Assembly: GCF_014208105.1 (NCBI RefSeq)
Contig: NZ_JACHMQ010000001.1
Span: 2,604,001 to 2,668,000, forward strand
From: Actinomadura coerulea
GTDB lineage: Bacteria > Actinomycetota > Actinomycetes > Streptosporangiales > Streptosporangiaceae
DNA length: 64,000 nt
Direction of reading: 5' to 3'
The notes under the pieces were generated by a model. The model did no database searches, was not told the origin of the DNA, and saw only the letters and a list, made by a program, of their open reading frames with translations. Of this stretch, positions 1 to 64,000 are shown in pieces; the first letter of the stretch is position 1, and each line of letters begins with the position of its first letter. A program made the translations under genes and the position numbers.

Positions 1-683
1 TGCGCGACCGCAAGCCGCTGCCGGTCACCCGCCGGGCGCTGAGTCCGGAGTTCACCTGCGCCTACCGGATCACCAGCGGGCACACCGGCGAGCAGTACGC
101 GCTGCTGATCTTCGATGTGCCGGGCGAGATCTTCAGCCAGGGCCACACCCGCGACGACACCCCGTTCATGAGCATCGCGGACGGGCTGGTCTTCGTGGCG
201 GACGGCACGGAGCTGGACGTCCGGCACGGCCGGCACACCGGCGACCCGGGGTTCACCGCGGTGCTCAGCCATATCGACCACGTCCGCGCCGGGCGGAGCC
301 TGGAGTTCCTGCCGCTGCCCGCCGCGCTGGTGATCGCCAAGTCGGACACGCTGCGCGCGTTCAAGGAGGTCGACCGGTGGCTCGACCGCCGGGACGACCT
401 CGAACTCGGCACGGTCGAGGAGGAGTCCGAGGACGCCTACGCCCTGCTGCGCTCGCGCGGCGCGGGGTCGTGGCTCGTCCCGGTCCAGAAGTGCGAGGAC
501 GCGACCCTGCACTTCGCGTCGGCGACCGGCGTCGGCGTGGACATGGAGAGCGGCGAGTACCCCGAGCAGTCGTTCCGGCGGCAGCGGGTGCTGCGGCCCC
601 TGCTGGCGCTGCTGGCGATGAAGGGCGTGCTGCCGCGCGAGGTGCTCGGCGCGCCCGCCGGCCGGGAGGTCGTGGCGTCATGA
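1..683 (+). CDS. TRAFAC-type double-GTPase, C-terminal part (5' end outside window)
   Basis: The frame is open from the left edge, so the N-terminus with its P-loop lies outside the window. What remains carries a Walker-B-like segment IFDVPGE followed by a conserved stretch DTPFMSIADGLVFVADG, an AKSD motif that fits the guanine-specificity position, and a C-terminal LHFASATGV motif. Each of these aligns with the complete GTPase gene at 6409-7533 (FFDVPGE, DTPFLSLADAILYVADG, AKSD, LHFASASGV), so the two are paralogues at the two ends of one operon. The stop codon overlaps the next ATG (ATGA), indicating translational coupling. In actinobacteria such GTPases pair with GAP1 proteins in predicted regulated conflict systems. 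The family call is confident; the biological role is inference. Confidence 0.8.
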   Translation, partial: RDRKPLPVTRRALSPEFTCAYRITSGHTGEQYALLIFDVPGEIFSQGHTRDDTPFMSIADGLVFVADGTELDVRHGRHTGDPGFTAVLSHIDHVRAGRSLEFLPLPAALVIAKSDTLRAFKEVDRWLDRRDDLELGTVEEESEDAYALLRSRGAGSWLVPVQKCEDATLHFASATGVGVDMESGEYPEQSFRRQRVLRPLLALLAMKGVLPREVLGAPAGREVVAS

Positions 684-3394
684 CGACCCGTTCCTCCCCC
701 GCGCCCGGCCGCGTCGACCAGATCGTCTTCGCCTGGTCGGACCGGCTGCTGGCCGGCGGCCGCGGTCTCGGACCCGTCGCGACGTCCCTCGGCACCGACG
801 GGCTGCGCGTCTGGAACGAGCGGCTGGCCGGCGGCGACGTCGCCGTCGGGCAGTGGCTGGCCGGCGCGGCCGAGTGCGCGGCGCTCGGCGCGCTGCGGTT
901 CGGCCGGCAGGGCGAGCACGGCGCCGCGCTGCGGCTGGTGCCGGCCCGCGACCCGAACGGCCGGCCCTCCCAGCTCGTGCACGCGCTCGTCGGCTCGGCG
1001 TCCGTGGTGAACGCGGCGCTGGTCCTCGGCCTGCACCGCTGGCCGGAGTGGAGCACGCCGGACCGGCTCGACTCGACGCCCTCGGAGCTCGAAGCGCTCG
1101 ACGCGGCGGCGCTGTGGGCGCACGCCCGGGCCGGGCTGGACGAGCCGTCCGTGCGCCGCGACGCGCTGGCCGGACTGCTCGCCGGGGTGCTCGCCGCGCC
1201 GAGCGACTCCTACCTGGCCGAGATCTCCCCGGACGACGTCGGCCTGGTCGCCGGGCTCGTGCACCGGCTGGACGGGGTCGCCGGGACGGCGCCGCTGACG
1301 ATGCTGCTGGGCGCCCAGGTCACCCGTCCCGAGCTGCGGCCCCGGCTGCTCGCGGTCGGCCTGCCGGACGCCAGGAACGGGCGGACGCCACTGACGACCA
1401 CGGGCGGCGCCGACCCCGGCGTCGCCCGGGTGGCCGGGCTCCTCGCCGACCTGCCGGCCGCCTCGCTGACCCGGCCGCGCTCGCCGCTGACGTCCACCGG
1501 GGCGCTCGCGGACTGGGTGGAGGCCGAGCACCAGCGGGCCACCGGCGGCCTCGACCTCGTCGACCGGGCGATCGCGGGCACGCTCGACGAGCCCGCGCGC
1601 CGCTACCTGAACGGCCCGAAAGGGCAGGAGCAGCTGCGCGCCGACCTGCGGACCGCCGGCACGGCGCAGCTCACCGACCGGCTGCTGCGCTGGACGGAGG
1701 CGAAGCCGCCCGGGCTGTCCGAGGCCACCCGGACGCTGCGGCAGGTCGCCGCCGAGCGGTACATGGCCGATGACGGCGAGGACCGCGACAGCGCCGACCG
1801 GCTGCTCGAGGCCGCCCGCCGGATGGGCCTCACGGCGACGGAGGCGAGACGCGTCCTCGCGAACTGGTACGCCGGGCTGTCCAAGGTCACCTCGGCGGAC
1901 CAGTACAGCGCCGTGTACTTCGCGCTCGGCGCGGGCATCGACCCCGCGTCCGACGACACCTTCGCCCGGCTCCTGTCCGGCATGAAGGCGGCCAGCCTGC
2001 TGGAGTGGAGCAGGTTGCTGGCGCCGAGCGACCACGTCCAGGCCGCCCCGCACTTCATGCGCGCCGCGTACCGGCAGTGGAGTCGCGGCGACCGGCGCGG
2101 CGACGAGGACGTCCGCGCGCTGATGCGCGAGACCGAGATGTTCCACGAGACGATCCACGACATCGTCTCTCGCTGCGGCCTGCGCGCGGAGGACGAGAAC
2201 GACCTGTACCGGACCGTCCTGCACCTGGCGTACGGCGACCCCGTCACGGACCTGGCCCCGGTGCTCGGCGCGCTGCCCGCCGACGCGGAGGCGACGCAGT
2301 TCCGGCCGTGGGCGGCGCTCGCCGACGTGCTCGCAGGCGACCGCGCCCACGTCTTCCAGCTCGCCGCGCAGGCACGGCGCCGCAAGGCCCCGCCATCGGT
2401 GCTCGAGGACATGCTGGGCGTCCTGTCCAGCACCGACCTGGTCCAGGGGCTGGCCGAGCAGCCCGGGCAGCCCGGCCTGCTCGACCCGGTGTGCCGGGTG
2501 CTGACCGGGCGCACCCGCACGCCCGCCGAGAAGCGCGCGATCTGCGATGCCGCACTGGCCGGACGGTTCCTGGCCGGCCTGGTGGAGAAGGCGTGGCCCG
2601 ACGAGCCCGGCCAGCGGTTCAGGGCGTACACGCTCCTTCTCCGGGCCGTCTACCAGGCCGGTGACCGGTCGGACGGCGGCGGGCTCACGCGCACGGAGGT
2701 GGACGAGCTGGTGCGGGCCGGCGGCACGGCGACGTTCCTGCTGGCCGTGGCCGCCCAGGCGGCGCCGGACGCGGTCGTGCCCGCCCTGCTGCACACGACT
2801 CGCCGGCAGGCGGCCGACCTCGGCCTCTCGTCCGATATCACCGATTACACCGTGCGCGGGCCGCTCCGGGCCGCCGAGACGCGGACCACCGGGAGGAGGG
2901 CCGCCGAACCGGCGCCCGCGGGCATGCCGCAGGGGAGGCACGCGCAGGACCCGCACCCGGTGCGACCGGCCGGGCCCGGCCCGGCCCGCACCGCGCCCCC
3001 GCTCCCGCTCCCCGAGCCGCCGATCCCGCCGCAGTCCTTCTCGTTCGACCCGCCCACCGCGCCCCCGGACCGCTTCCCGTCCGGCTCCGAGCAGGAGCCG
3101 CCGGACGACGGCCGGCACCCGATCGCCGTCTGGATCGCCGACCGCACCCTCCAGGAGTGGGCGATCGCGGTGGTCGGCCTCGGGATCGTCGTCCTGCTCT
3201 GCCTCCTGCTGTTCGGAGGCTCGGACGAGACCCCGCCGCCGGGGCGGGTCGCCCCGACCGTGACCGTCACCGTCGCGCCGTCCGCCTCCCCGACGACCGC
3301 CTCCCCGGGGGACGGCGCCGAGACGCCGGCCGCCGGGGACGGGACGCCGACCGGCGGCCGGTCCCCGCAACCGACGACAGAAAAGACCCCCTGA
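680..3394 (+). CDS. GTPase-associated protein (GAP1-like), single-pass membrane protein
   Basis: Encodes 904 aa starting at the ATG that overlaps the upstream GTPase stop. The N-terminus (VDQIVFAWSDRLLAGGRGLG, about residues 12-31) resembles the GAP1 N-terminal domain found with double-GTPases, followed by about 700 residues of mainly alpha-helical sequence. A Pro-rich linker (about residues 760-815) precedes one transmembrane segment (AIAVVGLGIVVLLCLLLF, about 837-854) and a short Thr/Ser/Pro tail. This implies the bulk of the protein is cytoplasmic and anchored at its C-terminus. By family analogy it would regulate or scaffold the neighbouring GTPases. I recognise the family from the N-terminal pattern and context only; the mid region has no motif I can name. 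Confidence 0.65.
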   Translation: MTTRSSPAPGRVDQIVFAWSDRLLAGGRGLGPVATSLGTDGLRVWNERLAGGDVAVGQWLAGAAECAALGALRFGRQGEHGAALRLVPARDPNGRPSQLVHALVGSASVVNAALVLGLHRWPEWSTPDRLDSTPSELEALDAAALWAHARAGLDEPSVRRDALAGLLAGVLAAPSDSYLAEISPDDVGLVAGLVHRLDGVAGTAPLTMLLGAQVTRPELRPRLLAVGLPDARNGRTPLTTTGGADPGVARVAGLLADLPAASLTRPRSPLTSTGALADWVEAEHQRATGGLDLVDRAIAGTLDEPARRYLNGPKGQEQLRADLRTAGTAQLTDRLLRWTEAKPPGLSEATRTLRQVAAERYMADDGEDRDSADRLLEAARRMGLTATEARRVLANWYAGLSKVTSADQYSAVYFALGAGIDPASDDTFARLLSGMKAASLLEWSRLLAPSDHVQAAPHFMRAAYRQWSRGDRRGDEDVRALMRETEMFHETIHDIVSRCGLRAEDENDLYRTVLHLAYGDPVTDLAPVLGALPADAEATQFRPWAALADVLAGDRAHVFQLAAQARRRKAPPSVLEDMLGVLSSTDLVQGLAEQPGQPGLLDPVCRVLTGRTRTPAEKRAICDAALAGRFLAGLVEKAWPDEPGQRFRAYTLLLRAVYQAGDRSDGGGLTRTEVDELVRAGGTATFLLAVAAQAAPDAVVPALLHTTRRQAADLGLSSDITDYTVRGPLRAAETRTTGRRAAEPAPAGMPQGRHAQDPHPVRPAGPGPARTAPPLPLPEPPIPPQSFSFDPPTAPPDRFPSGSEQEPPDDGRHPIAVWIADRTLQEWAIAVVGLGIVVLLCLLLFGGSDETPPPGRVAPTVTVTVAPSASPTTASPGDGAETPAAGDGTPTGGRSPQPTTEKTP

Positions 3395-4530
3395 TGGCGA
3401 CTGGAGCGACGATCAGCCCGACCGAGCCCCTCACCTCCGACGACGTCCTCAGCGGCATCAGCGCGCGGTTCCACCGGTACGCCGACCGCGCGCTGCGGGA
3501 CTCCCCCGGGGACGCCGCCAGCGGCCCCGCGCTGCTGAAACGCCTCGCCGACGACCTCGACCCGGCCGGCGGGCCGCCGCCGACCGGCATCGACCTCGTC
3601 ACCGCCTACCCGGCGGACGCGCTGCTGCCCGACCCGGCGCCGCGCCGATGGCTGGAGACCACGCTGGCCTGGGGCAGGTTCTTCCAGAACGTGCTCGTCT
3701 TCGCGCCGATCGTCGTCACCTGGTGGAAGCTGCACGACGCCCTGAACGCCTACGGCCGGGCCCACAGCGAGGGCTCGTTCCTGCTCGGCTGGCAGGCCGG
3801 CTCGTTCGACCCCGACCACATCCGGCGCGGCGTCCAGGACTTCGCGCCGCTCTCGGAGACCGCGTGGTGGGTCGTCCTCGCCGTCCTCGTCGTCATCGGG
3901 TTCACCGCCGTCGTGACCACCTGCGAGAACCTCCTCGACCGCCCGCGCTACGAGGCCGAGCGCGTGCAGATCGCGCAGGACATCGCGCTCGCGTCGCACC
4001 TGCTGTCGGGCTCCCGGAACGGCCAGGTCACCTACCGGGACCTCCAGGCGCTGGTGCAGCGGATGGAGACCAGCGTGGGCGGGCTCATCGGCCGTCTCGC
4101 GGGCACCGCCGAGGACGTCCGCGCGGCCCTGGAGGGCAGCACCGGCAAGCGGATCGAGGACGCCGTCCAGACCTGGATCGACAAGGCCGAGTCGCTGGAA
4201 CGGGCGATCGAGGGCATGCAGGCGCCCGCCGAGACCCTGGAGCGCTTCCGGGAGCTCCAGTCCGACATCGCCGCCGGCCAGCGGGAGCTGCGCGCCGAAC
4301 TGGCCGCCATGGTGACGCAGGTGGAGCGGGCGACGCTCGCCACCACCGACCACGCCGAGGCCGCGCAGCACTACCAGGACGCCGGCAACGCGGTGCTCGC
4401 CGACGCGGTCGCCCGGCTCTCCGCCGGCACCGACCGGCTGTCGAAGGCGCTCGAACAGCTGGAGTACCTCGTCGACGACACCCGCGAGTTCGTCGCCTAC
4501 GTGCGGCATGACGGCGGTGCGCACCGGTGA
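3394..4530 (+). CDS. Two-pass membrane protein with C-terminal coiled coil, GTPase-operon partner
   Basis: 378 aa; the ATG shares one base with the upstream stop (TGATG). Two hydrophobic segments are visible (NVLVFAPIVVTWW near residue 97 and WWVVLAVLVVIGFTAVVTT near 157). The remaining ~200 residues are Glu/Arg/Ala-rich and heptad-like, predicting a long coiled coil on the cytoplasmic side. No catalytic motif is visible. Architecture resembles MotA-like or defence-system membrane sensors that pair with a small single-pass protein such as the next gene, which carries a FADLMLVLFLVAM helix. Role as membrane sensor or channel of the GTPase system is inference from this architecture and the strict co-directional overlap. 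Confidence 0.6.
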   Translation: MATGATISPTEPLTSDDVLSGISARFHRYADRALRDSPGDAASGPALLKRLADDLDPAGGPPPTGIDLVTAYPADALLPDPAPRRWLETTLAWGRFFQNVLVFAPIVVTWWKLHDALNAYGRAHSEGSFLLGWQAGSFDPDHIRRGVQDFAPLSETAWWVVLAVLVVIGFTAVVTTCENLLDRPRYEAERVQIAQDIALASHLLSGSRNGQVTYRDLQALVQRMETSVGGLIGRLAGTAEDVRAALEGSTGKRIEDAVQTWIDKAESLERAIEGMQAPAETLERFRELQSDIAAGQRELRAELAAMVTQVERATLATTDHAEAAQHYQDAGNAVLADAVARLSAGTDRLSKALEQLEYLVDDTREFVAYVRHDGGAHR

Positions 4531-5111
4531 CCGGGTCCGCGAGGAGGCGCGCGTCCCGGCGGGGGCGGCGGACCTCCCGGTTCGGCGCGGCGCACCTCGC
4601 CGGCTGGCTGTTCGCCGACCTGATGCTCGTGCTGTTCCTCGTGGCCATGGCGGTGCAGCCCCGCGCGCAGCTCACCACCGGCCTGCCGGAGGAGAAGAAG
4701 CCGCGGCCGTCCGGCCCGCGCGTCCTCGGCCAGGACTTCTGCGACTTCCTGATCCCGGTGCAGGCCGAGGGGCTCCTGTCCGGCTCCGGCGGGGCCCGCG
4801 CCGACCTGCTGAGGAAGGTCGACGAGGCGCTGCGCGGGGAGCACCCTTCCTGGCTGTACGGGGACGAGATGCGACGCGAGGACGCCCGCGGCGCCTGCCT
4901 GGAGCAGCTGGAGCAGAAGCTCCAGGTCGGCTTCTTCCTCGCCTACGGCGCGCGGAACGACACCGGCAGCGGCGTCACCCTCGGCAGGAACGCCGCCAAG
5001 GCCGTCAAGTCCGGCAATCCGCGGTTCCGGGAGGCGATCTACCGGGCCGCGTGGACGGGCGGGGAGGGCGACGGCTCCGTGCAGCTCGTCGTCTTCTTCT
5101 ACCAGAACTGA
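4527..5111 (+). CDS. Small single-pass membrane protein of the GTPase operon
   Basis: 194 aa from a GTG that overlaps the preceding stop (GTGA). A basic N-terminus (about 20 residues, many Arg) leads into one transmembrane helix WLFADLMLVLFLVAMAVQ (about residues 27-44), then an extracytoplasmic domain of about 150 residues with two Cys (one near DFCDFL, one near ARGACLEQ). The N-terminus plus a helix containing an acidic residue resembles MotB/OmpA-like or ZorB-like anchors, but no peptidoglycan-binding motif is seen in the C-terminus. It probably forms a membrane complex with the preceding two-pass protein. Function unknown. Confidence 0.6.
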   Translation: MTGSARRRASRRGRRTSRFGAAHLAGWLFADLMLVLFLVAMAVQPRAQLTTGLPEEKKPRPSGPRVLGQDFCDFLIPVQAEGLLSGSGGARADLLRKVDEALRGEHPSWLYGDEMRREDARGACLEQLEQKLQVGFFLAYGARNDTGSGVTLGRNAAKAVKSGNPRFREAIYRAAWTGGEGDGSVQLVVFFYQN

Positions 5112-5144
5112 TCCCAGAGCTGATCGACACAGGGACGTGACGGG

Positions 5145-6407
5145 GTGACCACCGAAATCGCACTGCTCGAAACACCGTCCGGGGAGGGACGCGTCGAGTT
5201 CGCGCTGACCCTCGACCAGGGGAGCCGCGCCGGCGCCCGCTACAGGAGCCACTACGGCACGGTCCGGCCCGCCGGCGGCGGCGCCGCGGTCGAGTGCGTG
5301 TACAAGGTCGCCACCGGCGCCCTGGGGAAGCGCGTGCTGAGCAACGAGGTCGCCGTCTGGGGCGGCCTCCGCATGGAGGACGTGCGCGCCGACCAGTTCG
5401 GGACGCTGCTCGGCTTCGACGTCGACTCCCCCGACGCCCCGGCCCGGCTGGTGCAGACGCGGCGCGGCCGTCCGCTCACCGGGACGTCCCCGCTCACCTC
5501 CGAGCGGCTGCGGGAGCCGGTCCACGACCTGTTCACCGCGCTCCGGGTGCTCGCGGACAACGCCTACGCGCTCGGCGAGCTGTCCCCCGGGATGCTCCTG
5601 TGGGACGGCAGGCGGCTGCAGATCGCCGACCTGGGCAACGCGGTCGGGCAGCCGGACGACCTCCGGGCGGCGCGGGACGTGCGCGCGGCGGCCGGGCTGC
5701 TGTTCTGGCTGGCGTCGGGCGAGGAGTCGTCCTTCGGGCCGGACGGCGCCGGGCCCGCCGACGAGGGCGAGCTGCGCTGGCTCGTCCGGCACCACCCCGA
5801 CCTCGGCATGGTGCTCCGGCCCGTCTTCGGCGAGGAGGTCCCGACGGCCGCGGAGGTGCTGGCCCGCATGGACGGGTGGCCCCCCTCCGGCGAGACGACG
5901 GAGCGGGACGCGTCCGCCGGGCAGGACTCCCCCACCGAGCAGGACCCTCCCGAGGACGACGACACGCGGACCGTCGAGATCCACCCCGGCGCCCCGGCGG
6001 CGCAGCCCGGACAGAACACGCACAGCGCGCCGAAGCCGCCGCCTCCGGCACCGCCTCCGCCGGTGCCCCCGGCGATGCCCCCGGCGATGCCCCCGGCGAC
6101 GGGCGCCGGCTCGCACGCCATCGAGAACTACCGGAGGGAGAAGCAGTGGCTCGGCCAGCGGAGGCAGGGCGCGCCCGCGCCCCCGTCCAGGGGATCCGCA
6201 CCGCCGCTCCCTCCGGGACCGGGAACGGTACGGGGACCGGCCCCGGGAGCCGGACGGCCGGGCGCGGCTCCGGGGGTCGGCGTCCCCTCGCTGCCCCGCG
6301 ACTTTCCGTTCCGCGTCGGCGACGACGGCAGGCGCAGACCGCACCCCCTGCTGGTGTGGCCCCTGGTCTTCGTCCTGGTCGTCCTCATCCTCCTGGTGGT
6401 GTTGTGA
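5145..6407 (+). CDS. Tail-anchored protein-kinase-like (pseudokinase) protein
   Basis: 420 aa from GTG. Residues about 10-245 have a kinase-like layout: a VYKVATG segment with a candidate ATP-binding Lys, a conserved Glu in SNEVAVWGGL, a degenerate catalytic loop (LSPGMLLWDGRRLQ, no HRD) and an IADLGNA segment in place of DFG. The loss of HRD suggests a pseudokinase or an atypical kinase. A Pro-rich linker (about 275-345, including tandem PPAM units) leads to a C-terminal transmembrane helix (LLVWPLVFVLVVLILLVVL) ending at the last residue, so the protein is tail-anchored with its catalytic-like domain in the cytoplasm. One base separates it from the downstream GTPase gene. It may hold nucleotide or bind the convergent true kinase at 7565; this is inference. 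Confidence 0.55.
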   Translation: MTTEIALLETPSGEGRVEFALTLDQGSRAGARYRSHYGTVRPAGGGAAVECVYKVATGALGKRVLSNEVAVWGGLRMEDVRADQFGTLLGFDVDSPDAPARLVQTRRGRPLTGTSPLTSERLREPVHDLFTALRVLADNAYALGELSPGMLLWDGRRLQIADLGNAVGQPDDLRAARDVRAAAGLLFWLASGEESSFGPDGAGPADEGELRWLVRHHPDLGMVLRPVFGEEVPTAAEVLARMDGWPPSGETTERDASAGQDSPTEQDPPEDDDTRTVEIHPGAPAAQPGQNTHSAPKPPPPAPPPPVPPAMPPAMPPATGAGSHAIENYRREKQWLGQRRQGAPAPPSRGSAPPLPPGPGTVRGPAPGAGRPGAAPGVGVPSLPRDFPFRVGDDGRRRPHPLLVWPLVFVLVVLILLVVL

Positions 6408-6408
6408 C

Positions 6409-7533
6409 ATGATCGCCCCGCCCTGGCAGTCCGGCCCCGCCGCCTACCCCGGCCCGGAGCCGCGCGCCCGCACGCTCTGCCCGTACTGCCTGAACCACAT
6501 CGACTGGTCCGACTACGGAGAGGTCCCGCTCGTCAAGAACACCCCCGACGGGCCGGAGGTGCTGACGCGGGCGCCGGACGAGCCGGAGGTCCGCTGGCGG
6601 CACCGCACGCTCGGCGCGATGCGGCAGTGCCACGGCGACGGCGACCCGCACTCCCTCCCGGCCGACTACGGCGACCTGGACCCGCTCATCATCGGGCTGG
6701 TCGGCGCCAGCGCGGCCGGCAAGACCCACCTGCTCACCGCGATGATCGCGCAGCTCGAACGGCGCAAGGCCATGCTCGCGCCGGAGCTGCGCATCGAACC
6801 GCTCGACGGGCACCTGCGGCAGCGGTTCTACGAGGAGCGGATCCGGCCGTTCCTGGAGCAGCGCCGAGTGCTGCCCGCCACCCGGCGCTCCGCGCGGGCC
6901 GAGTTCGTGTACGCGCTGCGCGTGTCCAGCGAGTACACGGGGCGGACCCACGCCGTCGGGTTCTTCGACGTCCCCGGCGAGCACTACCACCGGTACGAGT
7001 ACGAGGACACCCCGTTCCTCAGCCTCGCCGACGCGATCCTGTACGTCGCCGACGGGCAGCAGCTCCGCACCGGCGACGACTGGAACCCGTGGGTGCCCGA
7101 CCCCGGCTTCACGCACGCGATCACCCAGCTCCTGCACACCCGGCAGACCCGCGACGGCCTGCTGCCGCCCGGCGCCCTCGTCGTCGCCAAGTCCGACATG
7201 CTCGCCGGGCTCGACGGCACCGTCGCGCACTGGCTCGGGCGGGACGACGAGACGGTGCTCGGCGACCTGCGCACCGTCGAGGACGAGAACGAGGCCGCCT
7301 ACGCGTTCCTGGCCCGCCACGGCGCCGAACTGTGGCTCGCGCCGTTCCACTCCGGCTCGCCCACCACGCTCCACTTCGCGTCCGCGTCGGGCGTGCCGCC
7401 GATCCCTGAGGAGGGCGTGTTCCCGCACCGCGACTTCCGCCCGACCCGGGTGCTGCGCCCGCTGCTGTCGCTGTTCAGCGCCACCGGGCTGGTCCCCCGG
7501 ATCGACACCGAGGAGCCCGGCCAGTACCTGTGA
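6409..7533 (+). CDS. TRAFAC-type double-GTPase with N-terminal zinc-ribbon-like motif
   Basis: 374 aa. A CPYCLNHI segment near residue 24, with a later Cys near residue 67, looks like half of a zinc ribbon. The P-loop is GASAAGKTHLL (about residue 102), the Walker-B-like motif FFDVPGE is near 186, and the AKSD motif near 263 fits guanine recognition. The C-terminus (LHFASASGVPP, RVLRPLLSLF) is shared with the truncated paralogue at the left edge. It is the last gene of the plus-strand operon. GTP hydrolysis is well supported by motifs. Participation in a GAP1/GTPase conflict or signalling system follows from gene content. Confidence 0.8.
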   Translation: MIAPPWQSGPAAYPGPEPRARTLCPYCLNHIDWSDYGEVPLVKNTPDGPEVLTRAPDEPEVRWRHRTLGAMRQCHGDGDPHSLPADYGDLDPLIIGLVGASAAGKTHLLTAMIAQLERRKAMLAPELRIEPLDGHLRQRFYEERIRPFLEQRRVLPATRRSARAEFVYALRVSSEYTGRTHAVGFFDVPGEHYHRYEYEDTPFLSLADAILYVADGQQLRTGDDWNPWVPDPGFTHAITQLLHTRQTRDGLLPPGALVVAKSDMLAGLDGTVAHWLGRDDETVLGDLRTVEDENEAAYAFLARHGAELWLAPFHSGSPTTLHFASASGVPPIPEEGVFPHRDFRPTRVLRPLLSLFSATGLVPRIDTEEPGQYL

Positions 7534-7549
7534 GCCCGCCGCCCGCTCG

Positions 7550-7564
7550 CCGCCGGCGCGGCGG
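7550..7564. terminator. Short GC hairpin between convergent genes
   Basis: CCGCCG-gcg-CGGCGG inverted repeat in the 31-nt gap between the convergent GTPase and kinase genes. The stem is only 6 bp, so a bidirectional terminator role is plausible but weak. Confidence 0.3.
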
Positions 7565-9172
7565 TCAGTGCCGGAGCGGGCCGTGCCCGCCCGCCGAGCG
7601 CCAGGCGTGCGGGGCCAGGAGCTGCGCCACCACGAGGTCGGCGCGCCCCTCCACGGTGGCGGGGTCGGCCGACTCGGCGAGCCGCAGCCGGTCCGGCCAC
7701 CACGGGACGTCGCGCGGCACGGCCGCGGCGAGCGCGCGGACCCGCTCCGCGGCGTCGGCGAGCAGCGTGAGCTCCGCCGCCCACGCCCACAGCATCGGCC
7801 ACTCCCGCTCGGACGGCAGCTCCGCCGGCGGCCGGCCCGGACGGGTCCGCAGCACCCGGCCGCGCAACCAGCTCAGCTTCCCCTCCGCCCGCGCGACGAT
7901 CTCCGGGACGTCCGCGTGCACCCGGTCCAGGACGGCGCAGCGCCCCCGGCAGCCGGGATGCCCGCAGCGGTGCCGGGCGGCGTCGGCCAGCACGCCGCCG
8001 TCCACCACCTCACGCAGCAGCTCCCGGTCGGCGGGGCCGCCCCGCGCGAGCCCGAGCAGCCCCGGCGCGTCGATCGGACGGCCCTCGTAGCGCGGCGTCA
8101 CGTCCGGGATGACCTGCGCGGTCAGCCTGATCAGCGCCCGCCGCGCCCCGCCGCCGCCGAGCCCGCGCAGGTACCGCACGTCGGCGGGGTCGGCGCCCTG
8201 GCGGACGAGCCAGTCGGCCAGCCGCCCGCCGTTGCCGGCCAGCCAGGCGGCGCCGTCCCGCCAGTTGCGCTCCAGGTCGTCGGTGAGGCCGCGGACGTCC
8301 CGGTAGGTGCGGCCGTTGAACCGCGGCGGCCGGTGCTCGTCCGCGACCCACGCCACCACGTGCTCGTAGGTCCAGCGCCGCGCCGGGTCGACGACGAGCA
8401 GCCCGTCGATCAGCCGCCGCCACTCCGGGTCGGTCACGGCGTCCAGCGCGGGCCGCCGCCCGGCGCGCAGCAGCTCCCGCACCCGCGCGGACGGCGTCCC
8501 CTCGTACGGCGTCCGCCCGAGGAGGAGCTGGTAGGCGATGATCCCGAGAGCCCACCAGGCGGCCGGAGCGCCGCGGCGGCCCCGCGCGGTCTCGGGCGCG
8601 GCGTAGGCCCAGGTGGTCAGCAGCCCGCCCGGATCCCGCCCATGGACCCGGACGTTGCGGGCTATGCCTCCGAAGTCCCCGATCAGCAGTTCGTAGGGGT
8701 TCCGGGACCGCACCAGGATGTTGGCCGGTTTCACGTCCGTGTGCGTCAGTCCCATGGCGCCCAGCCAGAAGTTCAGGCATTCGGCGAGTTCGGCGACGAT
8801 CGCCCGCAGTTCCGCGTCGCCGAGCGGGAGGGCGTCTCGGATCAGCGCGTCCAGCGAACCGTGCGCGCAGTACTCCTGCGCCATCCAGCCGACCTCGGCG
8901 CCGTCCACGACGAGGTTCCCGTAGTCGTGGATCCGGGGGACGTGCCGGGTGGCCTCCAGCCGCCCCAGCACGACGAGCTGGTCGGTCTCCAGCCGGGCGT
9001 CCCGGTGCACCTTGACGACGACCAGGCCGGCGCCCGCGCAGCCGCCGCCGAGCGGCTCGGCCAGATGGACGACCGACTCGGCGCCGACCGCCTCGATCCG
9101 GACTGGCCGGAATCTCTCCCGCAAGGCCGCCGGAAAGCCATCGGCTTCCCCTGCGCCGCCGACCAGCCCCAA
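7565..9172 (-). CDS. Cytoplasmic serine/threonine protein kinase with unusual C-terminal domain
   Basis: About 535 aa, convergent with the GTPase operon. Kinase motifs: VVVKVHRD (ATP Lys), LTHTDVKPANIL as catalytic loop with HTD in place of HRD, IGDFGGIA (DFG) and WAYAAPE (APE). The region after about residue 285 (RFNGRTYRDVRGLTDDL...) is a helical domain with a CGHPGCRGRC motif that may bind zinc. No transmembrane segment is visible. The start is a TTG at 9172 preceded by AAAGGG; later starts would damage the N-lobe. Loss of the HRD arginine suggests activation without activation-loop phosphorylation. Functional linkage to the adjacent GTPase operon is inference from neighbourhood. Confidence 0.8.
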   Translation of the reverse strand: MGLVGGAGEADGFPAALRERFRPVRIEAVGAESVVHLAEPLGGGCAGAGLVVVKVHRDARLETDQLVVLGRLEATRHVPRIHDYGNLVVDGAEVGWMAQEYCAHGSLDALIRDALPLGDAELRAIVAELAECLNFWLGAMGLTHTDVKPANILVRSRNPYELLIGDFGGIARNVRVHGRDPGGLLTTWAYAAPETARGRRGAPAAWWALGIIAYQLLLGRTPYEGTPSARVRELLRAGRRPALDAVTDPEWRRLIDGLLVVDPARRWTYEHVVAWVADEHRPPRFNGRTYRDVRGLTDDLERNWRDGAAWLAGNGGRLADWLVRQGADPADVRYLRGLGGGGARRALIRLTAQVIPDVTPRYEGRPIDAPGLLGLARGGPADRELLREVVDGGVLADAARHRCGHPGCRGRCAVLDRVHADVPEIVARAEGKLSWLRGRVLRTRPGRPPAELPSEREWPMLWAWAAELTLLADAAERVRALAAAVPRDVPWWPDRLRLAESADPATVEGRADLVVAQLLAPHAWRSAGGHGPLRH

Positions 9173-9347
9173 AGAACGACCCTTTCCCCGTTCACCCCGA
9201 ATGCCCCGATCCTATGTCGGCGGACCGCCCCGAAATGGGTCGTCCGACACCGTTCCCAGCTATTCGCCGCGACGGCCGCGCGGCGGCGGGCAGGGCGGTG
9301 GGACGGGCGGGCGCCGCCGGACCCTGACGAAGGCCCGGGCCGCCGCC

Positions 9348-9770
9348 TCAGTGACCGGACAGGCGGCAGAGCATGACACCGACGACGCGGTGACGCGGGA
9401 CGTATCCGTAGTGCCGCGAATCCCAGCTCGCCGGGCGGTTGTCGCCGAGCACGACGAGCGTCCTCGGAGGCACCGGGGCGCCGCCGATCCGCGCGACGTC
9501 CGGGTCGGCCCAGCCGCCGGGCACATGGTCGCCGGGGACGGCCACGGCTCGTTTGAGCAGCAGGGTGGTGCTGGGCCGGCCGGGGGGACGCAGCAGCGCC
9601 ACCTGGCCGCGCCGGACCCTCCGGGTCCGGCGCACGAGGATCCGGTCGCCCGAGCTCAGGGCGGGTTCCATGCTCGTCCCGTCCACGGTGGTCAGCAGAA
9701 GGCCGCGGCGCGCCGCGAGCACCAGCCCGGCCGCGGTGAGCGCCCCGGCGGCGAGGGCGGCGCGGATCAC
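9348..9770 (-). CDS. S26-family signal peptidase (peptide-operon type)
   Basis: 140 aa from GTG, overlapping the ABC gene stop (GTGA). One N-terminal membrane helix (about residues 3-20) is followed by box B DGTSMEPALSSGD, which holds the catalytic Ser, then LLLKRAVAVPGDHV with the general-base Lys, and GDNRPASWDSRHYGYV, the conserved C-terminal box. All catalytic elements are intact and the small size matches specialised actinobacterial SipW/LepB-like enzymes. It is the last gene of a four-gene operon headed by a Cys-rich peptide. The likely substrate is that peptide, cleaved near its ATGSA segment, which is compatible with small residues at -3 and -1. The enzyme class is confident; the substrate is inference. 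Confidence 0.9.
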   Translation of the reverse strand: MIRAALAAGALTAAGLVLAARRGLLLTTVDGTSMEPALSSGDRILVRRTRRVRRGQVALLRPPGRPSTTLLLKRAVAVPGDHVPGGWADPDVARIGGAPVPPRTLVVLGDNRPASWDSRHYGYVPRHRVVGVMLCRLSGH

Positions 9771-11593
9771 GTGACCTCCTGGTAGCCGGACGCCTGGAGC
9801 CGGAAGAGGCGGGCGTACCCGCCGTCGGCGGCCATCAGCGCCGCGTGCGTGCCCTGCTCGACGATCCGCCCCTCCCGCAGGACCACGATGCGGTCGGCGT
9901 CGCGGACGGCGCTCAGCCGGTGCGAGATGAGCAGGCTGGCGCGGTCCCGGCGGTGCTCGCGCATCCGCGCGTGCACCTCGTGCTCGGCCTCGGGGTCCAG
10001 TCCCGCGCCGGGCTCGTCGAGGATCATCAGGTCCCGGCCCTCGCGGACCAGCGCCCGGGCCAGCGCCACCCGCTTCCACTGCCCCCCGGACAGCACCACG
10101 CCGGTCGCCTCGTCCGCCTCGCCGAGCGCGAACATGCGGGTGAGCGCCGTGTCGTAGCCGCGGGGCAGCGCGGCCAGCCGGTCGTGGACGCCGGCGAGGG
10201 CGGCCGCCGCCTCCACCCGGCCCGGCTCGCCCGCGGACGCCAGGTCGCCGAGGGCGATGTTGTCGCGTGCGGTCATCTCGTAGTTCATGTGGTCCTGGAA
10301 GACCGCGCTGATCCGGGCGCGAAGCGCTTCGGGCGGGATGTCGCGCAGGTCCGTGCCGTCCCAGAGGATCCGCCCGCGGGTCGGGTCGTACATCCGGCAC
10401 AGCAGCTTGACCAGCGTGCTCTTGCCCGCGCCGTTCAGACCGACGAGCGCGACGGCGTCGCCGTGAGGGATCGTCAGGTCCACGCCGCGCAGCACCCAGG
10501 GGTGGTCGTCGCCGTAGCGGAACCACACGTCGCGCACCTCGATCCCGCGGCGCAGCGGCGGCGCGTCCGCGCCGTCCGCGCGGGGCAGGTCGGATCCGGC
10601 GTTGACGACGGCGACGTAGTGGGTGAACGCCAGAAGCCGCGCCTGGCCGCCGGACACCGCCGTGATGAGCCCGGCCAGCGCGGTCTGCACCCCCGCGGCC
10701 GCGGCGAGGAACATGGTGACGTCGCCGACGCTGAGCACGCCGTCGCGGGCCGCGCCGATGGCCCACCAGAGGCCGGCGCCGGTCACCGCGGCGCTGACCG
10801 TGGTCAGCCCGCCCTGCGTACGCAGCTCGCGCAGGTCCATGCGGCGGGTGGCCCCGTCGGCGTCCCGCCGCTCGCGCATCATGCGCGAGCGCAGGAACGC
10901 GCCGATCCCGAACAGCCGGATCTCCGTGGCGGCGGCCGTGCCGGTGAGCAGCTGGCCGTAGAAGAACTCGCGGCGGTGGTACCGCTCGATGCTCCACTCC
11001 ATGGCCGAGCGGCGGCGGGTGAGCAGGACCTCGGCTATGAGGGCGGGCAGGGCGGCGGCGAGCACCAGCCCGGTCATCACCGGGCTGAGCACCGCGAGGG
11101 AGCTCAGGAAGCCGACCAGCGACAGCAGCCCGCCGAGCATCCCGCCGAAACCGTCCACGATCTCGGGGAGGCGCTGGACCGCCTGCTGGGCGAGCCGTAG
11201 CCGGTCCTGGAAGGCCGGGTCCTCGAAGGCGCGCAGCCCCACCTGGCGGTCGGCGGCGGCGAACAGCCGGTCCGTGCCGGCCGCCCCGGCCGCCCGGCCG
11301 ATCTGGGACCGCGCGTAGTTCGCGGCGAGCGGCAGGAACGCGCCCGCCGTCCCCGCGGCGACCAGTCCGAGCGCCAGGCCCGCGACCGGGCCGTGCGAGC
11401 CGGTCAGGCGGTCGATCACGAGTTTGGTGAGCCAGGCCGCGGCGACGGGCGTCGCGGCCGCCGCCACGGTGGCGGCCAGGAAGAGCGGAACCCGGACGGG
11501 GGCGGCCCGACCGATCAGCGCGACGGCTGCGGCGGCCGACGCGCTCAGCTCGCGCGGCCCGATCCGCCGGTCCGGTGCCGGGGCGTCGGACAC
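9767..11593 (-). CDS. ABC transporter, fused permease-ATPase (exporter half-transporter)
   Basis: 608 aa from GTG at 11593, two nucleotides after the upstream stop; the longer open frame would overlap the TlpA gene. About six transmembrane helices occupy residues 20-310. The ATPase domain has Walker A GLNGAGKSTLV, signature LSGGQWKRVALAR, Walker B LMILDEPGAGLD and switch His (LLISHRLSAV). There is no N-terminal C39 peptidase domain, so processing must come from another enzyme, for which the coupled S26 peptidase is the obvious candidate. It probably exports the Cys-rich peptide encoded at 12413-12580. As a half-transporter it should act as a homodimer. Confidence 0.9.
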   Translation of the reverse strand: MSDAPAPDRRIGPRELSASAAAAVALIGRAAPVRVPLFLAATVAAAATPVAAAWLTKLVIDRLTGSHGPVAGLALGLVAAGTAGAFLPLAANYARSQIGRAAGAAGTDRLFAAADRQVGLRAFEDPAFQDRLRLAQQAVQRLPEIVDGFGGMLGGLLSLVGFLSSLAVLSPVMTGLVLAAALPALIAEVLLTRRRSAMEWSIERYHRREFFYGQLLTGTAAATEIRLFGIGAFLRSRMMRERRDADGATRRMDLRELRTQGGLTTVSAAVTGAGLWWAIGAARDGVLSVGDVTMFLAAAAGVQTALAGLITAVSGGQARLLAFTHYVAVVNAGSDLPRADGADAPPLRRGIEVRDVWFRYGDDHPWVLRGVDLTIPHGDAVALVGLNGAGKSTLVKLLCRMYDPTRGRILWDGTDLRDIPPEALRARISAVFQDHMNYEMTARDNIALGDLASAGEPGRVEAAAALAGVHDRLAALPRGYDTALTRMFALGEADEATGVVLSGGQWKRVALARALVREGRDLMILDEPGAGLDPEAEHEVHARMREHRRDRASLLISHRLSAVRDADRIVVLREGRIVEQGTHAALMAADGGYARLFRLQASGYQEVT

Positions 11594-11595
11594 GC

Positions 11596-12114
11596 TCAGC
11601 CCCGGCCGGCCGGCACCGGGAGCCGGTCGATCCGGGTGCCGGTCGCGGCGATCCGCCCGTCCTCGTCCACCACGTAGAGGGCGGGGGTCCACTCGTTCTG
11701 GAACGCGCGGGCCATCGGGCCGCCGTCGAGGTCGGCGAGCACCACCCTGGCGACGGGCGCCAGGGCCGCCACCGTCGCCGGGTCGTCACCGCCGACCACC
11801 GCGAGGACCCTCTCCCTGCCCAGGTCGCGCGCTCGGCCGACGAAGGACGGCAGGAGATCGTGGCAGGCCGCGCAGTCGGCGGAGAAGAACCCGACCACGC
11901 CGGTCACATCGCGGTGCGTCACCGGGTCGCCGTCGACGGTCACCGCCGTGAACTCGCCCACGGGGGCGCCCGGCTCCAGGGCGAACAGACTGTCGGCGCG
12001 GCCCGCGGAACGGAGGGCATCCGCCCGCATCCGGCGCAGGATGCCGACCGTCAGCAGCAGGTTCAGCAGGCACAGCACACCGAGCAGCACGACGGCCGCC
12101 ACGAGATATGGCAT
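11596..12114 (-). CDS. Membrane-anchored thioredoxin-like protein (TlpA/MauD type)
   Basis: 172 aa from the ATG at 12114. One N-terminal membrane helix (YLVAAVVLLGVLCLLNLLLT) is followed by an extracytoplasmic thioredoxin fold with the redox motif DCAACHDL (CAAC) about residue 92, after a GFFSADC strand, and a cis-Pro-type region NEWTPALYVVDEDG. The layout matches MauD and TlpA proteins, which keep or form disulfides during maturation of Cys-rich secreted proteins. It lies between a six-Cys peptide gene and an exporter, so disulfide formation or isomerisation in that peptide is the natural hypothesis. A MauE-like membrane partner is not present in the operon. Confidence 0.85.
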   Translation of the reverse strand: MPYLVAAVVLLGVLCLLNLLLTVGILRRMRADALRSAGRADSLFALEPGAPVGEFTAVTVDGDPVTHRDVTGVVGFFSADCAACHDLLPSFVGRARDLGRERVLAVVGGDDPATVAALAPVARVVLADLDGGPMARAFQNEWTPALYVVDEDGRIAATGTRIDRLPVPAGRG

Positions 12115-12362
12115 CAGCAATCCCTAGCGAAGAGTCCAGCGATTTCGTCGAATGAGAGACCGGAATCACCGCAGCCGGAAGGGCGGTCGCGGCTGTCGCC
12201 ATTCCGCCCGGTCGGCGCCGACAGGCCGGGCCGGATACACGGGGAATCACGATGGGCGCGAACACCGGATCGCACCCATGTCGAACAAGGGCGAGCCACA
12301 TTTCGGAGGAGCCGAAAACCCTGGAAGGGCCGCGCTCCGCCGCAGAGGGCTTCTTCCGCCCG

Positions 12363-12394
12363 CCGGGCGGCGGCGCGGCCGCACCGCCGCCCGG
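12363..12394 (-). terminator. Strong hairpin just downstream of the Cys-rich peptide gene (attenuator)
   Basis: A perfect 11-bp inverted repeat (CCGGGCGGCGG / CCGCCGCCCGG) with a 10-nt loop starts 18 nt after the peptide stop. No U-run follows, and the operon continues in the same direction. It would act as a partial terminator or 3' stabiliser giving more peptide mRNA than enzyme mRNA, as is common for precursor-peptide operons. Confidence 0.6.
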
Positions 12395-12412
12395 TTTCGC
12401 AGCCTGATCAGA

Positions 12413-12580
12413 TCAGCAGCTACTGCGGACCTTGGTCCAGCTGCAGCCCGTGTCCACGCAGCAGAACCGGTACCAGTAGCCGGGGTGCCCTTGGGCGTTG
12501 CAGAAGTAGGTGCCGCTGCACGCCGATCCGGTGGCCTTCGGGACGATGCGCTCCAGCGCACGGTCGATGAGACGACTCAT
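12413..12580 (-). CDS. Cys-rich precursor peptide (55 aa), probable secreted disulfide peptide
   Basis: The start is fixed by an AAGGAG box 5-6 nt upstream of the ATG at 12580. The first 20 residues (MSRLIDRALERIVPKATGSA) form an amphipathic, positively charged leader without a Sec-type hydrophobic core. The rest (35 residues) holds all six Cys, as C-x5-C-x13-CC-x4-C-x8-C, plus an aromatic PGYWYRFCC block. A cut after ATGSA would place a Cys at position 1 of the mature peptide. The gene heads an operon with a CAAC thioredoxin, an exporter and a signal peptidase. The aromatic/Cys pattern faintly recalls methylamine dehydrogenase light chains, whose maturation uses MauD, but it is far shorter. 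I do not recognise a named family. Confidence 0.8.
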   Translation of the reverse strand: MSRLIDRALERIVPKATGSACSGTYFCNAQGHPGYWYRFCCVDTGCSWTKVRSSC

Positions 12581-12912
12581 CGCATCTCCTTCTCGTAATG
12601 CCAGAGAATCACCGGATCGAAACGTCGCCGGGCCGTGCACGCGCTGAAGTCAACGGTCGGCACCGTTTATTGTCCGGATTACTCCCCGGCGCGGGGCTGG
12701 CCCAAGTATCACCCCCGGCACCGCGAACACCGCAACCCTCGGTGAACCACAAGATGATCTTTGTGTGATATTGATGAACACCGCGGCAGCAATGATCAAT
12801 AACTCCGTGGTTTGGAGAGGAAACGGTTCTCGGGCCGGCCCGCTGATCTAGTGTCATGCCAGTCCAGCGGGGCTTGGTGCCCCGAACCTTTACCGGAGGG
12901 GCCGATGCTGGG
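12581..12912. other. Divergent intergenic region upstream of the peptide operon and cyclase gene
   Basis: No gene is convincing here. It must contain the promoters of the minus-strand peptide operon and the plus-strand cyclase gene. A TTGACT hexamer occurs on the minus strand near 12650, but I see no clear matching -10 element, so no promoter is called. The stretch around 12660-12800 is less GC-rich than its surroundings. Confidence 0.4.
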
Positions 12913-13869
12913 ATGACGGCAGGGCGGGCGATGCCAACACAGGACGACGTCCTCGGATATTTCGACACGCTGTCGAACTGGGGGCGGTGGGGCGGCGACG
13001 ACGAGCTCGGCACTCTGAACCACATCACCGACGACGTCCGGCTGGCGGCGGCCCGGGCCGTGCGCCACGGCAGGAGCGTGTCGTGCGCGTGGGAGGTCGC
13101 CGTCCCGAAGGACATGGAGCGGTCGACGACGGCGTGCCCGTGCGCCGCCGAGATGCCGGGTGCCGAGAACATGCCGGTGCCCGAGTTCCGCAACGACCGG
13201 CGCTGGGGCTTCTCATCCGAGCGGCTCGGCATCACGTTCCACGGCAACACCCTCACCCACCTCGACTCGCCGTGCCACATCTTCTGGGACGGCACGATGT
13301 ACAACGGGCGGTCGCACTCGCTCGTCGACGCCGAGAAGGGATCGGCGTGGGCGGCGGTCACGGCGGCGGCGAACGGGATCGTCACGCGCGGTGTCCTGCT
13401 GGACGTCGCGAAGGTCCGCGAGGTGCCGTGGCTGGAACCGGGGCAGGGCGTGTTCCCCGAGGATCTCGAGGAGGCCGAGCGTCGCCAGGGTGTGCGGGTG
13501 CGCCCCGGTGATGCGGTGCTCCTGCGGACCGGCTACGGCCGCCTCCGGCACGAGGCCGGTGAGGCCGGCGGCTTCACGCAGGCCGGTTGGCACGCGTCCT
13601 GCCTGCCGTGGCTGCGTGAACGGGAGGTCTCGCTGATCGGCGCCGACACCCCCCAGGACGTCCAGCCCTCGGGGTACAAGGACGTGCTGATGCCGGTCCA
13701 CGCGGTGAGCCTCGTCGCGATGGGGCTGTGGCTGCTCGACAACTGCGACCTGGAGGCGTGCGCGACGACGGCCGCCGAGCTCGGCCAGTGGGACTTCCAA
13801 CTCGCGGTCGCGCCGGTCCGCTTCTCCGGTACGTCCGGCAGCCCGGTCAACCCGATCGCCACGTTCTGA
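12913..13869 (+). CDS. Cyclase-family metal-dependent hydrolase (kynurenine formamidase-like)
   Basis: 318 aa from the ATG at 12913, preceded by GGAGGGG about 11 nt upstream; an ATG at 12931 is an alternative. The metal-binding signature of the family (H-x-x-x-H-x-D-x-P-x-H type) is seen as TLTHLDSPCHIFWDG about residue 112. DAVLLRTGYG and GADTPQDVQPS segments match the C-terminal part of the cyclase/SnoaL-unrelated PF04199 fold. Members hydrolyse N-formylkynurenine, isatin or similar amides, or cyclise polyketides. The substrate cannot be read from sequence. It stands alone between divergent and convergent minus-strand genes. Confidence 0.8.
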   Translation: MTAGRAMPTQDDVLGYFDTLSNWGRWGGDDELGTLNHITDDVRLAAARAVRHGRSVSCAWEVAVPKDMERSTTACPCAAEMPGAENMPVPEFRNDRRWGFSSERLGITFHGNTLTHLDSPCHIFWDGTMYNGRSHSLVDAEKGSAWAAVTAAANGIVTRGVLLDVAKVREVPWLEPGQGVFPEDLEEAERRQGVRVRPGDAVLLRTGYGRLRHEAGEAGGFTQAGWHASCLPWLREREVSLIGADTPQDVQPSGYKDVLMPVHAVSLVAMGLWLLDNCDLEACATTAAELGQWDFQLAVAPVRFSGTSGSPVNPIATF

Positions 13870-13984
13870 CCGCGGAACGAGGCGGCCTGGCTGATCGCCA
13901 CCTGGTCGCCCTGGCCGGACGCGAGCCTCGACCACGTCGAGAACATGAATCTCTGACTGGTACCGCCGATACTTCTTCCGCAGG

Positions 13985-15016
13985 TCAGGGGACCTTGTTG
14001 AGGGAGCCGTGGTCGCGGATCGCGGCGCAGGACCGGGCGGCCATGGCGAGGAACATTTCGTCGCCGCGCTGGGTGGGGGTGCCGTAGGCGCAGCCGAGCA
14101 CGGTGATCAGGGGGCCTTGGAGGAAGGCGAAGGCGTAGTCGTCCCAGCACTCCTCAAGGGAGTAGCCGGTCACGCCGTGACCGGCCAGGACGCCGTGGTA
14201 GGCGGCGACCAGATCGCGCTCGTGGGTCCGGCGGTCTGCGACGGTGAGGCCGGTCCCCAGGAAATAGGCAAGATCGCGGGCGGGCAGGCCGACGGTGAGG
14301 GTCTGCCAGTCGACCGCGGCGACGCCGGGTCCGCCGCCGGCCGCGAAGATGATGTTGTCGAGACGGTAGTCGCCGTGGACGAGGGAGAAGCGCTCCGGAC
14401 GCGCCGTGATCCATGGTCCGGCGCGGAGGGCGACGGCCCGCAGCGTCGCCTTGTCCTCGGCGGCCAGCCGGTCCGCGAACCGGTCGATGAAGATCTCCGT
14501 GGCCGGGACCAGCGCGCCGGTCACTCCGTCGCCGTCCTCGGGGCCGGTGCGGTGCAGCCAGTCCAGATCCGGCAGGGCCGGGTCGCACCAGCGGGGGCCG
14601 TGCAGTCCGGCCAGGTTGACCACGCAGTCCAGCGCTTCGGCGGCGGCGCAACCGGCGAGTTGGTCGCCCTGCGCGCCGGGGTGCAGGTCCTCCAGGAGCA
14701 GGACGAAGTCGGTGGCGTCCTCGGTGAGCATGCCGTACCGGCAGGCCGGGGTGCGCACGGCCACCGTCGGGGCCACGTCGAGGTAGAACCGCACCTCCGT
14801 CCGGTAGATGCCCTTGAGCATCTCCCGTGTGGCCTGGTCGGCCGCCGGGAGCTTGGCCACCAGCCGCGCCGGCACCCCGTCCCCGGTCAGTTCGCCCCGG
14901 AAGCAGCCGCTCATCTGGCCCGTCCCGACCGGCCGCCACCGGACGTCGGTCACCGCCGCGCCGAGCACGTCGCTCAGCCAGGCGGCGTTCAGCCGGGTGG
15001 GTTCGCCGCCGGTCAC
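13985..15016 (-). CDS. Aminoglycoside/ecdysteroid-kinase-like phosphotransferase
   Basis: 343 aa from GTG, overlapping the upstream stop (GTGA). The catalytic loop LVHGDYRLDNIIF (about residue 225) and the metal-binding AAVDWQTL (about 248) are the two hallmarks of the APH/choline kinase fold; LVAKLPA near residue 50 supplies the ATP-binding Lys. The pattern is closest to the ecdysteroid/acyl-CoA-dehydrogenase-associated phosphotransferases. It is translationally coupled to an LLM-class oxidoreductase, so both likely act on one small molecule. Substrate unknown; a detoxification or catabolic role is inference. Confidence 0.85.
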   Translation of the reverse strand: MTGGEPTRLNAAWLSDVLGAAVTDVRWRPVGTGQMSGCFRGELTGDGVPARLVAKLPAADQATREMLKGIYRTEVRFYLDVAPTVAVRTPACRYGMLTEDATDFVLLLEDLHPGAQGDQLAGCAAAEALDCVVNLAGLHGPRWCDPALPDLDWLHRTGPEDGDGVTGALVPATEIFIDRFADRLAAEDKATLRAVALRAGPWITARPERFSLVHGDYRLDNIIFAAGGGPGVAAVDWQTLTVGLPARDLAYFLGTGLTVADRRTHERDLVAAYHGVLAGHGVTGYSLEECWDDYAFAFLQGPLITVLGCAYGTPTQRGDEMFLAMAARSCAAIRDHGSLNKVP

Positions 15017-16107
15017 GAGTCCCCCGCGCGGGCGCGTCCCGGGTTGCGGGGCAGTCCCTCGAACCCGTCAGCGGGCCGCGCCGCCCGGTAGGCGTCGATG
15101 ATCGGGGCCAGTTCGACCGGGGTGGCGCCGTGCAGGACGACGCTGTCGGCGCCGGCGTCGAACTGGGCGAGGACGCGCCGCGCGCACTGTTCGGGAGAGC
15201 CGGTCGCCGCCGCCTCCAGCCATTCCGGGGGGAGCAGCCCGGCCAGGTGGCGCAGTTCGTCCGGCGTGGCGAGCGCGTCGAAGGCCCCGGGGTAGCCGTC
15301 GACCAGGTCGTCGGCGCGGAACCGGGCCAGGTCGGCCGGATCCCAGCGGTTGGCCCGGACCAGCAGGTCACCGTAGCCCTGCAGGTAGGTGGCCAGGCGG
15401 CCGACGAGCTTGCGCAGGCGGGCCTCCTCGTCCAGATGGTCGCCGACCGCGGCCAGGACCGACCACACCCGTACCGAGCCGGGGTCGCGGCCCGCCGCCG
15501 CGGCGCCCCGGCGGATCGAGGAGACCGCACGGGCCAGGGTCTCGTCGGTGAAGAAGGTGTGCAGGACGACCCCGTCGGCGACCCGGCCGGCGAACTCGAG
15601 CGTCCGCTCGCCCATCGCCATGAGCATGACCGGGATGTCCTCCCGGAACGTCGAGTCCTGGCTGAGGTACGGATAGCTTCCGGCGGGGCCGTCGTGCCCG
15701 ACGACCGCCTCTCCCCGCCACAGCCGGCGCATGATGCCGATGAAGTCCTCGAGCTGGGCCTGGGTGACGCGGCGCAGGCCCATCACGTCGAAGAGCATGT
15801 CGAAGCCCCGGCCCAGGCCGAGCGCGAACCGCCCGCCGGTCATCCGGTGCATCGTCGTGGCGACCGTCGCGGTGACCAGGGGATGGCGGGTGTTGTGGTT
15901 GGTGGCCGCGGTGGCGATGCCGATCCGGGTGCCGGCCGCCGCCGCGGCTCCCGCCAGCACCGCCGCGTCCTTGGTGTTGAAGCGCTCCGAGAGGAACACC
16001 GAGCCGAGCCCCAGGGCCTCGGCCTCGGCGACCTCGCCGAGCAGGTCGCGCGGGGTGCTCGAATGCCCGGCCAGCCCGTAGCAGCCGAGCTCTGGCAGGT
16101 CGTCCAC
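15013..16107 (-). CDS. LLM-class (F420/FMN-dependent) oxidoreductase
   Basis: 364 aa from GTG at 16107 with a GGAGGAGG ribosome site 5 nt upstream. Features of the bacterial luciferase-like TIM barrel are visible: AEALGLGSVFLSERF near residue 28, IGIATAATNHNTRHP near 62 and the GRFALGLGRGF block near 92, typical of F420-dependent members. It overlaps the downstream phosphotransferase gene by four bases, so the pair forms an operon. Likely oxidises or reduces a hydroxyl/ketone or enone substrate with F420; the exact substrate is unknown. Confidence 0.9.
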   Translation of the reverse strand: MDDLPELGCYGLAGHSSTPRDLLGEVAEAEALGLGSVFLSERFNTKDAAVLAGAAAAAGTRIGIATAATNHNTRHPLVTATVATTMHRMTGGRFALGLGRGFDMLFDVMGLRRVTQAQLEDFIGIMRRLWRGEAVVGHDGPAGSYPYLSQDSTFREDIPVMLMAMGERTLEFAGRVADGVVLHTFFTDETLARAVSSIRRGAAAAGRDPGSVRVWSVLAAVGDHLDEEARLRKLVGRLATYLQGYGDLLVRANRWDPADLARFRADDLVDGYPGAFDALATPDELRHLAGLLPPEWLEAAATGSPEQCARRVLAQFDAGADSVVLHGATPVELAPIIDAYRAARPADGFEGLPRNPGRARAGDS

Positions 16108-16207
16108 CGGGGCCTCCTCCGCCTGCGCCGGGCCTCGACCGTACCCGAAATGGACACCTGTCCGAAAGCCTGTCCAGGTCGCTTCCGCGCGGGGCGAGGC
16201 CGACGGC

Positions 16208-16490
16208 TCAGGTGGGCAGGATCAGGTGGGAGGTGTCCGCGAGGCGGTAGGTGGTGGCGCGGAGTTCGGAGTCGGCGGCATCGGCGGCCCCGGTGCCCGG
16301 GTTGCGTGCGAGGCGGGGGTGGGCGCCTCCGGAGACCTGGAGGCGGAGACGGTGGCCGGGCGCGAAACGATGGGCGACGCCGAGCAGGTCGACCGTGGCG
16401 ACGGTGTCCGCCGGATCGGCGCGGGTCAGGCGGACGATCCCGTCGCAGAGGTTGCGCGACCGGCCCGGGGTCGAGTGAAGCGTCCCGGGG
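16208..16490 (-). pseudogene. CocE/NonD-type hydrolase remnant (C-terminal PepX_C domain only)
   Basis: The minus frame ending at the TGA at 16208 encodes a recognisable PepX_C end: RNLCDGIVRLTRADPADT, then AHRFAPGHRLRLQVSGGAHP and ARNPGTG. These match the last ~90 residues of CocE/NonD-family acyl esterases. The catalytic alpha/beta-hydrolase part is absent; upstream the homology stops where the HTH gene at 16491 ends and the frame closes at 16540. It is a 5'-truncated remnant left by a deletion. Confidence 0.7.
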
Positions 16491-16934
16491 TCACCTGCCC
16501 ACGGTGGCCTGGACGGCCTCGACCTCTTCGCCGACGTTCATGGGGAGCGTCGCACTGCCGGCGAGAGCAAGACTCAGCGCCACCGCGGCAAAGCCGAACG
16601 CGGGCCGCCACCGCGGCCTCCGGGCCGCCCTCGGCTCGGTCGCGGTGATGGGTTCGCCGACCGCGATGCGCTTCCTGACGGCCACCCAGGACGCCGCCTC
16701 TTCGTCGTCCAGCCCGCACGCCAGGACGAAGGCGACCAGCAGCTCCTCGCGGGGCAGGGTCTTGCGGCCGAGGGCGGTGGACGCGGTCGAGTAGGGCAGC
16801 ACTAGCCCGGCGTCGGCGGCCCGGCGCTCCAGCTGCCGGTAGCTGAGGCCCGACCAGGCCTTGAGCCGGCGCAGCGCGGCGATGAACTCCGCCTCGTCGG
16901 CTGCCACGTCCGGTGACGGTGGCGGTGCGGTCAC
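16491..16934 (-). CDS. Helix-turn-helix protein with C-terminal membrane helix
   Basis: 147 aa from the GTG at 16934; the longer open frame runs antisense through the serine hydrolase gene and is a shadow. The N-terminal half (FIAALRRLKAWSGLSYRQLE, then RRAADAGLVLPYSTAS and GRKTLPREELLVAFVLACGL) is the usual XRE-like helix-turn-helix found in many actinobacterial proteins. A single hydrophobic helix (FGFAAVALSLALAGSA) sits near the C-terminus with about 15 residues beyond it. No sensor domain is present. Membrane-tethered regulators of this kind often have unknown targets. Confidence 0.7.
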   Translation of the reverse strand: MTAPPPSPDVAADEAEFIAALRRLKAWSGLSYRQLERRAADAGLVLPYSTASTALGRKTLPREELLVAFVLACGLDDEEAASWVAVRKRIAVGEPITATEPRAARRPRWRPAFGFAAVALSLALAGSATLPMNVGEEVEAVQATVGR

Positions 16935-17093
16935 GATCTCACCCCGATGCTCGTCGATCGATCCACTATGCCCCACGCTGAACAGGCCGTACAGCGTCTC
17001 GCACAAGCTCGAACGGCATGACCCCTTGATCACCGCGGCCCGCCGCGGCCAGCCTCTGGCGCATCCCCCGCGAGACACCGCACTGGAGGTCGC

Positions 17094-18230
17094 ATGCAAC
17101 GGATCAATTCGCTCTCTTTCGCCCTGGCGCTCTCGGCCACGCTGGCCGTGGCGGGCTGCGGCGGCAGCGCCGTCGGCATGCCGAGGGCCGCCCGAGGCGC
17201 GGCCGAGCCCGTCGACCGCTCGATCGCCCGCTACCTCGTCCGCACGCTGCCCCAAGGGACGGGCGGTACGGTGGTGGCCGCCCGCGGCGCCGAACTCGCG
17301 CACTGCAAGGGCTTCGGCCTGGCGGACCGGGCGGCAGGGACTCCGGCCACCTGCGACACCGTGTACGACGTCATGTCGATCACCAAGCAGTTCACCGCGG
17401 CCGCGATCATGAAGCTGGAGATGATGGGCAAGCTCCGGACGACCGACCGGATCAGCACGATCCTCGGCCCGGTGCCCGCGGACAAACGCGGCATCACCCT
17501 GCATCACCTGCTGACGCACACGGCGGGGCTGGCCGAGGGACTCGGCGACGACTACGAGTCCGTCTCCCGCGACGAGATGCTGGACAAGGCACTGAAATCC
17601 AAGCTGGTCTCCCGCCCCGGCACGAAGTTCAACTACTCGAATACGGGATTCAGCGTCCTCGCCGCCATCGTCGAAAAGGTGTCGGGAACCAGCTACGAGA
17701 AGTTTCTGGCAACGCACCTGTTCACGCCGGCGGGAATGACCCGAACGGGCTACGTGCTACCGAAGTTCTCCCGTGCGGAGGTGGCCGTCGAGTACGACGA
17801 GCACGGCGCGAGCCAGGGCCGTCCGTTCGACCACCCCTGGGCCGCCGACGGACCGCACTGGAACCTGCGCGGCAACGGCGGCATGCTGTCCACCGGACGT
17901 GACATGTTCAAGTGGCACCGCGCGCTGCTCGGCGACACGATCCTCAGCGCCACCGCCAAAACCCAGATGTTCGAGCCGCACGCCCGGATCCCCGGCGCCG
18001 AGGCCGCCTACGGATACGGCTGGGGCGTCCTACACACCAAGGACGGCCGGGTCGCCTGGCACAACGGCGGCAACGACTGGTCCTTCGCCAGCTACAGCCG
18101 AGTCCTGCGCGACGGCACCATGGTCTATTGGGTCACCAACCAGGTGGCCCAAGCAGACCAATGGAACCTTGAGGACCGCGAATTCGAAATGAACCAGGCC
18201 TTGGCCGACCACGCCCGCGACACCGACTAG
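17094..18230 (+). CDS. Class C beta-lactamase-fold serine hydrolase, lipoprotein
   Basis: 378 aa. The signal peptide ends in a lipobox (LAVAGC, Cys near residue 21), so it is a surface lipoprotein. Active-site motifs are present: SITK (SxxK, nucleophile Ser) about residue 100, FNYSNTGF (YxN) about 182, and WHNGGN, which takes the place of the KTG-type motif, about 322. The family includes class C beta-lactamases, D-alanyl-D-alanine peptidases and esterases; the HNGG variant is usual for esterase/peptidase-like members and argues against a true beta-lactamase. Substrate unknown. It stands alone and is transcribed away from the HTH membrane protein gene. Confidence 0.88.
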   Translation: MQRINSLSFALALSATLAVAGCGGSAVGMPRAARGAAEPVDRSIARYLVRTLPQGTGGTVVAARGAELAHCKGFGLADRAAGTPATCDTVYDVMSITKQFTAAAIMKLEMMGKLRTTDRISTILGPVPADKRGITLHHLLTHTAGLAEGLGDDYESVSRDEMLDKALKSKLVSRPGTKFNYSNTGFSVLAAIVEKVSGTSYEKFLATHLFTPAGMTRTGYVLPKFSRAEVAVEYDEHGASQGRPFDHPWAADGPHWNLRGNGGMLSTGRDMFKWHRALLGDTILSATAKTQMFEPHARIPGAEAAYGYGWGVLHTKDGRVAWHNGGNDWSFASYSRVLRDGTMVYWVTNQVAQADQWNLEDREFEMNQALADHARDTD

Positions 18231-18317
18231 AAGCCTTCGAGCAGGCCCCCACGGGCAGCCGAGAACCTGCCCCCGGCCCGCCGGTCAATGGGGCCTACGG
18301 GCGGTAAGGGGAACCTG

Positions 18318-18790
18318 TCACCGGTGGAGGCCGCCCTGGATCACCGTAATGCTGGACGCGGTGCACCGGCTCCGGGCCGACATCCGCGACGCCCTGCGCG
18401 GCGGCGGACTCGACCTCGACCTGATCAACGTCAGCCGAGCGCCCGGGTGAGCCCCTCGACGCCCGCCTTGGCCGCGATGGAGGGCGCCAGGCCCTGGGGA
18501 AAGGCGCGCTTCGTCGTCGTACCAGACATTGATGAGCGTCCCCCGGCCGGCGCGCTTCATCGCGGGGATCACGGCCTTGGCCGCCGGCCACGTGCCGGTC
18601 AGGTCGCCGGAGAGGGCACGGTTCCAGTCGCCGAGACCGATCTCCTCCGCGGGCCGCGGCGCCGCCATCGCCCCGCCGGCGTTGCTGATCAGAACGTCGA
18701 TGCGGCCGTGGCGATCCAGCACGTCGGCGACCATGTCAGCCAGCGCGTTCTCGTCGGTCCCGTAGCCCCCGTAGGCCTCGCCAAGGCCGG
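18318..18790 (-). pseudogene. Short-chain dehydrogenase/reductase remnant, frameshifted
   Basis: Minus-strand fragments carry SDR signatures in more than one frame: VLDRHGRIDVLISNAGGAMA (NAG motif), then PAMKRAGRGTLINV, and in another frame APSIAAKAGVEGLTRAL, which contains the AAKAG block following the catalytic Tyr position. The N-terminal GxxxGxG segment is missing and the catalytic YxxxK region is disrupted. This is a decayed gene. Around 18351-18449 there is a further short plus-strand fragment that I cannot assign. Confidence 0.6.
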
Positions 18791-18969
18791 AACACGCATC
18801 GGGCCTCGTCCCAGACCGTGGAGCGTCTCCACGATCCGGCCCTCGACCGGCGGCACCGATCTGCCGACGACTTTCTCCGTTTCACCGGCGCGACCGACCT
18901 CCTCCTGCTCGCGAGGATTTACGAGCGTGACCGGGAAGACCGGGAATCAGCCTTCCGCCGAACAGGCGG

Positions 18970-19650
18970 TCACGGCGGTGGCGGGTCGGCGGAACCGGGG
19001 CCGGGCGGCAGGTGGACCGTCATGATCAGATGGCAGACAGCGGTGCCCGAGCCGCGGTAGGTGTGGGGGACGTCGGCGTCGAACATGGCGGTCTCGCCAG
19101 CTTCGACGGGGTACTCGGTGCCGTCGACGTCCAGGATCATCCGGCCGGATGTCACGTTCACGGTCTCCACGACTCCGGCCTGGTGGGGGTGGCTCGGGTA
19201 GACCTCGCCGGGTGCGAGTTCCCAGCGCCAGACCTCGACGGGGGCCAGGCCCGGGGTGGTCAGCAGGAGCCGCGCCCGGCCGCCCCGCTCCCCCGTCCAT
19301 AGCGGCGCCACCGCGTCGGCGGCGACGACGCGGACGCGGCCTTCGGCCTGTGCCTGCGTCAGTGCCGACACCGAGACGCCGAGGGTGTCGGCGAGCCGGA
19401 CCAGCGTGGCCAGATTGGGGTTGCCCTGGGCCCTCTCCAGGCCCACCAGCGCTCCTTTGCTGACCTGGGCGCGCCGGCTGAGCTCCTCCAGAGAGAGACC
19501 CGCGCGGGTGCGGGCCGCGCGGACGTTGTGGGCGACGGCCCGGAGAGCCGCTTCCGTCTCGGCCAACAGATCACCATCCTGACGAGTCCGACCATTGGAA
19601 TGTACCGCGCGGTCGTTTGGTTGAACCCCCTGGCGGTCATTCCATCGCAC
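18970..19650 (-). CDS. XRE-family regulator with C-terminal cupin sensor domain
   Basis: About 226 aa. The HTH (LSLEELSRRAQVSKGALV) lies near residues 50-67, followed by a cupin domain (about 110-215) with APGEVYPSHPHQAGV and the DVDGTEYPVEAGETAMFDAD core. This architecture is typical of small-molecule-responsive repressors. The start is uncertain: the ATG at 19650 adds about 25 residues before the family's usual LLAETEAALRAVAHN beginning, so a start near 19575-19605 is possible. It is divergent from an EamA transporter gene, its likely target. The intergenic region holds a TGGAATG/CATTCCA inverted pair (19589-19645 region) that may be operator DNA. Confidence 0.85.
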   Translation of the reverse strand: MRWNDRQGVQPNDRAVHSNGRTRQDGDLLAETEAALRAVAHNVRAARTRAGLSLEELSRRAQVSKGALVGLERAQGNPNLATLVRLADTLGVSVSALTQAQAEGRVRVVAADAVAPLWTGERGGRARLLLTTPGLAPVEVWRWELAPGEVYPSHPHQAGVVETVNVTSGRMILDVDGTEYPVEAGETAMFDADVPHTYRGSGTAVCHLIMTVHLPPGPGSADPPPP

Positions 19651-19683
19651 GATCCGGTCGTTCTACTGGACGGAGGCATGCTC

Positions 19684-20520
19684 GTGTTCGCTCTGCTGCT
19701 GGCCCTGGGCAGCTCGCTGGCCTATGGGAGCGCCGACTTCCTCGGCGGCCTGGGCGCCCGCAAGGCCCACGTGCTGCGGACCGTGATGATCGCGGCACCG
19801 GCCAGCCTGCTGGTCGAGCTCCTCCTGTGGCCGGTGCTGGGCGCCTCGTTCAGTCCTGCGGCCCTCGGCTGGGGTGCCGCATCGGGGATCGCCTCGGCCG
19901 CCGCGTTCGCCCTTCTCTACCGCACCCTGGCCATCGGCCCGATGAACGTGCTGTCGCCGGTGACGGCGCTGGTGTCGGCCGCGCTGCCCGTAGGAGTGGG
20001 GCTGACGCAGGGCGAGCACTTGGGCGTCGCCGGGCTGGTGGGGCTGCCGCTCGCGCTGGTGGCGGTGGTACTGGTCAGCGCCGGCCACGGCGAAGGCTCG
20101 GCGCGGCCTTCGCGGACCGCGCTGCTTCTGGCGTTCGGCGCGGGCGCCGCGATCGCCCTCCAGTTGGTCTTCCTGCACCAGGGCCCGTCCGACAGCGGAG
20201 TGGCGCCGCTGATCGTCGGCCGCGCCGTCTCCTCGGGCATCATCCTGGGTGCCGCGGGGCTGATGCGCCGCAAGCTGGGCCCCGAGCGGCCCGCGTACGC
20301 GATGTCGGCCGCTGCCGGCGTGCTGGACTCGGTGGCCAACCTTCTGTTCCTCCTCGCCGCGCGCAGCGGGGACCTGTCGGTCGTCGCCGTGATCACCGCC
20401 CTCTACCCGGCCGGCACGGTCCTGCTGGCCCGCGGCGTGCTCGCCGAACGCGTCCACCGCGGCCAGCTCATCGGCCTGGGCGCCGCCGCTGCCGCCGTCA
20501 GCCTCCTCGCCCTGACCTGA
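19684..20520 (+). CDS. EamA-family drug/metabolite transporter
   Basis: About 278 aa with ten hydrophobic segments in two EamA repeats (first LLLALGSSLAYGSADFLGGL; second half beginning near residue 150). The GGAGG box at 19672-19676 is only one base from the ATG at 19678 but seven bases from the in-frame GTG at 19684, so I prefer GTG; the difference is two residues. It is an inner-membrane permease, probably an exporter of an amino acid or other metabolite. The divergent XRE-cupin gene is the likely regulator. Confidence 0.85.
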   Translation: MFALLLALGSSLAYGSADFLGGLGARKAHVLRTVMIAAPASLLVELLLWPVLGASFSPAALGWGAASGIASAAAFALLYRTLAIGPMNVLSPVTALVSAALPVGVGLTQGEHLGVAGLVGLPLALVAVVLVSAGHGEGSARPSRTALLLAFGAGAAIALQLVFLHQGPSDSGVAPLIVGRAVSSGIILGAAGLMRRKLGPERPAYAMSAAAGVLDSVANLLFLLAARSGDLSVVAVITALYPAGTVLLARGVLAERVHRGQLIGLGAAAAAVSLLALT

Positions 20521-20535
20521 GCCGCTTGGCCGGCC

Positions 20536-20567
20536 CGCCTGCCAGGGCCACCAGGGTCGGGCAGGCG
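20536..20567. terminator. Hairpin between convergent EamA and TPR genes
   Basis: CGCCTGCC / GGCAGGCG, an 8-bp perfect inverted repeat with a 16-nt loop in the convergent 64-nt gap. A bidirectional terminator is likely, although no U-run is seen. Confidence 0.4.
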
Positions 20568-20584
20568 TCCCATGCCTTTGCGTG

Positions 20585-22759
20585 TCACCTGCCGTCGTGA
20601 TGGTGGGCCTTGATCTGGTCCAGCAAACTCAGTGCCCGCTGGTGCCAGTGCTGGTCACCGGCCTCCAGGTAGGCGGCGGCTGCCTTCTCGATCGCCGCCG
20701 CTGCTTCGTCCGGCCGGCCCGCCGAACGCCGGGCCAGGCCAAGCCCGTGCCACGCCGTGGCTTCGCCGTGCCGGTCGCCCGTCTGGCGGAAGATCTCTGT
20801 GGCGTCGGCGTGGGCGGTGATCGCCTCGTCCAACCGCCCGGTGCTCTTGAAGGCGCTCCCGAGGTTGTTGACGGCCAGGGCTTCACGGCGCCGGTCGCCG
20901 ACCTGGCGGAAGATCTGGGCGGCTTCGGTAAGCGCGTTGATCGCTTCCTCGAACCGCCGCACGTCGCGCAGGGCGCTGCCGAGATTGTTCAAGGCCAGCC
21001 CCTCACGGTAGCGGTCTCCGGCCTGGCGGTAGATGGCGCCGGCGTCGGTGTAGGCGGTGATGGCCTCTTCGTACCGCTGCTGGACGAGCAGGGCGCTGCC
21101 GAGGTTGTTCAGCGCCCGTCCTTCACCGGACCGGTCGTCGTTCTGGCGGGAGATGGCGACGGCGTCCGTGAGTGCGGTGACGGCCTCCTCGAACCGCTGG
21201 AGATGCCGGTACGCGACGCCGAGCCAGTTGAGCGCGTCGGCCTGGGCGAACTTATCTCCGGTCTGGCGGGCGGTCCGCAAGGCCAGGGTCGACAGTTGGA
21301 GTGTGTCGGCAGTTCGGCGTCGCAGGTTCAGGTACTCGAACAAGGCGAGAGCGATGTGACGAGTGATGCGGGGATGGCCGGTGTCGGCGGCGGTTTCCGC
21401 CGCGGCGATCAGGTTGGGCGTCTCGATGTCCAGCCAGATCAGCGCGTCGCCTCGTCCGGTGAACATCCGCTTGCGGTCCCGGGTGGTGGGGCGGAGCTGA
21501 TGGCCGGCGTCGACGGCCGCGAGCCGGTAGTGCTCCAGCAGCCGTGCGAGCGCGTCGTCGTGCCCTCCGTCCTCAGCGGGGTCGAGCGCGGTGACGAACG
21601 TGCGGACCGGGTCGCGCAGACGCCACCACCCGTACGGCTCCCCCACCTCCACCAGTGACATCTGGGCCAGTGCCTCCGCCGTGGCCAGGGCTACGGCGGC
21701 GGGCACGCCGGTCAGGGCGGCGAGGGCGGAGGTGGAGATCTGGGGCCCGGGATTGAGAGGCATCATCCGCAGCGTCCGCTGCTGGGCACCGGTGAGGTGT
21801 TCGTAGAGATCGCGGAACCGGTCGCCGGTGTCGGGCAGGCCGTGCCGGGCCGGGACGGGCACCGGCTCTACGGCGGGCGTCTTGTCAGCGGGGGGCTCGG
21901 GGAGCAGCCCTTCGGGCAGGTAGCCCGAGCGGACGTCGAGGCGCCATCCGTGGGCGAGGACGGCCAGGTTCGCCAGTGCGATGGCGGCGAGGGGCAGCAG
22001 CGTCCGGGGGGCGGGATCGTCGCCGATGTCCTCGCGGTACCGGTCGAGGCGGTCGGCCAGGGCCTGTTCGAAAGCCGGCTGGTCGTCGTCGAGCAGCACC
22101 CGCAACAGGTGCTGGTCGGGGGTCAGAGGCGCGGCCGCGTCCAGCCGGAGCGCGGCGCGTACGCGGGCCTGCCTGTCGGGTTTGACGACCAGAGGGGGTT
22201 CGTCGCCGTCGACAAGGTAGTCGGCCAGCGCGTCCATCTCGGCCAGCCCTGCTGCCGGTTCGGTGGGCGAGACGTGGATCTCGGGCGCGACGTCGAACTT
22301 GAGGACGAGGTTCCGGCGCCACGGCTCCTCGAAGGTGCTGCTGACCAGGCACAGCGCGAACGACCGGACCCATTCGGCGACCGGCGGCGTCTGGGGGGCC
22401 TGCATGGAGTAGGACGTTTCGGGGCTGGTGAGCTTCGTGGCGCCATACCGAGCGGTGAGGACGGGGAAGTCGACCTCGAAGTCGCCGTTGGGCCAGAGCC
22501 TGCGGTCCAGTACCGCCGCCGCGCACTCCGCCGCGGTCCGCAGGGCGGCGCGTGCCGGAGGTTCTGACAGCGCCGGATCGAACCGGGCGCAAGCCGCGAC
22601 ATGGTCCAGGAGCTCGTCGCAGGTCTCGGCGAACGCTTCGGGATCGTAGTCGGGCCCCCAGCACATCCTGTGCCAACGCGTGAAAATCCGGCCTTCGATG
22701 TCGGTGAGCGCCTGGTCGATGAGCGAGCTTTCGACCTGGTGACACGGAACTTGGTACAC
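20585..22759 (-). CDS. Imm49-like domain fused to winged helix and TPR repeats
   Basis: About 724 aa using the GTG at 22759; the frame extends to 22834 without a ribosome site. Residues about 1-265 resemble the Imm49 immunity family: VPCHQVESSLIDQALTDIEG start, SFALCLVSSTFEE, LLDDDQPAFEQALADRLDRY and AHGWRLDVRSGYLP. Next is a winged-helix-like segment (LTGAQQRTLRMMPLNPGPQI ... WWRLRDPVRTF) of the type that follows NTPase domains in STAND regulators, then about nine TPR units (AISRQNDDRSGEGRALNNLG pattern). No P-loop exists anywhere, so it is not a STAND NTPase. It lies 97 nt after a TetR gene. Function unknown; protein-protein scaffold or immunity-related regulator is inference. Confidence 0.7.
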   Translation of the reverse strand: MYQVPCHQVESSLIDQALTDIEGRIFTRWHRMCWGPDYDPEAFAETCDELLDHVAACARFDPALSEPPARAALRTAAECAAAVLDRRLWPNGDFEVDFPVLTARYGATKLTSPETSYSMQAPQTPPVAEWVRSFALCLVSSTFEEPWRRNLVLKFDVAPEIHVSPTEPAAGLAEMDALADYLVDGDEPPLVVKPDRQARVRAALRLDAAAPLTPDQHLLRVLLDDDQPAFEQALADRLDRYREDIGDDPAPRTLLPLAAIALANLAVLAHGWRLDVRSGYLPEGLLPEPPADKTPAVEPVPVPARHGLPDTGDRFRDLYEHLTGAQQRTLRMMPLNPGPQISTSALAALTGVPAAVALATAEALAQMSLVEVGEPYGWWRLRDPVRTFVTALDPAEDGGHDDALARLLEHYRLAAVDAGHQLRPTTRDRKRMFTGRGDALIWLDIETPNLIAAAETAADTGHPRITRHIALALFEYLNLRRRTADTLQLSTLALRTARQTGDKFAQADALNWLGVAYRHLQRFEEAVTALTDAVAISRQNDDRSGEGRALNNLGSALLVQQRYEEAITAYTDAGAIYRQAGDRYREGLALNNLGSALRDVRRFEEAINALTEAAQIFRQVGDRRREALAVNNLGSAFKSTGRLDEAITAHADATEIFRQTGDRHGEATAWHGLGLARRSAGRPDEAAAAIEKAAAAYLEAGDQHWHQRALSLLDQIKAHHHDGR

Positions 22760-22856
22760 GGGCGGGGTCCCTTGCTCTCCCGACTGCGCCACTTCGTCAG
22801 CCGGTGGTGTTTCGTTGGTGGACCGAACTCGCACGACGCGCGCGAGGAGGCCGCCT

Positions 22857-23438
22857 TCAGCGGGGGCGGACCCCGTCGAAGGCGATCGCCAGCAGGTGGT
22901 CCGCCTCGGAGGGGCCGTCGGCGTCGCGCTCGCTGGCCAGGGAGATGGCGCCGACGAGTTTCAGCAGTAGGAGCGCGGTGATCTCCGGGCGTACGGCATC
23001 GGCCGCGCGAGCGCGGGCGAGCAGCCGCTCGCCCGCGCTCAAGATCATGTCATGGCAGCCGCCGCCGAGTGCCGGATCACCGCCGTCACGCGTCAGTGAC
23101 GCGCTGAGGCCGCGGTTGGCCGCGGCGTGGACGCCGACGGCACGCAGCCAGGTGAACAGCGCCTCTCCCGGATCGGCTGCGGTGGCCAGGTCGTCGGCCT
23201 GGGCGCAGAGCGCCGCCACCCGGTCCTTGAAGACCGCCTCCAGGAGTGCCCGCCGGGTGGGGAAGTGCCGGTGCAGGGTCGCCGAGCCGACTCCGGCCCG
23301 GCGGGCGATCTCCTCCAGGGACGCATCGGCGCCGTCCTCGGCGATGAGAGCCTCCGCGGCCGCCAGGATCCGGACGACGTTGCGGCGGGCGTCGGCGCGC
23401 ATCCGCTGCCCGGCTGGCTTGTCGGCACCTTGCGGCAC
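22857..23438 (-). CDS. TetR-family transcriptional regulator
   Basis: 193 aa from GTG at 23438, with AGGAG seven bases upstream. The N-terminal HTH shows SLEEIARRAGVGSATLHRHF and TRRALLEAV, typical of TetR proteins. The C-terminal ligand domain (about 80-193) resembles the class controlling NmrA/SDR oxidoreductases. It is divergent from the NmrA-like gene at 23556, with a TAGCG-gt-CGCTA palindrome between them, which supports autoregulation and control of that oxidoreductase. Confidence 0.9.
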   Translation of the reverse strand: MPQGADKPAGQRMRADARRNVVRILAAAEALIAEDGADASLEEIARRAGVGSATLHRHFPTRRALLEAVFKDRVAALCAQADDLATAADPGEALFTWLRAVGVHAAANRGLSASLTRDGGDPALGGGCHDMILSAGERLLARARAADAVRPEITALLLLKLVGAISLASERDADGPSEADHLLAIAFDGVRPR

Positions 23439-23483
23439 GAGCGGCTCCTGACTGCTTGCTAAACGGGGTGTCCCCCCATATCG

Positions 23484-23495
23484 TAGCGGTCGCTA
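23484..23495. promoter_or_regulatory. Candidate TetR operator
   Basis: Perfect palindrome TAGCG-gt-CGCTA in the 117-nt divergent region between the TetR and NmrA-like genes. A second GCTAAACGGGG copy starts near 23457 and resembles the right half GCTAACCGGG. Position and symmetry support an operator. Confidence 0.5.
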
Positions 23496-23555
23496 ACCGG
23501 GAGGCCACCCCACTTAGGTGAACGCACCTTCCCAGGTTCCATATGAGGAGAAGCA

Positions 23556-24476
23556 GTGACACCGAAGAACAGGATCGTCGCGGTGGTAGGAGCGACCGGT
23601 CTGCAGGGCGGGGCCGTGGCACGTCACTTGCTTCGCGACGGCTGGCAGGTGCGGGCGCTCACTCGCGATCCGGACGCGGCCCCCGCCCGGGCGCTGGCAC
23701 GGGCCGGCGCGCAGGTCGTTCGGGCGCGGCTGGAGAACGTCGGCTCTCTGACCGCCGCGGCCGAGGGCACGTGGGGGCTGTTCAGCGTGCAGCCCACGGT
23801 CGGCTCGCCGGGCACCGCGCCGGACTTCACCACCGAGGACGAGGTGCGCTGGGGCGTGAACGTCGCCGAAGCCGCGCAGGCCGCCGGCGTCGGGCACCTG
23901 GTGTTCACCTCGGTGGCCGGCGCGGACCGTCATCTCAGCGAGAAAGTGCCGGTGAACCTGGTCAGCAAGTGGCGAATCGAGCAGCGCATCGCTGAACTCG
24001 GCCTCCCCGCGACGATCCTGCGGCCGGTCTCGTTCATGGAGAACTTCACCGGCGGCTATGCGCTCCGGGACGGAACCCTGTCCACCGGAGTCGCACCGGA
24101 CACCGTCCAGCAGCTCATCGCCGTCGACGACGTCGGCGCCATCGCCGCGTCGGCCTTCGCCGAACCGCAGGAGTGGATCGGCCGGGCGGTGTCCCTGGCG
24201 GCCGAGGAACTCAAGCCGGTCCAGGTCGCCGAGGCCATCGGAAAGGCGCTGGGCATCTCGCTCCCTTACGTACAGATCCCGCTGGAGACGATCCGGGAGG
24301 TCAGCGAGGACTTCGCCTACGCCAACCAATGGCTCAACGAGTTCGGCTACCGCGCCGAAATGGCCGCCACCCGAAGCATCCACCCCACGGCCATGGACTT
24401 CGACGCCTGGTTGAAGCGCACTGGCGCGACCCAGATCTCCGCGTTCCTGAGTTCCACGAGCCGCCAGGACGCATGA
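23556..24476 (+). CDS. NmrA-like NAD(P)-binding oxidoreductase
   Basis: 306 aa from GTG with a GAGGAG box. The Rossmann motif VVGATGLQGGAVA at residues 9-21 and NmrA-type features (VRALTRDPD, FTSVAGADRHLSEK, LRPVSFMENF) are clear. Proteins of this group are NADP sensors or quinone/azo-type reductases; the catalytic YxxxK of classical SDRs is replaced by a KW pair. It is divergent from and probably repressed by the TetR gene. Substrate unknown. Confidence 0.88.
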   Translation: MTPKNRIVAVVGATGLQGGAVARHLLRDGWQVRALTRDPDAAPARALARAGAQVVRARLENVGSLTAAAEGTWGLFSVQPTVGSPGTAPDFTTEDEVRWGVNVAEAAQAAGVGHLVFTSVAGADRHLSEKVPVNLVSKWRIEQRIAELGLPATILRPVSFMENFTGGYALRDGTLSTGVAPDTVQQLIAVDDVGAIAASAFAEPQEWIGRAVSLAAEELKPVQVAEAIGKALGISLPYVQIPLETIREVSEDFAYANQWLNEFGYRAEMAATRSIHPTAMDFDAWLKRTGATQISAFLSSTSRQDA

Positions 24477-24634
24477 GCGCTCACTGCCCCGTGCTTCGGC
24501 GGTCTGGACGAGACGCGGCAAGGCATTGGGTCGGCGGTGTCGTCCGAGACGTGAGCGGTCGGCCGGAGCTTGCGGCCCCGAGAGCCGGTCGATGGTCACA
24601 GCAAGTGCCGGCTTGGACCGTGGCGTGACGGCGG

Positions 24635-25165
24635 CTAGATGCAGTAGGAGACCATCGTGATCGGCCCCCGGGCCGCCCAGTCAGGGATGATCCAATCGTG
24701 GAATGATTTTCCTTCCACAAAGGCGCACTGGCTGTAGTTCATGCCGTCGGCATATCTAAGAGAGCGGTTTCCACCGTACAGGGAGCAGTTGTAGCCGACC
24801 CCGTGCCAGAAACCCTCGTCGTCTCGATACACGCGGACCGTCCTGATACATGGATCCTGCGCGCCGGCCGAGGCGGCGGCACCGCTGGTGAGTGACTCCC
24901 GAGGCGATACCCTCCGGCCGTTGGCGGTGACCTCCAAAGGGCCGCACCGCAGTCGTCTCCCACCGCTTCGAGCCTCGACGCCAGGGCTCTCCTTCCACCA
25001 CTTGGCGCAGTCGGCCGGAGACGGCGACCGGGTGGACGACGTCCGGCCGGGCTTCCCTGCGGCGGTCGCGGTGCCTGCCGGGACAGCCGTCAAGACCAGC
25101 ACGGCGCCGGCCAAGGCCACCGGAACGGTGTACCGGCGGTTTCGTGCAACCTGTTCGGGTTTCAT
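24635..25165 (-). CDS. Secreted hypothetical protein with six cysteines
   Basis: 176 aa from the ATG at 25165 (KPEQVARNRR basic N-terminus). A Sec signal peptide (YTVPVALAGAVLVLTAVPAG) ends near GTATAAG. The mature protein has six Cys, spaced to allow three disulfides, and an aromatic-rich C-terminal half (DDEGFWHGVGYNCSLYGGN, then YSQCAF and SFHDW). No enzymatic motif is seen. It resembles small actinobacterial secreted proteins of unknown function. Neighbours give no functional link. Confidence 0.65.
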   Translation of the reverse strand: MKPEQVARNRRYTVPVALAGAVLVLTAVPAGTATAAGKPGRTSSTRSPSPADCAKWWKESPGVEARSGGRRLRCGPLEVTANGRRVSPRESLTSGAAASAGAQDPCIRTVRVYRDDEGFWHGVGYNCSLYGGNRSLRYADGMNYSQCAFVEGKSFHDWIIPDWAARGPITMVSYCI

Positions 25166-25282
25166 GGCGGCCACGTTCCCGCAGGGCGCTATCGGCCCGG
25201 TCACTTCCTGGTCACACCGTCGCTTCCGCAGGTGAGGGCCGCGCCTCTGGAGGCGGTCGGAGCCCGGCCCGTCGCGCTTTTG

Positions 25283-25600
25283 TCAACGATCGTTTTGCGG
25301 CGGATCCGGCAAGGCCCGGCACAGCGCGTCCAGGGCCGCGGCGAAGGCGTGGTCCGGCGGCTTTCCGTAGCCGACCAGGCCGTCACGCGGCGGTACGGCG
25401 CTGTCGGGGTGGCGGTAGGGGCGCAGTCCGTCGAAGGCCGGCCCTTGCCAGCCGCGACGCGCGCAGGGCCGCTTCCTCGGTGTTCTCCGGCAGTTCCAGA
25501 ACGGCGTGCAGCCCCGCCGCGACACGGCTGACCGGATGTGCGGAGCGCGTTCGGCGATCATGTTCGCCAGCAGGTCGCGGCGGCGCCGATCTGGCGTTGC
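25283..25600 (-). pseudogene. MocR-type (GntR/aminotransferase) regulator, C-terminal remnant with frameshift
   Basis: Two minus frames together encode the end of a PLP-aminotransferase-like MocR protein: VAAGLHAVLELPENTEEAAL in one, and LRPYRHPDSAVPP then GYGKPPDHAFAAALDALCRA in the other. A shift near 25440 separates them, and nothing of the HTH or PLP-Lys region remains. It is a decayed 3' end. Confidence 0.6.
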
Positions 25601-25683
25601 CCCTCATGCGCGGAACCCGCCGCGCCGCGGTCAGACCCGCCGAGTAGCTCTCTCGGCCGTGTCGAACGCCCGACGATTCTGGA

Positions 25684-26784
25684 TCACGCGGGTGCCGCTC
25701 GGCCGGCCACCCGACCAGCGCTGAGGACCTTCTTGGTAAGGAGGATGGTGCCGTCCTCGCTGGGGAGGGGGGCCGGCTGGTATCCCTCACTCCGGTAGAG
25801 CGCGATGTTCTTCCGGCTGCCCGCTCCCGTGGACAGCACGATGCGATGGCAGGCCGGGTCGGCGGCGGCCTCCGCTTCATGGAGCAGCCAGCGTCCCAGG
25901 CCGCGCCCCCGCAGGTCCGGGACGACACCGAGCCGTCCCACGTGCCATTCGGCGTCGTCACGGCGGGTCCGCACCATGCCGAGGAGCCGTCCGTCCCGCC
26001 ATAGCCCGATCGCGTGCCAGGCCGCGAGCCAGTCACGTACCTGCTCCACGGACTCGTGCAGCGCGGGGACGGTCAGAGGGTCGTTGGCGAGAGCCTCGTC
26101 CACCCAGCAGCACCGCTGCAGGACGGTCACCTCGGGGGCATCCTCGGGCGTCAATCGCCGCAGGTAGGAACCCGGTACCGGCCCTGCCAGTACGGCGGGC
26201 TCATTCCGCTCTCGCATCGGCTGGAGCGCGTGCGCGACCCGGACCAGTTCGTCCAGGACATCGATCGCGGCCTCATCGGCAGCGGCGGCGGGCCGCACCT
26301 CCCCGTCGCGCACGGCGTCGGCGATGCGGAGCGCGACCGTGGATCCCAGCGGCACCAGGCGCAGCGTGGTCACCACCTGCTTGGCGTGCTGCACGGCCCT
26401 CGTGCCCGCCGAGGTGTTGCCGTAGCTGACGAAACCGACCGGCTTCCACGCCCACTCGCGGGAGAGGTAGTCCAGCGCGTTCTTCAGGGACGCCGGCATC
26501 CCGTAGTTGTACTCCGGCGTCACGACGATGAAGCCGTCCGCCGCGTCCACGATCGCGCTCCACTTTCGCGTGTGCTCGTTGCGGTACACGCCCGACGACG
26601 GATGCTCCTCCTCGTCGAGGAACGGGAGGCCGAGGTCGGCGAGGGCCAGCGGCACCAGTTCGGCGCCCAGCTCGGCGGCGCGAGGGGTGATCGTCTCGGT
26701 CAGCCATGCCCCCACCGCAGGGCCGAGGGCGCCGGGACGGGTGCTGCACACGAGCACGAGGACGCGCACCTGTTTCGTTGACAT
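25684..26784 (-). CDS. NADPH-dependent FMN reductase fused to GNAT acetyltransferase
   Basis: 366 aa. Residues about 1-185 are a flavodoxin-like NADPH:FMN reductase: VLVCSTRPGALGPAV phosphate-binding start and TPEYNYGMPASLKNALDYLS, the family signature. Residues about 205-350 are a GNAT domain with acetyl-CoA loop LGVVPDLRGRGLGRWLLHEA and an IALYRSEGYQP C-terminus. The two domains are in one uninterrupted frame. The ATG lies inside an inverted repeat shared with the divergent MarR gene and has no Shine-Dalgarno, suggesting a leaderless message. Likely role is redox-linked detoxification under MarR control; the coupling of reduction to acetylation (for example nitroaromatic to amine to amide) is inference. 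Confidence 0.85.
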   Translation of the reverse strand: MSTKQVRVLVLVCSTRPGALGPAVGAWLTETITPRAAELGAELVPLALADLGLPFLDEEEHPSSGVYRNEHTRKWSAIVDAADGFIVVTPEYNYGMPASLKNALDYLSREWAWKPVGFVSYGNTSAGTRAVQHAKQVVTTLRLVPLGSTVALRIADAVRDGEVRPAAAADEAAIDVLDELVRVAHALQPMRERNEPAVLAGPVPGSYLRRLTPEDAPEVTVLQRCCWVDEALANDPLTVPALHESVEQVRDWLAAWHAIGLWRDGRLLGMVRTRRDDAEWHVGRLGVVPDLRGRGLGRWLLHEAEAAADPACHRIVLSTGAGSRKNIALYRSEGYQPAPLPSEDGTILLTKKVLSAGRVAGRAAPA

Positions 26785-26821
26785 GTAAATGAACTTAGAG
26801 GATAGGTTGTTTACATGTCAA
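26778..26821. promoter_or_regulatory. MarR operator overlapping both divergent start codons; paired leaderless promoters
   Basis: Perfect 12-bp inverted repeat: TTGACATGTAAA at 26778-26789 and TTTACATGTCAA at 26810-26821. Each arm contains the ATG of one gene. TAAGTT (minus strand) and TAGGTT (plus strand) sit 7 and 6 nt before the respective ATGs, the spacing expected for -10 boxes of leaderless transcripts. Confidence 0.7.
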
Positions 26822-27303
26822 AGAGATCGTCGGACGGACCCGTGCGCTGGCTGAACCCGGACGAGGAACGGGCGTGGCGGGCCTTCCGCCGCATGGTGAT
26901 CGCCGTCCAGACCGGCACCGCGCGCGACCTCTCCCGGGCCGGCCTCTCCGAGCCCGACTACGAGGTGCTCAGCACGCTGTCGGAACGGCCGGACCACGCC
27001 GGCACCCTGCATGAGCAGGCCGCGAAGATGGGCTGGTCCCGCAGCCGGCTCTCCCGGCACGCCACCCGGATGGAGGCGCGCGGCCTCATCCGGCGCGCAC
27101 CCGACCCGGCCGACGGACGGGGCTGCCTCCTCGTCCTCACCGATCACGGCCTGGACACCCTGATCGACGCCGCCCCCGCACACCTGGAATCGGTGCGCCA
27201 CCACTTCATCGACCGTCTCGCCCCGGAAGACCTCACCGCCCTGGAACACATCGCCGGGAAGGTGGAGGCCCAAGACAGGGCGCACCGACCACCCCAGCCC
27301 TGA
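26815..27303 (+). CDS. MarR-family transcriptional regulator
   Basis: 162 aa. A winged HTH is visible: LSEPDYEVLSTLSERPDHAG, KMGWSRSRLSRHATRMEARG as recognition region, and RRAPDPADGRGCLLVLTDHG as the wing. The start codon lies in a 12-bp inverted repeat and no ribosome site precedes it, so the mRNA is probably leaderless. Divergent from the FMN reductase-GNAT fusion, which it most likely represses together with itself. It ends two bases before the convergent MFS gene. Confidence 0.9.
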   Translation: MSKRSSDGPVRWLNPDEERAWRAFRRMVIAVQTGTARDLSRAGLSEPDYEVLSTLSERPDHAGTLHEQAAKMGWSRSRLSRHATRMEARGLIRRAPDPADGRGCLLVLTDHGLDTLIDAAPAHLESVRHHFIDRLAPEDLTALEHIAGKVEAQDRAHRPPQP

Positions 27304-27305
27304 CT

Positions 27306-28646
27306 TCAAAGCGCATCTCGGTGATCGTGGCCTGGACGCGGTGCACTGCGCGGGGCCAGGCGCGGAGCGGCAGTGCGGCTTGTCGGCAGTGCGGGCGTTC
27401 TGTGGCCTGCGGGGGTGCGGGCCGGTGCGGTACCGGCGGCGAGTGCTGCGGCCAGAACCGCGGCGATGGTCAGTACCAGGAACATGCGGGGGTACCCGCC
27501 GAGTCCGGCGGCCAGGGCTGCTCCGGCGAAGGGCGACACGGCGGTGGCGGTGGTGATGGGAGCGGCGAGGATTCCGGACAGGGCGCCGTAGGACGCGGTG
27601 CCCCAGCGGTCGGAGACGGCGGTCGCCTGGAGGAGAGTGGCGATCCCGCGGGTCGTCCCCGCCAGGAAGGCGACGGCGATGAGCAGCGCCACGGGGCCGG
27701 GAATGGCGGCGAGGGCCCCGGTGGTGGCGGCCGACAGCGCGAGGATCAAGACGGTGCGGGCGCGGACGCTGGTGCGGCGGACCAGCGTCCGGTAGCCGAG
27801 GCGGCCGGTGACCTGGCCGACTCCGCCGAGCCCGAGTGCCAGGGCGGCGGTGGCGCTGGTGGCACCGCGGGAGGTGAGGAGCGGAATGAGGTTGATCACC
27901 ACCGCGTACATCGCAAGCGCCGACAGGGTGAGCGCGGCGGTCAGCAGGAGGAACGGCCTGCTGCGCACGGTGGCCGACACGCCGGCCCGGGCACGGCGGG
28001 GCCTTTCCGGCGCGGCTTCGGGCGGCGCGGGCCAGGGACCGCGCAGGGCGAGCAGGTGCAGCGGGACGGTCACGACGGCCAGCACCGCGGCCAGCACGAG
28101 GTAGGCGCCGCGCCATGAAAGGTGGGCCGACAGGATGGCGGTGAGCGGGGCGAAGACGGTGCTGGCCAGGCCCGCGACCAGCGTGAGGGTGGTGAGAGCA
28201 CCGAGGTGGTGCGGCGCGTGGTAGCGGGTGAGCGCGGCGAAGGCGGGCTGGTACAGCACGGCGGACATCGCGATGCCGGCCAGCAGCCAGGCGGCGGCGA
28301 ACGTCCACAGGGTCGGTGCGGCGGCCACGGCGAGGACGGCGAGCACCGCCAGCACCGAGCCGCCGGTCATCGGGACGCGGGGGCCGTGCCGGTCCAGCGC
28401 GCGGCCGACCGGGATGCCGGCCAGCGCGGCCATGACCAGCGAACCGGAGAACGCGGCGGTGATGGCCGCGGTGGGCCAGCCGGTGTCGCGGGTGACGGCC
28501 TGGGAGAGGACGGGGAAGGCGTAGTAGAGCACGCCCCAGCTGGTGATCTCGGTGACGCAGAGGGCGAGCAGCGGGACGCGGGACACCGCGGTGCCGGCGG
28601 CGGAGGTGTCCGCCGCCGGCACCGGCGCGGGAGTGCCACGGCTCAT
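27306..28646 (-). CDS. MFS transporter of the ArsR-controlled locus
   Basis: 446 aa with about twelve hydrophobic helices and the loop motif GRALDRHGPR between helices 2 and 3. It follows the Cys-rich flavoprotein gene by 18 nt on the same strand, so both are probably co-transcribed from the ArsR-regulated promoter. MFS permeases in such loci often export arsenical or related products; the actual substrate is not evident. The C-terminal tail (about 40 residues) is Pro/Ala/Arg-rich with several His, perhaps metal-binding. Confidence 0.85.
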   Translation of the reverse strand: MSRGTPAPVPAADTSAAGTAVSRVPLLALCVTEITSWGVLYYAFPVLSQAVTRDTGWPTAAITAAFSGSLVMAALAGIPVGRALDRHGPRVPMTGGSVLAVLAVLAVAAAPTLWTFAAAWLLAGIAMSAVLYQPAFAALTRYHAPHHLGALTTLTLVAGLASTVFAPLTAILSAHLSWRGAYLVLAAVLAVVTVPLHLLALRGPWPAPPEAAPERPRRARAGVSATVRSRPFLLLTAALTLSALAMYAVVINLIPLLTSRGATSATAALALGLGGVGQVTGRLGYRTLVRRTSVRARTVLILALSAATTGALAAIPGPVALLIAVAFLAGTTRGIATLLQATAVSDRWGTASYGALSGILAAPITTATAVSPFAGAALAAGLGGYPRMFLVLTIAAVLAAALAAGTAPARTPAGHRTPALPTSRTAAPRLAPRSAPRPGHDHRDAL

Positions 28647-28664
28647 CGGATGTTCGATACCCCG

Positions 28665-30338
28665 TCAGGCGTCGTCGTGCCCGGCCTCGCCGGAGTGGCC
28701 GTGCACGCGTCCGGTCGCGAACCCCAGGCCGGCAGGTGCGCCGATGCCGATGCTGACCGGCTCGGGGGCCGTGGGTCCGCAGCACGAGCCGCCGACGGGT
28801 TCGGCCTGGGTGGCAGGGGCGGGCGTTGCCTCGGTGGCGCACGAGGTTCCGCAGCCGTCGTCCTGGCCGGTGGCGCCCGGCAGCAGGTTCTCGGTGACCA
28901 GGCTGCTGGAGCAGACACCGGTTTCGGGTAGGTCGAGCTGGACGGTGTCGGCGGCTTCGCGGTCGCCGGCGAGCGCGGCGACGATGGAGCGGACCTGCTC
29001 GTACCCGGTGGCCATCAGGAACGTGGGTGCGCGGCCGTAGCTCTTCATCCCGGCCAGGTAGAAGCCGGGCTCGGGGTGGGCGAGGTCGCGTTCGCCGTGC
29101 GGCGGGACGGTGCCGCAGCTGTGGAAGTTGGGGTCGATCATCGGGGCGAGTTTGGCCGGCGCTTCGGTGGCGGGGTCGAGTTCGGCCCGCACTTCGCGCA
29201 GCATGTCCAGGTCGGGCCGGAATCCGGTGGCGGCGACCACGATGTCGGCCGGCAGGACGCGAGGGCCGTCCGGCGTCTGGCCTGTGACCTGTACCGATCC
29301 GGCAGAGGCCCGGTCGTCCCGCACCGCCAGGCCGGTGATGGTGAAGCCGCGGACCAGGTCGATCTCCCCGTTGTCCACGGCCGCCTTCAGGCGGGTGCCG
29401 AGCGCGCCGCGTGCCGGGAGGCCGTCGGCGTCGCCGCCGCCGTAGAGCCGGGCCGCCGATGCGCCGCGCACCGCCCAGGTGATCCGGGTGCCCTGCTCGT
29501 TCTTGGCGAGTTCGGCCAGGGCGAGCAGGGTGTTGGCGGCCGAGTGCCCCATCCCGACGACCAGGGTGTGGCGGCCGGTGAAGCGGGCGCGGTCACGGCC
29601 CAGGACGTCCGGGAGCGGGCCCGTGATGTGGGCGGCTGCCCGGTCCTCGCCGGGGGCGGGCAGGCCCGAGTGGCCGAGCGGGTTGCCGCGGCCCCAGGTG
29701 CCGGACGCGTCGATGACCGCGCGGGCGGCGATGTCGTCCACGGCGCCGTCAGGGCCTATGGCGCGGACCAGCAGCGGACGCTCCTCACGGCCGACCGTGC
29801 GGGTCACGTCCACTCCCTGCCGGGTCACGGCCACCACGCGGGTGCCGGTGCGGATCCGGTCGGCCAGCGCGGGCACGGCCGCGAGCGGGGCCAGGTAGTC
29901 GCGGACGAGTTCGGCGCCGGTCGGCAGCGCCTCGGGGTCGGGCAGCCGCCACCCGGTCGGCTCCAGCAGCCGCCGGGCGGCCGCGTCGGTGTCGTACCGC
30001 CATGGCGAGAACAGCCGGACGTGCCCCCACTCCGAAACCGCCGCGCCCACCTCTCCCCCGGCCTCCAGGACGACGAAGTCCTGGTCGCGTTCGGCCAGGT
30101 GGGCGGCGGCGGCCAGACCGACCGGTCCTGCGCCGATCACCACGACCGGGAGGCCGTCCGGACTCCCCTCCTGGACGCAGCCGCAGCCGGCGTCGACCTT
30201 GGCCCGCTGGACGGTCACGCCCGGGTCCAGGGCCTGCTCTGCGTCGGTGCAGCAGGCGCTGACACCACAGCAGCCGCTCTCACCGACACGTGCGTCCGGG
30301 GACGCGGCGGGCTCGGGTCGTCCGGTCTCGTCGTTCAC
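28665..30338 (-). CDS. FAD/NAD(P)-dependent oxidoreductase with Cys-rich tails (arsenic locus)
   Basis: 557 aa from GTG at 30338 with AAGGAG five bases upstream. FAD motif VVIGAGPVGLAAAAHLAE (near residue 47), NAD(P) motif VVGMGHSAANTLLAL and ATGFRPDLD are those of group B flavoprotein monooxygenase-like enzymes. The N-terminal tail carries GESGCCGVSACC and DAGCGC; the C-terminal tail carries CSSS, GCGTSC and GGSCCG. Such paired Cys suggest soft-metal binding. It is divergent from an ArsR/SmtB gene and followed by an MFS gene. Similar flavoproteins occur in ars operons (ArsO-like). Role in arsenite/organoarsenical oxidation or transfer to the exporter is inference. Confidence 0.82.
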   Translation of the reverse strand: MNDETGRPEPAASPDARVGESGCCGVSACCTDAEQALDPGVTVQRAKVDAGCGCVQEGSPDGLPVVVIGAGPVGLAAAAHLAERDQDFVVLEAGGEVGAAVSEWGHVRLFSPWRYDTDAAARRLLEPTGWRLPDPEALPTGAELVRDYLAPLAAVPALADRIRTGTRVVAVTRQGVDVTRTVGREERPLLVRAIGPDGAVDDIAARAVIDASGTWGRGNPLGHSGLPAPGEDRAAAHITGPLPDVLGRDRARFTGRHTLVVGMGHSAANTLLALAELAKNEQGTRITWAVRGASAARLYGGGDADGLPARGALGTRLKAAVDNGEIDLVRGFTITGLAVRDDRASAGSVQVTGQTPDGPRVLPADIVVAATGFRPDLDMLREVRAELDPATEAPAKLAPMIDPNFHSCGTVPPHGERDLAHPEPGFYLAGMKSYGRAPTFLMATGYEQVRSIVAALAGDREAADTVQLDLPETGVCSSSLVTENLLPGATGQDDGCGTSCATEATPAPATQAEPVGGSCCGPTAPEPVSIGIGAPAGLGFATGRVHGHSGEAGHDDA

Positions 30339-30409
30339 GATGACTCCTTGTCCGTCGGTATGGAGGTCGGCGCCGGTGATCGCGCCCAGCAGCGTCCTCA
30401 CCCTGTTTA

Positions 30410-30459
30410 GACATTCATCTAAGCAGGCGCCGGCTTGCATCGCTAGATAGATGGATGTC
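30410..30459. promoter_or_regulatory. ArsR operator region (imperfect inverted repeat)
   Basis: GACATTCATCTA at 30410-30421 and TAGATGGATGTC at 30448-30459 form an inverted repeat with one mismatch, in the divergent region between the flavoprotein and ArsR genes. The sequence resembles ATTCA-containing ArsR boxes. The right arm ends 11 nt before the ArsR ATG. Confidence 0.65.
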
Positions 30460-30470
30460 AAATTAGAGGC

Positions 30471-30836
30471 ATGTCCAAGTTGCTGGCGCTTGAGGACGTG
30501 ACCGCCCCCGTCTGCTGTGCACCGTTGAGCGGCCCGGCGTTGAGCGAGGCGGAGGCGGCCGAACTGGCCAAGGTGTTCAAGGCCCTGTCCGACCCGGTGC
30601 GGTTGCGCCTGCTGAACCTGATCGCCTCGGCCGAGGGCGGCGAGGCGTGCGTGTGCGACCTGACCGGCCCGTTCGACCTCACCGCACCGACCATTTCCCA
30701 CCACCTGAAGGTGCTGCGCCAGGCCGGGCTCATCGAGAGTGAACGACGCGGCACGTGGGTGTACTACCGGGTGGTGCCGGACAGGCTGACCCGCCTGTCG
30801 GGCCTGTTCGCCCTGCCGGCCCTGGCACCGGCCTAA
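30471..30836 (+). CDS. arsR: ArsR/SmtB-family metalloregulator
   Basis: 121 aa. The winged-helix core KVFKALSDPVRLRLLNLI, CVCDLTGPFDLTAPTISHHL and VLRQAGLIESERRGTWVYY is diagnostic. Candidate sensor Cys are CVCDL (the ArsR alpha-3 site) and an N-terminal VCC pair about residue 15. It is divergent from the Cys-rich flavoprotein/MFS operon, with an inverted repeat between them. Arsenite or antimonite is the most likely inducer; this is inferred from the Cys arrangement and family. Confidence 0.92.
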   Translation: MSKLLALEDVTAPVCCAPLSGPALSEAEAAELAKVFKALSDPVRLRLLNLIASAEGGEACVCDLTGPFDLTAPTISHHLKVLRQAGLIESERRGTWVYYRVVPDRLTRLSGLFALPALAPA

Positions 30837-31057
30837 CCCAAGCCCTGTCCGGCGCCGGCAGGGGCCCATGCACGGTCGGCGGTGCCCATCTGCTCGCGCA
30901 GCCGAGTGAGGACGTGCCGGGCATCGGCGGCGACCCCGCGCAGAGTGGCCGAGGCGAAAGACGGCCGGTACCCGGTGGCCAGCAGCACCACGTCGACGTG
31001 TTCGCGGGTGCCGTCGCTCCACTCGGCGACCCCGGCGACGCTGTGGGGTTCCGCCAA
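30833..31057 (-). pseudogene. Flavoprotein remnant (NAD(P)-binding C-terminal piece)
   Basis: A 74-codon minus frame reads VAEWSDGTREHVDVVLLATG then YRPSFASATLRGVAADARHV, matching the ATGYRP region of flavoprotein monooxygenase-like enzymes such as the gene at 28665. No FAD motif or start context is present. It looks like the leftover 3' part of a second copy. Confidence 0.55.
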
Positions 31058-31102
31058 CAGTCCCTACCTGGTGTCCTTTGTGTATGCCTGGTAGGAGAGC
31101 CC

Positions 31103-32398
31103 ATGGCCAGCGCTAACGCTTCCGAACCCACCGGTGATACTCCGGGGGCGGGGGCCGAGCGGGCGACCTCCGGATCGGCTGCGGCGTTGTCGCCGTGGCG
31201 GTTCATCATGGTCTTCGGCGTGGTCAGTCTCCTGGCGGACGCCGTCTACGAGGGGGCCCGGTCGATCACCGGTCCGTTTCTGGGGTCGCTCGGCGCGGGC
31301 GCCGTCCTGGTGGGGGTGGTGACGGGCGCCGGTGAGGCGGCGGGCCTGGTTCTACGGCTGGTGAGCGGTCCGGCGGCGGAGCGGTCGGGCCGGTACTGGG
31401 GCTGGACGATCGCCGGGTACGGCCTGACGGTCGTGGCGGTGCCCGCTCTGGCGCTGCCGGTCGGGCTGGCAGGGGCGTGCGCGCTCGTGGTGGCCGAACG
31501 GGTGGGCAAGGCGACGCGCAGCCCGGCCAAGGACACGTTGCTCTCCCATGCCGGCAGCCCGGTGGGACGCGGGACGGCGTTCGCGGTGCACGAAGCGCTG
31601 GACCAGACAGGCGCGTTCGCGGGACCGCTACTGGTCGCGGCCGCCGTCGCATGGCACGGGTACGGCCTCGGCTTCGGGATCCTGGCGCTCCCCGGCGCCG
31701 CGGTCCTGATCGTTCTCGTCTGGCTGGCCCGCCGCGTCCCCGACCCGCGGGTCTACGAGGACACCGCCGCGCGGATCCCCGCCGAGATTCCGGCGACGGG
31801 CTCCGCGGCCGTCCGTAGGTTCAAACCGCTCGCGGGACTGGGCCGGGTCTTCTGGCGCTACGCGGTGTTCTCCGCCGTGACGATGGCGGGGTTCGCCACT
31901 TTCGGGCTGATCGGATTCCATCTGGTGGAGGCGGGCCTGATGCGTCCGCAGGCGGTGCCCTTGGTGTACGCCGGCGCGATGGCGGTCGACGCGGTCGCGG
32001 CGCTGGCCACGGGCCGGTTGTTCGACAGATGGGGCTTGCGCGTCCTGGTGGCGCTGCCGGTGCTGGCCGGCACCGGCACCGCCCTGGCGTTCGCCGGCTC
32101 CCTGGGTCCGGTGCTGGCCGGCGCGGCGCTGTGGGGCGCGGCGATGGGGGTACAGGAATCGACGATGCGGGCGGCGGTAGCCGACCTCGTCCCGGCCGCA
32201 CGCCGCCCGACCGCATACGGAGCCTTCGCCGCGGTCTACGGAACCGCCTGGCTCATCGGCGGAGCAGGACTCGGCGCCCTCTACGGGCACGCGCACGCCG
32301 CGTTGGTGCCGGTCGTGGTGAGCGTGCAGGCGATAGCGCTGGCCGCCCTGTGGTGGGCCGTATCAGCGGCCGAGCCCGACGGCACGACAACCACCTGA
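31103..32398 (+). CDS. MFS transporter
   Basis: 431 aa from the ATG at 31103, with GTAGGAG six bases upstream; the longer frame is not needed. About twelve transmembrane helices begin at RFIMVFGVVSLLADAVYEGA. The cytoplasmic loop VGKATRSPAKDTLLSHAG between helices 4 and 5 resembles the MFS group often annotated as BenE/YfcJ-like or tetracycline-like exporters. It is downstream of ArsR on the same strand with a flavoprotein remnant between, and may also be part of the arsenic locus. Substrate unknown. Confidence 0.85.
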   Translation: MASANASEPTGDTPGAGAERATSGSAAALSPWRFIMVFGVVSLLADAVYEGARSITGPFLGSLGAGAVLVGVVTGAGEAAGLVLRLVSGPAAERSGRYWGWTIAGYGLTVVAVPALALPVGLAGACALVVAERVGKATRSPAKDTLLSHAGSPVGRGTAFAVHEALDQTGAFAGPLLVAAAVAWHGYGLGFGILALPGAAVLIVLVWLARRVPDPRVYEDTAARIPAEIPATGSAAVRRFKPLAGLGRVFWRYAVFSAVTMAGFATFGLIGFHLVEAGLMRPQAVPLVYAGAMAVDAVAALATGRLFDRWGLRVLVALPVLAGTGTALAFAGSLGPVLAGAALWGAAMGVQESTMRAAVADLVPAARRPTAYGAFAAVYGTAWLIGGAGLGALYGHAHAALVPVVVSVQAIALAALWWAVSAAEPDGTTTT

Positions 32399-32417
32399 CC
32401 GACCTGGATCTGAGCAG

Positions 32418-32699
32418 GTGTCGCATCGCCGAAGCGCTACGCACCACTACCCGAACCCCAGGAACGCCACCATCCGCGCCTTGATCGAACGCGGATTGGC
32501 CGAGGGCCGCCTCAACCCCGCGCTCGCCCCTGACACGGTCCGCGACCTGCTCTTCGGCCCCCTCATCTACCACTGGCTCGTCACCGGCCACCTGACGACC
32601 GCGACAGCGAACAGCCTTGCTGACGCCGCCTGCGCAGCGGTTCGACGCGCCTCTCCCCCGACAGGTCGAGCAGGCGGCACGGCGGGACCAGGTCGCTGA
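32418..32699 (+). pseudogene. TetR regulator remnant, C-terminal ligand domain only
   Basis: Reads RNATIRALIERGLAEGRLNP then DLLFGPLIYHWLVTGHLT, the dimerisation end of TetR-family proteins of the AcrR type. The HTH is missing and the frame begins without a ribosome site directly after the MFS gene. It is a truncated remnant. Confidence 0.55.
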
Positions 32700-32829
32700 G
32701 CGGTCCGGTGCGACCGGGAGCGTGGACGCTTGCAGCAGCAAGCGGTCAGGGCCACACGTGACTAGTGTCCATATGCCTTGACGCCTCCGCTGCCAGGTCG
32801 AAGAGCACGGACCACACATGGGCTCGGGC

Positions 32830-34050
32830 TTACGTCATTGGCGTGAATTCAGGCAAAGTGAGGGCCGAAGGGGCCGGTCGTCCGTCCGCGGCGGGCATGG
32901 CACTGAGTCCGCGCAGCCTTTCGTTCCGCTGCTCCAGGGCCTGGACAGTGGTCGGGAACAGTGCGGCACCGCCCTCGCGGACCAGCCCCTGGTTCAGGGT
33001 CACGAACCCGCGGGTGTCGCGTTCGTAGGCGGCGAAGCCCGCCGCGTGGTCCCGGTCGGCCAGGGAACCGGCGAGCATGTACGCGCCGACGAGCGCGAGG
33101 CTGGTTCCCTGCCCGGTGAGGAACGAGGGCGCATACGCGGCGTCTCCCACCAGCGCGCCCCTGCCGCTGGACCAGCGGGGCATCCGGATCTGGCCGACTC
33201 CGTCGAAGAACAGGTCGTCGGCGTCGTGCATGGCGACCAGCATGCCCGGGACTTCCCACCCCGCGTCGGCGAAGACCGCGGCGACCAGTTCCCGTTGGGC
33301 CTCCGGGTTCGTCAACGCGCCGAACGGCGGTTCCGGTCGAGCGAAGTTCAAGAACGCGTGGACTTCGTCGTCGTCCCCCACGGCGTAAAGTGCCGCGGCC
33401 CTGCCCGGCGTATTCCACATGACGGTCTCATGGGAGAGCCCGAAAGTGTTGCGCATGGTGAACACGGCGAAGCAGTAGCCGAGGTAGCGGTGGAACCGTT
33501 CTTCGGGCCCGAACAGCATCTCCCGGGTGCGTGAGTGTGCGCCGTCCGCACCGAAAACCAGGTCGAACGTACGCGTGGCGCCCGTGTGAAAGGTGACGTC
33601 GACTCCGTGGCCCGACTGGTCGAGGGTGTCGATGGATTCGTTGAACAAGAACTCCACGTCATCCCGGACCGCCGTGTACAGGGCGTCGGTCAACTCGCCG
33701 CGCCGCACCTCCAGATCCCGGTCCGCGACGCCGCCGGTGACGGTGTGCGGGGCGACCGAGGCAACCTCGCCGCCGTCCCCGTCGAGGAAGGTCAGCCGAC
33801 GCAGGTCGACGTGCGCGTCCCGCAGCCGCGGCAGGATTCCCATCCGCCGGACGACCTCCAGTGCGGTGCCGCGCACATCGACGGGATAGCCGCCGCTGCG
33901 AAGGGAGCCCGCCTTCTCCACCACCGTGACGGCGTATCCGTGGCGGGTCAGCCAGAAAGCGAGAGCGGGGCCTGCGATGCCTGCCCCCGATATCAGGACC
34001 TTGCGCTTCGGCGCCATGCGGGCGGCAGTCATCACATCAGTACGGGTCAT
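32830..34050 (-). CDS. FAD-dependent monooxygenase (TetX/UbiH-like)
   Basis: 406 aa. FAD-binding start KVLISGAGIAGPALAFWLTR (residues 16-35), GADGAHSRTR (DG motif near 165) and ALVGDAAYAPSFLTGQG (GD motif near 298) define a class A flavoprotein hydroxylase. Closest visual match is the TetX/aklavinone-hydroxylase-like group. The ATG overlaps the stop of the upstream MFS gene (ATGA), so the two form an operon: a hydroxylase that could inactivate or modify a drug, and an efflux pump. Substrate unknown. Confidence 0.9.
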   Translation of the reverse strand: MTRTDVMTAARMAPKRKVLISGAGIAGPALAFWLTRHGYAVTVVEKAGSLRSGGYPVDVRGTALEVVRRMGILPRLRDAHVDLRRLTFLDGDGGEVASVAPHTVTGGVADRDLEVRRGELTDALYTAVRDDVEFLFNESIDTLDQSGHGVDVTFHTGATRTFDLVFGADGAHSRTREMLFGPEERFHRYLGYCFAVFTMRNTFGLSHETVMWNTPGRAAALYAVGDDDEVHAFLNFARPEPPFGALTNPEAQRELVAAVFADAGWEVPGMLVAMHDADDLFFDGVGQIRMPRWSSGRGALVGDAAYAPSFLTGQGTSLALVGAYMLAGSLADRDHAAGFAAYERDTRGFVTLNQGLVREGGAALFPTTVQALEQRNERLRGLSAMPAADGRPAPSALTLPEFTPMT

Positions 34051-35450
34051 TCCTCGGCTCCTTTGCTCATGGTGCGGACGGCGAACAGGGAGAGCGCCGT
34101 GACGGCGCCGGCGATGACGAAGCCGGTGACGAAGGCCGATTCGGCCGGGACGTCCGAACCGGAAGGGGTCCCGGCGGTGAGGAAGGCGCCGCTGACCTGG
34201 GCGCCCGCGGCGAAGCCGACCACGCGTGTCACCAGGACCAGGCTGGTGGCGGTTCCGGTGTCGCCGTGCTCGACGGAGGTGGCCGTCCGGACGACCATCG
34301 CCGTGACGCAGACGCCACTGGTCAGGGCGATCAGCGCTTTGCCCACGACGAGATGCCAGACCTCGGTGTGCAGGAGCGCCAGGCCGCCCAGCGTGGCCGC
34401 CATGGCGCCGATCGCGGCGGTGACCACCGCACCCGCGCCGAAGCGCCGCACCGCGACTCCGCCGAGCGGCCCGCTGACAGCCGCCGTGACGGCGCCGGGC
34501 AGCAGGTACCGCCCGATGTCGGTGGAGCCCGCCCCGAAGCCGTACCCGTCGCCGGACACCGCGAGCAGTTGCGGAACGAGGTACATCGACACCGCGGTGC
34601 CCACGCAGACGGCGAACGTGATCACGTAGGAGCTCCATATCGGAGGCCTCGCGAGCAGGCGCAGATCGACCATCGGTGAGGCCGTACGACGCTCCACGGC
34701 CGTCCATCCGGCCGTGAAGGCGGCCAGCACCAGGACGAGCGCGCCGAGCGCGAGCGGTCGCGAGCCGAGGCCGGGCGCCATCGAGAGCCCGAGCATGAGC
34801 GTCAGCAGGACGCCGCTCAGCAGGACCAGGCCGGGCCAGTCGATCCGGGCGTCCGGGCGGGCCGGCGGGTCGTCCGGCATCAGCAGGTGGACGGACAGGG
34901 TCGCCACGACGATCGCGAGCGTCGGTATCGCGAACATCCAGTGCCGGGACAGTCCTTCCGCGACGGGCCCGGCGATCAGCGTGCCGAGCATGCCGCCGCC
35001 CACGAACAGCCCGCTGACCACCCCGATGGCCACCTGCGACTCCCCCGCCGGGAGGTGCCTGCGCACCAGGATGAACGAGAGCGGCATCGCGCCGACCATC
35101 GCGCCCTGCAGCACCTGCCCGAGCAGCAGCATCGGCAGGTTCGGCGCCAGCGAGGACACCAGGCCGCCGGCCGCGACCACCGCCATCAGCCGGGTCATGA
35201 CGCGCTTTCCGCCGTGCCGGTCACCGAGATTGCCCGCGACGGGCGCGACGAGAGCACCGGTGATGAGCATCGCGATGCTGAGCAGTGCCCCTTCGGCAGG
35301 GCTCATCGACAGTTCGCGCTGCAGCAGCGGGAGTGTCGGCGCCACCACCGATTCCAGGGTTCCGGTGGCGGCCGCCAGCATGCCGAGGGCCCCGACGGCG
35401 GCCTTCCGGATGCGGGGCGGGGGAACGGGGGGAGCCGGAGTCACGGGCAT
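34047..35450 (-). CDS. MFS drug-efflux transporter
   Basis: 467 aa from the ATG at 35450 (PVTPAPPVPPPRIRK). About fourteen hydrophobic segments; the loop GNLGDRHGGKRVM between helices 2 and 3 is the standard MFS motif. The layout agrees with DHA2-type proton-coupled multidrug pumps. It is co-transcribed with and overlaps the FAD monooxygenase gene. The open frame continues upstream to 35564, but that part is Pro/Arg-rich and lacks a ribosome site. Confidence 0.85.
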   Translation of the reverse strand: MPVTPAPPVPPPRIRKAAVGALGMLAAATGTLESVVAPTLPLLQRELSMSPAEGALLSIAMLITGALVAPVAGNLGDRHGGKRVMTRLMAVVAAGGLVSSLAPNLPMLLLGQVLQGAMVGAMPLSFILVRRHLPAGESQVAIGVVSGLFVGGGMLGTLIAGPVAEGLSRHWMFAIPTLAIVVATLSVHLLMPDDPPARPDARIDWPGLVLLSGVLLTLMLGLSMAPGLGSRPLALGALVLVLAAFTAGWTAVERRTASPMVDLRLLARPPIWSSYVITFAVCVGTAVSMYLVPQLLAVSGDGYGFGAGSTDIGRYLLPGAVTAAVSGPLGGVAVRRFGAGAVVTAAIGAMAATLGGLALLHTEVWHLVVGKALIALTSGVCVTAMVVRTATSVEHGDTGTATSLVLVTRVVGFAAGAQVSGAFLTAGTPSGSDVPAESAFVTGFVIAGAVTALSLFAVRTMSKGAEE

Positions 35451-35685
35451 GGATGTCCATACCTCGGTCGAGCCCGGCGGCGCGCTGCGGGAAGGTGGAT
35501 TCGCCGGACCCGGGCGGGCCGGTGTTCCGCCCGCCTTCCACTTGCCGCTGCGTAGCCTCATCATCCGCCCTCTCGTCGTCTCCGTACCGATCGGGTGGAG
35601 TGTGCGGGGGCGGTTGCGCGCCGGGCGTCATACCCGGGAGCCGATGTGGGGGTGCTACGGCGGTGGGGGGTGGAGGAGAGGGGTC

Positions 35686-36360
35686 CTACTCGCCCGGGGT
35701 CACCAGCCCCGACTCGTACGCGAAGACCACCGCCTGGGCGCGGTCGCGCAGGTCGAGCTTGGTGAGGACGCGGCTCACGTGCGTCTTCACCGTCTGCTCG
35801 GCCAGCACCAGCGTCTCCGCGATCTCCGAGTTGGACATGCCGCGGGCCACCAGGGTGAGGACCTCGGTCTCGCGTTCCGTCAAGGCCTTGAGCCGCAGCG
35901 CGGGCTTGCCCCGGGCGGGGGGACGCTGCCGGGCGAAGTCCGCGATGAGGCGGCGCGTGACGGAGGGGGCGAGCAGCGCGTCGCCCGAGGCGACGACGCG
36001 CACCGCCGCGATGAGGTCGGCCGGCGGCGCGTCCTTGAGCAGGAAGCCGCTCGCGCCCGCCCGCAGCGCCTCGTAGACGTAGTCGTCGACGTCGAACGTG
36101 GTGAGCATCAGGACGCGCGGTCGGTGCGTCACGCCCGGCGGTGGCGAGAGGAGGCGGCGCGCGCCCTCCAGACCGTCCATCTCGGGCATGCGGACGTCCA
36201 TCAACACGACGTCGGGATGGGTGCGCCGGCTGAGCTCGACGCCCTGCGCGCCGTCGGGGGCCTCGCCCACCACCTCGATGTCGCTCTGGGCGGCCAGCAG
36301 CGCGGCGAAGCCGGCCCGCACCATGGCCTGGTCGTCGACGATGATGACGCGCGTCGTCAC
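35686..36360 (-). CDS. NarL/LuxR-type response regulator
   Basis: 224 aa from GTG at 36360, overlapping the kinase gene stop (GTGA). Receiver domain: IIVDDQAMVR, phosphoacceptor in VVLMDVRMPEMDGL, FLLKDA. DNA-binding domain: LTERETEVLTLVARGMSNSE then LVLAEQTVKTHVSRVL. Partner of the adjacent histidine kinase. Target genes are not evident; the adjacent MFS/monooxygenase operon downstream is one possibility. Confidence 0.93.
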   Translation of the reverse strand: MTTRVIIVDDQAMVRAGFAALLAAQSDIEVVGEAPDGAQGVELSRRTHPDVVLMDVRMPEMDGLEGARRLLSPPPGVTHRPRVLMLTTFDVDDYVYEALRAGASGFLLKDAPPADLIAAVRVVASGDALLAPSVTRRLIADFARQRPPARGKPALRLKALTERETEVLTLVARGMSNSEIAETLVLAEQTVKTHVSRVLTKLDLRDRAQAVVFAYESGLVTPGE

Positions 36361-37571
36361 GTGAAGTCCCTTTCCGTCAGGGGGAGCCGGGCGGCCACGC
36401 GGAAGCCGCCGTCCGGCAGCGGCCCCGCTTCGAGGGTGCCGCCGCCGAGCCGCACCCGTTCGCGCATGCCGACGAGGCCGTGGCCCGTGCCGCCCTCCTC
36501 CAGCGGCGCGGCGGGCGGCTCGGGCGAAGGCCCGTTGACGACGAGGACGGTGAGCGAGCCCCCTTCCTCCGCCACCGACACGCGTGTCGGAGCACCCGGC
36601 GCGTGCCGCACGACGTTCGCAAGGGCCTCCTGGACGATGCGGTACGCGGAGAGCCCCACCGCCTCGGGCACCTCGGCGTCGCAGGAGGCGAACTCCACCG
36701 GTACGCCCGCCCTGACCGTCGCCTCCACCACCTGCCCGATCCGTTCCAGGCCCGGCTGGGGCGCGAGCTCGCCGTGCGCCTCCTCGCTCCGCAGCACGCC
36801 GAGGAGCCGTCGCATCTCGCCGAGCGACTCGCGCGCGGTCGCCGCGATGGAGGTGAACTCCTCCCGCACGTCCGGCGTCAGCCCGTCGAGACGGTAGACC
36901 GAGGTGTCCGCCTGCACCGTGATGACGGACATGTGGTGCGCCACCACGTCGTGCAGCTCGCGCGCGATGCGGGCGCGTTCCTCCAGCAGCGTTCGCCGGC
37001 CGCGCTCGGCCTCGCTGATCGTCTCCTGCTCGGCCAGCCTGCGCTGCGCCTCGTACCGCTCGCGGAGCGCACCGCCGAGCACGAGCGCGACGCCGCTCAG
37101 GATCGTGAGCAGCGCGTCCCTGGCGCTCGTGCCGTGGGGCGCGACGAACCCCAGGCCGACGCTCGCGCCCGCCGTCGCCAGCCACACCAGCAGCAGCGTC
37201 CGGCGCGACTCGCGCAGGCCGAGGGCGAGGCAGAGGCCGAGGTACCCGACGATCTCCATGGGCGGGAACGGCCACAGGAGCCGCTCTTCGAAGTCGACGG
37301 TGAGCAGCGCGAGCGCCCCGGCCACGTCCGCGGCGAAGATCACGTACCAGGCAGGCAGCGGCCGGACGACGGCGAGCAGCAGCGGGGCCGCCTGCGCGAC
37401 GGCCAGCGCGCCCGCGATGCCGCCGTTCAGACCGTAGTCGACGCCCAGCACCGTGATCGTGGTGGGCAGCAGGGCGACGCACAGCACGAACGCCACCCCC
37501 CACGGCAACAGCCGCACCGACCGACGCGACGCCCCGGCGAGCAGAGCGCGCGGGGGTTCCTCGGGCGTCAT
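36357..37571 (-). CDS. Membrane sensor histidine kinase (HisKA_3 type)
   Basis: 404 aa. Four to six N-terminal transmembrane helices (residues about 20-175) without a large extracellular domain imply sensing in or at the membrane. The dimerisation/phosphoacceptor motif is ARIARELHDVVAHHMSVI; the ATPase domain has ALANVVRHAPGAP and GTGHGLVGMRERV. It is the DesK/NarX-like partner of the overlapping response regulator. Confidence 0.93.
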   Translation of the reverse strand: MTPEEPPRALLAGASRRSVRLLPWGVAFVLCVALLPTTITVLGVDYGLNGGIAGALAVAQAAPLLLAVVRPLPAWYVIFAADVAGALALLTVDFEERLLWPFPPMEIVGYLGLCLALGLRESRRTLLLVWLATAGASVGLGFVAPHGTSARDALLTILSGVALVLGGALRERYEAQRRLAEQETISEAERGRRTLLEERARIARELHDVVAHHMSVITVQADTSVYRLDGLTPDVREEFTSIAATARESLGEMRRLLGVLRSEEAHGELAPQPGLERIGQVVEATVRAGVPVEFASCDAEVPEAVGLSAYRIVQEALANVVRHAPGAPTRVSVAEEGGSLTVLVVNGPSPEPPAAPLEEGGTGHGLVGMRERVRLGGGTLEAGPLPDGGFRVAARLPLTERDFT

Positions 37572-37849
37572 GAGCGCCAGCCTATGGCCGCCCGCGCGTG
37601 TCCGGAGGGGACTGCCTCACGGTGGCCGATTCGGGGTGGGGCAGAGAGGTCCCGCAGCCTGCGCATCCGTCCTTCTCCCTCAGTCTCGTCCGTGCTGGCC
37701 GGGAGGAGGGTAGGAAGGCGGTCGAGGCGGAGGCGTCACGCTGGCGAGCCATGGCGGAGTGATACCCCGGTAGCCGGTGTCGTCCGAGCGGAGGAGATCG
37801 GCGCCGGATCGTCGCGGCGTCGACACGGTTGACCGTTTGACGTGACGGA
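37572..37849. other. Intergenic region upstream of the histidine kinase
   Basis: No convincing gene is seen. It holds the promoter region of the two-component operon and the 3' flank of the RlpA-like gene. Confidence 0.3.
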
Positions 37850-37879
37850 CCCCGCTCTCGTCCGGGGACGGGAGCGGGG
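37850..37879 (-). terminator. Terminator of the RlpA-like gene
   Basis: CCCCGCTC / GAGCGGGG, extended imperfectly inward (tCGTccggGGACg), 50 nt downstream of the stop codon at 37930 in the direction of transcription. Confidence 0.55.
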
Positions 37880-37929
37880 CCTGTGGTGGATCTTGGGGCG
37901 ACTTGGAGGGATCACCTGGGCGGGGCTGG

Positions 37930-38700
37930 TCAGCCGAGGGGCTTCGGGGCGCCCTTCTTGCCGGCGCCGTGACCCCAGGACAGGACCTCGTACTTGACGC
38001 CCTTCAGGTGGCCCGCCGAGGTGCCCGTGTCGTACTTGCTGTTCGGCTTCTTGCCGTCCACCAGGTGCCGGAAAGTGTAGGTGTCGAGGTCGAGCATGAC
38101 GCCGCGGTGCGACGGCTCGCCCGGTCCGCGGTCCCCGACGAAGCCGGTGACGCTGCGCCCGTGGTAGGTGACCTTCACCTTGGTGTGCAAAGGCCAGCTC
38201 GGGCTGGCGAACAGGCCCTTCTGCATCGGCTTGCCGCCCGCCGGGGCGCCGGTGTCGCCGTTCACGCCCGAGCCGTCGTCCCAGAAGTAGGACGCGGTGG
38301 TGCTGCCCGACAGGACGGTGTGGCTCTTCGGAGCGACCTTGCCGGTGGTGTGGCGGGGGGCCTTCGCGTCGCGCTGCCCGGCCGCCTTCTGCCCGGCCGC
38401 CTTCTTCCCGGTGACCTTCTTCCCGGTGAACTTCTTCCCGGTGAACTTCTTCCCGGCCACCTGCTGCTCGATCACCTGCTGCCCGGTGACCTTGTGCCCC
38501 GTGACCTGCTGCCCCGTGACCTTGTGTCCGGTGACCTGCTGCCCCGTGGCCTTATGCCCGGTGACCTGCTGCGCGGTGACCTTGTGCGCGGTCGGCTCGT
38601 CCGCCATGGCCTCATGGGCGGTCCCGGCCGCCACGCCCGTGACCAGCATGCCCGCGAGGGCGGTACCGATAAGGGCCTTGTCGAGGACTCGCTGCTGCAT
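37930..38700 (-). CDS. Secreted RlpA-like (double-psi beta-barrel) protein with Gln/Lys pentapeptide repeats
   Basis: About 256 aa. AAAGG lies six bases before the ATG at 38700 but touches the alternative ATG at 38706, so 38700 is preferred. A signal peptide (ALIGTALAGMLVTGVAAG) precedes a low-complexity region (about residues 36-90) of five-residue units alternating VTGQQ and VTGHK, then FTGKK/AAGQK. The C-terminal domain (about 120-256) has ASYFWDDGSG, KVKVTYHGRSVTGFVGDRGP and a GVMLDLDTYTFRHL strand, matching RlpA/DPBB folds with the conserved Asp. Probably binds or cleaves the cell wall. The repeats, alternating Gln and Lys, could be cross-linking substrates; this is inference. Confidence 0.75.
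   Translation of the reverse strand: MQQRVLDKALIGTALAGMLVTGVAAGTAHEAMADEPTAHKVTAQQVTGHKATGQQVTGHKVTGQQVTGHKVTGQQVIEQQVAGKKFTGKKFTGKKVTGKKAAGQKAAGQRDAKAPRHTTGKVAPKSHTVLSGSTTASYFWDDGSGVNGDTGAPAGGKPMQKGLFASPSWPLHTKVKVTYHGRSVTGFVGDRGPGEPSHRGVMLDLDTYTFRHLVDGKKPNSKYDTGTSAGHLKGVKYEVLSWGHGAGKKGAPKPLG
38390..38605 (-). repeat. In-frame 15/30-bp tandem repeats encoding VTGQQ-VTGHK units
   Basis: The plus strand shows repeating blocks such as GGTGACCTGCTGCCC and GTGACCTTGTGC with few substitutions, at a 30-bp period (two pentapeptides) over about 200 bp. All units stay in frame with the RlpA-like gene. Confidence 0.75.
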
Positions 38701-38866
38701 GTTCATCCTTTGCTCGGTGGTCCGGGCGCCGGGTCACGTCTTCGGGCGTGTAAGGCCCGCCGTTCGGGCATGACGGGTCCGGCGCACGGCACGGGCGTGC
38801 TCGCGACGTGGGTGTGATCGCGTGGGAACGGAGAAGGGGGGAGCACCACTGGACGGTGCGGGGTGA

Positions 38867-38885
38867 GGGGCCGCTGAGCGGCCCC
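38867..38885 (-). terminator. Terminator of the CHAP gene
   Basis: GGGGCCGC-tga-GCGGCCCC, an 8-bp perfect stem beginning three bases after the CHAP stop codon. It separates the CHAP gene from the downstream RlpA-like gene, which then needs its own promoter. Confidence 0.55.
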
Positions 38886-38888
38886 GGC

Positions 38889-39578
38889 TCACCGGTACTG
38901 GGGGTAGCCGTAGCCGGCGACGGTGGAAGTGTCGCGGACCTTCTTCTTCACCGCGTCACCGGTGTTGCCCTCGATGGTGTTGATGGTGCCGTCGTGGTTG
39001 TCCTTCACGACGATGCCGACGTGCTCGACGCCCTTGATGCCGCCGCCGTTCCAGGCGAAGAAGACCACAGCGCCGGGCTTCGGGGTCTCGCCGAAGCGGC
39101 CGGTCTTCTTGAACCACTGGGCGTGGCTGACGGTGTAGGCGTCGGCGCCCATGCCCTTGGTGCCGGTGTGCTGGCCCAGCCAGGACACGAACATGTCGCA
39201 CCAGGACTGGCCCTTGTAGACCGAGGCCTTCTTGGCACCGATGCGGTGGGCGTTCTGCTCGCCCAGCGGCGAGCCGACGTACCAGTCGTTGAACTTGCTG
39301 TTGCCCGACGCGTCCTCGTGGGTGCCGACCTGCGTGCGGGCGAGCTTGATGACGTCCTGCGCGGAGGCGCCGGCCGCGGCGCTCTGGCCGCTGGTCTTGG
39401 CGCCGTTGGCGTCGGCCTTGGAAACGGCGGCGACGTGCGCGGTGGTCGCGGGCTTGGTGTCCGCATGGGCGGACGGGGCGAGCGAGCCGAACCCGACCAC
39501 ACTTGCCAGGGAGAGGACGGCTCCCGCGGCGACGCGGGCGCCCAAGCGCTTGGTCAGGTCAAAGGTACGAGCGGTCAT
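38889..39578 (-). CDS. Secreted CHAP-domain peptidoglycan hydrolase
   Basis: 229 aa, ATG with AGGAGA eight bases upstream. A signal peptide ends at APSAHA. After an Ala/Thr/Lys linker, the CHAP domain (about 75-229) shows the catalytic Cys in QSWCDMFVSWLG and the catalytic His in GVEHVGIVVKDN, with a downstream polar IEGNTGDAV. Cell-wall amidase or endopeptidase acting outside the cell. A c-di-AMP riboswitch lies in its leader, in line with the known link between that nucleotide and wall hydrolases in actinobacteria. Confidence 0.9.
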   Translation of the reverse strand: MTARTFDLTKRLGARVAAGAVLSLASVVGFGSLAPSAHADTKPATTAHVAAVSKADANGAKTSGQSAAAGASAQDVIKLARTQVGTHEDASGNSKFNDWYVGSPLGEQNAHRIGAKKASVYKGQSWCDMFVSWLGQHTGTKGMGADAYTVSHAQWFKKTGRFGETPKPGAVVFFAWNGGGIKGVEHVGIVVKDNHDGTINTIEGNTGDAVKKKVRDTSTVAGYGYPQYR

Positions 39579-39594
39579 GCGAAGGTTCTCCTGA

Positions 39595-39758
39595 GTTCTT
39601 CCAGTCCGCCTACCGGGTTAGCTGTCGGGTTCGGGCGTGGAAGTGGCCCTACCGCGGCCCCGCGCACGGCGGGGGTGCGGATTCACCCCGGTGTTTCGGT
39701 GGGTCCCCGGCTCCGCTCGGCCGTGATCGGCTCTCTGCGGACTCGGCGGCGGACGTGC
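39595..39758 (-). ncRNA. c-di-AMP (ydaO/yuaA) riboswitch
   Basis: On the minus strand the leader of the CHAP gene contains the conserved ydaO elements in order: CGCCGAG near 39745, GGAGCCGGGGACCCA, GGGGTGAATCC, and near the 3' end GAACCCGACAGCTAACCCGG followed by TAGGCGGACTGGAAG. I recognise these as the ydaO consensus. It ends about 17 nt before the ATG, so control of translation or of transcription elongation is possible. Boundaries are approximate. Confidence 0.85.
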
Positions 39759-40202
39759 CTTGATCGGCCGTCCTGATGATCAGGGACTCGATGCGCCCTT
39801 CATGATCTGGTCGGGCGCTCCGGACGGGCTTTCCCGTCGGTCACACTCCCACAACAGGTTCAAGCGGCCCCATATTTCGTCAAGCACGTCCCAAAGACCC
39901 GGCCGACCAGCAAAGACTCCCTAAAACCCCCTAAACGCAGGGGATGCGGGCCAGTCAAGCCGGACCATAATTTTCCTCCGCCGCCGGCCGCTCACAACCG
40001 AGGCGACCACACACAACCACCCCACCTCGCCTGAAATTCGCGAACGAAGCAGCTCGTTGCCCTTGAGCTATCGGCGCTGATCTGAGCCGACCGGGTACCG
40101 AGCATGGAGACGAATCCCCCGCCGCCTACGGCGCTGCCGGACGCGCGTTGGTGAACAACGCCGGAGCCGGAGGAGCAAGCCGGAGGCACCGGGGACCGCC
40201 GG
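39759..40202. other. Intergenic region with no confident gene
   Basis: Contains the promoter of the riboswitch-CHAP transcript and 3' flanking DNA of the MFS gene. Short frames occur (for example a 65-codon minus frame at 39992-40189) but have no family match or ribosome site. Base composition is less GC-rich around 39840-40080. A plus-strand LVNNAGAGG peptide near 40137-40163 hints at an SDR scrap. Confidence 0.3.
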
Positions 40203-41249
40203 TCATCGCCCTTGGTCGAGTGGGCAGCGGAGCTGGAACATCAGGGCGATGATCATGAGTATGGCCGGGACGAGGGTGAAGCCGAGGAGCAGGGCGGTGT
40301 GGGCGGAGTCCGGCTGGGCCACGGTGTGGCCCTCGGTGGTGGAGACGAAGCCGCCGAGGGCGAGCACCGCGGAGTACACGTAGGGGCCGATGGCGGTGCC
40401 GCTGGCCTCGGTGGCGGTCCAGACGCCGGTGTAGGCGCCCGCCCGGGCCGTGCCGCGTGCCTCGGCGGCCGCGACGGCGTCCGGGACCATCGAGAACGCG
40501 AAGAGTTGGAGGCCGGCGAACGCGACGCCCAGTACGGCGACCACGGCGACGGCCGGTGTCGCACCGTAGCCGAGGAGAGGGGCCAGGGAGCCGGCGATGA
40601 AGACGGCCTGCGAGATCAGCAGGCCGCGTTGCTTGCCTATGCGCCGGGACAGCCCCGCCCAGGCGGGCCCCGCAACGACCGCCGGGCCGAGGAAGGCGCC
40701 CATGAACACCGCCGTGAGGCCGGTGTCCTCGAAGACGTACTCGGTATAGAAGGGCAGGGCGGCGAGGAACAGGTGCGTGGTGGTCCCGGTGAACAGGTAG
40801 GAGAGCGCCAGTGACCGGAAGCCGCGGTCCCGCCAGGCGATGGTGATGTCGCCGAGGGCGGAGTGGGCGCGTTCGGGCGGCGTCCGGAAACCGGCGTGTG
40901 CGGTGAGGCGCCGTACCCCCGCCAGTGAGACCAGGCCGGAGACGAGCATGACGCCGGAGAGGACCGTGGCCATCCGGGTGTAGTCGCCGCGTCCCCCCGC
41001 GGCCACCAGCGCGGGGGCCGCGGCACCGGCGCCGAGGAGCCCCAGGGTCAGGAAGAGCATGCGGAACATGAAGACGCGGGTGCGCTCGTGGTAGCCGACG
41101 CGCAGATCGGACGGTGTCGTCAGCAGCCCGGGCACGGTGACCCATACGCCCATCCCTACCGAGCCGGCGGCGTACGCGCAGAGGTCGCCCGTCCTGGTCC
41201 GCGGTTCGTCCTGGCCGGCGTCCGCGCCCTGGTCGCGCAGCGTGGTCAT
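40203..41249 (-). CDS. GPH-type MFS transporter with internal deletion
   Basis: 348 aa, about 100 short of the usual 440-460. The frame is intact and the ATG overlaps the SDR stop (ATGA). The N-terminal helix start (CAYAAGSVGMGVWVTVPGLL) jumps directly into TPSDLRVGYHERTRVFMFRM, which in full-length GPH symporters lies after helix 4; the DRTRTRWGRRRP loop region is missing. The rest (helices 5-12) is normal. It is probably non-functional or altered. Third gene of the FMO-SDR-MFS operon. Confidence 0.7.
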   Translation of the reverse strand: MTTLRDQGADAGQDEPRTRTGDLCAYAAGSVGMGVWVTVPGLLTTPSDLRVGYHERTRVFMFRMLFLTLGLLGAGAAAPALVAAGGRGDYTRMATVLSGVMLVSGLVSLAGVRRLTAHAGFRTPPERAHSALGDITIAWRDRGFRSLALSYLFTGTTTHLFLAALPFYTEYVFEDTGLTAVFMGAFLGPAVVAGPAWAGLSRRIGKQRGLLISQAVFIAGSLAPLLGYGATPAVAVVAVLGVAFAGLQLFAFSMVPDAVAAAEARGTARAGAYTGVWTATEASGTAIGPYVYSAVLALGGFVSTTEGHTVAQPDSAHTALLLGFTLVPAILMIIALMFQLRCPLDQGR

Positions 41250-42076
41250 CCGGCGGACCGGTGCCGCGCGACGACGCCGGCGGCCAGTTCGGCGCCCTTG
41301 AACGCGCCGGAGCGGACCCGGTCGGCCAGCGTTCGGGCGACGATCCGGTCGGTCAGTGCGGGCAGGTGGCGGGCCAGGAAGAATTCGACGGCTCCCCGGC
41401 GGGTCGTCGGAAGGTCGCGGCGGGGGCGTCCGCCCAGTGCGGCGCGGAGCACGGTGCGGACCACGCCCTCCAGCGGCTCGTACTGGCTCATGCCCTCCAG
41501 CGAGAGCCCTGCGGCGGCCGTGGAGTCGTGGATCGGGCTCCGTACGGCGGACGGGTACACGCAGGTGACGTCGACGTGGGTGCCGATCTCCAGGCGGAGC
41601 GCGTCCGCGTACGCCACCAGTGCGCGCTTGGAGGCGCCGTACGCGGCGGCGAGCGGCAGCTGCATGACGGCCATCCGCGAGGAGACCATGACGACCCGGC
41701 CGCGGGAGGCGACCAGGGCGTCCACGCATGCGGCGGTCACCCGCCAGGTGCCGAGCAGGTTGATGTCGAGCTGGCGGCGGACCTCCGCGCCGGGCGGCAG
41801 CTCGGCGGGGGCGGGCCCGCCGATGCCGGCGTTGTTGATCAGCAGGTCGAGCCCGCCGAGCCTGCCGATCGCCTCGGCCACCGCCGCCGGGACGGCGTCG
41901 TCGTCGGTGATGTCGCAGGCCAGGACCTCGACCGGGTCGTCCTCGCGAGGCGCCAGGTCCAGGCCGACGACGTGGGCCCCGAGTCCGCTCAGCCGGGCGC
42001 AGACCGCCCGGCCGAACGTCCCGGACGCGCCGGTGACGAGGACGCGCATGCCGTGGGGGTCGCGGCGGGTGCTCAT
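41246..42076 (-). CDS. Short-chain dehydrogenase/reductase
   Basis: 276 aa. Cofactor motif VLVTGASGTFGRAV (residues 12-25), NNAG (LLINNAGIGGPAP) and catalytic AAYGASKRA (YxxxK) with upstream Ser (VMVSSRMA). A C-terminal extension (about residues 200-276) is typical of SDRs in fatty-alcohol or wax metabolism. It overlaps both neighbours by four bases in the FMO-SDR-MFS operon, so it likely acts on the product or substrate of the FMO. Confidence 0.9.
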   Translation of the reverse strand: MSTRRDPHGMRVLVTGASGTFGRAVCARLSGLGAHVVGLDLAPREDDPVEVLACDITDDDAVPAAVAEAIGRLGGLDLLINNAGIGGPAPAELPPGAEVRRQLDINLLGTWRVTAACVDALVASRGRVVMVSSRMAVMQLPLAAAYGASKRALVAYADALRLEIGTHVDVTCVYPSAVRSPIHDSTAAAGLSLEGMSQYEPLEGVVRTVLRAALGGRPRRDLPTTRRGAVEFFLARHLPALTDRIVARTLADRVRSGAFKGAELAAGVVARHRSAG

Positions 42077-43413
42077 ACGACGGTCTCCTTGGGAGTGAAC
42101 GGGCGTGCCCCGCGGGCGAGGCGGGAGCGGCCGGCCGCGATCTCGCGGGGCAGGTCGGCGACGTACTGGTCGAAGTCGATGCGCATGTGGGGCCGCGCAT
42201 TCTCACCCCAGCGCCGGACGGCGGCGCGCAGAGCGCGGGCGACGGCGCGGCGCTGTTCGTCAGCCGGGGGCAGGGCGTAGGAGCCGGACAGGTATGCGGC
42301 GGCCAGTTTGGCCTGGGCCTCCACCACGGGGAGCGCCGCGCCCGTGGACTGCATCAGGCCCACGAACGCCAGGCTGGGCTCGGCCAGGTGGAAGACCCGC
42401 TTGTAGAGCGGCAGCCGTTCCGGGTCGGGCCCCAGCCAGCGCGGGGACAGGAACGGGATGCTCACGCGGTAGCCGGTGGCCCACACGATCAGGTCGACCG
42501 GGTCGGCGGTGCCGTCGGTGAAGACGACCCGGTCTCCGCCGAGGTGGCCGATGCCGGGGCGCGCGGCCACCTCGCCGTGGGTGAGGCGGTGCAGGATCGT
42601 GTCGCTGATCGTGGGATGGTTCTGGAAGAGGCCGCCTGCGGGAGCCGGAAGGCCGTAGCTCTGCGGGGTCCCCACGGCCAGCCGCAGCATTGTCTCGGCG
42701 ACGCGTTGGCGCAGCCGCCACGGCAGGGCGGCGAGGGCGCCGCCGGTCGCGTCGGACGGGCGGCCGAAGAGGTACTTGGGGACGATGTGGACCCCGTGCC
42801 GGGCCGAGAGCAGGACCGGGCCCCGGGCCGTGTACGAGGCGTCCACGGCGATGTCCATGGCGGAGTTGCCCATCCCGACGACGAGTACCCGCTTGCCTTG
42901 GAAGACGTCGGCGGTGCGGTAGTCGTGAGCGTGCATCTGGACGCCGTCGAAGGTCCCGGGATACATCGGGTCAGGGAGGCGCGGGTCCCAGTTGTGGCCG
43001 TTGGCGACGACCACGGCGTCGTACCGTTCCGTGTCGCCGGACTCGGTCGTCACCGTCCACGCTTGCCCGTGCTCGACACGGGCGACGGCGCTGCGGAATT
43101 GGATGTGCGGCGCGAGCCCGAACCTTCCCGCGTAGTCGGACAGGTAGCCGGCGATGTGGTCGGCCGACGGGTAGTCGGGCCATGCGGCGGGCATCGGGAA
43201 GTCGGCGAACTCCGTACGGCCCTTGCTGGTGTTCAGGTGCAGGGAGGCGTACGCGGGAGACAAGCCGCTGCTGTTGTCCCTGGCCCACAGGCCGCCGGGC
43301 CGGTCGCCCTTCTCGTACGCGACGGCCTCGCAGCCGGCGTCGAGCAGCGCCTTGAGCGTCGCGAGACCGGCTGCTCCTGCGCCGATCACGGCGACACGGC
43401 GGGGAGGGGCCAT
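42073..43413 (-). CDS. Flavin-containing monooxygenase (FMO-like)
   Basis: 446 aa, ATG with AGGAG upstream. FAD motif AVIGAGAAGLATLKALLDAG (residues 8-27), NADP motif VVGMGNSAMDIAVDAS near 184, and WATGYRVSIPF near 318, the FMO/BVMO ATG motif. N- or S-oxygenation or Baeyer-Villiger oxidation of a small molecule is expected. First gene of an operon with SDR and MFS genes, divergent from a PucR-type regulator. Candidate pathway: alcohol/ketone catabolism; inference. Confidence 0.9.
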   Translation of the reverse strand: MAPPRRVAVIGAGAAGLATLKALLDAGCEAVAYEKGDRPGGLWARDNSSGLSPAYASLHLNTSKGRTEFADFPMPAAWPDYPSADHIAGYLSDYAGRFGLAPHIQFRSAVARVEHGQAWTVTTESGDTERYDAVVVANGHNWDPRLPDPMYPGTFDGVQMHAHDYRTADVFQGKRVLVVGMGNSAMDIAVDASYTARGPVLLSARHGVHIVPKYLFGRPSDATGGALAALPWRLRQRVAETMLRLAVGTPQSYGLPAPAGGLFQNHPTISDTILHRLTHGEVAARPGIGHLGGDRVVFTDGTADPVDLIVWATGYRVSIPFLSPRWLGPDPERLPLYKRVFHLAEPSLAFVGLMQSTGAALPVVEAQAKLAAAYLSGSYALPPADEQRRAVARALRAAVRRWGENARPHMRIDFDQYVADLPREIAAGRSRLARGARPFTPKETVV

Positions 43414-43431
43414 GGCTTTTCTCCTCGGACG

Positions 43432-43523
43432 TTGTGGCGCTCGCCAAACCGTAGGGCCTGCTCCACCGGGCTGGACATGGGCCACGGCACGCGGTTCGGG
43501 GCCGAGGTTGTGGGCCGCCACAA
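43432..43523. promoter_or_regulatory. Two candidate operators for the PucR-type regulator
   Basis: TTGTGG-gccg-CCACAA (43508-43523) is a perfect 16-bp palindrome, and TTGTGGCG-ct-CGCCAAA (43432-43448) is a related imperfect one. Both share TTGTGG and lie in the 121-nt region between the FMO and PucR-type genes. Confidence 0.5.
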
Positions 43524-43534
43524 CGGCGGGCAGC

Positions 43535-44671
43535 ATGAGCGGAATGGACGCACCTGACAGCTGGACGGCGGTGATCGACCTCATCGAGCGGGTCGTGGGC
43601 GAGGAGGACCTGCTCCCCTCGGTGATCGCCGGGGTCCGCACGGCGGTACGGGAGGTCGCGGCGCTGCCCCCGTCCGACATCGCCGGGCACACCCGCGCGC
43701 TCCTGGCGGCGGCGACCCGGGCGCTGGCCGCCCGTCGCGGCCCCACCGAGGCCGAGTTGTCGTTCGTGGAGGAGCTCGGCGTCACCCGCGCCCGGCAGGG
43801 CATACCGATCGAGGCGGTGCTCGCCGCCGTCCACGTCGCCGAGCGCGCGATCTGGGCGCGGGCCCGGGAGCTCGCCCGCGCCGAGGGGGTCGGACCCGAC
43901 CGGCTGCTGGATGCGCGGGAGCTGTACGACGACTGGGCCGAGACGGTCCGGTCCCGGCTGATCACATCCCACCGGGCCACGAGGGCGGGCGCGGACCCGC
44001 TGCCGGGCGACCGGGACGCGGCCATCCTGCGGCGGCTGCTGCAGGGCGGCTCGGCGGCCGCACTGGCGGTCGCCGAAGCGGGCCTGCCGGCCACCGGCGG
44101 ACTGTGGGTGCTCGTCGCCCGGCCCGGCGCCGCCGTCCCGGTGGAGCGGGCTCTGCGAGAGCATCCGCCGGTCCTGTGCGCGATCGTGAACGACCTGCTC
44201 GTCGGCGTCCTTCCTCGGACGCCCTCCCGCGCGGTCGCCGCGGCCGGGATCACGGCCGGGCTCGCCGGCCCCGCCGAGCCGGAGGAACTGGCCCCGGTGC
44301 GGCGCCTGGCGGCCGCCGCCCTGGCCGCCGCCGAGTCGACCGGGCGGACGGGCGCGGTCCACATCGCCGACGTGGCACCGCTGGCCGCGCTCACCGAACG
44401 GCCGGACCTCGCCGCGGTGCTGCTCGACCGCCACCGGTCCTCCTGGGCCGCGCTCGGATCCGGCGCCGAGCCGGTGGCGCGCGCCGTCCTCGCCTGGCTG
44501 GAGAGCGACCGCGACGTCACCGCCGCTGCCGGGACACTGTTCGTGCACCCCAACACGGTGCGCAACCGGATCCAGCGTTTCACCGAAGTGACCGGCATCG
44601 ACCCGTTCAGCACCTTCGGCGCCATGAACGGCTGGTGGCTCTGCCGCACCTGGCTCAAGGAAGCGACATGA
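43535..44671 (+). CDS. PucR/CdaR-family transcriptional regulator
   Basis: 378 aa from the ATG at 43535 (a second ATG follows at 43544). An N-terminal helical sensor-like domain (RsbRD/GGDEF-unrelated type, about residues 15-150) is followed by a C-terminal PucR HTH: AVLAWLESDRDVTAAAGTLF, then VHPNTVRNRIQRFTEVTGID, the diagnostic segment. Divergent from the FMO-SDR-MFS operon and probably its activator, since PucR proteins activate neighbouring catabolic genes. Confidence 0.9.
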   Translation: MSGMDAPDSWTAVIDLIERVVGEEDLLPSVIAGVRTAVREVAALPPSDIAGHTRALLAAATRALAARRGPTEAELSFVEELGVTRARQGIPIEAVLAAVHVAERAIWARARELARAEGVGPDRLLDARELYDDWAETVRSRLITSHRATRAGADPLPGDRDAAILRRLLQGGSAAALAVAEAGLPATGGLWVLVARPGAAVPVERALREHPPVLCAIVNDLLVGVLPRTPSRAVAAAGITAGLAGPAEPEELAPVRRLAAAALAAAESTGRTGAVHIADVAPLAALTERPDLAAVLLDRHRSSWAALGSGAEPVARAVLAWLESDRDVTAAAGTLFVHPNTVRNRIQRFTEVTGIDPFSTFGAMNGWWLCRTWLKEAT

Positions 44672-44727
44672 GTCGCCAGGCACCTCCGGGATCCAGGCGC
44701 TCTGACCGGCCGGCGAACGTCAGCACG

Positions 44728-45510
44728 TCAGGGACGATGCCGGCCTTCCAGCTTGGCGGGGTTCAGCACGATCCAGACTGCGATGACCTCGTCGCCCGCC
44801 GTGCTCACGCTGACCACCGCCACCTTCCGTCCTTCGCGGCGCAGGACGAGGCCGGTGCGGCCGTTGACGGACCCGACGGTCACGGCGGTACGGGGGCGGC
44901 CCGACAGCAGAGCCGTGATGAACCGGGCCACGGCGTCCGCACCGTGGGTGGGATGGACCGCGGCGCGCAGGTTGCCGCCGCCGTCGCTGACCACGATCGC
45001 GTCGGCGGCCAGGACGGCCATCAGCGCGGCCGTGTCCCCCGCGCCGCAGGCCGCCGCGAACCGCCGAGCGATCCGATCATGCCTCCGCAGCATCGCACGG
45101 TCGGGAACGTCCCGCCCCGGCCGCGGTCGGCCCTCGGCGAGGTCGGGCGTGCTGGACGGGGCCGGACGGCGAATCGGACTCCCCTCGACGGCGGGATCCC
45201 GGTCGCCGGCCGTGGAACCGAAGGGGGCCGAGGCGGTGGGGAGGGCCGGATCGCCGGGGACGGCCGCGGCGATGGAGGCGATCAGTTCCAGGCAGATGCC
45301 TCCCGCCACCCGCGTCAGCCAGGCCCGGGGCAGCGCGATGGCGGCGCGTTCGCGGTCGTCGAGGACGTACCAGCGACGGTAGGTCTCCTGGACGATCTCC
45401 TCGGCCGCGGCGGCGGAGCCGAACATCCAGGTGGCGATGTCCACCAGGTGCCGCCGTTCGTCGAGCATCTCCGCGAGCGAGGCGAGGGCGCCGGCGTCCG
45501 GGCCGGTCAT
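44728..45510 (-). CDS. ECF41-like protein lacking sigma region 4 (sigma-2 plus SnoaL-like domain)
   Basis: 260 aa. Residues about 20-80 look like a weak sigma-2 region (RRHLVDIATWMFGSAAAAEE, IVQETYRRWYVLDDRERAAI). The usual sigma-4 helix-turn-helix is absent; a Pro/Ser/Asp-rich linker (about 85-135) leads straight to the SnoaL-like C-terminus, which keeps the ECF41 hallmarks VVSDGGG and LNPAKL. The intact ECF41 factor at 47030 has both sigma-4 and a WLPEP motif, which is missing here. The gene has an ECF41-type promoter. It may be a regulator of the intact factor through core RNA polymerase or the SnoaL surface; inference. Confidence 0.7.
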   Translation of the reverse strand: MTGPDAGALASLAEMLDERRHLVDIATWMFGSAAAAEEIVQETYRRWYVLDDRERAAIALPRAWLTRVAGGICLELIASIAAAVPGDPALPTASAPFGSTAGDRDPAVEGSPIRRPAPSSTPDLAEGRPRPGRDVPDRAMLRRHDRIARRFAAACGAGDTAALMAVLAADAIVVSDGGGNLRAAVHPTHGADAVARFITALLSGRPRTAVTVGSVNGRTGLVLRREGRKVAVVSVSTAGDEVIAVWIVLNPAKLEGRHRP

Positions 45511-45650
45511 GGACGGCCGTCGTCAACGCCGCGGCCACCGCTCCCAGCGCCGCTGCGGGACGGGGGCTCCGGGGAGCGGGAGGCGTCCTTGGGCCGTTCC
45601 CCGGTGGTGGAACGGTCCGCGTGACCGCCGGCCGTCCGGATCGTGGGCAT
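45507..45650 (-). CDS. Short 47-aa ORF coupled to the sigma-like gene
   Basis: ATG at 45650 preceded by GAGG five bases upstream and 22 nt after the predicted transcription start of the ECF41-type promoter. Its stop overlaps the ATG of the sigma-like gene (ATGA). The product is hydrophilic and Ser/Gly/Arg/Asp-rich with no motif. It may be a translated leader needed for coupling, not a functional protein. Confidence 0.4.
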   Translation of the reverse strand: MPTIRTAGGHADRSTTGERPKDASRSPEPPSRSGAGSGGRGVDDGRP

Positions 45651-45679
45651 GTCGTCCTCACCTCTTCACCGTCGCCAGC

Positions 45680-45709
45680 CAAGACCGGACAGCTCACCGA
45701 TCTGTGACC
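45680..45709 (-). promoter_or_regulatory. ECF41-type promoter of the sigma-like gene
   Basis: Minus strand GGTCACAG (-35, 45702-45709), 15 nt, then GGTCTTG (-10, 45680-45686), followed by GCTGG. Same spacing and flanks as the sites at 46533 and 50802. Confidence 0.65.
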
Positions 45710-45718
45710 CTCGCTCCC

Positions 45719-46456
45719 CTACCTGGTCTGGTCGGTCGGGCGGACGAGGATCTCGTTGACGGCGACGTGCTCGGGCTGGGTGACCGCGTACACGACGGCG
45801 TTGGCGATGTCCTCGGGCTGAAGGGTGCGCATGGCGGCGGCCATGTCCCGTGCGAGGGCCCGCATCGCGGGATCTGTGTTGTGGCTGATCAGTTCGGTCG
45901 CGACGAAGCCGGGTTCGACGACCACCACGCGAACGCCCTGGGCCGTGACCTCCTGCCGCAGTGCCTCGGAGAAGGCGGTGATGCCGAACTTCGTGGCGCC
46001 GTAGACGCCGCTGTAGGCCGACGCGACCCGGCCCGAGGTCGAGGAGATCTGCACGACGGTGCCCTTGGCCTTCAGCAGGTGCGGCAGTGCCGCGTGGACC
46101 ATGTACATCGACCCGAGCAGGTTGGTCTCGACCATGCGTGTCCATTCGGCGGTGTCCGCACCCGCGATCGGGCCGTTGAGCATGACGCCGGCGTTGTTCA
46201 CCAGGACGTCCAGGGCGCCGAAGCGCTCGACGGTCGCGGCGACCGCCGCTCGCACCGACTCCTGGTCGGTCACGTCCAGATCGAGGGTCAGGACCTCGCC
46301 CGGCGCCTTGCGCGCGAGGGACTCCAGCCGATCCGCGCGCCGGGCTCCGGCGGCGACGCGGGCCCCCTCCGCCGAGAAGGCCAGCGCTGTGGCCTCGCCG
46401 ATGCCCGAGGACGCTCCGGTGACGAGGACGACTCTGCCGTTGAACATGTCGTGCAC
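45719..46456 (-). CDS. SDR-family oxidoreductase of the ECF41 regulon
   Basis: 245 aa from GTG at 46456 (GGAAGG six bases upstream; an ATG follows at 46447). Motifs: VVLVTGASSGIGEATALAFS, VLVNNAGVML, SGVYGATKFG (YxxxK) with Ser in VQISSTSGRVA. The group is the classical serine-type dehydrogenase with a PGFVAT region after the active site. Its promoter at 46533-46562 matches the ECF41 motif. ECF41 factors typically control carboxymuconolactone decarboxylases, oxidoreductases and epimerases, which fits. Substrate unknown. Confidence 0.9.
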   Translation of the reverse strand: MHDMFNGRVVLVTGASSGIGEATALAFSAEGARVAAGARRADRLESLARKAPGEVLTLDLDVTDQESVRAAVAATVERFGALDVLVNNAGVMLNGPIAGADTAEWTRMVETNLLGSMYMVHAALPHLLKAKGTVVQISSTSGRVASAYSGVYGATKFGITAFSEALRQEVTAQGVRVVVVEPGFVATELISHNTDPAMRALARDMAAAMRTLQPEDIANAVVYAVTQPEHVAVNEILVRPTDQTR

Positions 46457-46532
46457 TTTCGGCCTTCCAGTAGGTACGCGGCGACCGCCGGAGCACGGAT
46501 TCGCCGCGCCCCGGGGTCACCCGGTCACCAGC

Positions 46533-46562
46533 TAAGACAGGCGACCCGTCCGGGCTGTGACG
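46533..46562 (-). promoter_or_regulatory. ECF41-type promoter of the SDR gene
   Basis: Minus strand CGTCACAG (-35), 15-nt spacer, TGTCTTA (-10), then GCTGG. The spacer CCCGGACGGGT is shared with the 50802 promoter, including the self-complementary CCCGGACGGG. Confidence 0.75.
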
Positions 46563-46599
46563 GCCCATCGAGAAGTGCTCACCCTCGTCGGCGCGGAGC

Positions 46600-46630
46600 C
46601 TGTCACGGATCAGCGGGCTGTCCGGTCTGT
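46600..46630 (+). promoter_or_regulatory. ECF41-type promoter of the small MPCDGAW gene
   Basis: Plus strand TGTCACGG (-35) and GGTCTGT (-10), with GTCT in the same phase as in the other sites. The expected start is about 36 nt before the GTG at 46673. Confidence 0.55.
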
Positions 46631-46672
46631 CTAGGGGACCGATGCCGCCATTCCATGAAAGGAGAGAAAGAC

Positions 46673-46915
46673 GTGCCATCCTCAACTGAAGGCGACGAGC
46701 TCAGCTTCGAGCAGGACATCAAGCCCCTGTTCCGGACGAAGGACCGCGCCGCGATGCTGACCCGTTTCGACCTGTTCGATCATGCTGACGTCTCCGAGCA
46801 CGCCGACGCCATCATCGGTTCCCTGCTGAGCGGGCGAATGCCATGCGACGGCGCATGGCCCGAGGCGGACCTGGTGAAGCTCCAGCGGTGGATCGACATC
46901 GGCAAACCGGCTTGA
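46673..46915 (+). CDS. Small conserved protein with C-terminal MPCDGAW motif
   Basis: 80 aa from GTG with GGAGAG six bases upstream. The sequence ELSFEQDIKPLFRTKDRAAM, LTRFDLFDHADVSEHADAII and SGRMPCDGAWPEADLVKLQR is a recognisable actinobacterial small domain with a single Cys, a Trp-rich end (RWIDIGKPA) and no membrane helix. In other genomes I recall it as a stand-alone protein or appended to ferritin-like or tyrosinase-type enzymes; one such ferritin-like gene lies at 48271. Own ECF41-type promoter. Function unknown. Confidence 0.8.
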   Translation: MPSSTEGDELSFEQDIKPLFRTKDRAAMLTRFDLFDHADVSEHADAIIGSLLSGRMPCDGAWPEADLVKLQRWIDIGKPA

Positions 46916-46939
46916 GGGACCGCAGCGCGAAGTAGCCGT

Positions 46940-46970
46940 CGCCCACGACCGGCAGAGCAGGTCGTGGGCG
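46940..46970 (+). terminator. Terminator of the small MPCDGAW gene
   Basis: CGCCCACGACC / GGTCGTGGGCG, 11-bp perfect stem with a 9-nt loop, 25 nt after the stop. Confidence 0.6.
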
Positions 46971-46994
46971 GCCGGCCCCCGTCCGGCCTTGGTG

Positions 46995-47016
46995 CGGCCG
47001 CCCAACGGGGCGGCCG
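46995..47016 (-). terminator. Terminator of the ECF41 gene
   Basis: CGGCCGCCC-aacg-GGGCGGCCG, 9-bp perfect stem with a 4-nt loop, just beyond the sigma-factor stop at 47030. Confidence 0.6.
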
Positions 47017-47029
47017 GTCGCGCGGGCGG

Positions 47030-47971
47030 TCAGGCGACGGCCGCCGCGGCGGTGATCTTGGCGGGGTTCATCATCCACAGCACCTGGCCGATGCCCTGGT
47101 CGGAGCCGTCGACGGTGAGGACGGCGAAGGTCCGGCCGTCGCGCTGGAGCAGGGCGGCCCACTGGCCGTTCACGGTGGCCCACTCCACGTCGACCCCGTC
47201 CCAGAACTGGTTCGCGAACGCCCGGACGTACTTGGCGACACGGACCGCGCCCACCACGGGGAAACGGGACGCCCGGACGGCGCCGCCGCCGTCGGAGTAG
47301 CTGACCGCGTCCGCGGCGAGGATCTCCTCCAGGGCGGCCATGTCGCCGGCGCGGGCGGCGGCGACGAAAGCGGTCAGCAGCCTGCGCTGCTCGGCGCCGG
47401 TCACCGGTGCCCGCCGCTCGGACCGCAGGTGCTTGCGGGCCCTGCTGACCAGCTGCCGGACCGCCGCCTCCCCGGCCTGGAGGATCTCGGCGATCTGCGG
47501 ATAGGGGTAGTCGAACGCCTCTCGCAGGACATAGGCGGCGCGTTCGGTCGGCGACAGCCGTTCCAGGAGCATCAGGACCGCGAAACTGAGCGCCTCGCCG
47601 CGTTCAGCGCCCAGGTACGGATCGGAGCCGGTATCGACGGGCTCGGGCAGCCAGGGACCGACGTAGCTTTCCCTGCGGACCCGCGCCGACCGCAGGACGT
47701 TGATCGCCAGCCGGGTGGTGGTCGTCGCCAGGAACGCGGCGGGATCGGCCACGGCAGCGCGGTCGTAGGTCTGCCACCGCAGCCAGACATCCTGCACCAG
47801 ATCCTCGGCCTCGGTGACGCTGCCCAGCATCCGGTAGGCGATCCCGAACAACCGCCGCCGCACCTCGGCGAAGACCGCCGCGGCGTGGTCGAGATCGCCC
47901 ACCGCCTCCGGAACGTCGGCGGCCGGCCCGCCCGCCGCCGGGTCCTCGCCCCGGCCGTCGTCCGCCACCAT
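47030..47971 (-). CDS. ECF41-type sigma factor with C-terminal SnoaL-like regulatory domain
   Basis: 313 aa from ATG at 47971. Sigma-2: RRLFGIAYRMLGSVTEAEDL, VQDVWLRW. Linker with the group hallmark WLPEPVD. Sigma-4: LSPTERAAYVLREAFDYPYP, RQLVSRARKHL. C-terminal extension (about 190-313) holds the DGGG motif and MNPAKI end, the two motifs of the ECF41 fused regulatory domain. It has its own copy of the TGTCACAG promoter, suggesting autoregulation, and four related promoters lie within 5 kb. No anti-sigma factor is adjacent, as usual for this group. Confidence 0.92.
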   Translation of the reverse strand: MVADDGRGEDPAAGGPAADVPEAVGDLDHAAAVFAEVRRRLFGIAYRMLGSVTEAEDLVQDVWLRWQTYDRAAVADPAAFLATTTTRLAINVLRSARVRRESYVGPWLPEPVDTGSDPYLGAERGEALSFAVLMLLERLSPTERAAYVLREAFDYPYPQIAEILQAGEAAVRQLVSRARKHLRSERRAPVTGAEQRRLLTAFVAAARAGDMAALEEILAADAVSYSDGGGAVRASRFPVVGAVRVAKYVRAFANQFWDGVDVEWATVNGQWAALLQRDGRTFAVLTVDGSDQGIGQVLWMMNPAKITAAAAVA

Positions 47972-48025
47972 GATCGCCCCCGCTCGGATCGCCGGCCTGT
48001 CCGGTCTCACCTGCCCTCGGACAAC

Positions 48026-48056
48026 TCAGACAAGGCAGGCCTCACTTCTGTGACAG
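48026..48056 (-). promoter_or_regulatory. ECF41-type autoregulatory promoter of the sigma gene
   Basis: Minus strand TGTCACAG (-35, 48049-48056), 16-nt spacer, TGTCTGA (-10, 48026-48032). One nucleotide longer spacer than the other sites. About 47 nt separate the expected start from the ATG at 47971. Confidence 0.7.
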
Positions 48057-48270
48057 TAACCGCTACCACTCCGAGATGGCGGAGCGCCTGCGGGAGCGCG
48101 GCCCGCGCGGCGACCTGGACCGAGATCGGCCGCGGCGACACAGCGGTCGGCAGGGCGTCGCCAGTCCGCCAGGTGAGCGCGCTGCCCTCGGCAGAGACGA
48201 TCTTCCGATCGCGCCGGAGCGGGACCCCGCCGTGCGCGGGGTGCGGGCCGTGAGGGAGCACGTGTATGCG
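48057..48270. other. Region between the ECF41 promoter and the ferritin-like gene
   Basis: No convincing gene in any frame. It carries the 3' flank of the ferritin-like gene. Confidence 0.3.
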
Positions 48271-49365
48271 CTACGGCTCGTCGCCGGCGCCCCCACCGCG
48301 CTCATCCGGCGGGACGTACTCGAACGTGGGGCCGGCCGTGGTGCCGTCGCCGTCGGGCGTGCGCATCAGCGCCTGGGCCTGCGCCTTGAGCCTGTACATG
48401 GTGGTGACCGCGTCCCCGAGCAGCTGCGGGCTGCCGTTGAACGCCTGCTCCAGCAGGTGCAGGAGGGTGCAGTACGTCCGGTTGAACTCCGCCTGGGCCG
48501 CGCGGATCGCGCTGCCCGGCGGGTGGTCGGCGATCTTGGGGTTGGGCCGCATCGGCAGGACGCCGGCGAGGTCCACGCCGACCGGCTCGCCGGTGGGCCC
48601 GGACCGCGGGGTGTCGCCGCGGCGGTAGCGGCGGCCGGCTTCGAGCTCCTGGAAGCGGTAGTAGTGGGCGACCTCGTCCCGGTCGGGGTGGTGGACGTCG
48701 GGGTCGCCGTCCCAGACCGCGCCGCGGGACGTGCCCTCGCCCTCCTCGACGATCTCCTCCAGCGCGGCCAGCGCCGAGGCCGGATCCGTGACCGCGATCA
48801 TCCGTCCGGCGGTGTGCTGGAAGTGCCCGGCGTGGACCTGGCGGGACGGATCGCCCGAGAAGACCTCCGCCTCGCCCAGCCGGTCGCACAGGCCGCTGAG
48901 CCCGGCCTCGATCGCCTCATAGAACTGCCCGATCGTCTCGTAGCGGTCGCCTTCGGCGGGGGCGCCGGGCGGCGCCGGCCGCTCCAGGCGGAGGAACATG
49001 TCGAGCGCCGCGTCGCCGAACGGGAGCAGCGACAGCTCCAGCGAGGGGTCGCCGTGCGGCAGCCGCCGTGGGTGCGGCGGCAGCAGCTCCGGCGCGTCCA
49101 GCCGCGGGCTCCCGCCGACGGCGTTGAGGAGGTTCGCCGCCAGCACCAGGTGCAGCATCTCCTCGACGAAGACGCCCGCCACCGCCTCGGCGGCCTCGGG
49201 GTTGCGTTCCGGGTCGAGCGAGTAGAGCGCGCACAGGTACGGCGGCAGGGTCGCGTGCTCCAGCTCGATCGCCCACTGCAGGTGCTCGCGGAGATCGTCG
49301 AGCGTGGCGATTCCTGTCGACGGGACGGGAACCGGGGCATGCTGCCGCCCGACCGGGTGGTTCAT
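48271..49365 (-). CDS. Ferritin-like protein (VioB/iminophenylpyruvate-dimer-synthase-like)
   Basis: 364 aa. The N-terminal ferritin-like helices contain AIELEHATLPPYLCALYSLD and AGVFVEEMLHLVLAANLLNA, which supply the ExxH-type metal ligands. A later EVAHYYRFQELE and AQAEFNRTYCTLLHLLEQAF complete the four-helix bundle. The layout matches ferritin-like domains in VioB/RebD-type enzymes and their stand-alone relatives in actinobacteria. Transcribed together with a small acidic protein gene upstream. Likely an oxygen- or radical-using oxidase in secondary metabolism; substrate unknown. Confidence 0.8.
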   Translation of the reverse strand: MNHPVGRQHAPVPVPSTGIATLDDLREHLQWAIELEHATLPPYLCALYSLDPERNPEAAEAVAGVFVEEMLHLVLAANLLNAVGGSPRLDAPELLPPHPRRLPHGDPSLELSLLPFGDAALDMFLRLERPAPPGAPAEGDRYETIGQFYEAIEAGLSGLCDRLGEAEVFSGDPSRQVHAGHFQHTAGRMIAVTDPASALAALEEIVEEGEGTSRGAVWDGDPDVHHPDRDEVAHYYRFQELEAGRRYRRGDTPRSGPTGEPVGVDLAGVLPMRPNPKIADHPPGSAIRAAQAEFNRTYCTLLHLLEQAFNGSPQLLGDAVTTMYRLKAQAQALMRTPDGDGTTAGPTFEYVPPDERGGGAGDEP

Positions 49366-49402
49366 GGGTGTCTCGCTTCGGATGCCGTGAGGTGGGCAGG
49401 GG

Positions 49403-49642
49403 TCAGGCGCCTTCGCCGGGGCGGTGCCCCCGGGACCGGGAACCGGATTCCAGTTCCTCGGCAGCGCCGAGCAGGTTGCGGAGCCTGATCTCCTCGGCCT
49501 CGGCTTCGGCCGGGTCGAACAGCCACCCGGAGACCGGCTGCGCCGCGGCCAGCACCGGGTCGCTCGCCTCGGCCAGCTCCAGTTCGGCCTCGACCTCCGC
49601 CTCGAACCCGATCTCGAACTCGTCGCCGGTCGGGGTGCTCAT
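49403..49642 (-). CDS. Small acidic protein upstream of the ferritin-like gene
   Basis: 79 aa from the ATG at 49642. Strongly acidic N-terminal half (EFEIGFEAEVEAELELAEAS), a short Trp-containing middle (PVSGWLFDP) and a basic tail (RSRGHRP). No membrane helix or Cys. It ends 37 nt before the ferritin-like start, so the two are probably one operon. It could be a partner or acidic chaperone, or a modified precursor; nothing in sequence decides. Confidence 0.55.
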   Translation of the reverse strand: MSTPTGDEFEIGFEAEVEAELELAEASDPVLAAAQPVSGWLFDPAEAEAEEIRLRNLLGAAEELESGSRSRGHRPGEGA

Positions 49643-49994
49643 CGGTCCTCCATACACGGATCGTTCGGCTGGCCGCCCGCCCGGACGCCTGGTCGCGTGG
49701 ACCAGCCGCACGGAGATCTGCCCGGAGGCGAACCTGCGGGTGAGGGTCTCGCTCTGGCGGGCCGCCAGAGCCGTGCGCGCGGTCGGGAGGGGCCGCCCCC
49801 GTACGGAACGGATGCGGCGGTTCTCCGACTGCCGGACCGTCGTGGCGCCGGCGGTCCGGCATCCAAGGGCGGCTCGACCTCCTGGACGGTGGTGAGCGCG
49901 GTCTGCCAGGCAGTCGATCCGGGCTTCGGCTCGGTGGCGGTGGCGTCAGGGCCGGACAGGGTGGTGGCTCCTGGGCTCGTCGGTGCGGACGGGG
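49643..49994. other. Region upstream of the acidic-protein gene
   Basis: I see no confident gene. A minus frame from a GTG at 49998 overlaps the NmrA-like stop (GTGA) and runs to 49639, but its second half is Arg/Pro-rich and reads like an out-of-frame translation. Confidence 0.3.
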
Positions 49995-50753
49995 TCACTT
50001 GACCGGGTTCGCGGCCAGCCAGTCGGCGTACGTGATCTCGCCGAGGGTCGCGGCGCCCTCGTCCGGAACGAGGTCGCGCTCGTGCATCTCGGCGCCGAAG
50101 TAGTGCGCGTGCGGGTCGGTGACCACCTCGCGCGGGTCGCCCCACGCGGCCAGCGCCTTGCGGAAGAACTCGTCCATCCGCGACAGCTCGGGGCCGGCGA
50201 TCTGGATGCGGCCGTTCAGCGGCGCGCCCGCCGCGGTCCGCGCGACCATCCGGGACACCTCCCCGCCCGCGATGGGCTGGAACAGCACCGGCGGCATCGG
50301 GACCGTGTCGCCGCCGGCGGCGGCCTCGTCGGCGATCCTGCGGCCGAACTCGAAGAACTGCGTCGCGTGGATCAGCGAGAACGGGATCGGCGACTCCTCG
50401 ATCAGCCTCTCCTGCGCGACCTTCGCCCGGAAGTAGCCGATGTCGGGCCGCCGGTCGGTGTTCACGATCGTCAGCGCGACGTGGTGGCCCACGCCCGCCT
50501 TCTTCTCCGCCTCGAGCAGGTTGCCGGTCGAGGTCGTGAAGAAGTTCAGCACCGCCGCGTCCTCGAAGGACGGCGAGTTGGACACGTCGATGACCGCGGA
50601 CGCGCCCTCCAGCACCTCGGCCAGTCCCTCGCCCGTGAGCGTGTTCACGCCCGTGTTCGGCGCGGCCGGCACCGCCTCGTGCCCGTGCTGCCGGAGCATC
50701 TCCACGGCCTTCGAACCGATCAGGCCGGTGCCGCCGATGACCACGATCTTCAT
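49995..50753 (-). CDS. NmrA/epimerase-like NAD(P)-binding oxidoreductase of the ECF41 regulon
   Basis: 252 aa. Rossmann motif KIVVIGGTGLIGSKAVEMLR at the N-terminus. No YxxxK; an RAKVAQERLIEE segment with the Lys typical of atypical SDRs follows near residue 115. ATQFFEFGRRIADEAAAG and VAPMF-like substrate-pocket regions match the actinobacterial NAD(P)H-binding proteins often next to sigma factor SigJ-type genes. Its promoter at 50802-50831 is an ECF41 site. Matches the E/O (epimerase/oxidoreductase) category of ECF41 targets. Confidence 0.88.
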   Translation of the reverse strand: MKIVVIGGTGLIGSKAVEMLRQHGHEAVPAAPNTGVNTLTGEGLAEVLEGASAVIDVSNSPSFEDAAVLNFFTTSTGNLLEAEKKAGVGHHVALTIVNTDRRPDIGYFRAKVAQERLIEESPIPFSLIHATQFFEFGRRIADEAAAGGDTVPMPPVLFQPIAGGEVSRMVARTAAGAPLNGRIQIAGPELSRMDEFFRKALAAWGDPREVVTDPHAHYFGAEMHERDLVPDEGAATLGEITYADWLAANPVK

Positions 50754-50801
50754 GAGTACCCTCCTGTCCGCCGGGCCGTCGGTCGCAGCCCGGTCGCCAG
50801 C

Positions 50802-50831
50802 TAAGACAGGGCACCCGTCCGGGCTGTGACA
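50802..50831 (-). promoter_or_regulatory. ECF41-type promoter of the NmrA-like gene
   Basis: Minus strand TGTCACAG (-35, 50824-50831), 15-nt spacer, TGTCTTA (-10, 50802-50808), GCTGG. Nearly identical over about 35 bp to the 46533 site. Confidence 0.75.
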
Positions 50832-50939
50832 GCTCCCGCGAAGATTTCCGCGGGCCGCCCGTTTCGGGCCGCGCCCGTCACTGCACCACCGGCACCGCCG
50901 AAGCCGTCGGCTCCTGATTACTACCGGGCCCTGTCCGCG

Positions 50940-52376
50940 TCAGTGACTCATGGTGTTCTCACGAACGCGCGGGGCCTGGCTTGCCGGCCGTGGCGATTCG
51001 GCGCTCCTGACCAGCCACAGGCCCGTGAACACGGCTGTGGCCAAGGTGACGACACCGGCAACGACGAAGGCGCTGTTGAGCCCCTCCTCGAAGGAGGCGC
51101 CACTGGACTCCCGGGTGCGCACGACGGCTCCGAGCACCGCCACGCCGAGGACCGCGCCGATCTGCCGGGTGGTGCTGCTGACGCCGGACGCCAGGCCGCC
51201 CTCCTGCGGGTCGGCCGACTGGATGGCGGCGCCGGTCAGCGGGGACATGGTCAGGGCGAACCCGATACCGACGACGGCGAGCCGCCACCACACGTTCGTA
51301 TAGGCGGTGTCGGCGTGCACGAAGCCCAGGGCCAGCAGTCCCAGCCCGGCCAGCGCCAGGCCGATGGTGACCATGATCCGGAAGCCGTACCGGGCGGCGA
51401 ACCGGCCCGCGAACGGGCTGACGATGACCATCGCGAGCGTTGCGGGCAGGGTCTGCACCCCGGCTCGCAGGATCGAGCTGCCCTGGACGTAGACGAAGAA
51501 CTGGGAGAAGAAGAACGACGAGCCCATGAGCGCGAAGCCGACCACGATCATCGCCGTGTTGGAGACCGTGAACAGCCGTTGCCGGAAGAGCCGCAAGGGC
51601 AGCATCGGCGCCGAGACCCGCCCCTCGACGACCACGAAGACGGCGAGGATCACGGCCGCGGCGGCGAAGCTGCTCAGGATCACGGGCGAGGTCCAGCCAC
51701 GGGCGCCGCCCTCGATCAGCCCGTAGGTGAGCGCCCCCACGCCCAGGACTGACAGGACCGTTCCTGGGAGGTCGATCGCCGGCGCGCTCGGGTTGCGGGA
51801 CTCGTCCAGCACGCGCAGGCCGGCGACCAGCAGGACCGCGCCGACGGGCACGTTGACGAGGAAGATGGCGGGCCAGCCGAAGGCCTCCACCAGAACGCCA
51901 CCGGCCAATGGTCCGGCGGCCAGACCGATTCCGCTGAGTCCCGCCCACAGCCCGATGGCCCTGACCCGCTCCCGCGGAACCGGATACGCGGCGGTGAGCA
52001 GGGTCAGCGAGGCGGGACTCAGCGCCGCGGCCCCGATGCCCTGCAGCACCCGCCCGACGATCAGCCAGCCGATCGAGGGCGCGGCGGAGCACAGGACGGA
52101 CGCGGCGGTGAACACCACGACGCCGGCCAGGTACATCCTCTTGCGGCCGAAGCGGTCGGCGAAGACGCCGCCGGACAGCAACAGCATGGCGACCAGCAGC
52201 ACATAGGCGTCGACGATCCATTGCAGCCCGGTCAACTGGGTGTGCAGCCGCTCCCGCATGTCGGGCAGCGCCGCCCCGACGATCGTGTTGTCGAGCAGCA
52301 CCATGAACTGCCCCAGGCAGGTCACCGTGAGCAACGCCGCCCGATTCGGCACGGCCACCGGCGGTGCAGACTTCAT
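50940..52376 (-). CDS. MFS multidrug transporter (DHA2, 14-TMS type)
   Basis: 478 aa with about fourteen helices. Motif A GVFADRFGRKRMYLAG between helices 2 and 3, and motif C AAGPLAGGVLVEAFGWPAIF in helix 5 mark it as a drug:proton antiporter. The N-terminal MVLLDNTIVGAALPDM is the DHA2 helix-1 signature. Its AGGAGG ribosome site is part of a 13-bp inverted repeat. Divergent from a TetR regulator, so probably an inducible efflux system. Confidence 0.93.
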   Translation of the reverse strand: MKSAPPVAVPNRAALLTVTCLGQFMVLLDNTIVGAALPDMRERLHTQLTGLQWIVDAYVLLVAMLLLSGGVFADRFGRKRMYLAGVVVFTAASVLCSAAPSIGWLIVGRVLQGIGAAALSPASLTLLTAAYPVPRERVRAIGLWAGLSGIGLAAGPLAGGVLVEAFGWPAIFLVNVPVGAVLLVAGLRVLDESRNPSAPAIDLPGTVLSVLGVGALTYGLIEGGARGWTSPVILSSFAAAAVILAVFVVVEGRVSAPMLPLRLFRQRLFTVSNTAMIVVGFALMGSSFFFSQFFVYVQGSSILRAGVQTLPATLAMVIVSPFAGRFAARYGFRIMVTIGLALAGLGLLALGFVHADTAYTNVWWRLAVVGIGFALTMSPLTGAAIQSADPQEGGLASGVSSTTRQIGAVLGVAVLGAVVRTRESSGASFEEGLNSAFVVAGVVTLATAVFTGLWLVRSAESPRPASQAPRVRENTMSH

Positions 52377-52380
52377 CGTT

Positions 52381-52413
52381 CCTCCTAAAGCAGCTTATAA
52401 CTGCTTTAGGAGG
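52381..52413. promoter_or_regulatory. 13-bp inverted repeat containing the MFS ribosome site
   Basis: CCTCCTAAAGCAG (52381-52393), 7-nt loop, CTGCTTTAGGAGG (52401-52413). On the MFS mRNA the distal AGGAGG arm is the Shine-Dalgarno and can pair with the first arm. It can also serve as a TetR operator. Confidence 0.7.
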
Positions 52414-52414
52414 C

Positions 52415-52433
52415 TAACGGGCGGAGCCCGTTA
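52415..52433. promoter_or_regulatory. Second palindrome in the TetR/MFS intergenic region
   Basis: TAACGGGC-gga-GCCCGTTA, 8-bp perfect arms, two bases from the first repeat. A third weaker pair (TTAACGCA / TGCGCTAA) follows at about 52431-52456. Probable operators for the divergent TetR protein. Confidence 0.55.
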
Positions 52434-52464
52434 ACGCAACTGCGAGCTGCGCTAAGGTGGGGCC

Positions 52465-53040
52465 ATGGAGAAGCGGCAGCCGGCCCGGCGGCCCGGCGGG
52501 CGCAGCGCCCGCGTCCGGGCGGCGGTGCACCAGGCCGTCACGGAACTGGTCGGCGAGCGCGGCTACGGCGAATTCACGGTCGGCGACGTCGCGGCCCGCG
52601 CGGGCGTGGCCGATACCAGCATCTACCGCCGGTGGGGCACCCTGGAGACCCTGCTCACCGACGTGGTGCTCACGCGCCTGAACGCGCAGTCGCCCATGCC
52701 CGACACCGGGAGTCTGGCCGGTGACCTGCACGCCTACGCGGCCCAGGTGGCACGCGAGATCACGGGTCCCGACGGCCTGGCGGTGCTCCGCCTGACCGTC
52801 GCCCTGTCGAACAGGGGCGAACGGGGCCTGCGGGCGCGTGACGATTTTCTCGCCGAACGCACCCGCTTCGTGCAGGCCATGCTCGACCGCGCCGGCGACC
52901 GCGGCGAGCATCCACCCGACGTGCTGGGCGTGCTCGACCACATCATGGCCCCGATGTACATCCGCGTCCTGTTCGGCGCGGGCCCGCTCACCCCGGACTA
53001 CATCGCCGGCCTGGTCGACCGACTGCTGAAGCAGCCCTGA
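52465..53040 (+). CDS. TetR-family regulator of the MFS efflux gene
   Basis: 191 aa. N-terminal HTH: FTVGDVAARAGVADTSIYRR and WGTLETLLTDVV. The C-terminal domain is of the TetR_C_16-like type (GVLDHIMAPMYIRVLFGAGP). Divergent from the DHA2 MFS gene with three palindromes between them. Likely represses the pump until a ligand binds. Confidence 0.92.
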   Translation: MEKRQPARRPGGRSARVRAAVHQAVTELVGERGYGEFTVGDVAARAGVADTSIYRRWGTLETLLTDVVLTRLNAQSPMPDTGSLAGDLHAYAAQVAREITGPDGLAVLRLTVALSNRGERGLRARDDFLAERTRFVQAMLDRAGDRGEHPPDVLGVLDHIMAPMYIRVLFGAGPLTPDYIAGLVDRLLKQP

Positions 53041-53237
53041 TGCGCGCGGCGGTCCAGGTCGTCGTCACGGCGAACCGCGCGCCGGGTCGGTGCTCACCCG
53101 GATCGTCGCGGTGCTCGGCTCTTTCGGGTTGTCGCCGCTGGGCTCGGAGGGGGGATCGGTTCGTCTGTGGGCGCGCGGGCGGAGTTGGGGGCCTGCTCTT
53201 CCGCTCCGGGGCACGCCGAGGGCTGCGGCCCGTCCGT

Positions 53238-53265
53238 GCGGGCCCGGTCGTCCGGCCGGGCCCGC
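53238..53265 (-). terminator. Terminator after the PixA operon
   Basis: GCGGGCCCGG / CCGGGCCCGC, 10-bp perfect stem with an 8-nt loop, about 20 nt past the last stop codon of the operon. Confidence 0.6.
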
Positions 53266-53284
53266 GCGGCACCGGGGCCGGCCG

Positions 53285-53812
53285 TCACACCTTGAGGACC
53301 CGGAGCGACGGGTGGTTCTCGGTGTTCAGGTAGAGCCTCTCCTTCGTGCCGTCCTGCTCCAGTTCGAGGACCAGACGGTAGCGGTACAGTCCCGGCCGGG
53401 CGGTGCTGAGAACGGCCCCCGCCCAGTAGTAGTAGATCGGCGTGTAGGGCGAGCGCATCAGGTCCGGCATCCCGTAGATCTTCAGCTCGGTCATGATGCG
53501 GCGTTCGGCGACGTCCTCCTCGTCGCCCCGCTCGGTGTCCAGGAACACCAAGTTGTTGATCTTTGGCATGGGCGGCCAGGTGCCGTCGGGGCGCTTGTGC
53601 ATCTCGATCGGGCGGATGATCCAGTTGATCACCTGGCCCTGCTTGCAGATGGTCTCGAGATGGTCGGTGCCCTGCCCGACTCCGCCGACGCTGTTGTCCA
53701 TCATGTAGAGCGCGTCGTCGAGGGACCCGGTCTGGGCGGCGCGTTCCATGTTCACCAGGGTGACGACGTTGAGCTGGACGGAGTTGAGCTGACCGCGGGT
53801 CTCGGTGGTCAC
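53285..53812 (-). CDS. PixA/AidA-family protein 4 (diverged)
   Basis: 175 aa from the GTG that overlaps the upstream stop (GTGA); the longer frame overlaps the neighbour. Family pattern: LNVVTLVNMERAAQTGSLDD, YMMDNSVGGVGQGTDHLETI, GQVINWIIRPIE, and a closing segment YYWAGAVLSTARPGLYRYRL. PixA/AidA proteins are a small single-domain family first known as inclusion-body proteins in Xenorhabdus and autoinducer-regulated proteins in other bacteria. It lacks the usual Cys at the position after DHLET-C and has a long insertion. Fourth and last family member in the operon. Confidence 0.75.
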   Translation of the reverse strand: MTTETRGQLNSVQLNVVTLVNMERAAQTGSLDDALYMMDNSVGGVGQGTDHLETICKQGQVINWIIRPIEMHKRPDGTWPPMPKINNLVFLDTERGDEEDVAERRIMTELKIYGMPDLMRSPYTPIYYYWAGAVLSTARPGLYRYRLVLELEQDGTKERLYLNTENHPSLRVLKV

Positions 53813-54255
53813 CGGTGCCCCCTTCCGGTGGCACTCTGGCCGACCAGGGCCGGCGTCGATATGGCGTACGGCTCCGTGACGGTGCCGAGACGGAACTTCA
53901 GCCGGTACGAGACGGGCTCGGTGACATGCCGCTTCACCGTCGCGGTCCAGTAGGCGATGTCGGTGTTGGGGTAGAGCTTCCGTTCGGGCGCGCAGAACTT
54001 CTCGTCGATCACGATGCCGTCGAGGGCGGCGTAGGTCTCGCACTCCAGGACGACGACGTTCCAGATGATCCGGTCGCCGGAGCGCACCCGGGTGCGCAGG
54101 TCCACCGTGCCGAAGCCGGTCGATCCCTCGGCCTTGTTGGTGTCGTACAGGTACAGGTTCCCCTCCAGGGTGCCGGAGGCGAGGGCCGCGACCGGATCGA
54201 TCACCGCCGTGATCGACACGGGCCGGGACTCGGGTGGTCTGGCCTTGCTGGGCAT
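53809..54255 (-). CDS. PixA/AidA-family protein 3
   Basis: 148 aa. Family pattern: SITAVIDPVAALASGTLEGN, LYLYDTNKAEGSTGFGTVDL, VRSGDRIIWNVVVLECETYA, CAPERKLYPNTDIAYWTATV and RLKFRLG. This is the standard length. It overlaps the fourth member by four bases. AGGAG-like GGAGA precedes the ATG by five bases. Function of the family is unknown; members may form crystalline inclusions. Confidence 0.8.
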   Translation of the reverse strand: MPSKARPPESRPVSITAVIDPVAALASGTLEGNLYLYDTNKAEGSTGFGTVDLRTRVRSGDRIIWNVVVLECETYAALDGIVIDEKFCAPERKLYPNTDIAYWTATVKRHVTEPVSYRLKFRLGTVTEPYAISTPALVGQSATGRGHR

Positions 54256-54295
54256 CGGCTTCTCCGTTCGGTGCGGGACTCGGGGGGACGCGGGC

Positions 54296-55075
54296 TCAGG
54301 GCATCGGCAGCATGCCGAGGCCCGCCCCGGTGAAGGCGTTGCGCTTGGGGTCGCTGATGACCTTGATGGCGGACTCGCAGGTGAGGTCGACCGGCTCCCA
54401 GGCCGGCTCGTCGTTGCGCCACACCAGCTCGTGCAACTGGATGTGCATCGTGTAGCGGTAGGTTCCGGGACGGGCCGTGTCGACCGATGCCGCCCAGTAC
54501 CAGCCGTCCGACACCATGTCCGGCGAGCCGTACTGGGCCGGATACATGACCTTCTCGTCCACGGCCTGTCCGGTGATGTCAGTGATCACCGGGTTGGGGT
54601 GGTTGTAGGCCTGCCCCTCGCCGGTGACGACGTTCCCGGTGACGTCCAGGACCTTGCCGATGGCCGGGGCCCGGCCGCCGCGCGGCCGCCGGGCGCGGGC
54701 GCCCACGCGGCGCCGCAGGCCCTCCAGTTCGGCCGCCGTGTCGACGGACGGGTCCCCGGCCCGGTCGGCGACGCCCGCGATCTCCTCCAGCGCCTCCTGG
54801 TCGGTGGCCTGCGCCCGGTCGGCGTGGTAGCTGCGAGGGACGGTCGGGGGGATGGAGCCGAGGCTGGCGGGCAGCCAGTTCAGCACCTGCTCGGTTGCCT
54901 GCGACCCGTCCGCCCAGTACGTGCCGGGGCAGATGGTCACCAGGTCCGCGGTGCCCTGTCCGGTCGAGCCGAGGAAGGCCATGTTGTCGAAGAGGTAGAC
55001 GTTGCCGGTGAGCGTTCTGGCCTGGAGCGCGTTGGCGATGTCGACGAGGACGATGATCCCTTGCTGCTGCGCCAT
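54296..55075 (-). CDS. PixA/AidA-family protein 2 with a charged insertion
   Basis: 259 aa, about 110 longer than normal. N-terminal pattern: GIIVLVDIANALQARTLTGN, VYLFDNMAFLGSTGQGTADL, VTICPGTYW. The C-terminal half resumes with YGSPDMVSDGWYWAASVDTA and RYTMHIQLHE. Between them (about residues 80-160) is an insertion rich in Glu, Arg and Ala (RAQATDQEALEEIAGVADRA). The insertion looks helical and might mediate assembly. Confidence 0.78.
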   Translation of the reverse strand: MAQQQGIIVLVDIANALQARTLTGNVYLFDNMAFLGSTGQGTADLVTICPGTYWADGSQATEQVLNWLPASLGSIPPTVPRSYHADRAQATDQEALEEIAGVADRAGDPSVDTAAELEGLRRRVGARARRPRGGRAPAIGKVLDVTGNVVTGEGQAYNHPNPVITDITGQAVDEKVMYPAQYGSPDMVSDGWYWAASVDTARPGTYRYTMHIQLHELVWRNDEPAWEPVDLTCESAIKVISDPKRNAFTGAGLGMLPMP

Positions 55076-55103
55076 GGATGCGCCTTTCGGGTCGCTGGTG
55101 GGG

Positions 55104-55538
55104 TCACGCGCACATCAGCGCGGGCGAGTCGAGATGCAGGACGCTGTGGGAGCCCTCGTGCATCTGCACTTCCAGCCGGTAGTGGTAGGGGACGCCGCGG
55201 GTGAGGTGGGCCGGGACGATGCCCTCCCACACCTTGAGGTCGAGGTTCTCGTGGCCGCCGGACTGCCCCTCCCAAGCCGGTGCCCGCTCCGGGGCGGCTC
55301 CGCCGGGTGGCAGGAAGGTGATGGCGGAGATCTCGGCGGTCGTCTGGACGTCGACCGCGATCGCGGTCCACTGGACGACCTGCCCGGGCACGACGATCGT
55401 GCACAGGTCGACGGTGCCCTGGCCGCGGCTTTCGAAGGCACCGTCGTCCACCAGGGAGAGGTTGCCGTTGTGCAGCGTCCCGTCGGACAGGGCTCCGACG
55501 GCGTCCACGAGGACGACGATGTTGACGTGGGGTTTCAC
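55104..55538 (-). CDS. PixA/AidA-family protein 1
   Basis: 144 aa. AGGAG is five bases before the GTG at 55538 but overlaps the GTG at 55544, so I prefer 55538. Family pattern: VNIVVLVDAVGALSDGTLHN, GNLSLVDDGAFESRGQGTVD, CTIVVPGQVVQW, then VQTTAEISAITFLPP and PYHYRLEVQMHE. First of four tandem members, 31 nt downstream of the adenylating-enzyme gene. Confidence 0.8.
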   Translation of the reverse strand: MKPHVNIVVLVDAVGALSDGTLHNGNLSLVDDGAFESRGQGTVDLCTIVVPGQVVQWTAIAVDVQTTAEISAITFLPPGGAAPERAPAWEGQSGGHENLDLKVWEGIVPAHLTRGVPYHYRLEVQMHEGSHSVLHLDSPALMCA

Positions 55539-55569
55539 TGGCACTCCTGTTCTGGTCGGTTGCCGTCCC

Positions 55570-57126
55570 TCAGCCCCGGTCTCGGACCAGGGGAACCTTG
55601 CCGACGGCCGTCCGCTCGATCTCGGGCGAGGACCGGGGCACGAACGCGAGCTGGAAGCGGTAGCCGGTCCGCTCGACCGCCTCCGGGGTGGCCTCCCGGT
55701 CGTTGAACAGCGACAGGGAGCGGAGAAGCGCGCCGACGAAGACCTGGTGGACGCCGGTCGGGCCGAGAGCGGCCGACAGCGCGCAGGTGAGGCCGTCGGC
55801 GTCGTCGACCGCGGCGAGCAGCGTGATGGTCTTGTGCTCGCGGTGGTTGACGAACTGGATGTCGTGGGCGGCGGCGTCCAGGTCCATGCCGGTGGTCTCG
55901 CGCAGCCGGTCGCGGAGCGCGGCGTAGGCGATCGCCGCCGAGTACTGGCTGTCGTTGATGTGCAGCACGTCGCCGGTGCGGCCGGCGAACTCGAACCGGC
56001 CGGTCTTCAGGCCGGGCCCGTCGAGGGCGGGTCGGCGGATCATCCGGTCGCCGAGCTTGAGCCGCAGCAGCGGCGCCTCGTGCGCGTGCAGCCGGGTGAC
56101 GACGAGCTCGCCCTCCTCCCCCTCGGCGACCGCGCGGCCCTGGCCGTCGACGATCTCCACGAGGTGCAGGCCGGGCACCGCGGCCAGCCAGGGCGAGTCG
56201 TCGCTCAGCTGGAGCCCGACGGTCTCGGCCTGGGTGGCGGCGAAGTAGCTGAGGATCGCGACGTTCGGGAAGACCGCGCGCAGCTCGGCACGCTTGCGCT
56301 GCGGCAGCACGCCGCTGCCGTACAGCGCGACGCGGAAGCTCTCCCGCGCCTGGCGGCTCAGTCCGGCGCCGAGGTCGCTGAGGATCGCGATGCCCGCTGA
56401 GATGCCCATCATGGCCTTGGGCCCGGGGTAGGAGAACATGTGCTCCAGCACGGGGCCGGTGACGGGGCCCGCGCCGATGTAGTTGACGCCCGGGACTTGC
56501 TGCAGGACGCCGCCGACCATGGTCCCGCTGCTCCACATCTGGTAGTCGGCGAGGTTGGTGAACAGCCATTTGGGATCGCCGCCGGCCAGGTGGTCGCGGA
56601 GCTGGTAGGTGCCCATGAAGGCGCCGGCGATGCGGTAGGTGTCGTGCAGCTCCCGCAGCGAGTAGACGATCTCCAGCGGCAGCCCGTCGCTGGTGCCGCC
56701 GCTGGCCACCACCTCGAACCCGCCGTGCGCGAGCGGCACCACCATCCCGGAGCGCGCCCCCGTGAACATGTCGCGTTGGACGGTCTTGTCCGACAGCGGC
56801 ACCCGTTCCCACTCCTCGTAGGTGGCGGGCGGACCGGTGACGCCGGAGGCCGCCAGCCGCTCCCGCCACAGCGGGTTGAGCAGCACCGTGTTGATCATCT
56901 GGCCGAGGCGGCGCAGGACCAGAGCGTCCTGGACATCGTGCGGGGTCTCGGCGTAGGGGATGCCGCAGAGCCGCTCGCACTCGCGCAACTTGCTCGCGAA
57001 GGACGGCAGCGCCGGGACGGCGTCCACCGACCACGGCCGCATCTCCTCCTCGGGGATCAGCCGCGCCGCCAGTTCCGGGCCGTCCACGGGCGACCGGCCG
57101 ACCGGCCTGAGAATCGTCGAGGTCAT
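55570..57126 (-). CDS. Adenylate-forming enzyme, phenylacetate-CoA-ligase (PaaK)-like
   Basis: 518 aa, ATG with AGGAG six bases upstream. The P-loop is VASGGTSDGLPLEIVYS (near residue 138), AGPVTGPVLEHMFSYPGPKA follows, and the A8-like motif is FAGRTGDVLHINDSQYS (near 373), with a Lys in VGKVPLVRD at the end. The layout matches PaaK and related coronafacate/aryl-acid ligases. It lies between a PLP decarboxylase and four PixA-like genes and is expected to activate a carboxylic acid. The substrate is unknown. Confidence 0.85.
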   Translation of the reverse strand: MTSTILRPVGRSPVDGPELAARLIPEEEMRPWSVDAVPALPSFASKLRECERLCGIPYAETPHDVQDALVLRRLGQMINTVLLNPLWRERLAASGVTGPPATYEEWERVPLSDKTVQRDMFTGARSGMVVPLAHGGFEVVASGGTSDGLPLEIVYSLRELHDTYRIAGAFMGTYQLRDHLAGGDPKWLFTNLADYQMWSSGTMVGGVLQQVPGVNYIGAGPVTGPVLEHMFSYPGPKAMMGISAGIAILSDLGAGLSRQARESFRVALYGSGVLPQRKRAELRAVFPNVAILSYFAATQAETVGLQLSDDSPWLAAVPGLHLVEIVDGQGRAVAEGEEGELVVTRLHAHEAPLLRLKLGDRMIRRPALDGPGLKTGRFEFAGRTGDVLHINDSQYSAAIAYAALRDRLRETTGMDLDAAAHDIQFVNHREHKTITLLAAVDDADGLTCALSAALGPTGVHQVFVGALLRSLSLFNDREATPEAVERTGYRFQLAFVPRSSPEIERTAVGKVPLVRDRG

Positions 57127-57169
57127 GTCGCGCTCCTATTCTTCACGGGGGGTTCGTCACGGGGGTTCG

Positions 57170-58699
57170 TCATGCGGGGAGGTCGCCGCGGAGCAGCCGC
57201 TGACCGGTGCTCCTGATTTCGGCGAGGAGCATCCGGAAATGCTCGGCGCTGATCTGGTGGTTCATGAAGACGACGCGCAGCGCCGCGGTTCCCTGCACGT
57301 CCACCTTGGAGATGAAGAACCGCCCGGCCAGCCTTACCTGTTTCCTGATTCGCAGTTGCAGGCGATGGACACGTTCGGCGGCGACGCCTTCCGGCCGGTA
57401 ACGGAAACAGAGAATGTTGGCCTCCGGCTCGTGCAGCACCTCGAAATCGGGTTCGTCGAGCAGGACGCGGTGCGCCTCGTGCGCCGTCTGGCACAACTGC
57501 TCGATCTTCTCGGCGAAGAGCGCGCGCCCGTACACCGCCCACAGCGCCCACAACGGCATGATCATCGGACGTTTCGTGCACTCGAGGTTCTTGTCGCCGC
57601 TGTCGAGCGCGCAGTGCGCGTCGGGCTCCTCGTCGAGGACGTAGCTGGCGGCGCCGCGGCCGAACGCCTGGGGAGCGTCCCGCGCGTCGCGGTAGAACAG
57701 CATGGTGCAGGGCGCGGGGACGAACATCAGCTTGTGCGCGTCCCAGGTCAGCGAGTCGGCCTTCTCGATCCCGCGCAGCCTGTGCCGCAGCACGTCCGAC
57801 ACCAGCAGGCTCGCGCCGTGCGCTCCGTCGACATGCAGCCAGATGCCGCCTTCGGCGGCGATACCGGCCAGTTCGCCGATCGGGTCGAAGGCGCCGAGCG
57901 CGGTGGTGCCCGCGGACGCCACCAGGCAGAAGACCTCCAGCCCCCGGCGCTCGGCGGCGGCGAGCACCGCGGGCACCCGGTTCACGGCGATGCGTCCGCG
58001 CGGGTCCACCGGCAGCCGGACGATCCGCTTCTCGCCGATGCCCAGGACGCCGGCCGCGCGGGTCACGCTGTAGTGCACCTCCTCGCTGACCGCGATGGCG
58101 GGCAGGCCGCGGCCGCCGTGCTCGCCGCACGCCCAGATGTCGGGATAGGCGCGGTTCCTGGCGGCCAGCAGCGCGGTGAGGTTGGCCAGCGAGCCCCCCG
58201 ACGTGGTGACCATCGCGAAGCGGCCCGGGTCCCAGCCGATGAAGCGGTTGAGCTCCTCGGCCATGATCCGCTCGGCCGTGATCGGCAGCTGCCCCGCCTC
58301 GTAGTAGGACGAGGGCTGGTTGACGACCGAGCCGACGAAGTCGATGACGCCGGCCATCGGGACGGTTCCGGAGAACTGCCGTCCCATGTATCCGGGCGAG
58401 TGCACCTGGATACCGGTACGGATGTAGAGCTCGACGATCGCCGCCAGCCGTTTCTCGTCGAAGGCGGCGATGCTCTCACGCTCGGTCGTCATCAACGCCC
58501 GCGCCGCCTGTGCCAGGACGCCCGGATCCGCAAGTTCCAAGCCCCGGACGGACCGGTCCGCCAAATGCGATTCCAGGCGCGCGGCGACCGCCTCGGAATT
58601 CCTGCGAAAGAGTACTGGATCGAATGCGGATAACAACGAACTCTCCGGCGCCGCCCATCGCGATACAGACGGCGGGCATTCTTCCGACACGTCGGCCAC
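57170..58699 (-). CDS. PLP-dependent group II decarboxylase
   Basis: 509 aa from GTG at 58699, where GGAAGG lies six bases upstream; the frame extends to 58786 without a ribosome site. Key motifs: GVIDFVGSVVNQPSSYYEAG, TTSGGSLANLTALLAARN (phosphate contact), SAGTTALGAFDPI, HVDGAHGASLL (Asp with His) and SLTWDAHKLMFVPAP (PLP Lys). Same family as L-aspartate, glutamate, diaminobutyrate and aromatic amino acid decarboxylases. Substrate not decidable. First gene of the PixA operon, so the product amine may be processed by the adenylating enzyme or be the signal for the PixA proteins; inference. Confidence 0.88.
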   Translation of the reverse strand: MADVSEECPPSVSRWAAPESSLLSAFDPVLFRRNSEAVAARLESHLADRSVRGLELADPGVLAQAARALMTTERESIAAFDEKRLAAIVELYIRTGIQVHSPGYMGRQFSGTVPMAGVIDFVGSVVNQPSSYYEAGQLPITAERIMAEELNRFIGWDPGRFAMVTTSGGSLANLTALLAARNRAYPDIWACGEHGGRGLPAIAVSEEVHYSVTRAAGVLGIGEKRIVRLPVDPRGRIAVNRVPAVLAAAERRGLEVFCLVASAGTTALGAFDPIGELAGIAAEGGIWLHVDGAHGASLLVSDVLRHRLRGIEKADSLTWDAHKLMFVPAPCTMLFYRDARDAPQAFGRGAASYVLDEEPDAHCALDSGDKNLECTKRPMIMPLWALWAVYGRALFAEKIEQLCQTAHEAHRVLLDEPDFEVLHEPEANILCFRYRPEGVAAERVHRLQLRIRKQVRLAGRFFISKVDVQGTAALRVVFMNHQISAEHFRMLLAEIRSTGQRLLRGDLPA

Positions 58700-59079
58700 A
58701 CTCAGCCTTCCATTTCTCTGACCGCTCCAGAAACTCACCCGACGCAGGCGAGTGTAGGCAGAATTCAATGACGCCATCAAGGGCATGTACTGCTAACCAT
58801 CGGGATACCGCATACTTTGAACACTCAGAAACGCAATTAAATCCAGTTGGCAACTTATGTCGAGAATCGGGTTATTTCTGGCGCATCGTCGATTCGCATA
58901 CGCGCCCAGGTCCGGAAAAGCACCACTCTCATGCGGCGGCGGATCGATGCGAGTCAGTCGGCGTGCGCGGACCTGCGAGGGCCGGCCTCACCGGGGATGA
59001 GTGCATCCGCCCCTCTCAGGGGCGGCAGGCGCCTCGCGTGACACCGGGCGTCGTTCCGGCGCCTTCTCCGGGCACGCAA
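58700..59079. other. Intergenic promoter region of the PixA operon
   Basis: Contains no convincing gene. An A/T-richer patch at 58740-58870 stands out against the GC-rich surroundings and likely carries the operon promoter. The rest is the 3' flank of the CGNR gene. Confidence 0.4.
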
Positions 59080-59685
59080 CTAACCAGATGAAGGCCGACG
59101 CCGGCGGGCGTAGGCCCGTGCCGCCCGGACCCGATCTCCGCAGCGCACTGAGCACCACAGGCGTGCTCCATGGGTGCGCACGAGGAATCGAGAGCAGGGC
59201 TCGGCAGCGCACGCGGCGATTCTCGGCACGTCCGGTCCTGTGAGAAGGTCGGCGGCGTCTGCGGCCAATTCGGCGAGTATGTGGTCGGTGGCCTGGTCCA
59301 GCGGATGGAGTCGACGGCGATACAGCCCCTGCTCGGAGCTCCAGGCCAGCAGTTGCGCGCGCGGCACCGCGGTCAGGGCGTCGTTGACCGTGGTCAGTGC
59401 GTGCTGAGGCGCGGGCTCCTTCTGCGTCAAAGCGGTGAGCAACCCGCGGACGCTATGCCGCAACGTGCGCAAACGCGCCGTGCACGGGTCACCGAGCGTC
59501 AGCGCGGAATCGATCAGGTTCTGCTCGACAAGCCAGGCCGTCGCGAGCTCCCGATCACCGATCATGTCGGTCGTGCCGGCTGGAGTGACCAGCCACGTGT
59601 TCGCCAGCGCCAGCGCCGGACGCCCGTCTTCGCCCGGGGCAGGGGGCAGGAGGTGTCGTGAGGCCGCAGCGTCCATCGGACTCAT
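59080..59685 (-). CDS. CGNR zinc-finger transcriptional regulator
   Basis: 201 aa. The N-terminal stress-sensing ABATE-like helical region (ALANTWLVTPAGTTDMIGDR ...) precedes a C-terminal CGNR zinc finger: CAAEPCSRFLVRTHGARLWC and SVRCGDRVRAARAYARR, in which the final Asn of CGNR is Asp. Divergent from the metallo-hydrolase gene, with a TTCCGTGA/TCACGGAA palindrome between them. Likely regulates that gene. Confidence 0.85.
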   Translation of the reverse strand: MSPMDAAASRHLLPPAPGEDGRPALALANTWLVTPAGTTDMIGDRELATAWLVEQNLIDSALTLGDPCTARLRTLRHSVRGLLTALTQKEPAPQHALTTVNDALTAVPRAQLLAWSSEQGLYRRRLHPLDQATDHILAELAADAADLLTGPDVPRIAACAAEPCSRFLVRTHGARLWCSVRCGDRVRAARAYARRRRPSSG

Positions 59686-59709
59686 CTTCTCATGGCAATT
59701 CCCTAGATC

Positions 59710-59741
59710 TTCCGTGACGCCGTGTTAGCATCCTCACGGAA
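59710..59741. promoter_or_regulatory. Candidate operator for the CGNR regulator
   Basis: Perfect inverted repeat TTCCGTGA (59710-59717) and TCACGGAA (59734-59741) with a 16-nt spacer in the 84-nt divergent region between the CGNR and metallo-hydrolase genes. The ATG at 59770 has GAGGAG five bases upstream. Confidence 0.5.
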
Positions 59742-59769
59742 AAACTCGCTTATAACGTGAGGAGCATTC

Positions 59770-60534
59770 ATGTCAGATTCTCCCGCCGACGTCGTGCGCG
59801 TCCGGGTCTTCGGCGGGCCCACCGCCCTCATCGAGATCGGCGGGCTGCGCATCCTGACCGACCCCACGTTCGATGAGCCGGGCGACTACGAGGTGGGCCC
59901 CGGCATGTTCCTCAGCAAGACGGCCCCAGCCGCCGTCCAGGCGAGCGAGATCGGCCACCTGGACGCCGTACTGCTCTCACACGATGAGCACCCGGACAAC
60001 CTCGATCAGGCCGGACGGGCCCTGCTGCCGAGCGTTCCAGTCGTCTACACCACCGAGAGCGGCGCCCGCCGCCTCGGCGGCAACGCGCTCGGCCTGGCAC
60101 CGTGGGACGCTCGTGAACTCCCCCGCCCCGACGGCGGCCGGCTCACCGTCACCGGCGTCCCGGCGCGCCACGGTCCTGAGGGCTGCGAACCCGTCACCGG
60201 CGACGTGACCGGCTTCGTGCTCTCCGCAACAGATCTCCCCAGCGTCTACGTCAGCGGCGACAACGCCTCACTGGAACTCGTCCAGGAGATCGCCGGCAGA
60301 GTGGGCCCCGTGGACACCGCGGTGATCTTCGCGGGCGCCGTCCGCACGCCCCTCCTCGACCAGGCTCTGCTCACCTTGGACAGTGAGCAGGCAGCCACCG
60401 CCGCCGCGATGCTCGGTGCCCGCCGGATCGTCCCAGTGCACATCGACAGCTGGTCCCACTTCACCGAGGGCCCCAACGACATCCGGGCCGCATTCACCAC
60501 CGCGGGCCTGGACGACCGCCTCTCCCTCAACTGA
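59770..60534 (+). CDS. Metallo-beta-lactamase-fold hydrolase (UlaG-like)
   Basis: 254 aa. The metal motif appears as LLSHDEHPDNLD near residue 74 (H-D-E-H-x-D in place of HxHxDH), then VPARHGP (third His) and SVYVSGDNAS (Asp). This variant is typical of stand-alone UlaG-like proteins. Divergent from a CGNR regulator. Hydrolytic substrate unknown. Confidence 0.88.
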   Translation: MSDSPADVVRVRVFGGPTALIEIGGLRILTDPTFDEPGDYEVGPGMFLSKTAPAAVQASEIGHLDAVLLSHDEHPDNLDQAGRALLPSVPVVYTTESGARRLGGNALGLAPWDARELPRPDGGRLTVTGVPARHGPEGCEPVTGDVTGFVLSATDLPSVYVSGDNASLELVQEIAGRVGPVDTAVIFAGAVRTPLLDQALLTLDSEQAATAAAMLGARRIVPVHIDSWSHFTEGPNDIRAAFTTAGLDDRLSLN

Positions 60535-60992
60535 ACGGGCCGCCTCGACCTACATCAACCGGTGGAGCTGAGCGGCCTCGGCACCTCCTGCCCACGTCAC
60601 CGGGTCCCGCCCTGGACCACACCCTGATGTCCAGGACCTTCGCCTACTGCCCCGAGTTGCCGTTCATTCCCGGCGCTCCGGGTATCGGCAAGGTCAGCGC
60701 CAGCGACGAGTCTCTGCTCGGGCGCCGGGTCCTGGTCCGGGGCGGCGGGGACATTACTCCCTGCGGTCCAGGCGCCAGGCCCCGCTTCGAGCCCGGTGGC
60801 CAGGTCTCCGGAGCCGATGCCGAACACCCTCACGCTTCCAGGCGGGAGCCTCTTCCTGATCGTCGAGGACATGCCGGGCCTGCCGGCCCATACCGGGTGA
60901 TCGCAAAGGGCTCCCACTGGTCTTGATGTGTGACGGTCGAGGACCGTGCGGTGGCCGTGTGGTCAGCGCCCTGGAATCTCGTGGGCGCCGAG
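60535..60992. other. Region without a confident gene
   Basis: Short frames occur on both strands (minus SSTIRKRLPPGSVRVFGIG; plus SRTFAYCPELPFIPGAPGIG). One may be a remnant of a dihydrodipicolinate-synthase-like gene, but the match is too weak to annotate. Confidence 0.3.
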
Positions 60993-62030
60993 ATGGTTGA
61001 CGCCAGTGTGAAGAAGATCGGCTTTCTCTCTTTCGGCCACTGGAGTGACGGCGCCGGCTCGCGGACCCGGTCGGCGGCGGACACACTGCTGCAATCGATA
61101 GACCTCGCCGTGGCCGCGGAGGAACTCGGCGCCGACGGCGCCTACTTCCGAGTGCACCACTTCGCCCGGCAGCTTGCATCGCCCCTCCCGCTGCTCTCCG
61201 CGATCGGCGCGAAGACCTCGCGCATCGAGATCGGCACCGGCGTGATCGACATGCGTTACGAGAACCCGATGTACTTCGCCGAGAACGCCGGGGCCGCCGA
61301 CCTGATCGCCGGCGGGCGGCTCCAGCTCGGCATCAGCCGGGGATCACCGGAACAGGTCATCGACGGGTGGCGGTACTTCGGGTACGAGCCGTCCGAGGGC
61401 GACACCGATGCCGACATGGCGCGCAAGCACACCGAGGTACTGCTCACGGTGCTGCAGGGCAGAGGCTTCGCCGAGCCGAACCCGCGGCCGATGTTCCCCA
61501 ACCCGCCCGGGCTGCTGCGCATCGAACCGCATTCCGAGGGGCTGCGCGACCGCATCTGGTGGGGTTCGGGCTCCAACGCCACCAGCGTGTGGGCCGCACA
61601 GCTGGGCATGAACCTGCAAAGCTCCACGCTCAAGGACGACGAGACCGGCGAGCCGCTGCACGTCCAGCAGCGCAAGCAGATCGAGGCCTACCGGCAGGCG
61701 TGGAAGGACGCCGGACACCAGCGCGAACCGCGCGTGTCGGTCAGCCGCAGCATCTTCGCGCTGACCACCGACCTGGACCGCGCCTACTTCGGCCGGAACG
61801 CCGACTCAGGCGACCACATCGGGATGATCGACGAGAACACCAGGGCCATCTTCGGACGCTCCTACGCCGCCGAACCGGACGTGCTGGTCAAGCAACTCGC
61901 CAACGACGAGGCCATCCAGGCCGCGGACACGCTGCTGCTGACGGTCCCCAACCAGCTCGGTGTCGACTACAACGCACACGTCCTGGAGAACATCCTGACC
62001 CACGTGGCACCCGAACTCGGCTGGCGCTAA
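60993..62030 (+). CDS. LLM-class flavin-dependent oxidoreductase
   Basis: 345 aa from the ATG at 60993; a GTG at 61008 would give the typical VKKIGFLSFGHW start. TIM-barrel features: AAEELGADGAYFRVHHFARQ, IEIGTGVIDMRYENPMYFAE, GRLQLGISRGSPEQVIDGWR. The sequence is of the group with FMN rather than clear F420 signatures. Followed by a CGGCCCTA/TAGGGCCG hairpin. Substrate unknown. Confidence 0.88.
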   Translation: MVDASVKKIGFLSFGHWSDGAGSRTRSAADTLLQSIDLAVAAEELGADGAYFRVHHFARQLASPLPLLSAIGAKTSRIEIGTGVIDMRYENPMYFAENAGAADLIAGGRLQLGISRGSPEQVIDGWRYFGYEPSEGDTDADMARKHTEVLLTVLQGRGFAEPNPRPMFPNPPGLLRIEPHSEGLRDRIWWGSGSNATSVWAAQLGMNLQSSTLKDDETGEPLHVQQRKQIEAYRQAWKDAGHQREPRVSVSRSIFALTTDLDRAYFGRNADSGDHIGMIDENTRAIFGRSYAAEPDVLVKQLANDEAIQAADTLLLTVPNQLGVDYNAHVLENILTHVAPELGWR

Positions 62031-62044
62031 AGGAGACGCCCAGC

Positions 62045-62067
62045 CGGCCCTATCCGCCGTAGGGCCG
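62045..62067 (+). terminator. Terminator of the LLM oxidoreductase gene
   Basis: CGGCCCTA-(7 nt)-TAGGGCCG, 8-bp perfect stem, about 15 nt past the stop. A second hairpin-like CCCACC/GGTGGG region follows. Confidence 0.5.
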
Positions 62068-62281
62068 CCCTCCCACCTCACGACCGTGGTGGGGTGGACG
62101 TGGACCGAGTGCTCGCCGCGTCGGTCAGGACGGCTGGACTCGGGTCGAAGAGGGCGGGGGCCTGCGCCGGGTACGTCCAGCCGCACCCGTAGCCCGCGCA
62201 TCTGGTGGGACTTCGCGGCTCGGCCGGACCGGCCCTCACACGCCTGGCTGACGCGGAAGCCTTCGGTCTGGGCGGCGGGGA

Positions 62282-63823
62282 TCAGTCGGCAGCCACGGGG
62301 AGCAGCGAGTACAGGGTCTGGCCCTGGTAGTCCGCTCCGCCGGACACCTCGAAGTTGCCTTGGAAGGTGAACTCGCCGTGCACGAAATTGAGTCCCCTCC
62401 AGGGGCGCTCGTCATTGCCGATGTTCACGTGGTAAGCGGTGCAACGTCCGATTTCGGGCTTTCCGTTCTCGGGAAGGCCGCCCTCGCAGGCGGACCAGAC
62501 CTGGAAGATGACGTTGTCGTGCTCGGCACCGCTGATGTCGATGGCGGCGCCCTTCCCGTCGGTGACCTTGATGTCCATGTTGAGGCCGACCTTGAGCCGC
62601 ACCTTGCGGCCGATGTTGTTCTTCAGGAACGAGCCGAAGCCGGAGCGGCCCTCGCTCAGATCGGAGACCGACCCCTCGAACGACGGCCGGGGGTCGGCGG
62701 TCACCGTCGCGCCTGCGGCGGTGCGGCCGGTGGGCGTCCGGTCGCCGTCGTCGCCGTCCCCACCGCCGATGTAGCGGAAGGCGACCGCCGATCCCAGGAC
62801 CAGGACGGCGGCCGCGGCGCCGGCGATGACGCCTGCGCGGCGCGGCCTCCCCGTCTTCCCGTGGCCGTCCGGTACCAGTCCCTGCCGCACCGCTGTCGCC
62901 ACGTCCGCCGGGACTGGCTGCCCTGCCAGCGCGGTGATGTTCTGGTAGGCGGAGTCACTGGCGAACCCCTCCTGGAGGCCGCCTGGGGCGGCGGGGCGGT
63001 CGCCGGAATCGGCTCTGGATGTTCGCGCAGGTGCCCCGCATGCCACGGCCAGTTCTTGTGCGGTGGGCCGATCAGCGGGGTTCTTGGCCATCGCCGCTGC
63101 CAGCGGTGCGGCGAGCTCGGCGGGCAGCCCGGCCAGGTCGGGTTCGTCGTTGATGGTGCGCAGCAGCACCGCCTCGACCGGACCTGCCCCGAACGGCGGA
63201 CGGCCAGTGGCGGCGTAGGCGATCGTCACCCCGAGGGAGAACACATCGGCGGGCGGCCCGAACGCCTGCTCGCGCAGAACTTCGGGCGCGACGTAGCCGG
63301 GGGTGCCGTTCCAGCCCCCGGTGCGGGTGATCTGCGTCTGGTCCTCACCCCGCGCGATCCCGAAGTCGATCAGTCTGGGGGCGTCGGGGGCCAGCACCAC
63401 ATTGGAGGGTTTGACGTCGCGGTGCTCCACCCCTTGGGCGTGCACCTCGCCCAGACCCGTGGCCAGCGCGGCCAGCAGCCGCACGCAGGTGCCGGCGGGA
63501 GGCGCGCCGAACCGCTGCACGGCCTGCCGCAGCGTCGGGCCGGGCACATACTCGGTGGCCAGCCAGAACGGCTCCTCGATCAGGCCTGAGGCGACCATCG
63601 CCGCCGCATACCGGCTGCGCACCCGCGCCACGGTCTGCGCTTCCCGCCGGAACCGCGCCAGCACCTGCGGGTCGTCCAACCCCTCGCGCACGACCTTCAA
63701 CGCGATGTGCCGGCCGCCTCCGGCCAGCGCCAGGTAGACCAGCCCCATCCCGCCCTCGCCCAACCGGCCCAGCAGCGGATAGCCGCCGATCGCGGCCGGA
63801 TCAGCCGGACGCAGTGGCTGCAC
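62282..63823 (-). CDS. Transmembrane serine/threonine protein kinase (PknB-type)
   Basis: 513 aa from GTG at 63823 with GGGGG six bases upstream. Kinase motifs: GRLGEGGMGLVYLAL, ATP Lys in HIALKVVREG, HRDVKPSNVVL, LIDFGIAR, GYVAPEVLRE. After a linker the helix AGVIAGAAAAVLVLGSAVAF (about 332-351) crosses the membrane. The extracellular part (about 375-513) is a beta-rich domain with two Cys (ACEGGL and GRCTAYH) resembling substrate- or ligand-binding NPCBM-type modules; no PASTA repeats. Ligand unknown. Confidence 0.92.
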   Translation of the reverse strand: MQPLRPADPAAIGGYPLLGRLGEGGMGLVYLALAGGGRHIALKVVREGLDDPQVLARFRREAQTVARVRSRYAAAMVASGLIEEPFWLATEYVPGPTLRQAVQRFGAPPAGTCVRLLAALATGLGEVHAQGVEHRDVKPSNVVLAPDAPRLIDFGIARGEDQTQITRTGGWNGTPGYVAPEVLREQAFGPPADVFSLGVTIAYAATGRPPFGAGPVEAVLLRTINDEPDLAGLPAELAAPLAAAMAKNPADRPTAQELAVACGAPARTSRADSGDRPAAPGGLQEGFASDSAYQNITALAGQPVPADVATAVRQGLVPDGHGKTGRPRRAGVIAGAAAAVLVLGSAVAFRYIGGGDGDDGDRTPTGRTAAGATVTADPRPSFEGSVSDLSEGRSGFGSFLKNNIGRKVRLKVGLNMDIKVTDGKGAAIDISGAEHDNVIFQVWSACEGGLPENGKPEIGRCTAYHVNIGNDERPWRGLNFVHGEFTFQGNFEVSGGADYQGQTLYSLLPVAAD

Positions 63824-64000
63824 GGTGCACCCCCGCAAACAACAAGATCATGGCGCGCATGATCGCAGTCCCGTCGGTCCCGTGTCATATCGGTTTTCCG
63901 CACCGACGATCGAATGGCGCATCAAGGATGCGAGCACCGGCTGGCCATGCCACGGGGCGGCTGACGTGGAGGAAGCTGTTCGCTTGACGACATGCTCACC
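63824..64000. other. Right-edge region upstream of the kinase
   Basis: No gene seen; carries the kinase promoter. The last 40 bases may belong to a neighbouring gene outside the window. Confidence 0.3.

What the first reader, a model, noticed from the sequence alone, without database searches (positions are those of the whole stretch)
9348..12580. Four-gene Cys-rich peptide system: precursor, CAAC thioredoxin, ABC exporter, S26 peptidase
Seen: a 55-aa ORF with a strong ribosome site, an amphipathic leader and six Cys in its last 35 residues is followed in the same direction by a MauD/TlpA-like CAAC protein, an ABC exporter without C39 domain and a minimal S26 signal peptidase, with overlaps or 2-nt gaps among the last three. 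Established: MauD/TlpA proteins act in disulfide handling and S26 peptidases cut leaders. Inference: together they would fold, export and cleave a disulfide-rich peptide, a bacteriocin or signal, without the usual modification enzymes. I do not recognise a named family, and the leader lacks a Sec core, so S26 would cut an ABC-exported peptide.
Basis: partly seen in the sequence, partly recalled or inferred. Interest (0 to 1): 0.88.

Follow-up and report, generated by a model that had tools for sequence, protein, structure and literature searches.

The report
Secreted cysteine-rich peptide system of actinomycetes
A soil-type bacterium carries a small gene set that appears to make, export, fold and trim a tiny protein held together by three sulphur bridges, and relatives carry the same set with a nearly constant front part and an ever-changing end part, much as venom peptides do; nobody has yet seen the product.

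Summary
On the minus strand lie a 55-aa precursor (12413-12580), a TlpA/MauD-like CAAC protein, an ABC exporter without C39 domain and a small S26 signal peptidase. They belong to a large family. Of 112 distinct precursors all carry an Asp-[Arg/Lys/His] leader; cores are 28-44 aa, with 6 Cys in 92 and 8 in 18. An Ala is invariant just before the core in 64 of 64 aligned members, fitting signal-peptidase cleavage. Precursors match in 157 of 341 genomes of the window's family and only in the window's own of 396 drawn from the phylum. Of 60 further loci 44 have TlpA, ABC and S26 nearby, 53 at least one of the four cassette genes. AlphaFold gives the mature 35-mer three strands (pLDDT 94). Best reading: an ABC-exported, disulfide-folded, S26-trimmed peptide, probably antagonistic; activity untested. 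decRiPPter (2020) had flagged mauE clusters with Cys-rich precursors, without leader or peptidase in the passages read.

The parts
12413..12580 (-). precursor peptide, 55 aa (leader + Cys-rich core)
   Evidence: relatives 43-93% identical in Actinomadura, 80% in four Amycolatopsis
12521..12580 (-). leader, residues 1-20, MSRLIDRALERIVPKATGSA; Asp-[Arg/Lys/His] in all members collected; invariant Ala at its end
   Evidence: cleavage itself is inferred
12416..12520 (-). predicted mature peptide, residues 21-55, six Cys, framework C-x5-C-x12-CC-x4-C-x8-C
   Evidence: AlphaFold2 mean pLDDT 94.1, three strands
12586..12590 (-). ribosome binding site AGGAG
   Evidence: sequence
12117..12315 (-). decayed remnant of mauE (C-terminal stub LSFDEIAGLFARDC, TGATG overlap with the TlpA start)
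   Evidence: DNA homology to the L034 gap (score 145, shuffle maximum 36) and stub score 39 against MauE C-termini (0 of 5000 random 14-mers reach it); L034 and L038 gaps hold clearer remnants with internal stops; over the whole window gap the protein-level test is not significant (58 of 200 shuffles reach it)
11596..12114 (-). TlpA/MauD-like membrane-anchored thioredoxin-fold protein, CAAC
   Evidence: (AhpC-TSA E 2.2e-5, 24.8 bits, just below the Pfam cut-off of 26)
9767..11593 (-). ABC exporter (membrane + ATPase domain), no C39 peptidase seen
9348..9770 (-). S26 signal peptidase with an apolar N-terminal segment, SMEP and KRAVAVPGD motifs
   Evidence: PF10502; TIGR02227 75.5 bits, cut-off 47

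Best explanation
A secretion-and-folding operon for a disulfide-rich peptide. The ribosome makes a 55-aa precursor. Its amphipathic leader (Asp-Arg motif) is recognised by the dedicated ABC exporter, which moves the reduced precursor across the membrane. Outside, the membrane-anchored TlpA-like CAAC protein, with MauE as its membrane redox partner where present, forms or corrects three disulfides. The small S26 peptidase, whose active site would face the same side, cuts after the small-x-Ala site (GSA in the window), releasing a 35-residue three-stranded peptide. Leader and machinery stay constant while the core varies; I think the products are secreted antagonistic peptides (bacteriocin- or toxin-like), in many strains beside AfsR/SARP-like regulators. 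Shown: gene content, synteny, leader conservation, core variability, co-occurrence. Inferred: order of steps, cleavage, disulfides, antagonism.
For: Synteny in 60 further loci: TlpA 51, ABC 49, S26 49, all three 44, mauE 35. Asp-[Arg/Lys/His] in 112 of 112 leaders; an Ala at the leader end invariant in 25 of 25 and 64 of 64 aligned members, within 2 residues of the first core Cys in 97 of 112. Mean pairwise identity 47% in leaders against 19% in cores without shared Cys. Longest apolar run in the first 24 residues is 6 or less in 112 of 112. Exporter in trans: 14 of 15 genomes with orphan precursors or ABC-less loci hold a full-length exporter against 3 of 14 precursor-negative Actinomadura, Fisher p 0.0001; those 3 exceptions hold TlpA-MauE-ABC, and one has a precursor that the search had missed. 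Motifs: CxxC in 82 of 82 TlpA, SMxP in 73 of 74 S26, CxCFG in 48 of 49 MauE. Model confidence is 94 for the mature part against 67 for the whole precursor. An AfsR/SARP-like gene is next to the cassette in 26 loci.
Against: No product, cleavage, export or activity has been seen. Seven of 60 loci have no cassette gene within about 8 kb. The mere presence of a small-x-Ala triplet is weak evidence: 91% of shuffled leader ends still have one; only the fixed position speaks. No immunity gene recurs in the clustering, though small or divergent ORFs could escape it. The window lacks an intact mauE. The family was collected through profiles that include the leader, so part of the leader conservation is selection by the search. 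TlpA proteins can be reductants as well as oxidants; the direction here is unknown.
Confidence: 0.7

Rival explanations
1. The precursor goes out through Sec: the leader is a short, weak signal peptide cut by S26 like any other, and the ABC transporter moves something else or serves immunity.
For: The leader has N-terminal charge, a short apolar stretch and Ala at its end; S26 passes the cut-off of bacterial signal peptidase I (TIGR02227); in 29 of 112 no charge interrupts the seven residues after Asp-[Arg/Lys/His]; if Gly, Ser, Thr and Pro are counted, apolar runs reach 9.
Against: No run of AILMFVWCGT above 6 in 112 of 112, and 83 of 112 have a charged residue in the stretch; sequence-level conservation of the leader is unusual for Sec signals (recalled); the ABC belongs to the set and is present elsewhere in the genome where a locus lacks it.
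Confidence: 0.15
2. The peptide is an extracellular signal or developmental factor rather than an antagonist.
For: Many loci stand beside AfsR/SARP-like regulators (34 of 95) or response regulators (14 of 95); no immunity gene recurs there.
Against: Core variability and up to 9 precursor matches per genome fit an arsenal better than a signal; no receptor gene was recognised among the recurrent clusters printed.
Confidence: 0.25
3. The product is an exported redox or metal-binding mini-protein served by a Mau-like pathway, as the small subunit of methylamine dehydrogenase is.
For: MauE (PF07291 above cut-off) and a MauD/TlpA-like protein: decRiPPter's text names both as involved in maturation of that enzyme.
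Against: None of 64 precursors matches PF02975 at E up to 1; the family was not found in 30 genomes including the window's own, but the control set did not ring either, so that search decides nothing; core variability argues against one conserved function.
Confidence: 0.1

Closest known systems
decRiPPter candidate families with mauE/mauD (PMC7794033; passages seen)
   Same: Streptomyces clusters with MauE, in one of three families also MauD, and a precursor with at least 8 Cys, proposed as candidate RiPPs.
   Different: The passages seen describe no common leader, cleavage site, S26 peptidase, core diversity or loss of mauE; the supplementary precursor table was out of reach, so identity with this family is not settled.
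Double-glycine class II bacteriocins with C39 ABC exporters (recalled)
   Same: Small unmodified peptide, conserved leader, dedicated ABC exporter.
   Different: Small-x-Ala site and separate S26 peptidase instead of Gly-Gly and C39; dedicated redox proteins.
Sublancin/glycocin operons with thiol-disulfide oxidoreductases (recalled)
   Same: Dedicated oxidoreductases fold an exported peptide.
   Different: No glycosyltransferase recognised, no C39.
Methylamine dehydrogenase maturation by MauE/MauD (recalled; cited in the text seen)
   Same: MauE plus thioredoxin-fold partner acting on a Cys-dense exported polypeptide.
   Different: No MADH light-chain match among 64 precursors.
Graspetide-like cluster of an Actinomadura genome (L159; L160 similar by eye)
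   Same: Same MauE-TlpA-ABC module; precursor tail with three Cys.
   Different: An ATP-grasp maturase (MvdD-like above the Pfam cut-off; TIGR04187 284.6 bits, below its cut-off of 350) and an unrelated leader.
Nickel-SOD maturation protease TIGR02754
   Same: An S26-type enzyme for a non-Sec leader (recalled); the window S26 scores 53.7 bits.
   Different: Below the curated cut-off of 63.25; the window S26 passes the one of signal peptidase I.

Membership tests
Class II bacteriocin with double-glycine leader | Gly-Gly (or Gly-Ala) cleavage site and C39 peptidase in the exporter | tested here: not met
   the triplets before the core end in small-x-Ala; none of the 18 kinds listed contains Gly-Gly and one of 112 is Gly-Ala-Ala; no C39 domain seen in the window ABC; none of 78 clustered ABCs exceeds 680 aa
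Sec-secreted peptide | uninterrupted hydrophobic core of about 7 or more residues in the leader | tested here: not met
   longest run of AILMFVWCGT is 6 or less in 112 of 112, 3 in the window; with a laxer alphabet that adds Ser and Pro runs reach 9 in 12 of 112
Inhibitor cystine knot (knottin) | Cys order C-C-CC-C-C | tested here: met
   79 of 92 six-Cys cores, the window's included
Inhibitor cystine knot (knottin) | I-IV, II-V, III-VI pairing and knot | not testable with these tools
   no coordinates available; by eye, two 4-Cys members lack II and VI together, which hints at II-VI pairing instead; one 5-Cys member lacks only V
Inhibitor cystine knot (knottin) | structural match to solved knottins | tested here: inconclusive
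   Foldseek best E 2.1 (whole precursor) and 6.0 (mature part); the only toxin-like row seen is 8bvc, E 9.9, Z 2.4
Methylamine dehydrogenase light chain | match to PF02975 | tested here: not met
   0 of 64 precursors at E up to 1
MauE family | PF07291 above cut-off for the family's fifth gene | tested here: met
   3 of 3 copies tested in frame: L003, L131, L158 with 91.7, 96.7 and 78.8 bits, cut-off 27
Signal peptidase S26 | PF10502/TIGR02227 above cut-off and Ser/Lys motifs | tested here: met
RiPP with enzymatic backbone or side-chain modification | recurrent modification enzyme in the cluster | tested here: not met
   in 95 loci the recurrent clusters are TlpA (81 loci), ABC (76), S26 (74), MauE (49), precursors (41 in the main cluster), AfsR/SARP-like regulators (34), then response regulators (14), another ABC ATPase (11) and a short-chain dehydrogenase-like protein (9)
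decRiPPter mauE candidate families | same precursor sequences | not testable with these tools

The most novel reading that the evidence does not exclude
MauE-TlpA-ABC-S26 is a general, so far unnamed bacterial export line for disulfide-rich mini-proteins: a conserved non-Sec leader with a small-x-Ala end feeds any Cys-rich core through one exporter and an outside folding station, and the window's family of actinomycetes uses it to field a rapidly diversifying, venom-like arsenal with its own three-stranded fold and disulfide order.
Probability: 0.45. Interest if true: 0.82.

Novelty: new variant of a known kind. Interest (0 to 1): 0.67.

Why it matters
If true, nearly half of the searched genomes of a large actinomycete family carry an unexplored source of stable disulfide-rich peptides, with a leader that can be searched for and a compact export-and-folding module that accepts very different cores. 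That would be a discovery handle for new antibacterial or signalling peptides and a possible production route for knottin-sized peptides. It also gives MauE/MauD-like proteins a role outside methylamine metabolism that can be tested directly.

Tried and rejected
Homology to known families: Pfam and NCBIfam scans of 64 precursors give nothing convincing (CBM_14 in 4 members, best E 0.007, every other family in one member only). The PDB sequence search with the 25-member profile gives three chance rows, E 0.9-2.2. Fold searches of both models give no convincing match. A resemblance to the MADH light chain, recalled from memory, was followed and dropped: no PF02975 match; could not decide because its controls did not ring.

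Classical knottin membership was considered; the Cys order fits, the pairing is unknown. Joint absence of Cys II and VI in two 4-Cys members, and of Cys I and IV in the ten C-x-C cores relative to four 8-Cys relatives (read by eye), suggests I-IV, II-VI, III-V; one 5-Cys member that lacks only V does not fit any pairing.

Cleavage motif: presence of a small-x-Ala triplet in 112 of 112 is weak, since 91% of shuffled leader ends have one; I now rest on the invariant aligned Ala and its closeness to the first Cys (97 of 112). Selection test: each window-relative comparison shows 0 nonsynonymous leader codons and 4 core codons; too few for a claim. Whole-gap protein comparison for mauE in the window was not significant, so the remnant claim rests on the DNA match and the stub. 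The G084 match (39%, one stop inside) was dropped as chance.

Literature: nine searches gave only decRiPPter as prior art; I saw listings and abstract starts, and of decRiPPter (PMC7794033) passages.

Limits of the samples: the 60 loci were chosen by me from the matches printed, one to three per genome, not at random, and the presence counts use bit-score thresholds of mine. Genome searches scored only the best 16-19 first-look candidates per genome, so counts are lower bounds. 14 of the 20 listed precursor-negative Actinomadura genomes were used. One duplicate of 113 precursors was dropped. L007-L009 were left out of the neighbourhood counts because they repeat L038-L040.
Full report
Observation. 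The 55-aa precursor has AGGAG five bases before its ATG and six Cys at 21, 27, 40, 41, 46 and 55. TlpA stop and ABC start are 2 nt apart; ABC and S26 overlap by 4 nt. The window lies in an 8.19-Mb single-contig genome.

Relatives. The precursor has close relatives in Actinomadura (67-93%) and, at 80% identity, in four Amycolatopsis genomes, and a more distant copy in its own genome. In these close sets the usual order is precursor, (MauE), TlpA, ABC, S26, with exceptions: L041, L048 and L050 have no adjacent ABC; L040 and L042 have two precursors; L049 has the precursor on the other strand and an 8-Cys core; L045, L046 and L052 are cut or fragmentary. In more distant sets the precursor may also follow the cassette or sit inside it (L072, L074, L119, L137). 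Amycolatopsis belongs to another order (recalled), so transfer between lineages is likely.

Family. With a diverse 25-member profile, 157 of 341 genomes of the window's family match, in 29 of 68 genera, with up to 9 matches per genome. Of 396 genomes drawn evenly from the phylum only the window's own matches; a class-wide draw with a narrower profile gave 9 of 394, the window's own included and one outside the family, with three tandem precursors. These are lower bounds, as only the best first-look candidates are scored. I fetched 60 further loci picked from the matches printed. Within about 8 kb of the precursor, 51 have TlpA, 49 ABC, 49 S26, 35 MauE; 44 have TlpA, ABC and S26 together; 53 have at least one and 7 none. 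Five of the seven orphans share one core type.

Precursor anatomy. Of 113 precursors 112 are distinct. All have Asp-[Arg/Lys/His] in the first 16 residues. A small-x-Ala triplet, most often ASA, precedes the first core Cys by 0-7 residues in all, but 91% of shuffled leader ends would show one somewhere. More telling, the Ala at window position 20 is invariant in 25 of 25 and 64 of 64 aligned members, and in 97 of 112 such a triplet ends within 2 residues of the first Cys. Cores are 28-44 aa; 92 have six Cys, 18 eight, one five, one four. Leaders agree at 47% mean pairwise identity, cores at 33%, or 19% once shared Cys are left out. Because the set was gathered by profiles that include the leader, leader conservation is partly selected; the cassette association is not. 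The longest run of AILMFVWCGT in the first 24 residues is 6 (3 in the window), and 83 of 112 have a charge within the seven residues after Asp-[Arg/Lys/His], so a Sec core is missing; with Ser and Pro added, runs reach 9. That S26 cuts an ABC-exported peptide is therefore the best reading, not a proven one.

Machinery. CxxC is present in 82 of 82 TlpA-like proteins, SMxP in 73 of 74 S26, CxCFG in 48 of 49 MauE, LSGG in 75 of 78 ABCs; no ABC exceeds 680 aa, which leaves little room for a C39 domain. Three of three MauE copies tested in frame pass the PF07291 cut-off. Clustering of genes from 95 loci puts TlpA in 81, ABC in 76, S26 in 74, MauE in 49, an AfsR/SARP-like regulator in 34 (immediately adjacent in 26), then response regulators in 14, another ABC ATPase in 11 and a short-chain dehydrogenase-like protein in 9. 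One checked regulator (L072) has the BTAD domain; another (L003) only NB-ARC/TPR, so that cluster is mixed. No dedicated modification enzyme and no immunity gene recurs; ORFs under 40 codons or too divergent would escape.

The lost fifth gene. In the window the 298-bp gap between precursor and TlpA has no intact mauE. The gaps of L034 and L038 contain mauE remnants with internal stops (scores 108 and 144; 0 of 200 shuffles reach them); five other gaps tested (L035, L036, L039, L040, L041) and the window's whole gap show none by that test. The window gap is DNA-homologous to the L034 gap (score 145 against a shuffle maximum of 36), and its last 14 codons before the TGATG overlap read LSFDEIAGLFARDC, like MauE C-termini such as VSLDDIVELFARNP (score 39; 0 of 5000 random 14-mers). 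So the window holds a degraded five-gene operon. An intact mauE lies in the second locus of the same genome (L033) and may serve both; G018, whose locus lacks mauE, showed matches only there, so MauE may also be dispensable or supplied by an unrelated gene.

Sharing in trans. Fifteen genomes in which I had seen orphan precursors or ABC-less loci were searched for the exporter: 14 hold a full-length homologue at 49-72% identity; the miss, G036, has its copy cut by a contig end (L052). Of 14 Actinomadura genomes without a precursor match (of 20 listed) 3 have it; Fisher p 0.0001. All three exceptions carry MauE-TlpA-ABC. L158 proved to have a 46-aa precursor of this family just before its mauE (10817-10677) that the earlier search had missed. 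L159 has a different precursor ORF and an ATP-grasp enzyme like peptide maturases, and L160 shows the same kind of precursor and ATP-grasp sequence by eye. The export-and-redox module thus seems to serve another class of ribosomal peptide too.

Structure. AlphaFold2 with nine precursors gave mean pLDDT 67. The 35-residue mature part with seven sequences gave 94.1 (five models 88.8-94.1) with strands 2-9, 12-21 and 25-32. Foldseek found no convincing match; the only toxin-like row is a sea anemone peptide described as having a unique fold (8bvc, E 9.9, Z 2.4). 79 of 92 six-Cys cores share the order C-C-CC-C-C known from knottins (recalled), but pairing cannot be read here. Joint absence of Cys II and VI in two members, and of I and IV in the C-x-C type, read by eye, hints at I-IV, II-VI, III-V.

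Prior art. decRiPPter (PMC7794033, passages seen) lists three Streptomyces candidate families with mauE, one also with mauD, each with a precursor of at least 8 Cys, and proposes a role in precursor modification. 'S26' occurs 0 times in its main text and 'signal peptidase' 0 times. The other searches listed nothing closer in this library, which lacks most subscription journals.

Verdict. A real, widespread, mostly lineage-bound family of presumably exported Cys-rich peptides with a compact folding and processing line. Mechanism probable (0.7); role as antagonist plausible, untested.

Noticed in passing
L159 2499-4478 and L160 about 9400-11600 (Actinomadura genomes G031, G028): MauE-TlpA-ABC next to an ATP-grasp enzyme (in L159 MvdD-like by Pfam and near TIGR04187; in L160 by eye) and a precursor ORF containing TREPL with a three-Cys tail: a graspetide-like class using the same export module.
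   Followed up: partly
L066 7453-8033: Three tandem precursors of the C-x-C type in a genome outside the window's family, with S26 on the opposite strand and the MauE-TlpA-ABC run downstream.
   Followed up: partly
L073 11008-11862: A 284-aa ORF that joins a MauE-like part to what looks like a thioredoxin-like CGLC part, next to a second, more distant ABC exporter.
   Followed up: no
L068 3421-3795 and L147 7604-8043: Two and three different precursors side by side behind one cassette, with cores of different Cys order (one of the L147 matches is weak, E 0.025): one export line appears to serve several cores.
   Followed up: no
L098 and L099 (one genome, G639): One genome holds two core types of this family in separate loci; the L099 locus lacks an adjacent ABC.
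   Followed up: partly
window 12931-13869: An ORF transcribed away from the precursor; Pfam Cyclase (PF04199, 77.1 bits); its cluster holds no member from the other 94 loci, so it is probably unrelated to the system.
   Followed up: partly
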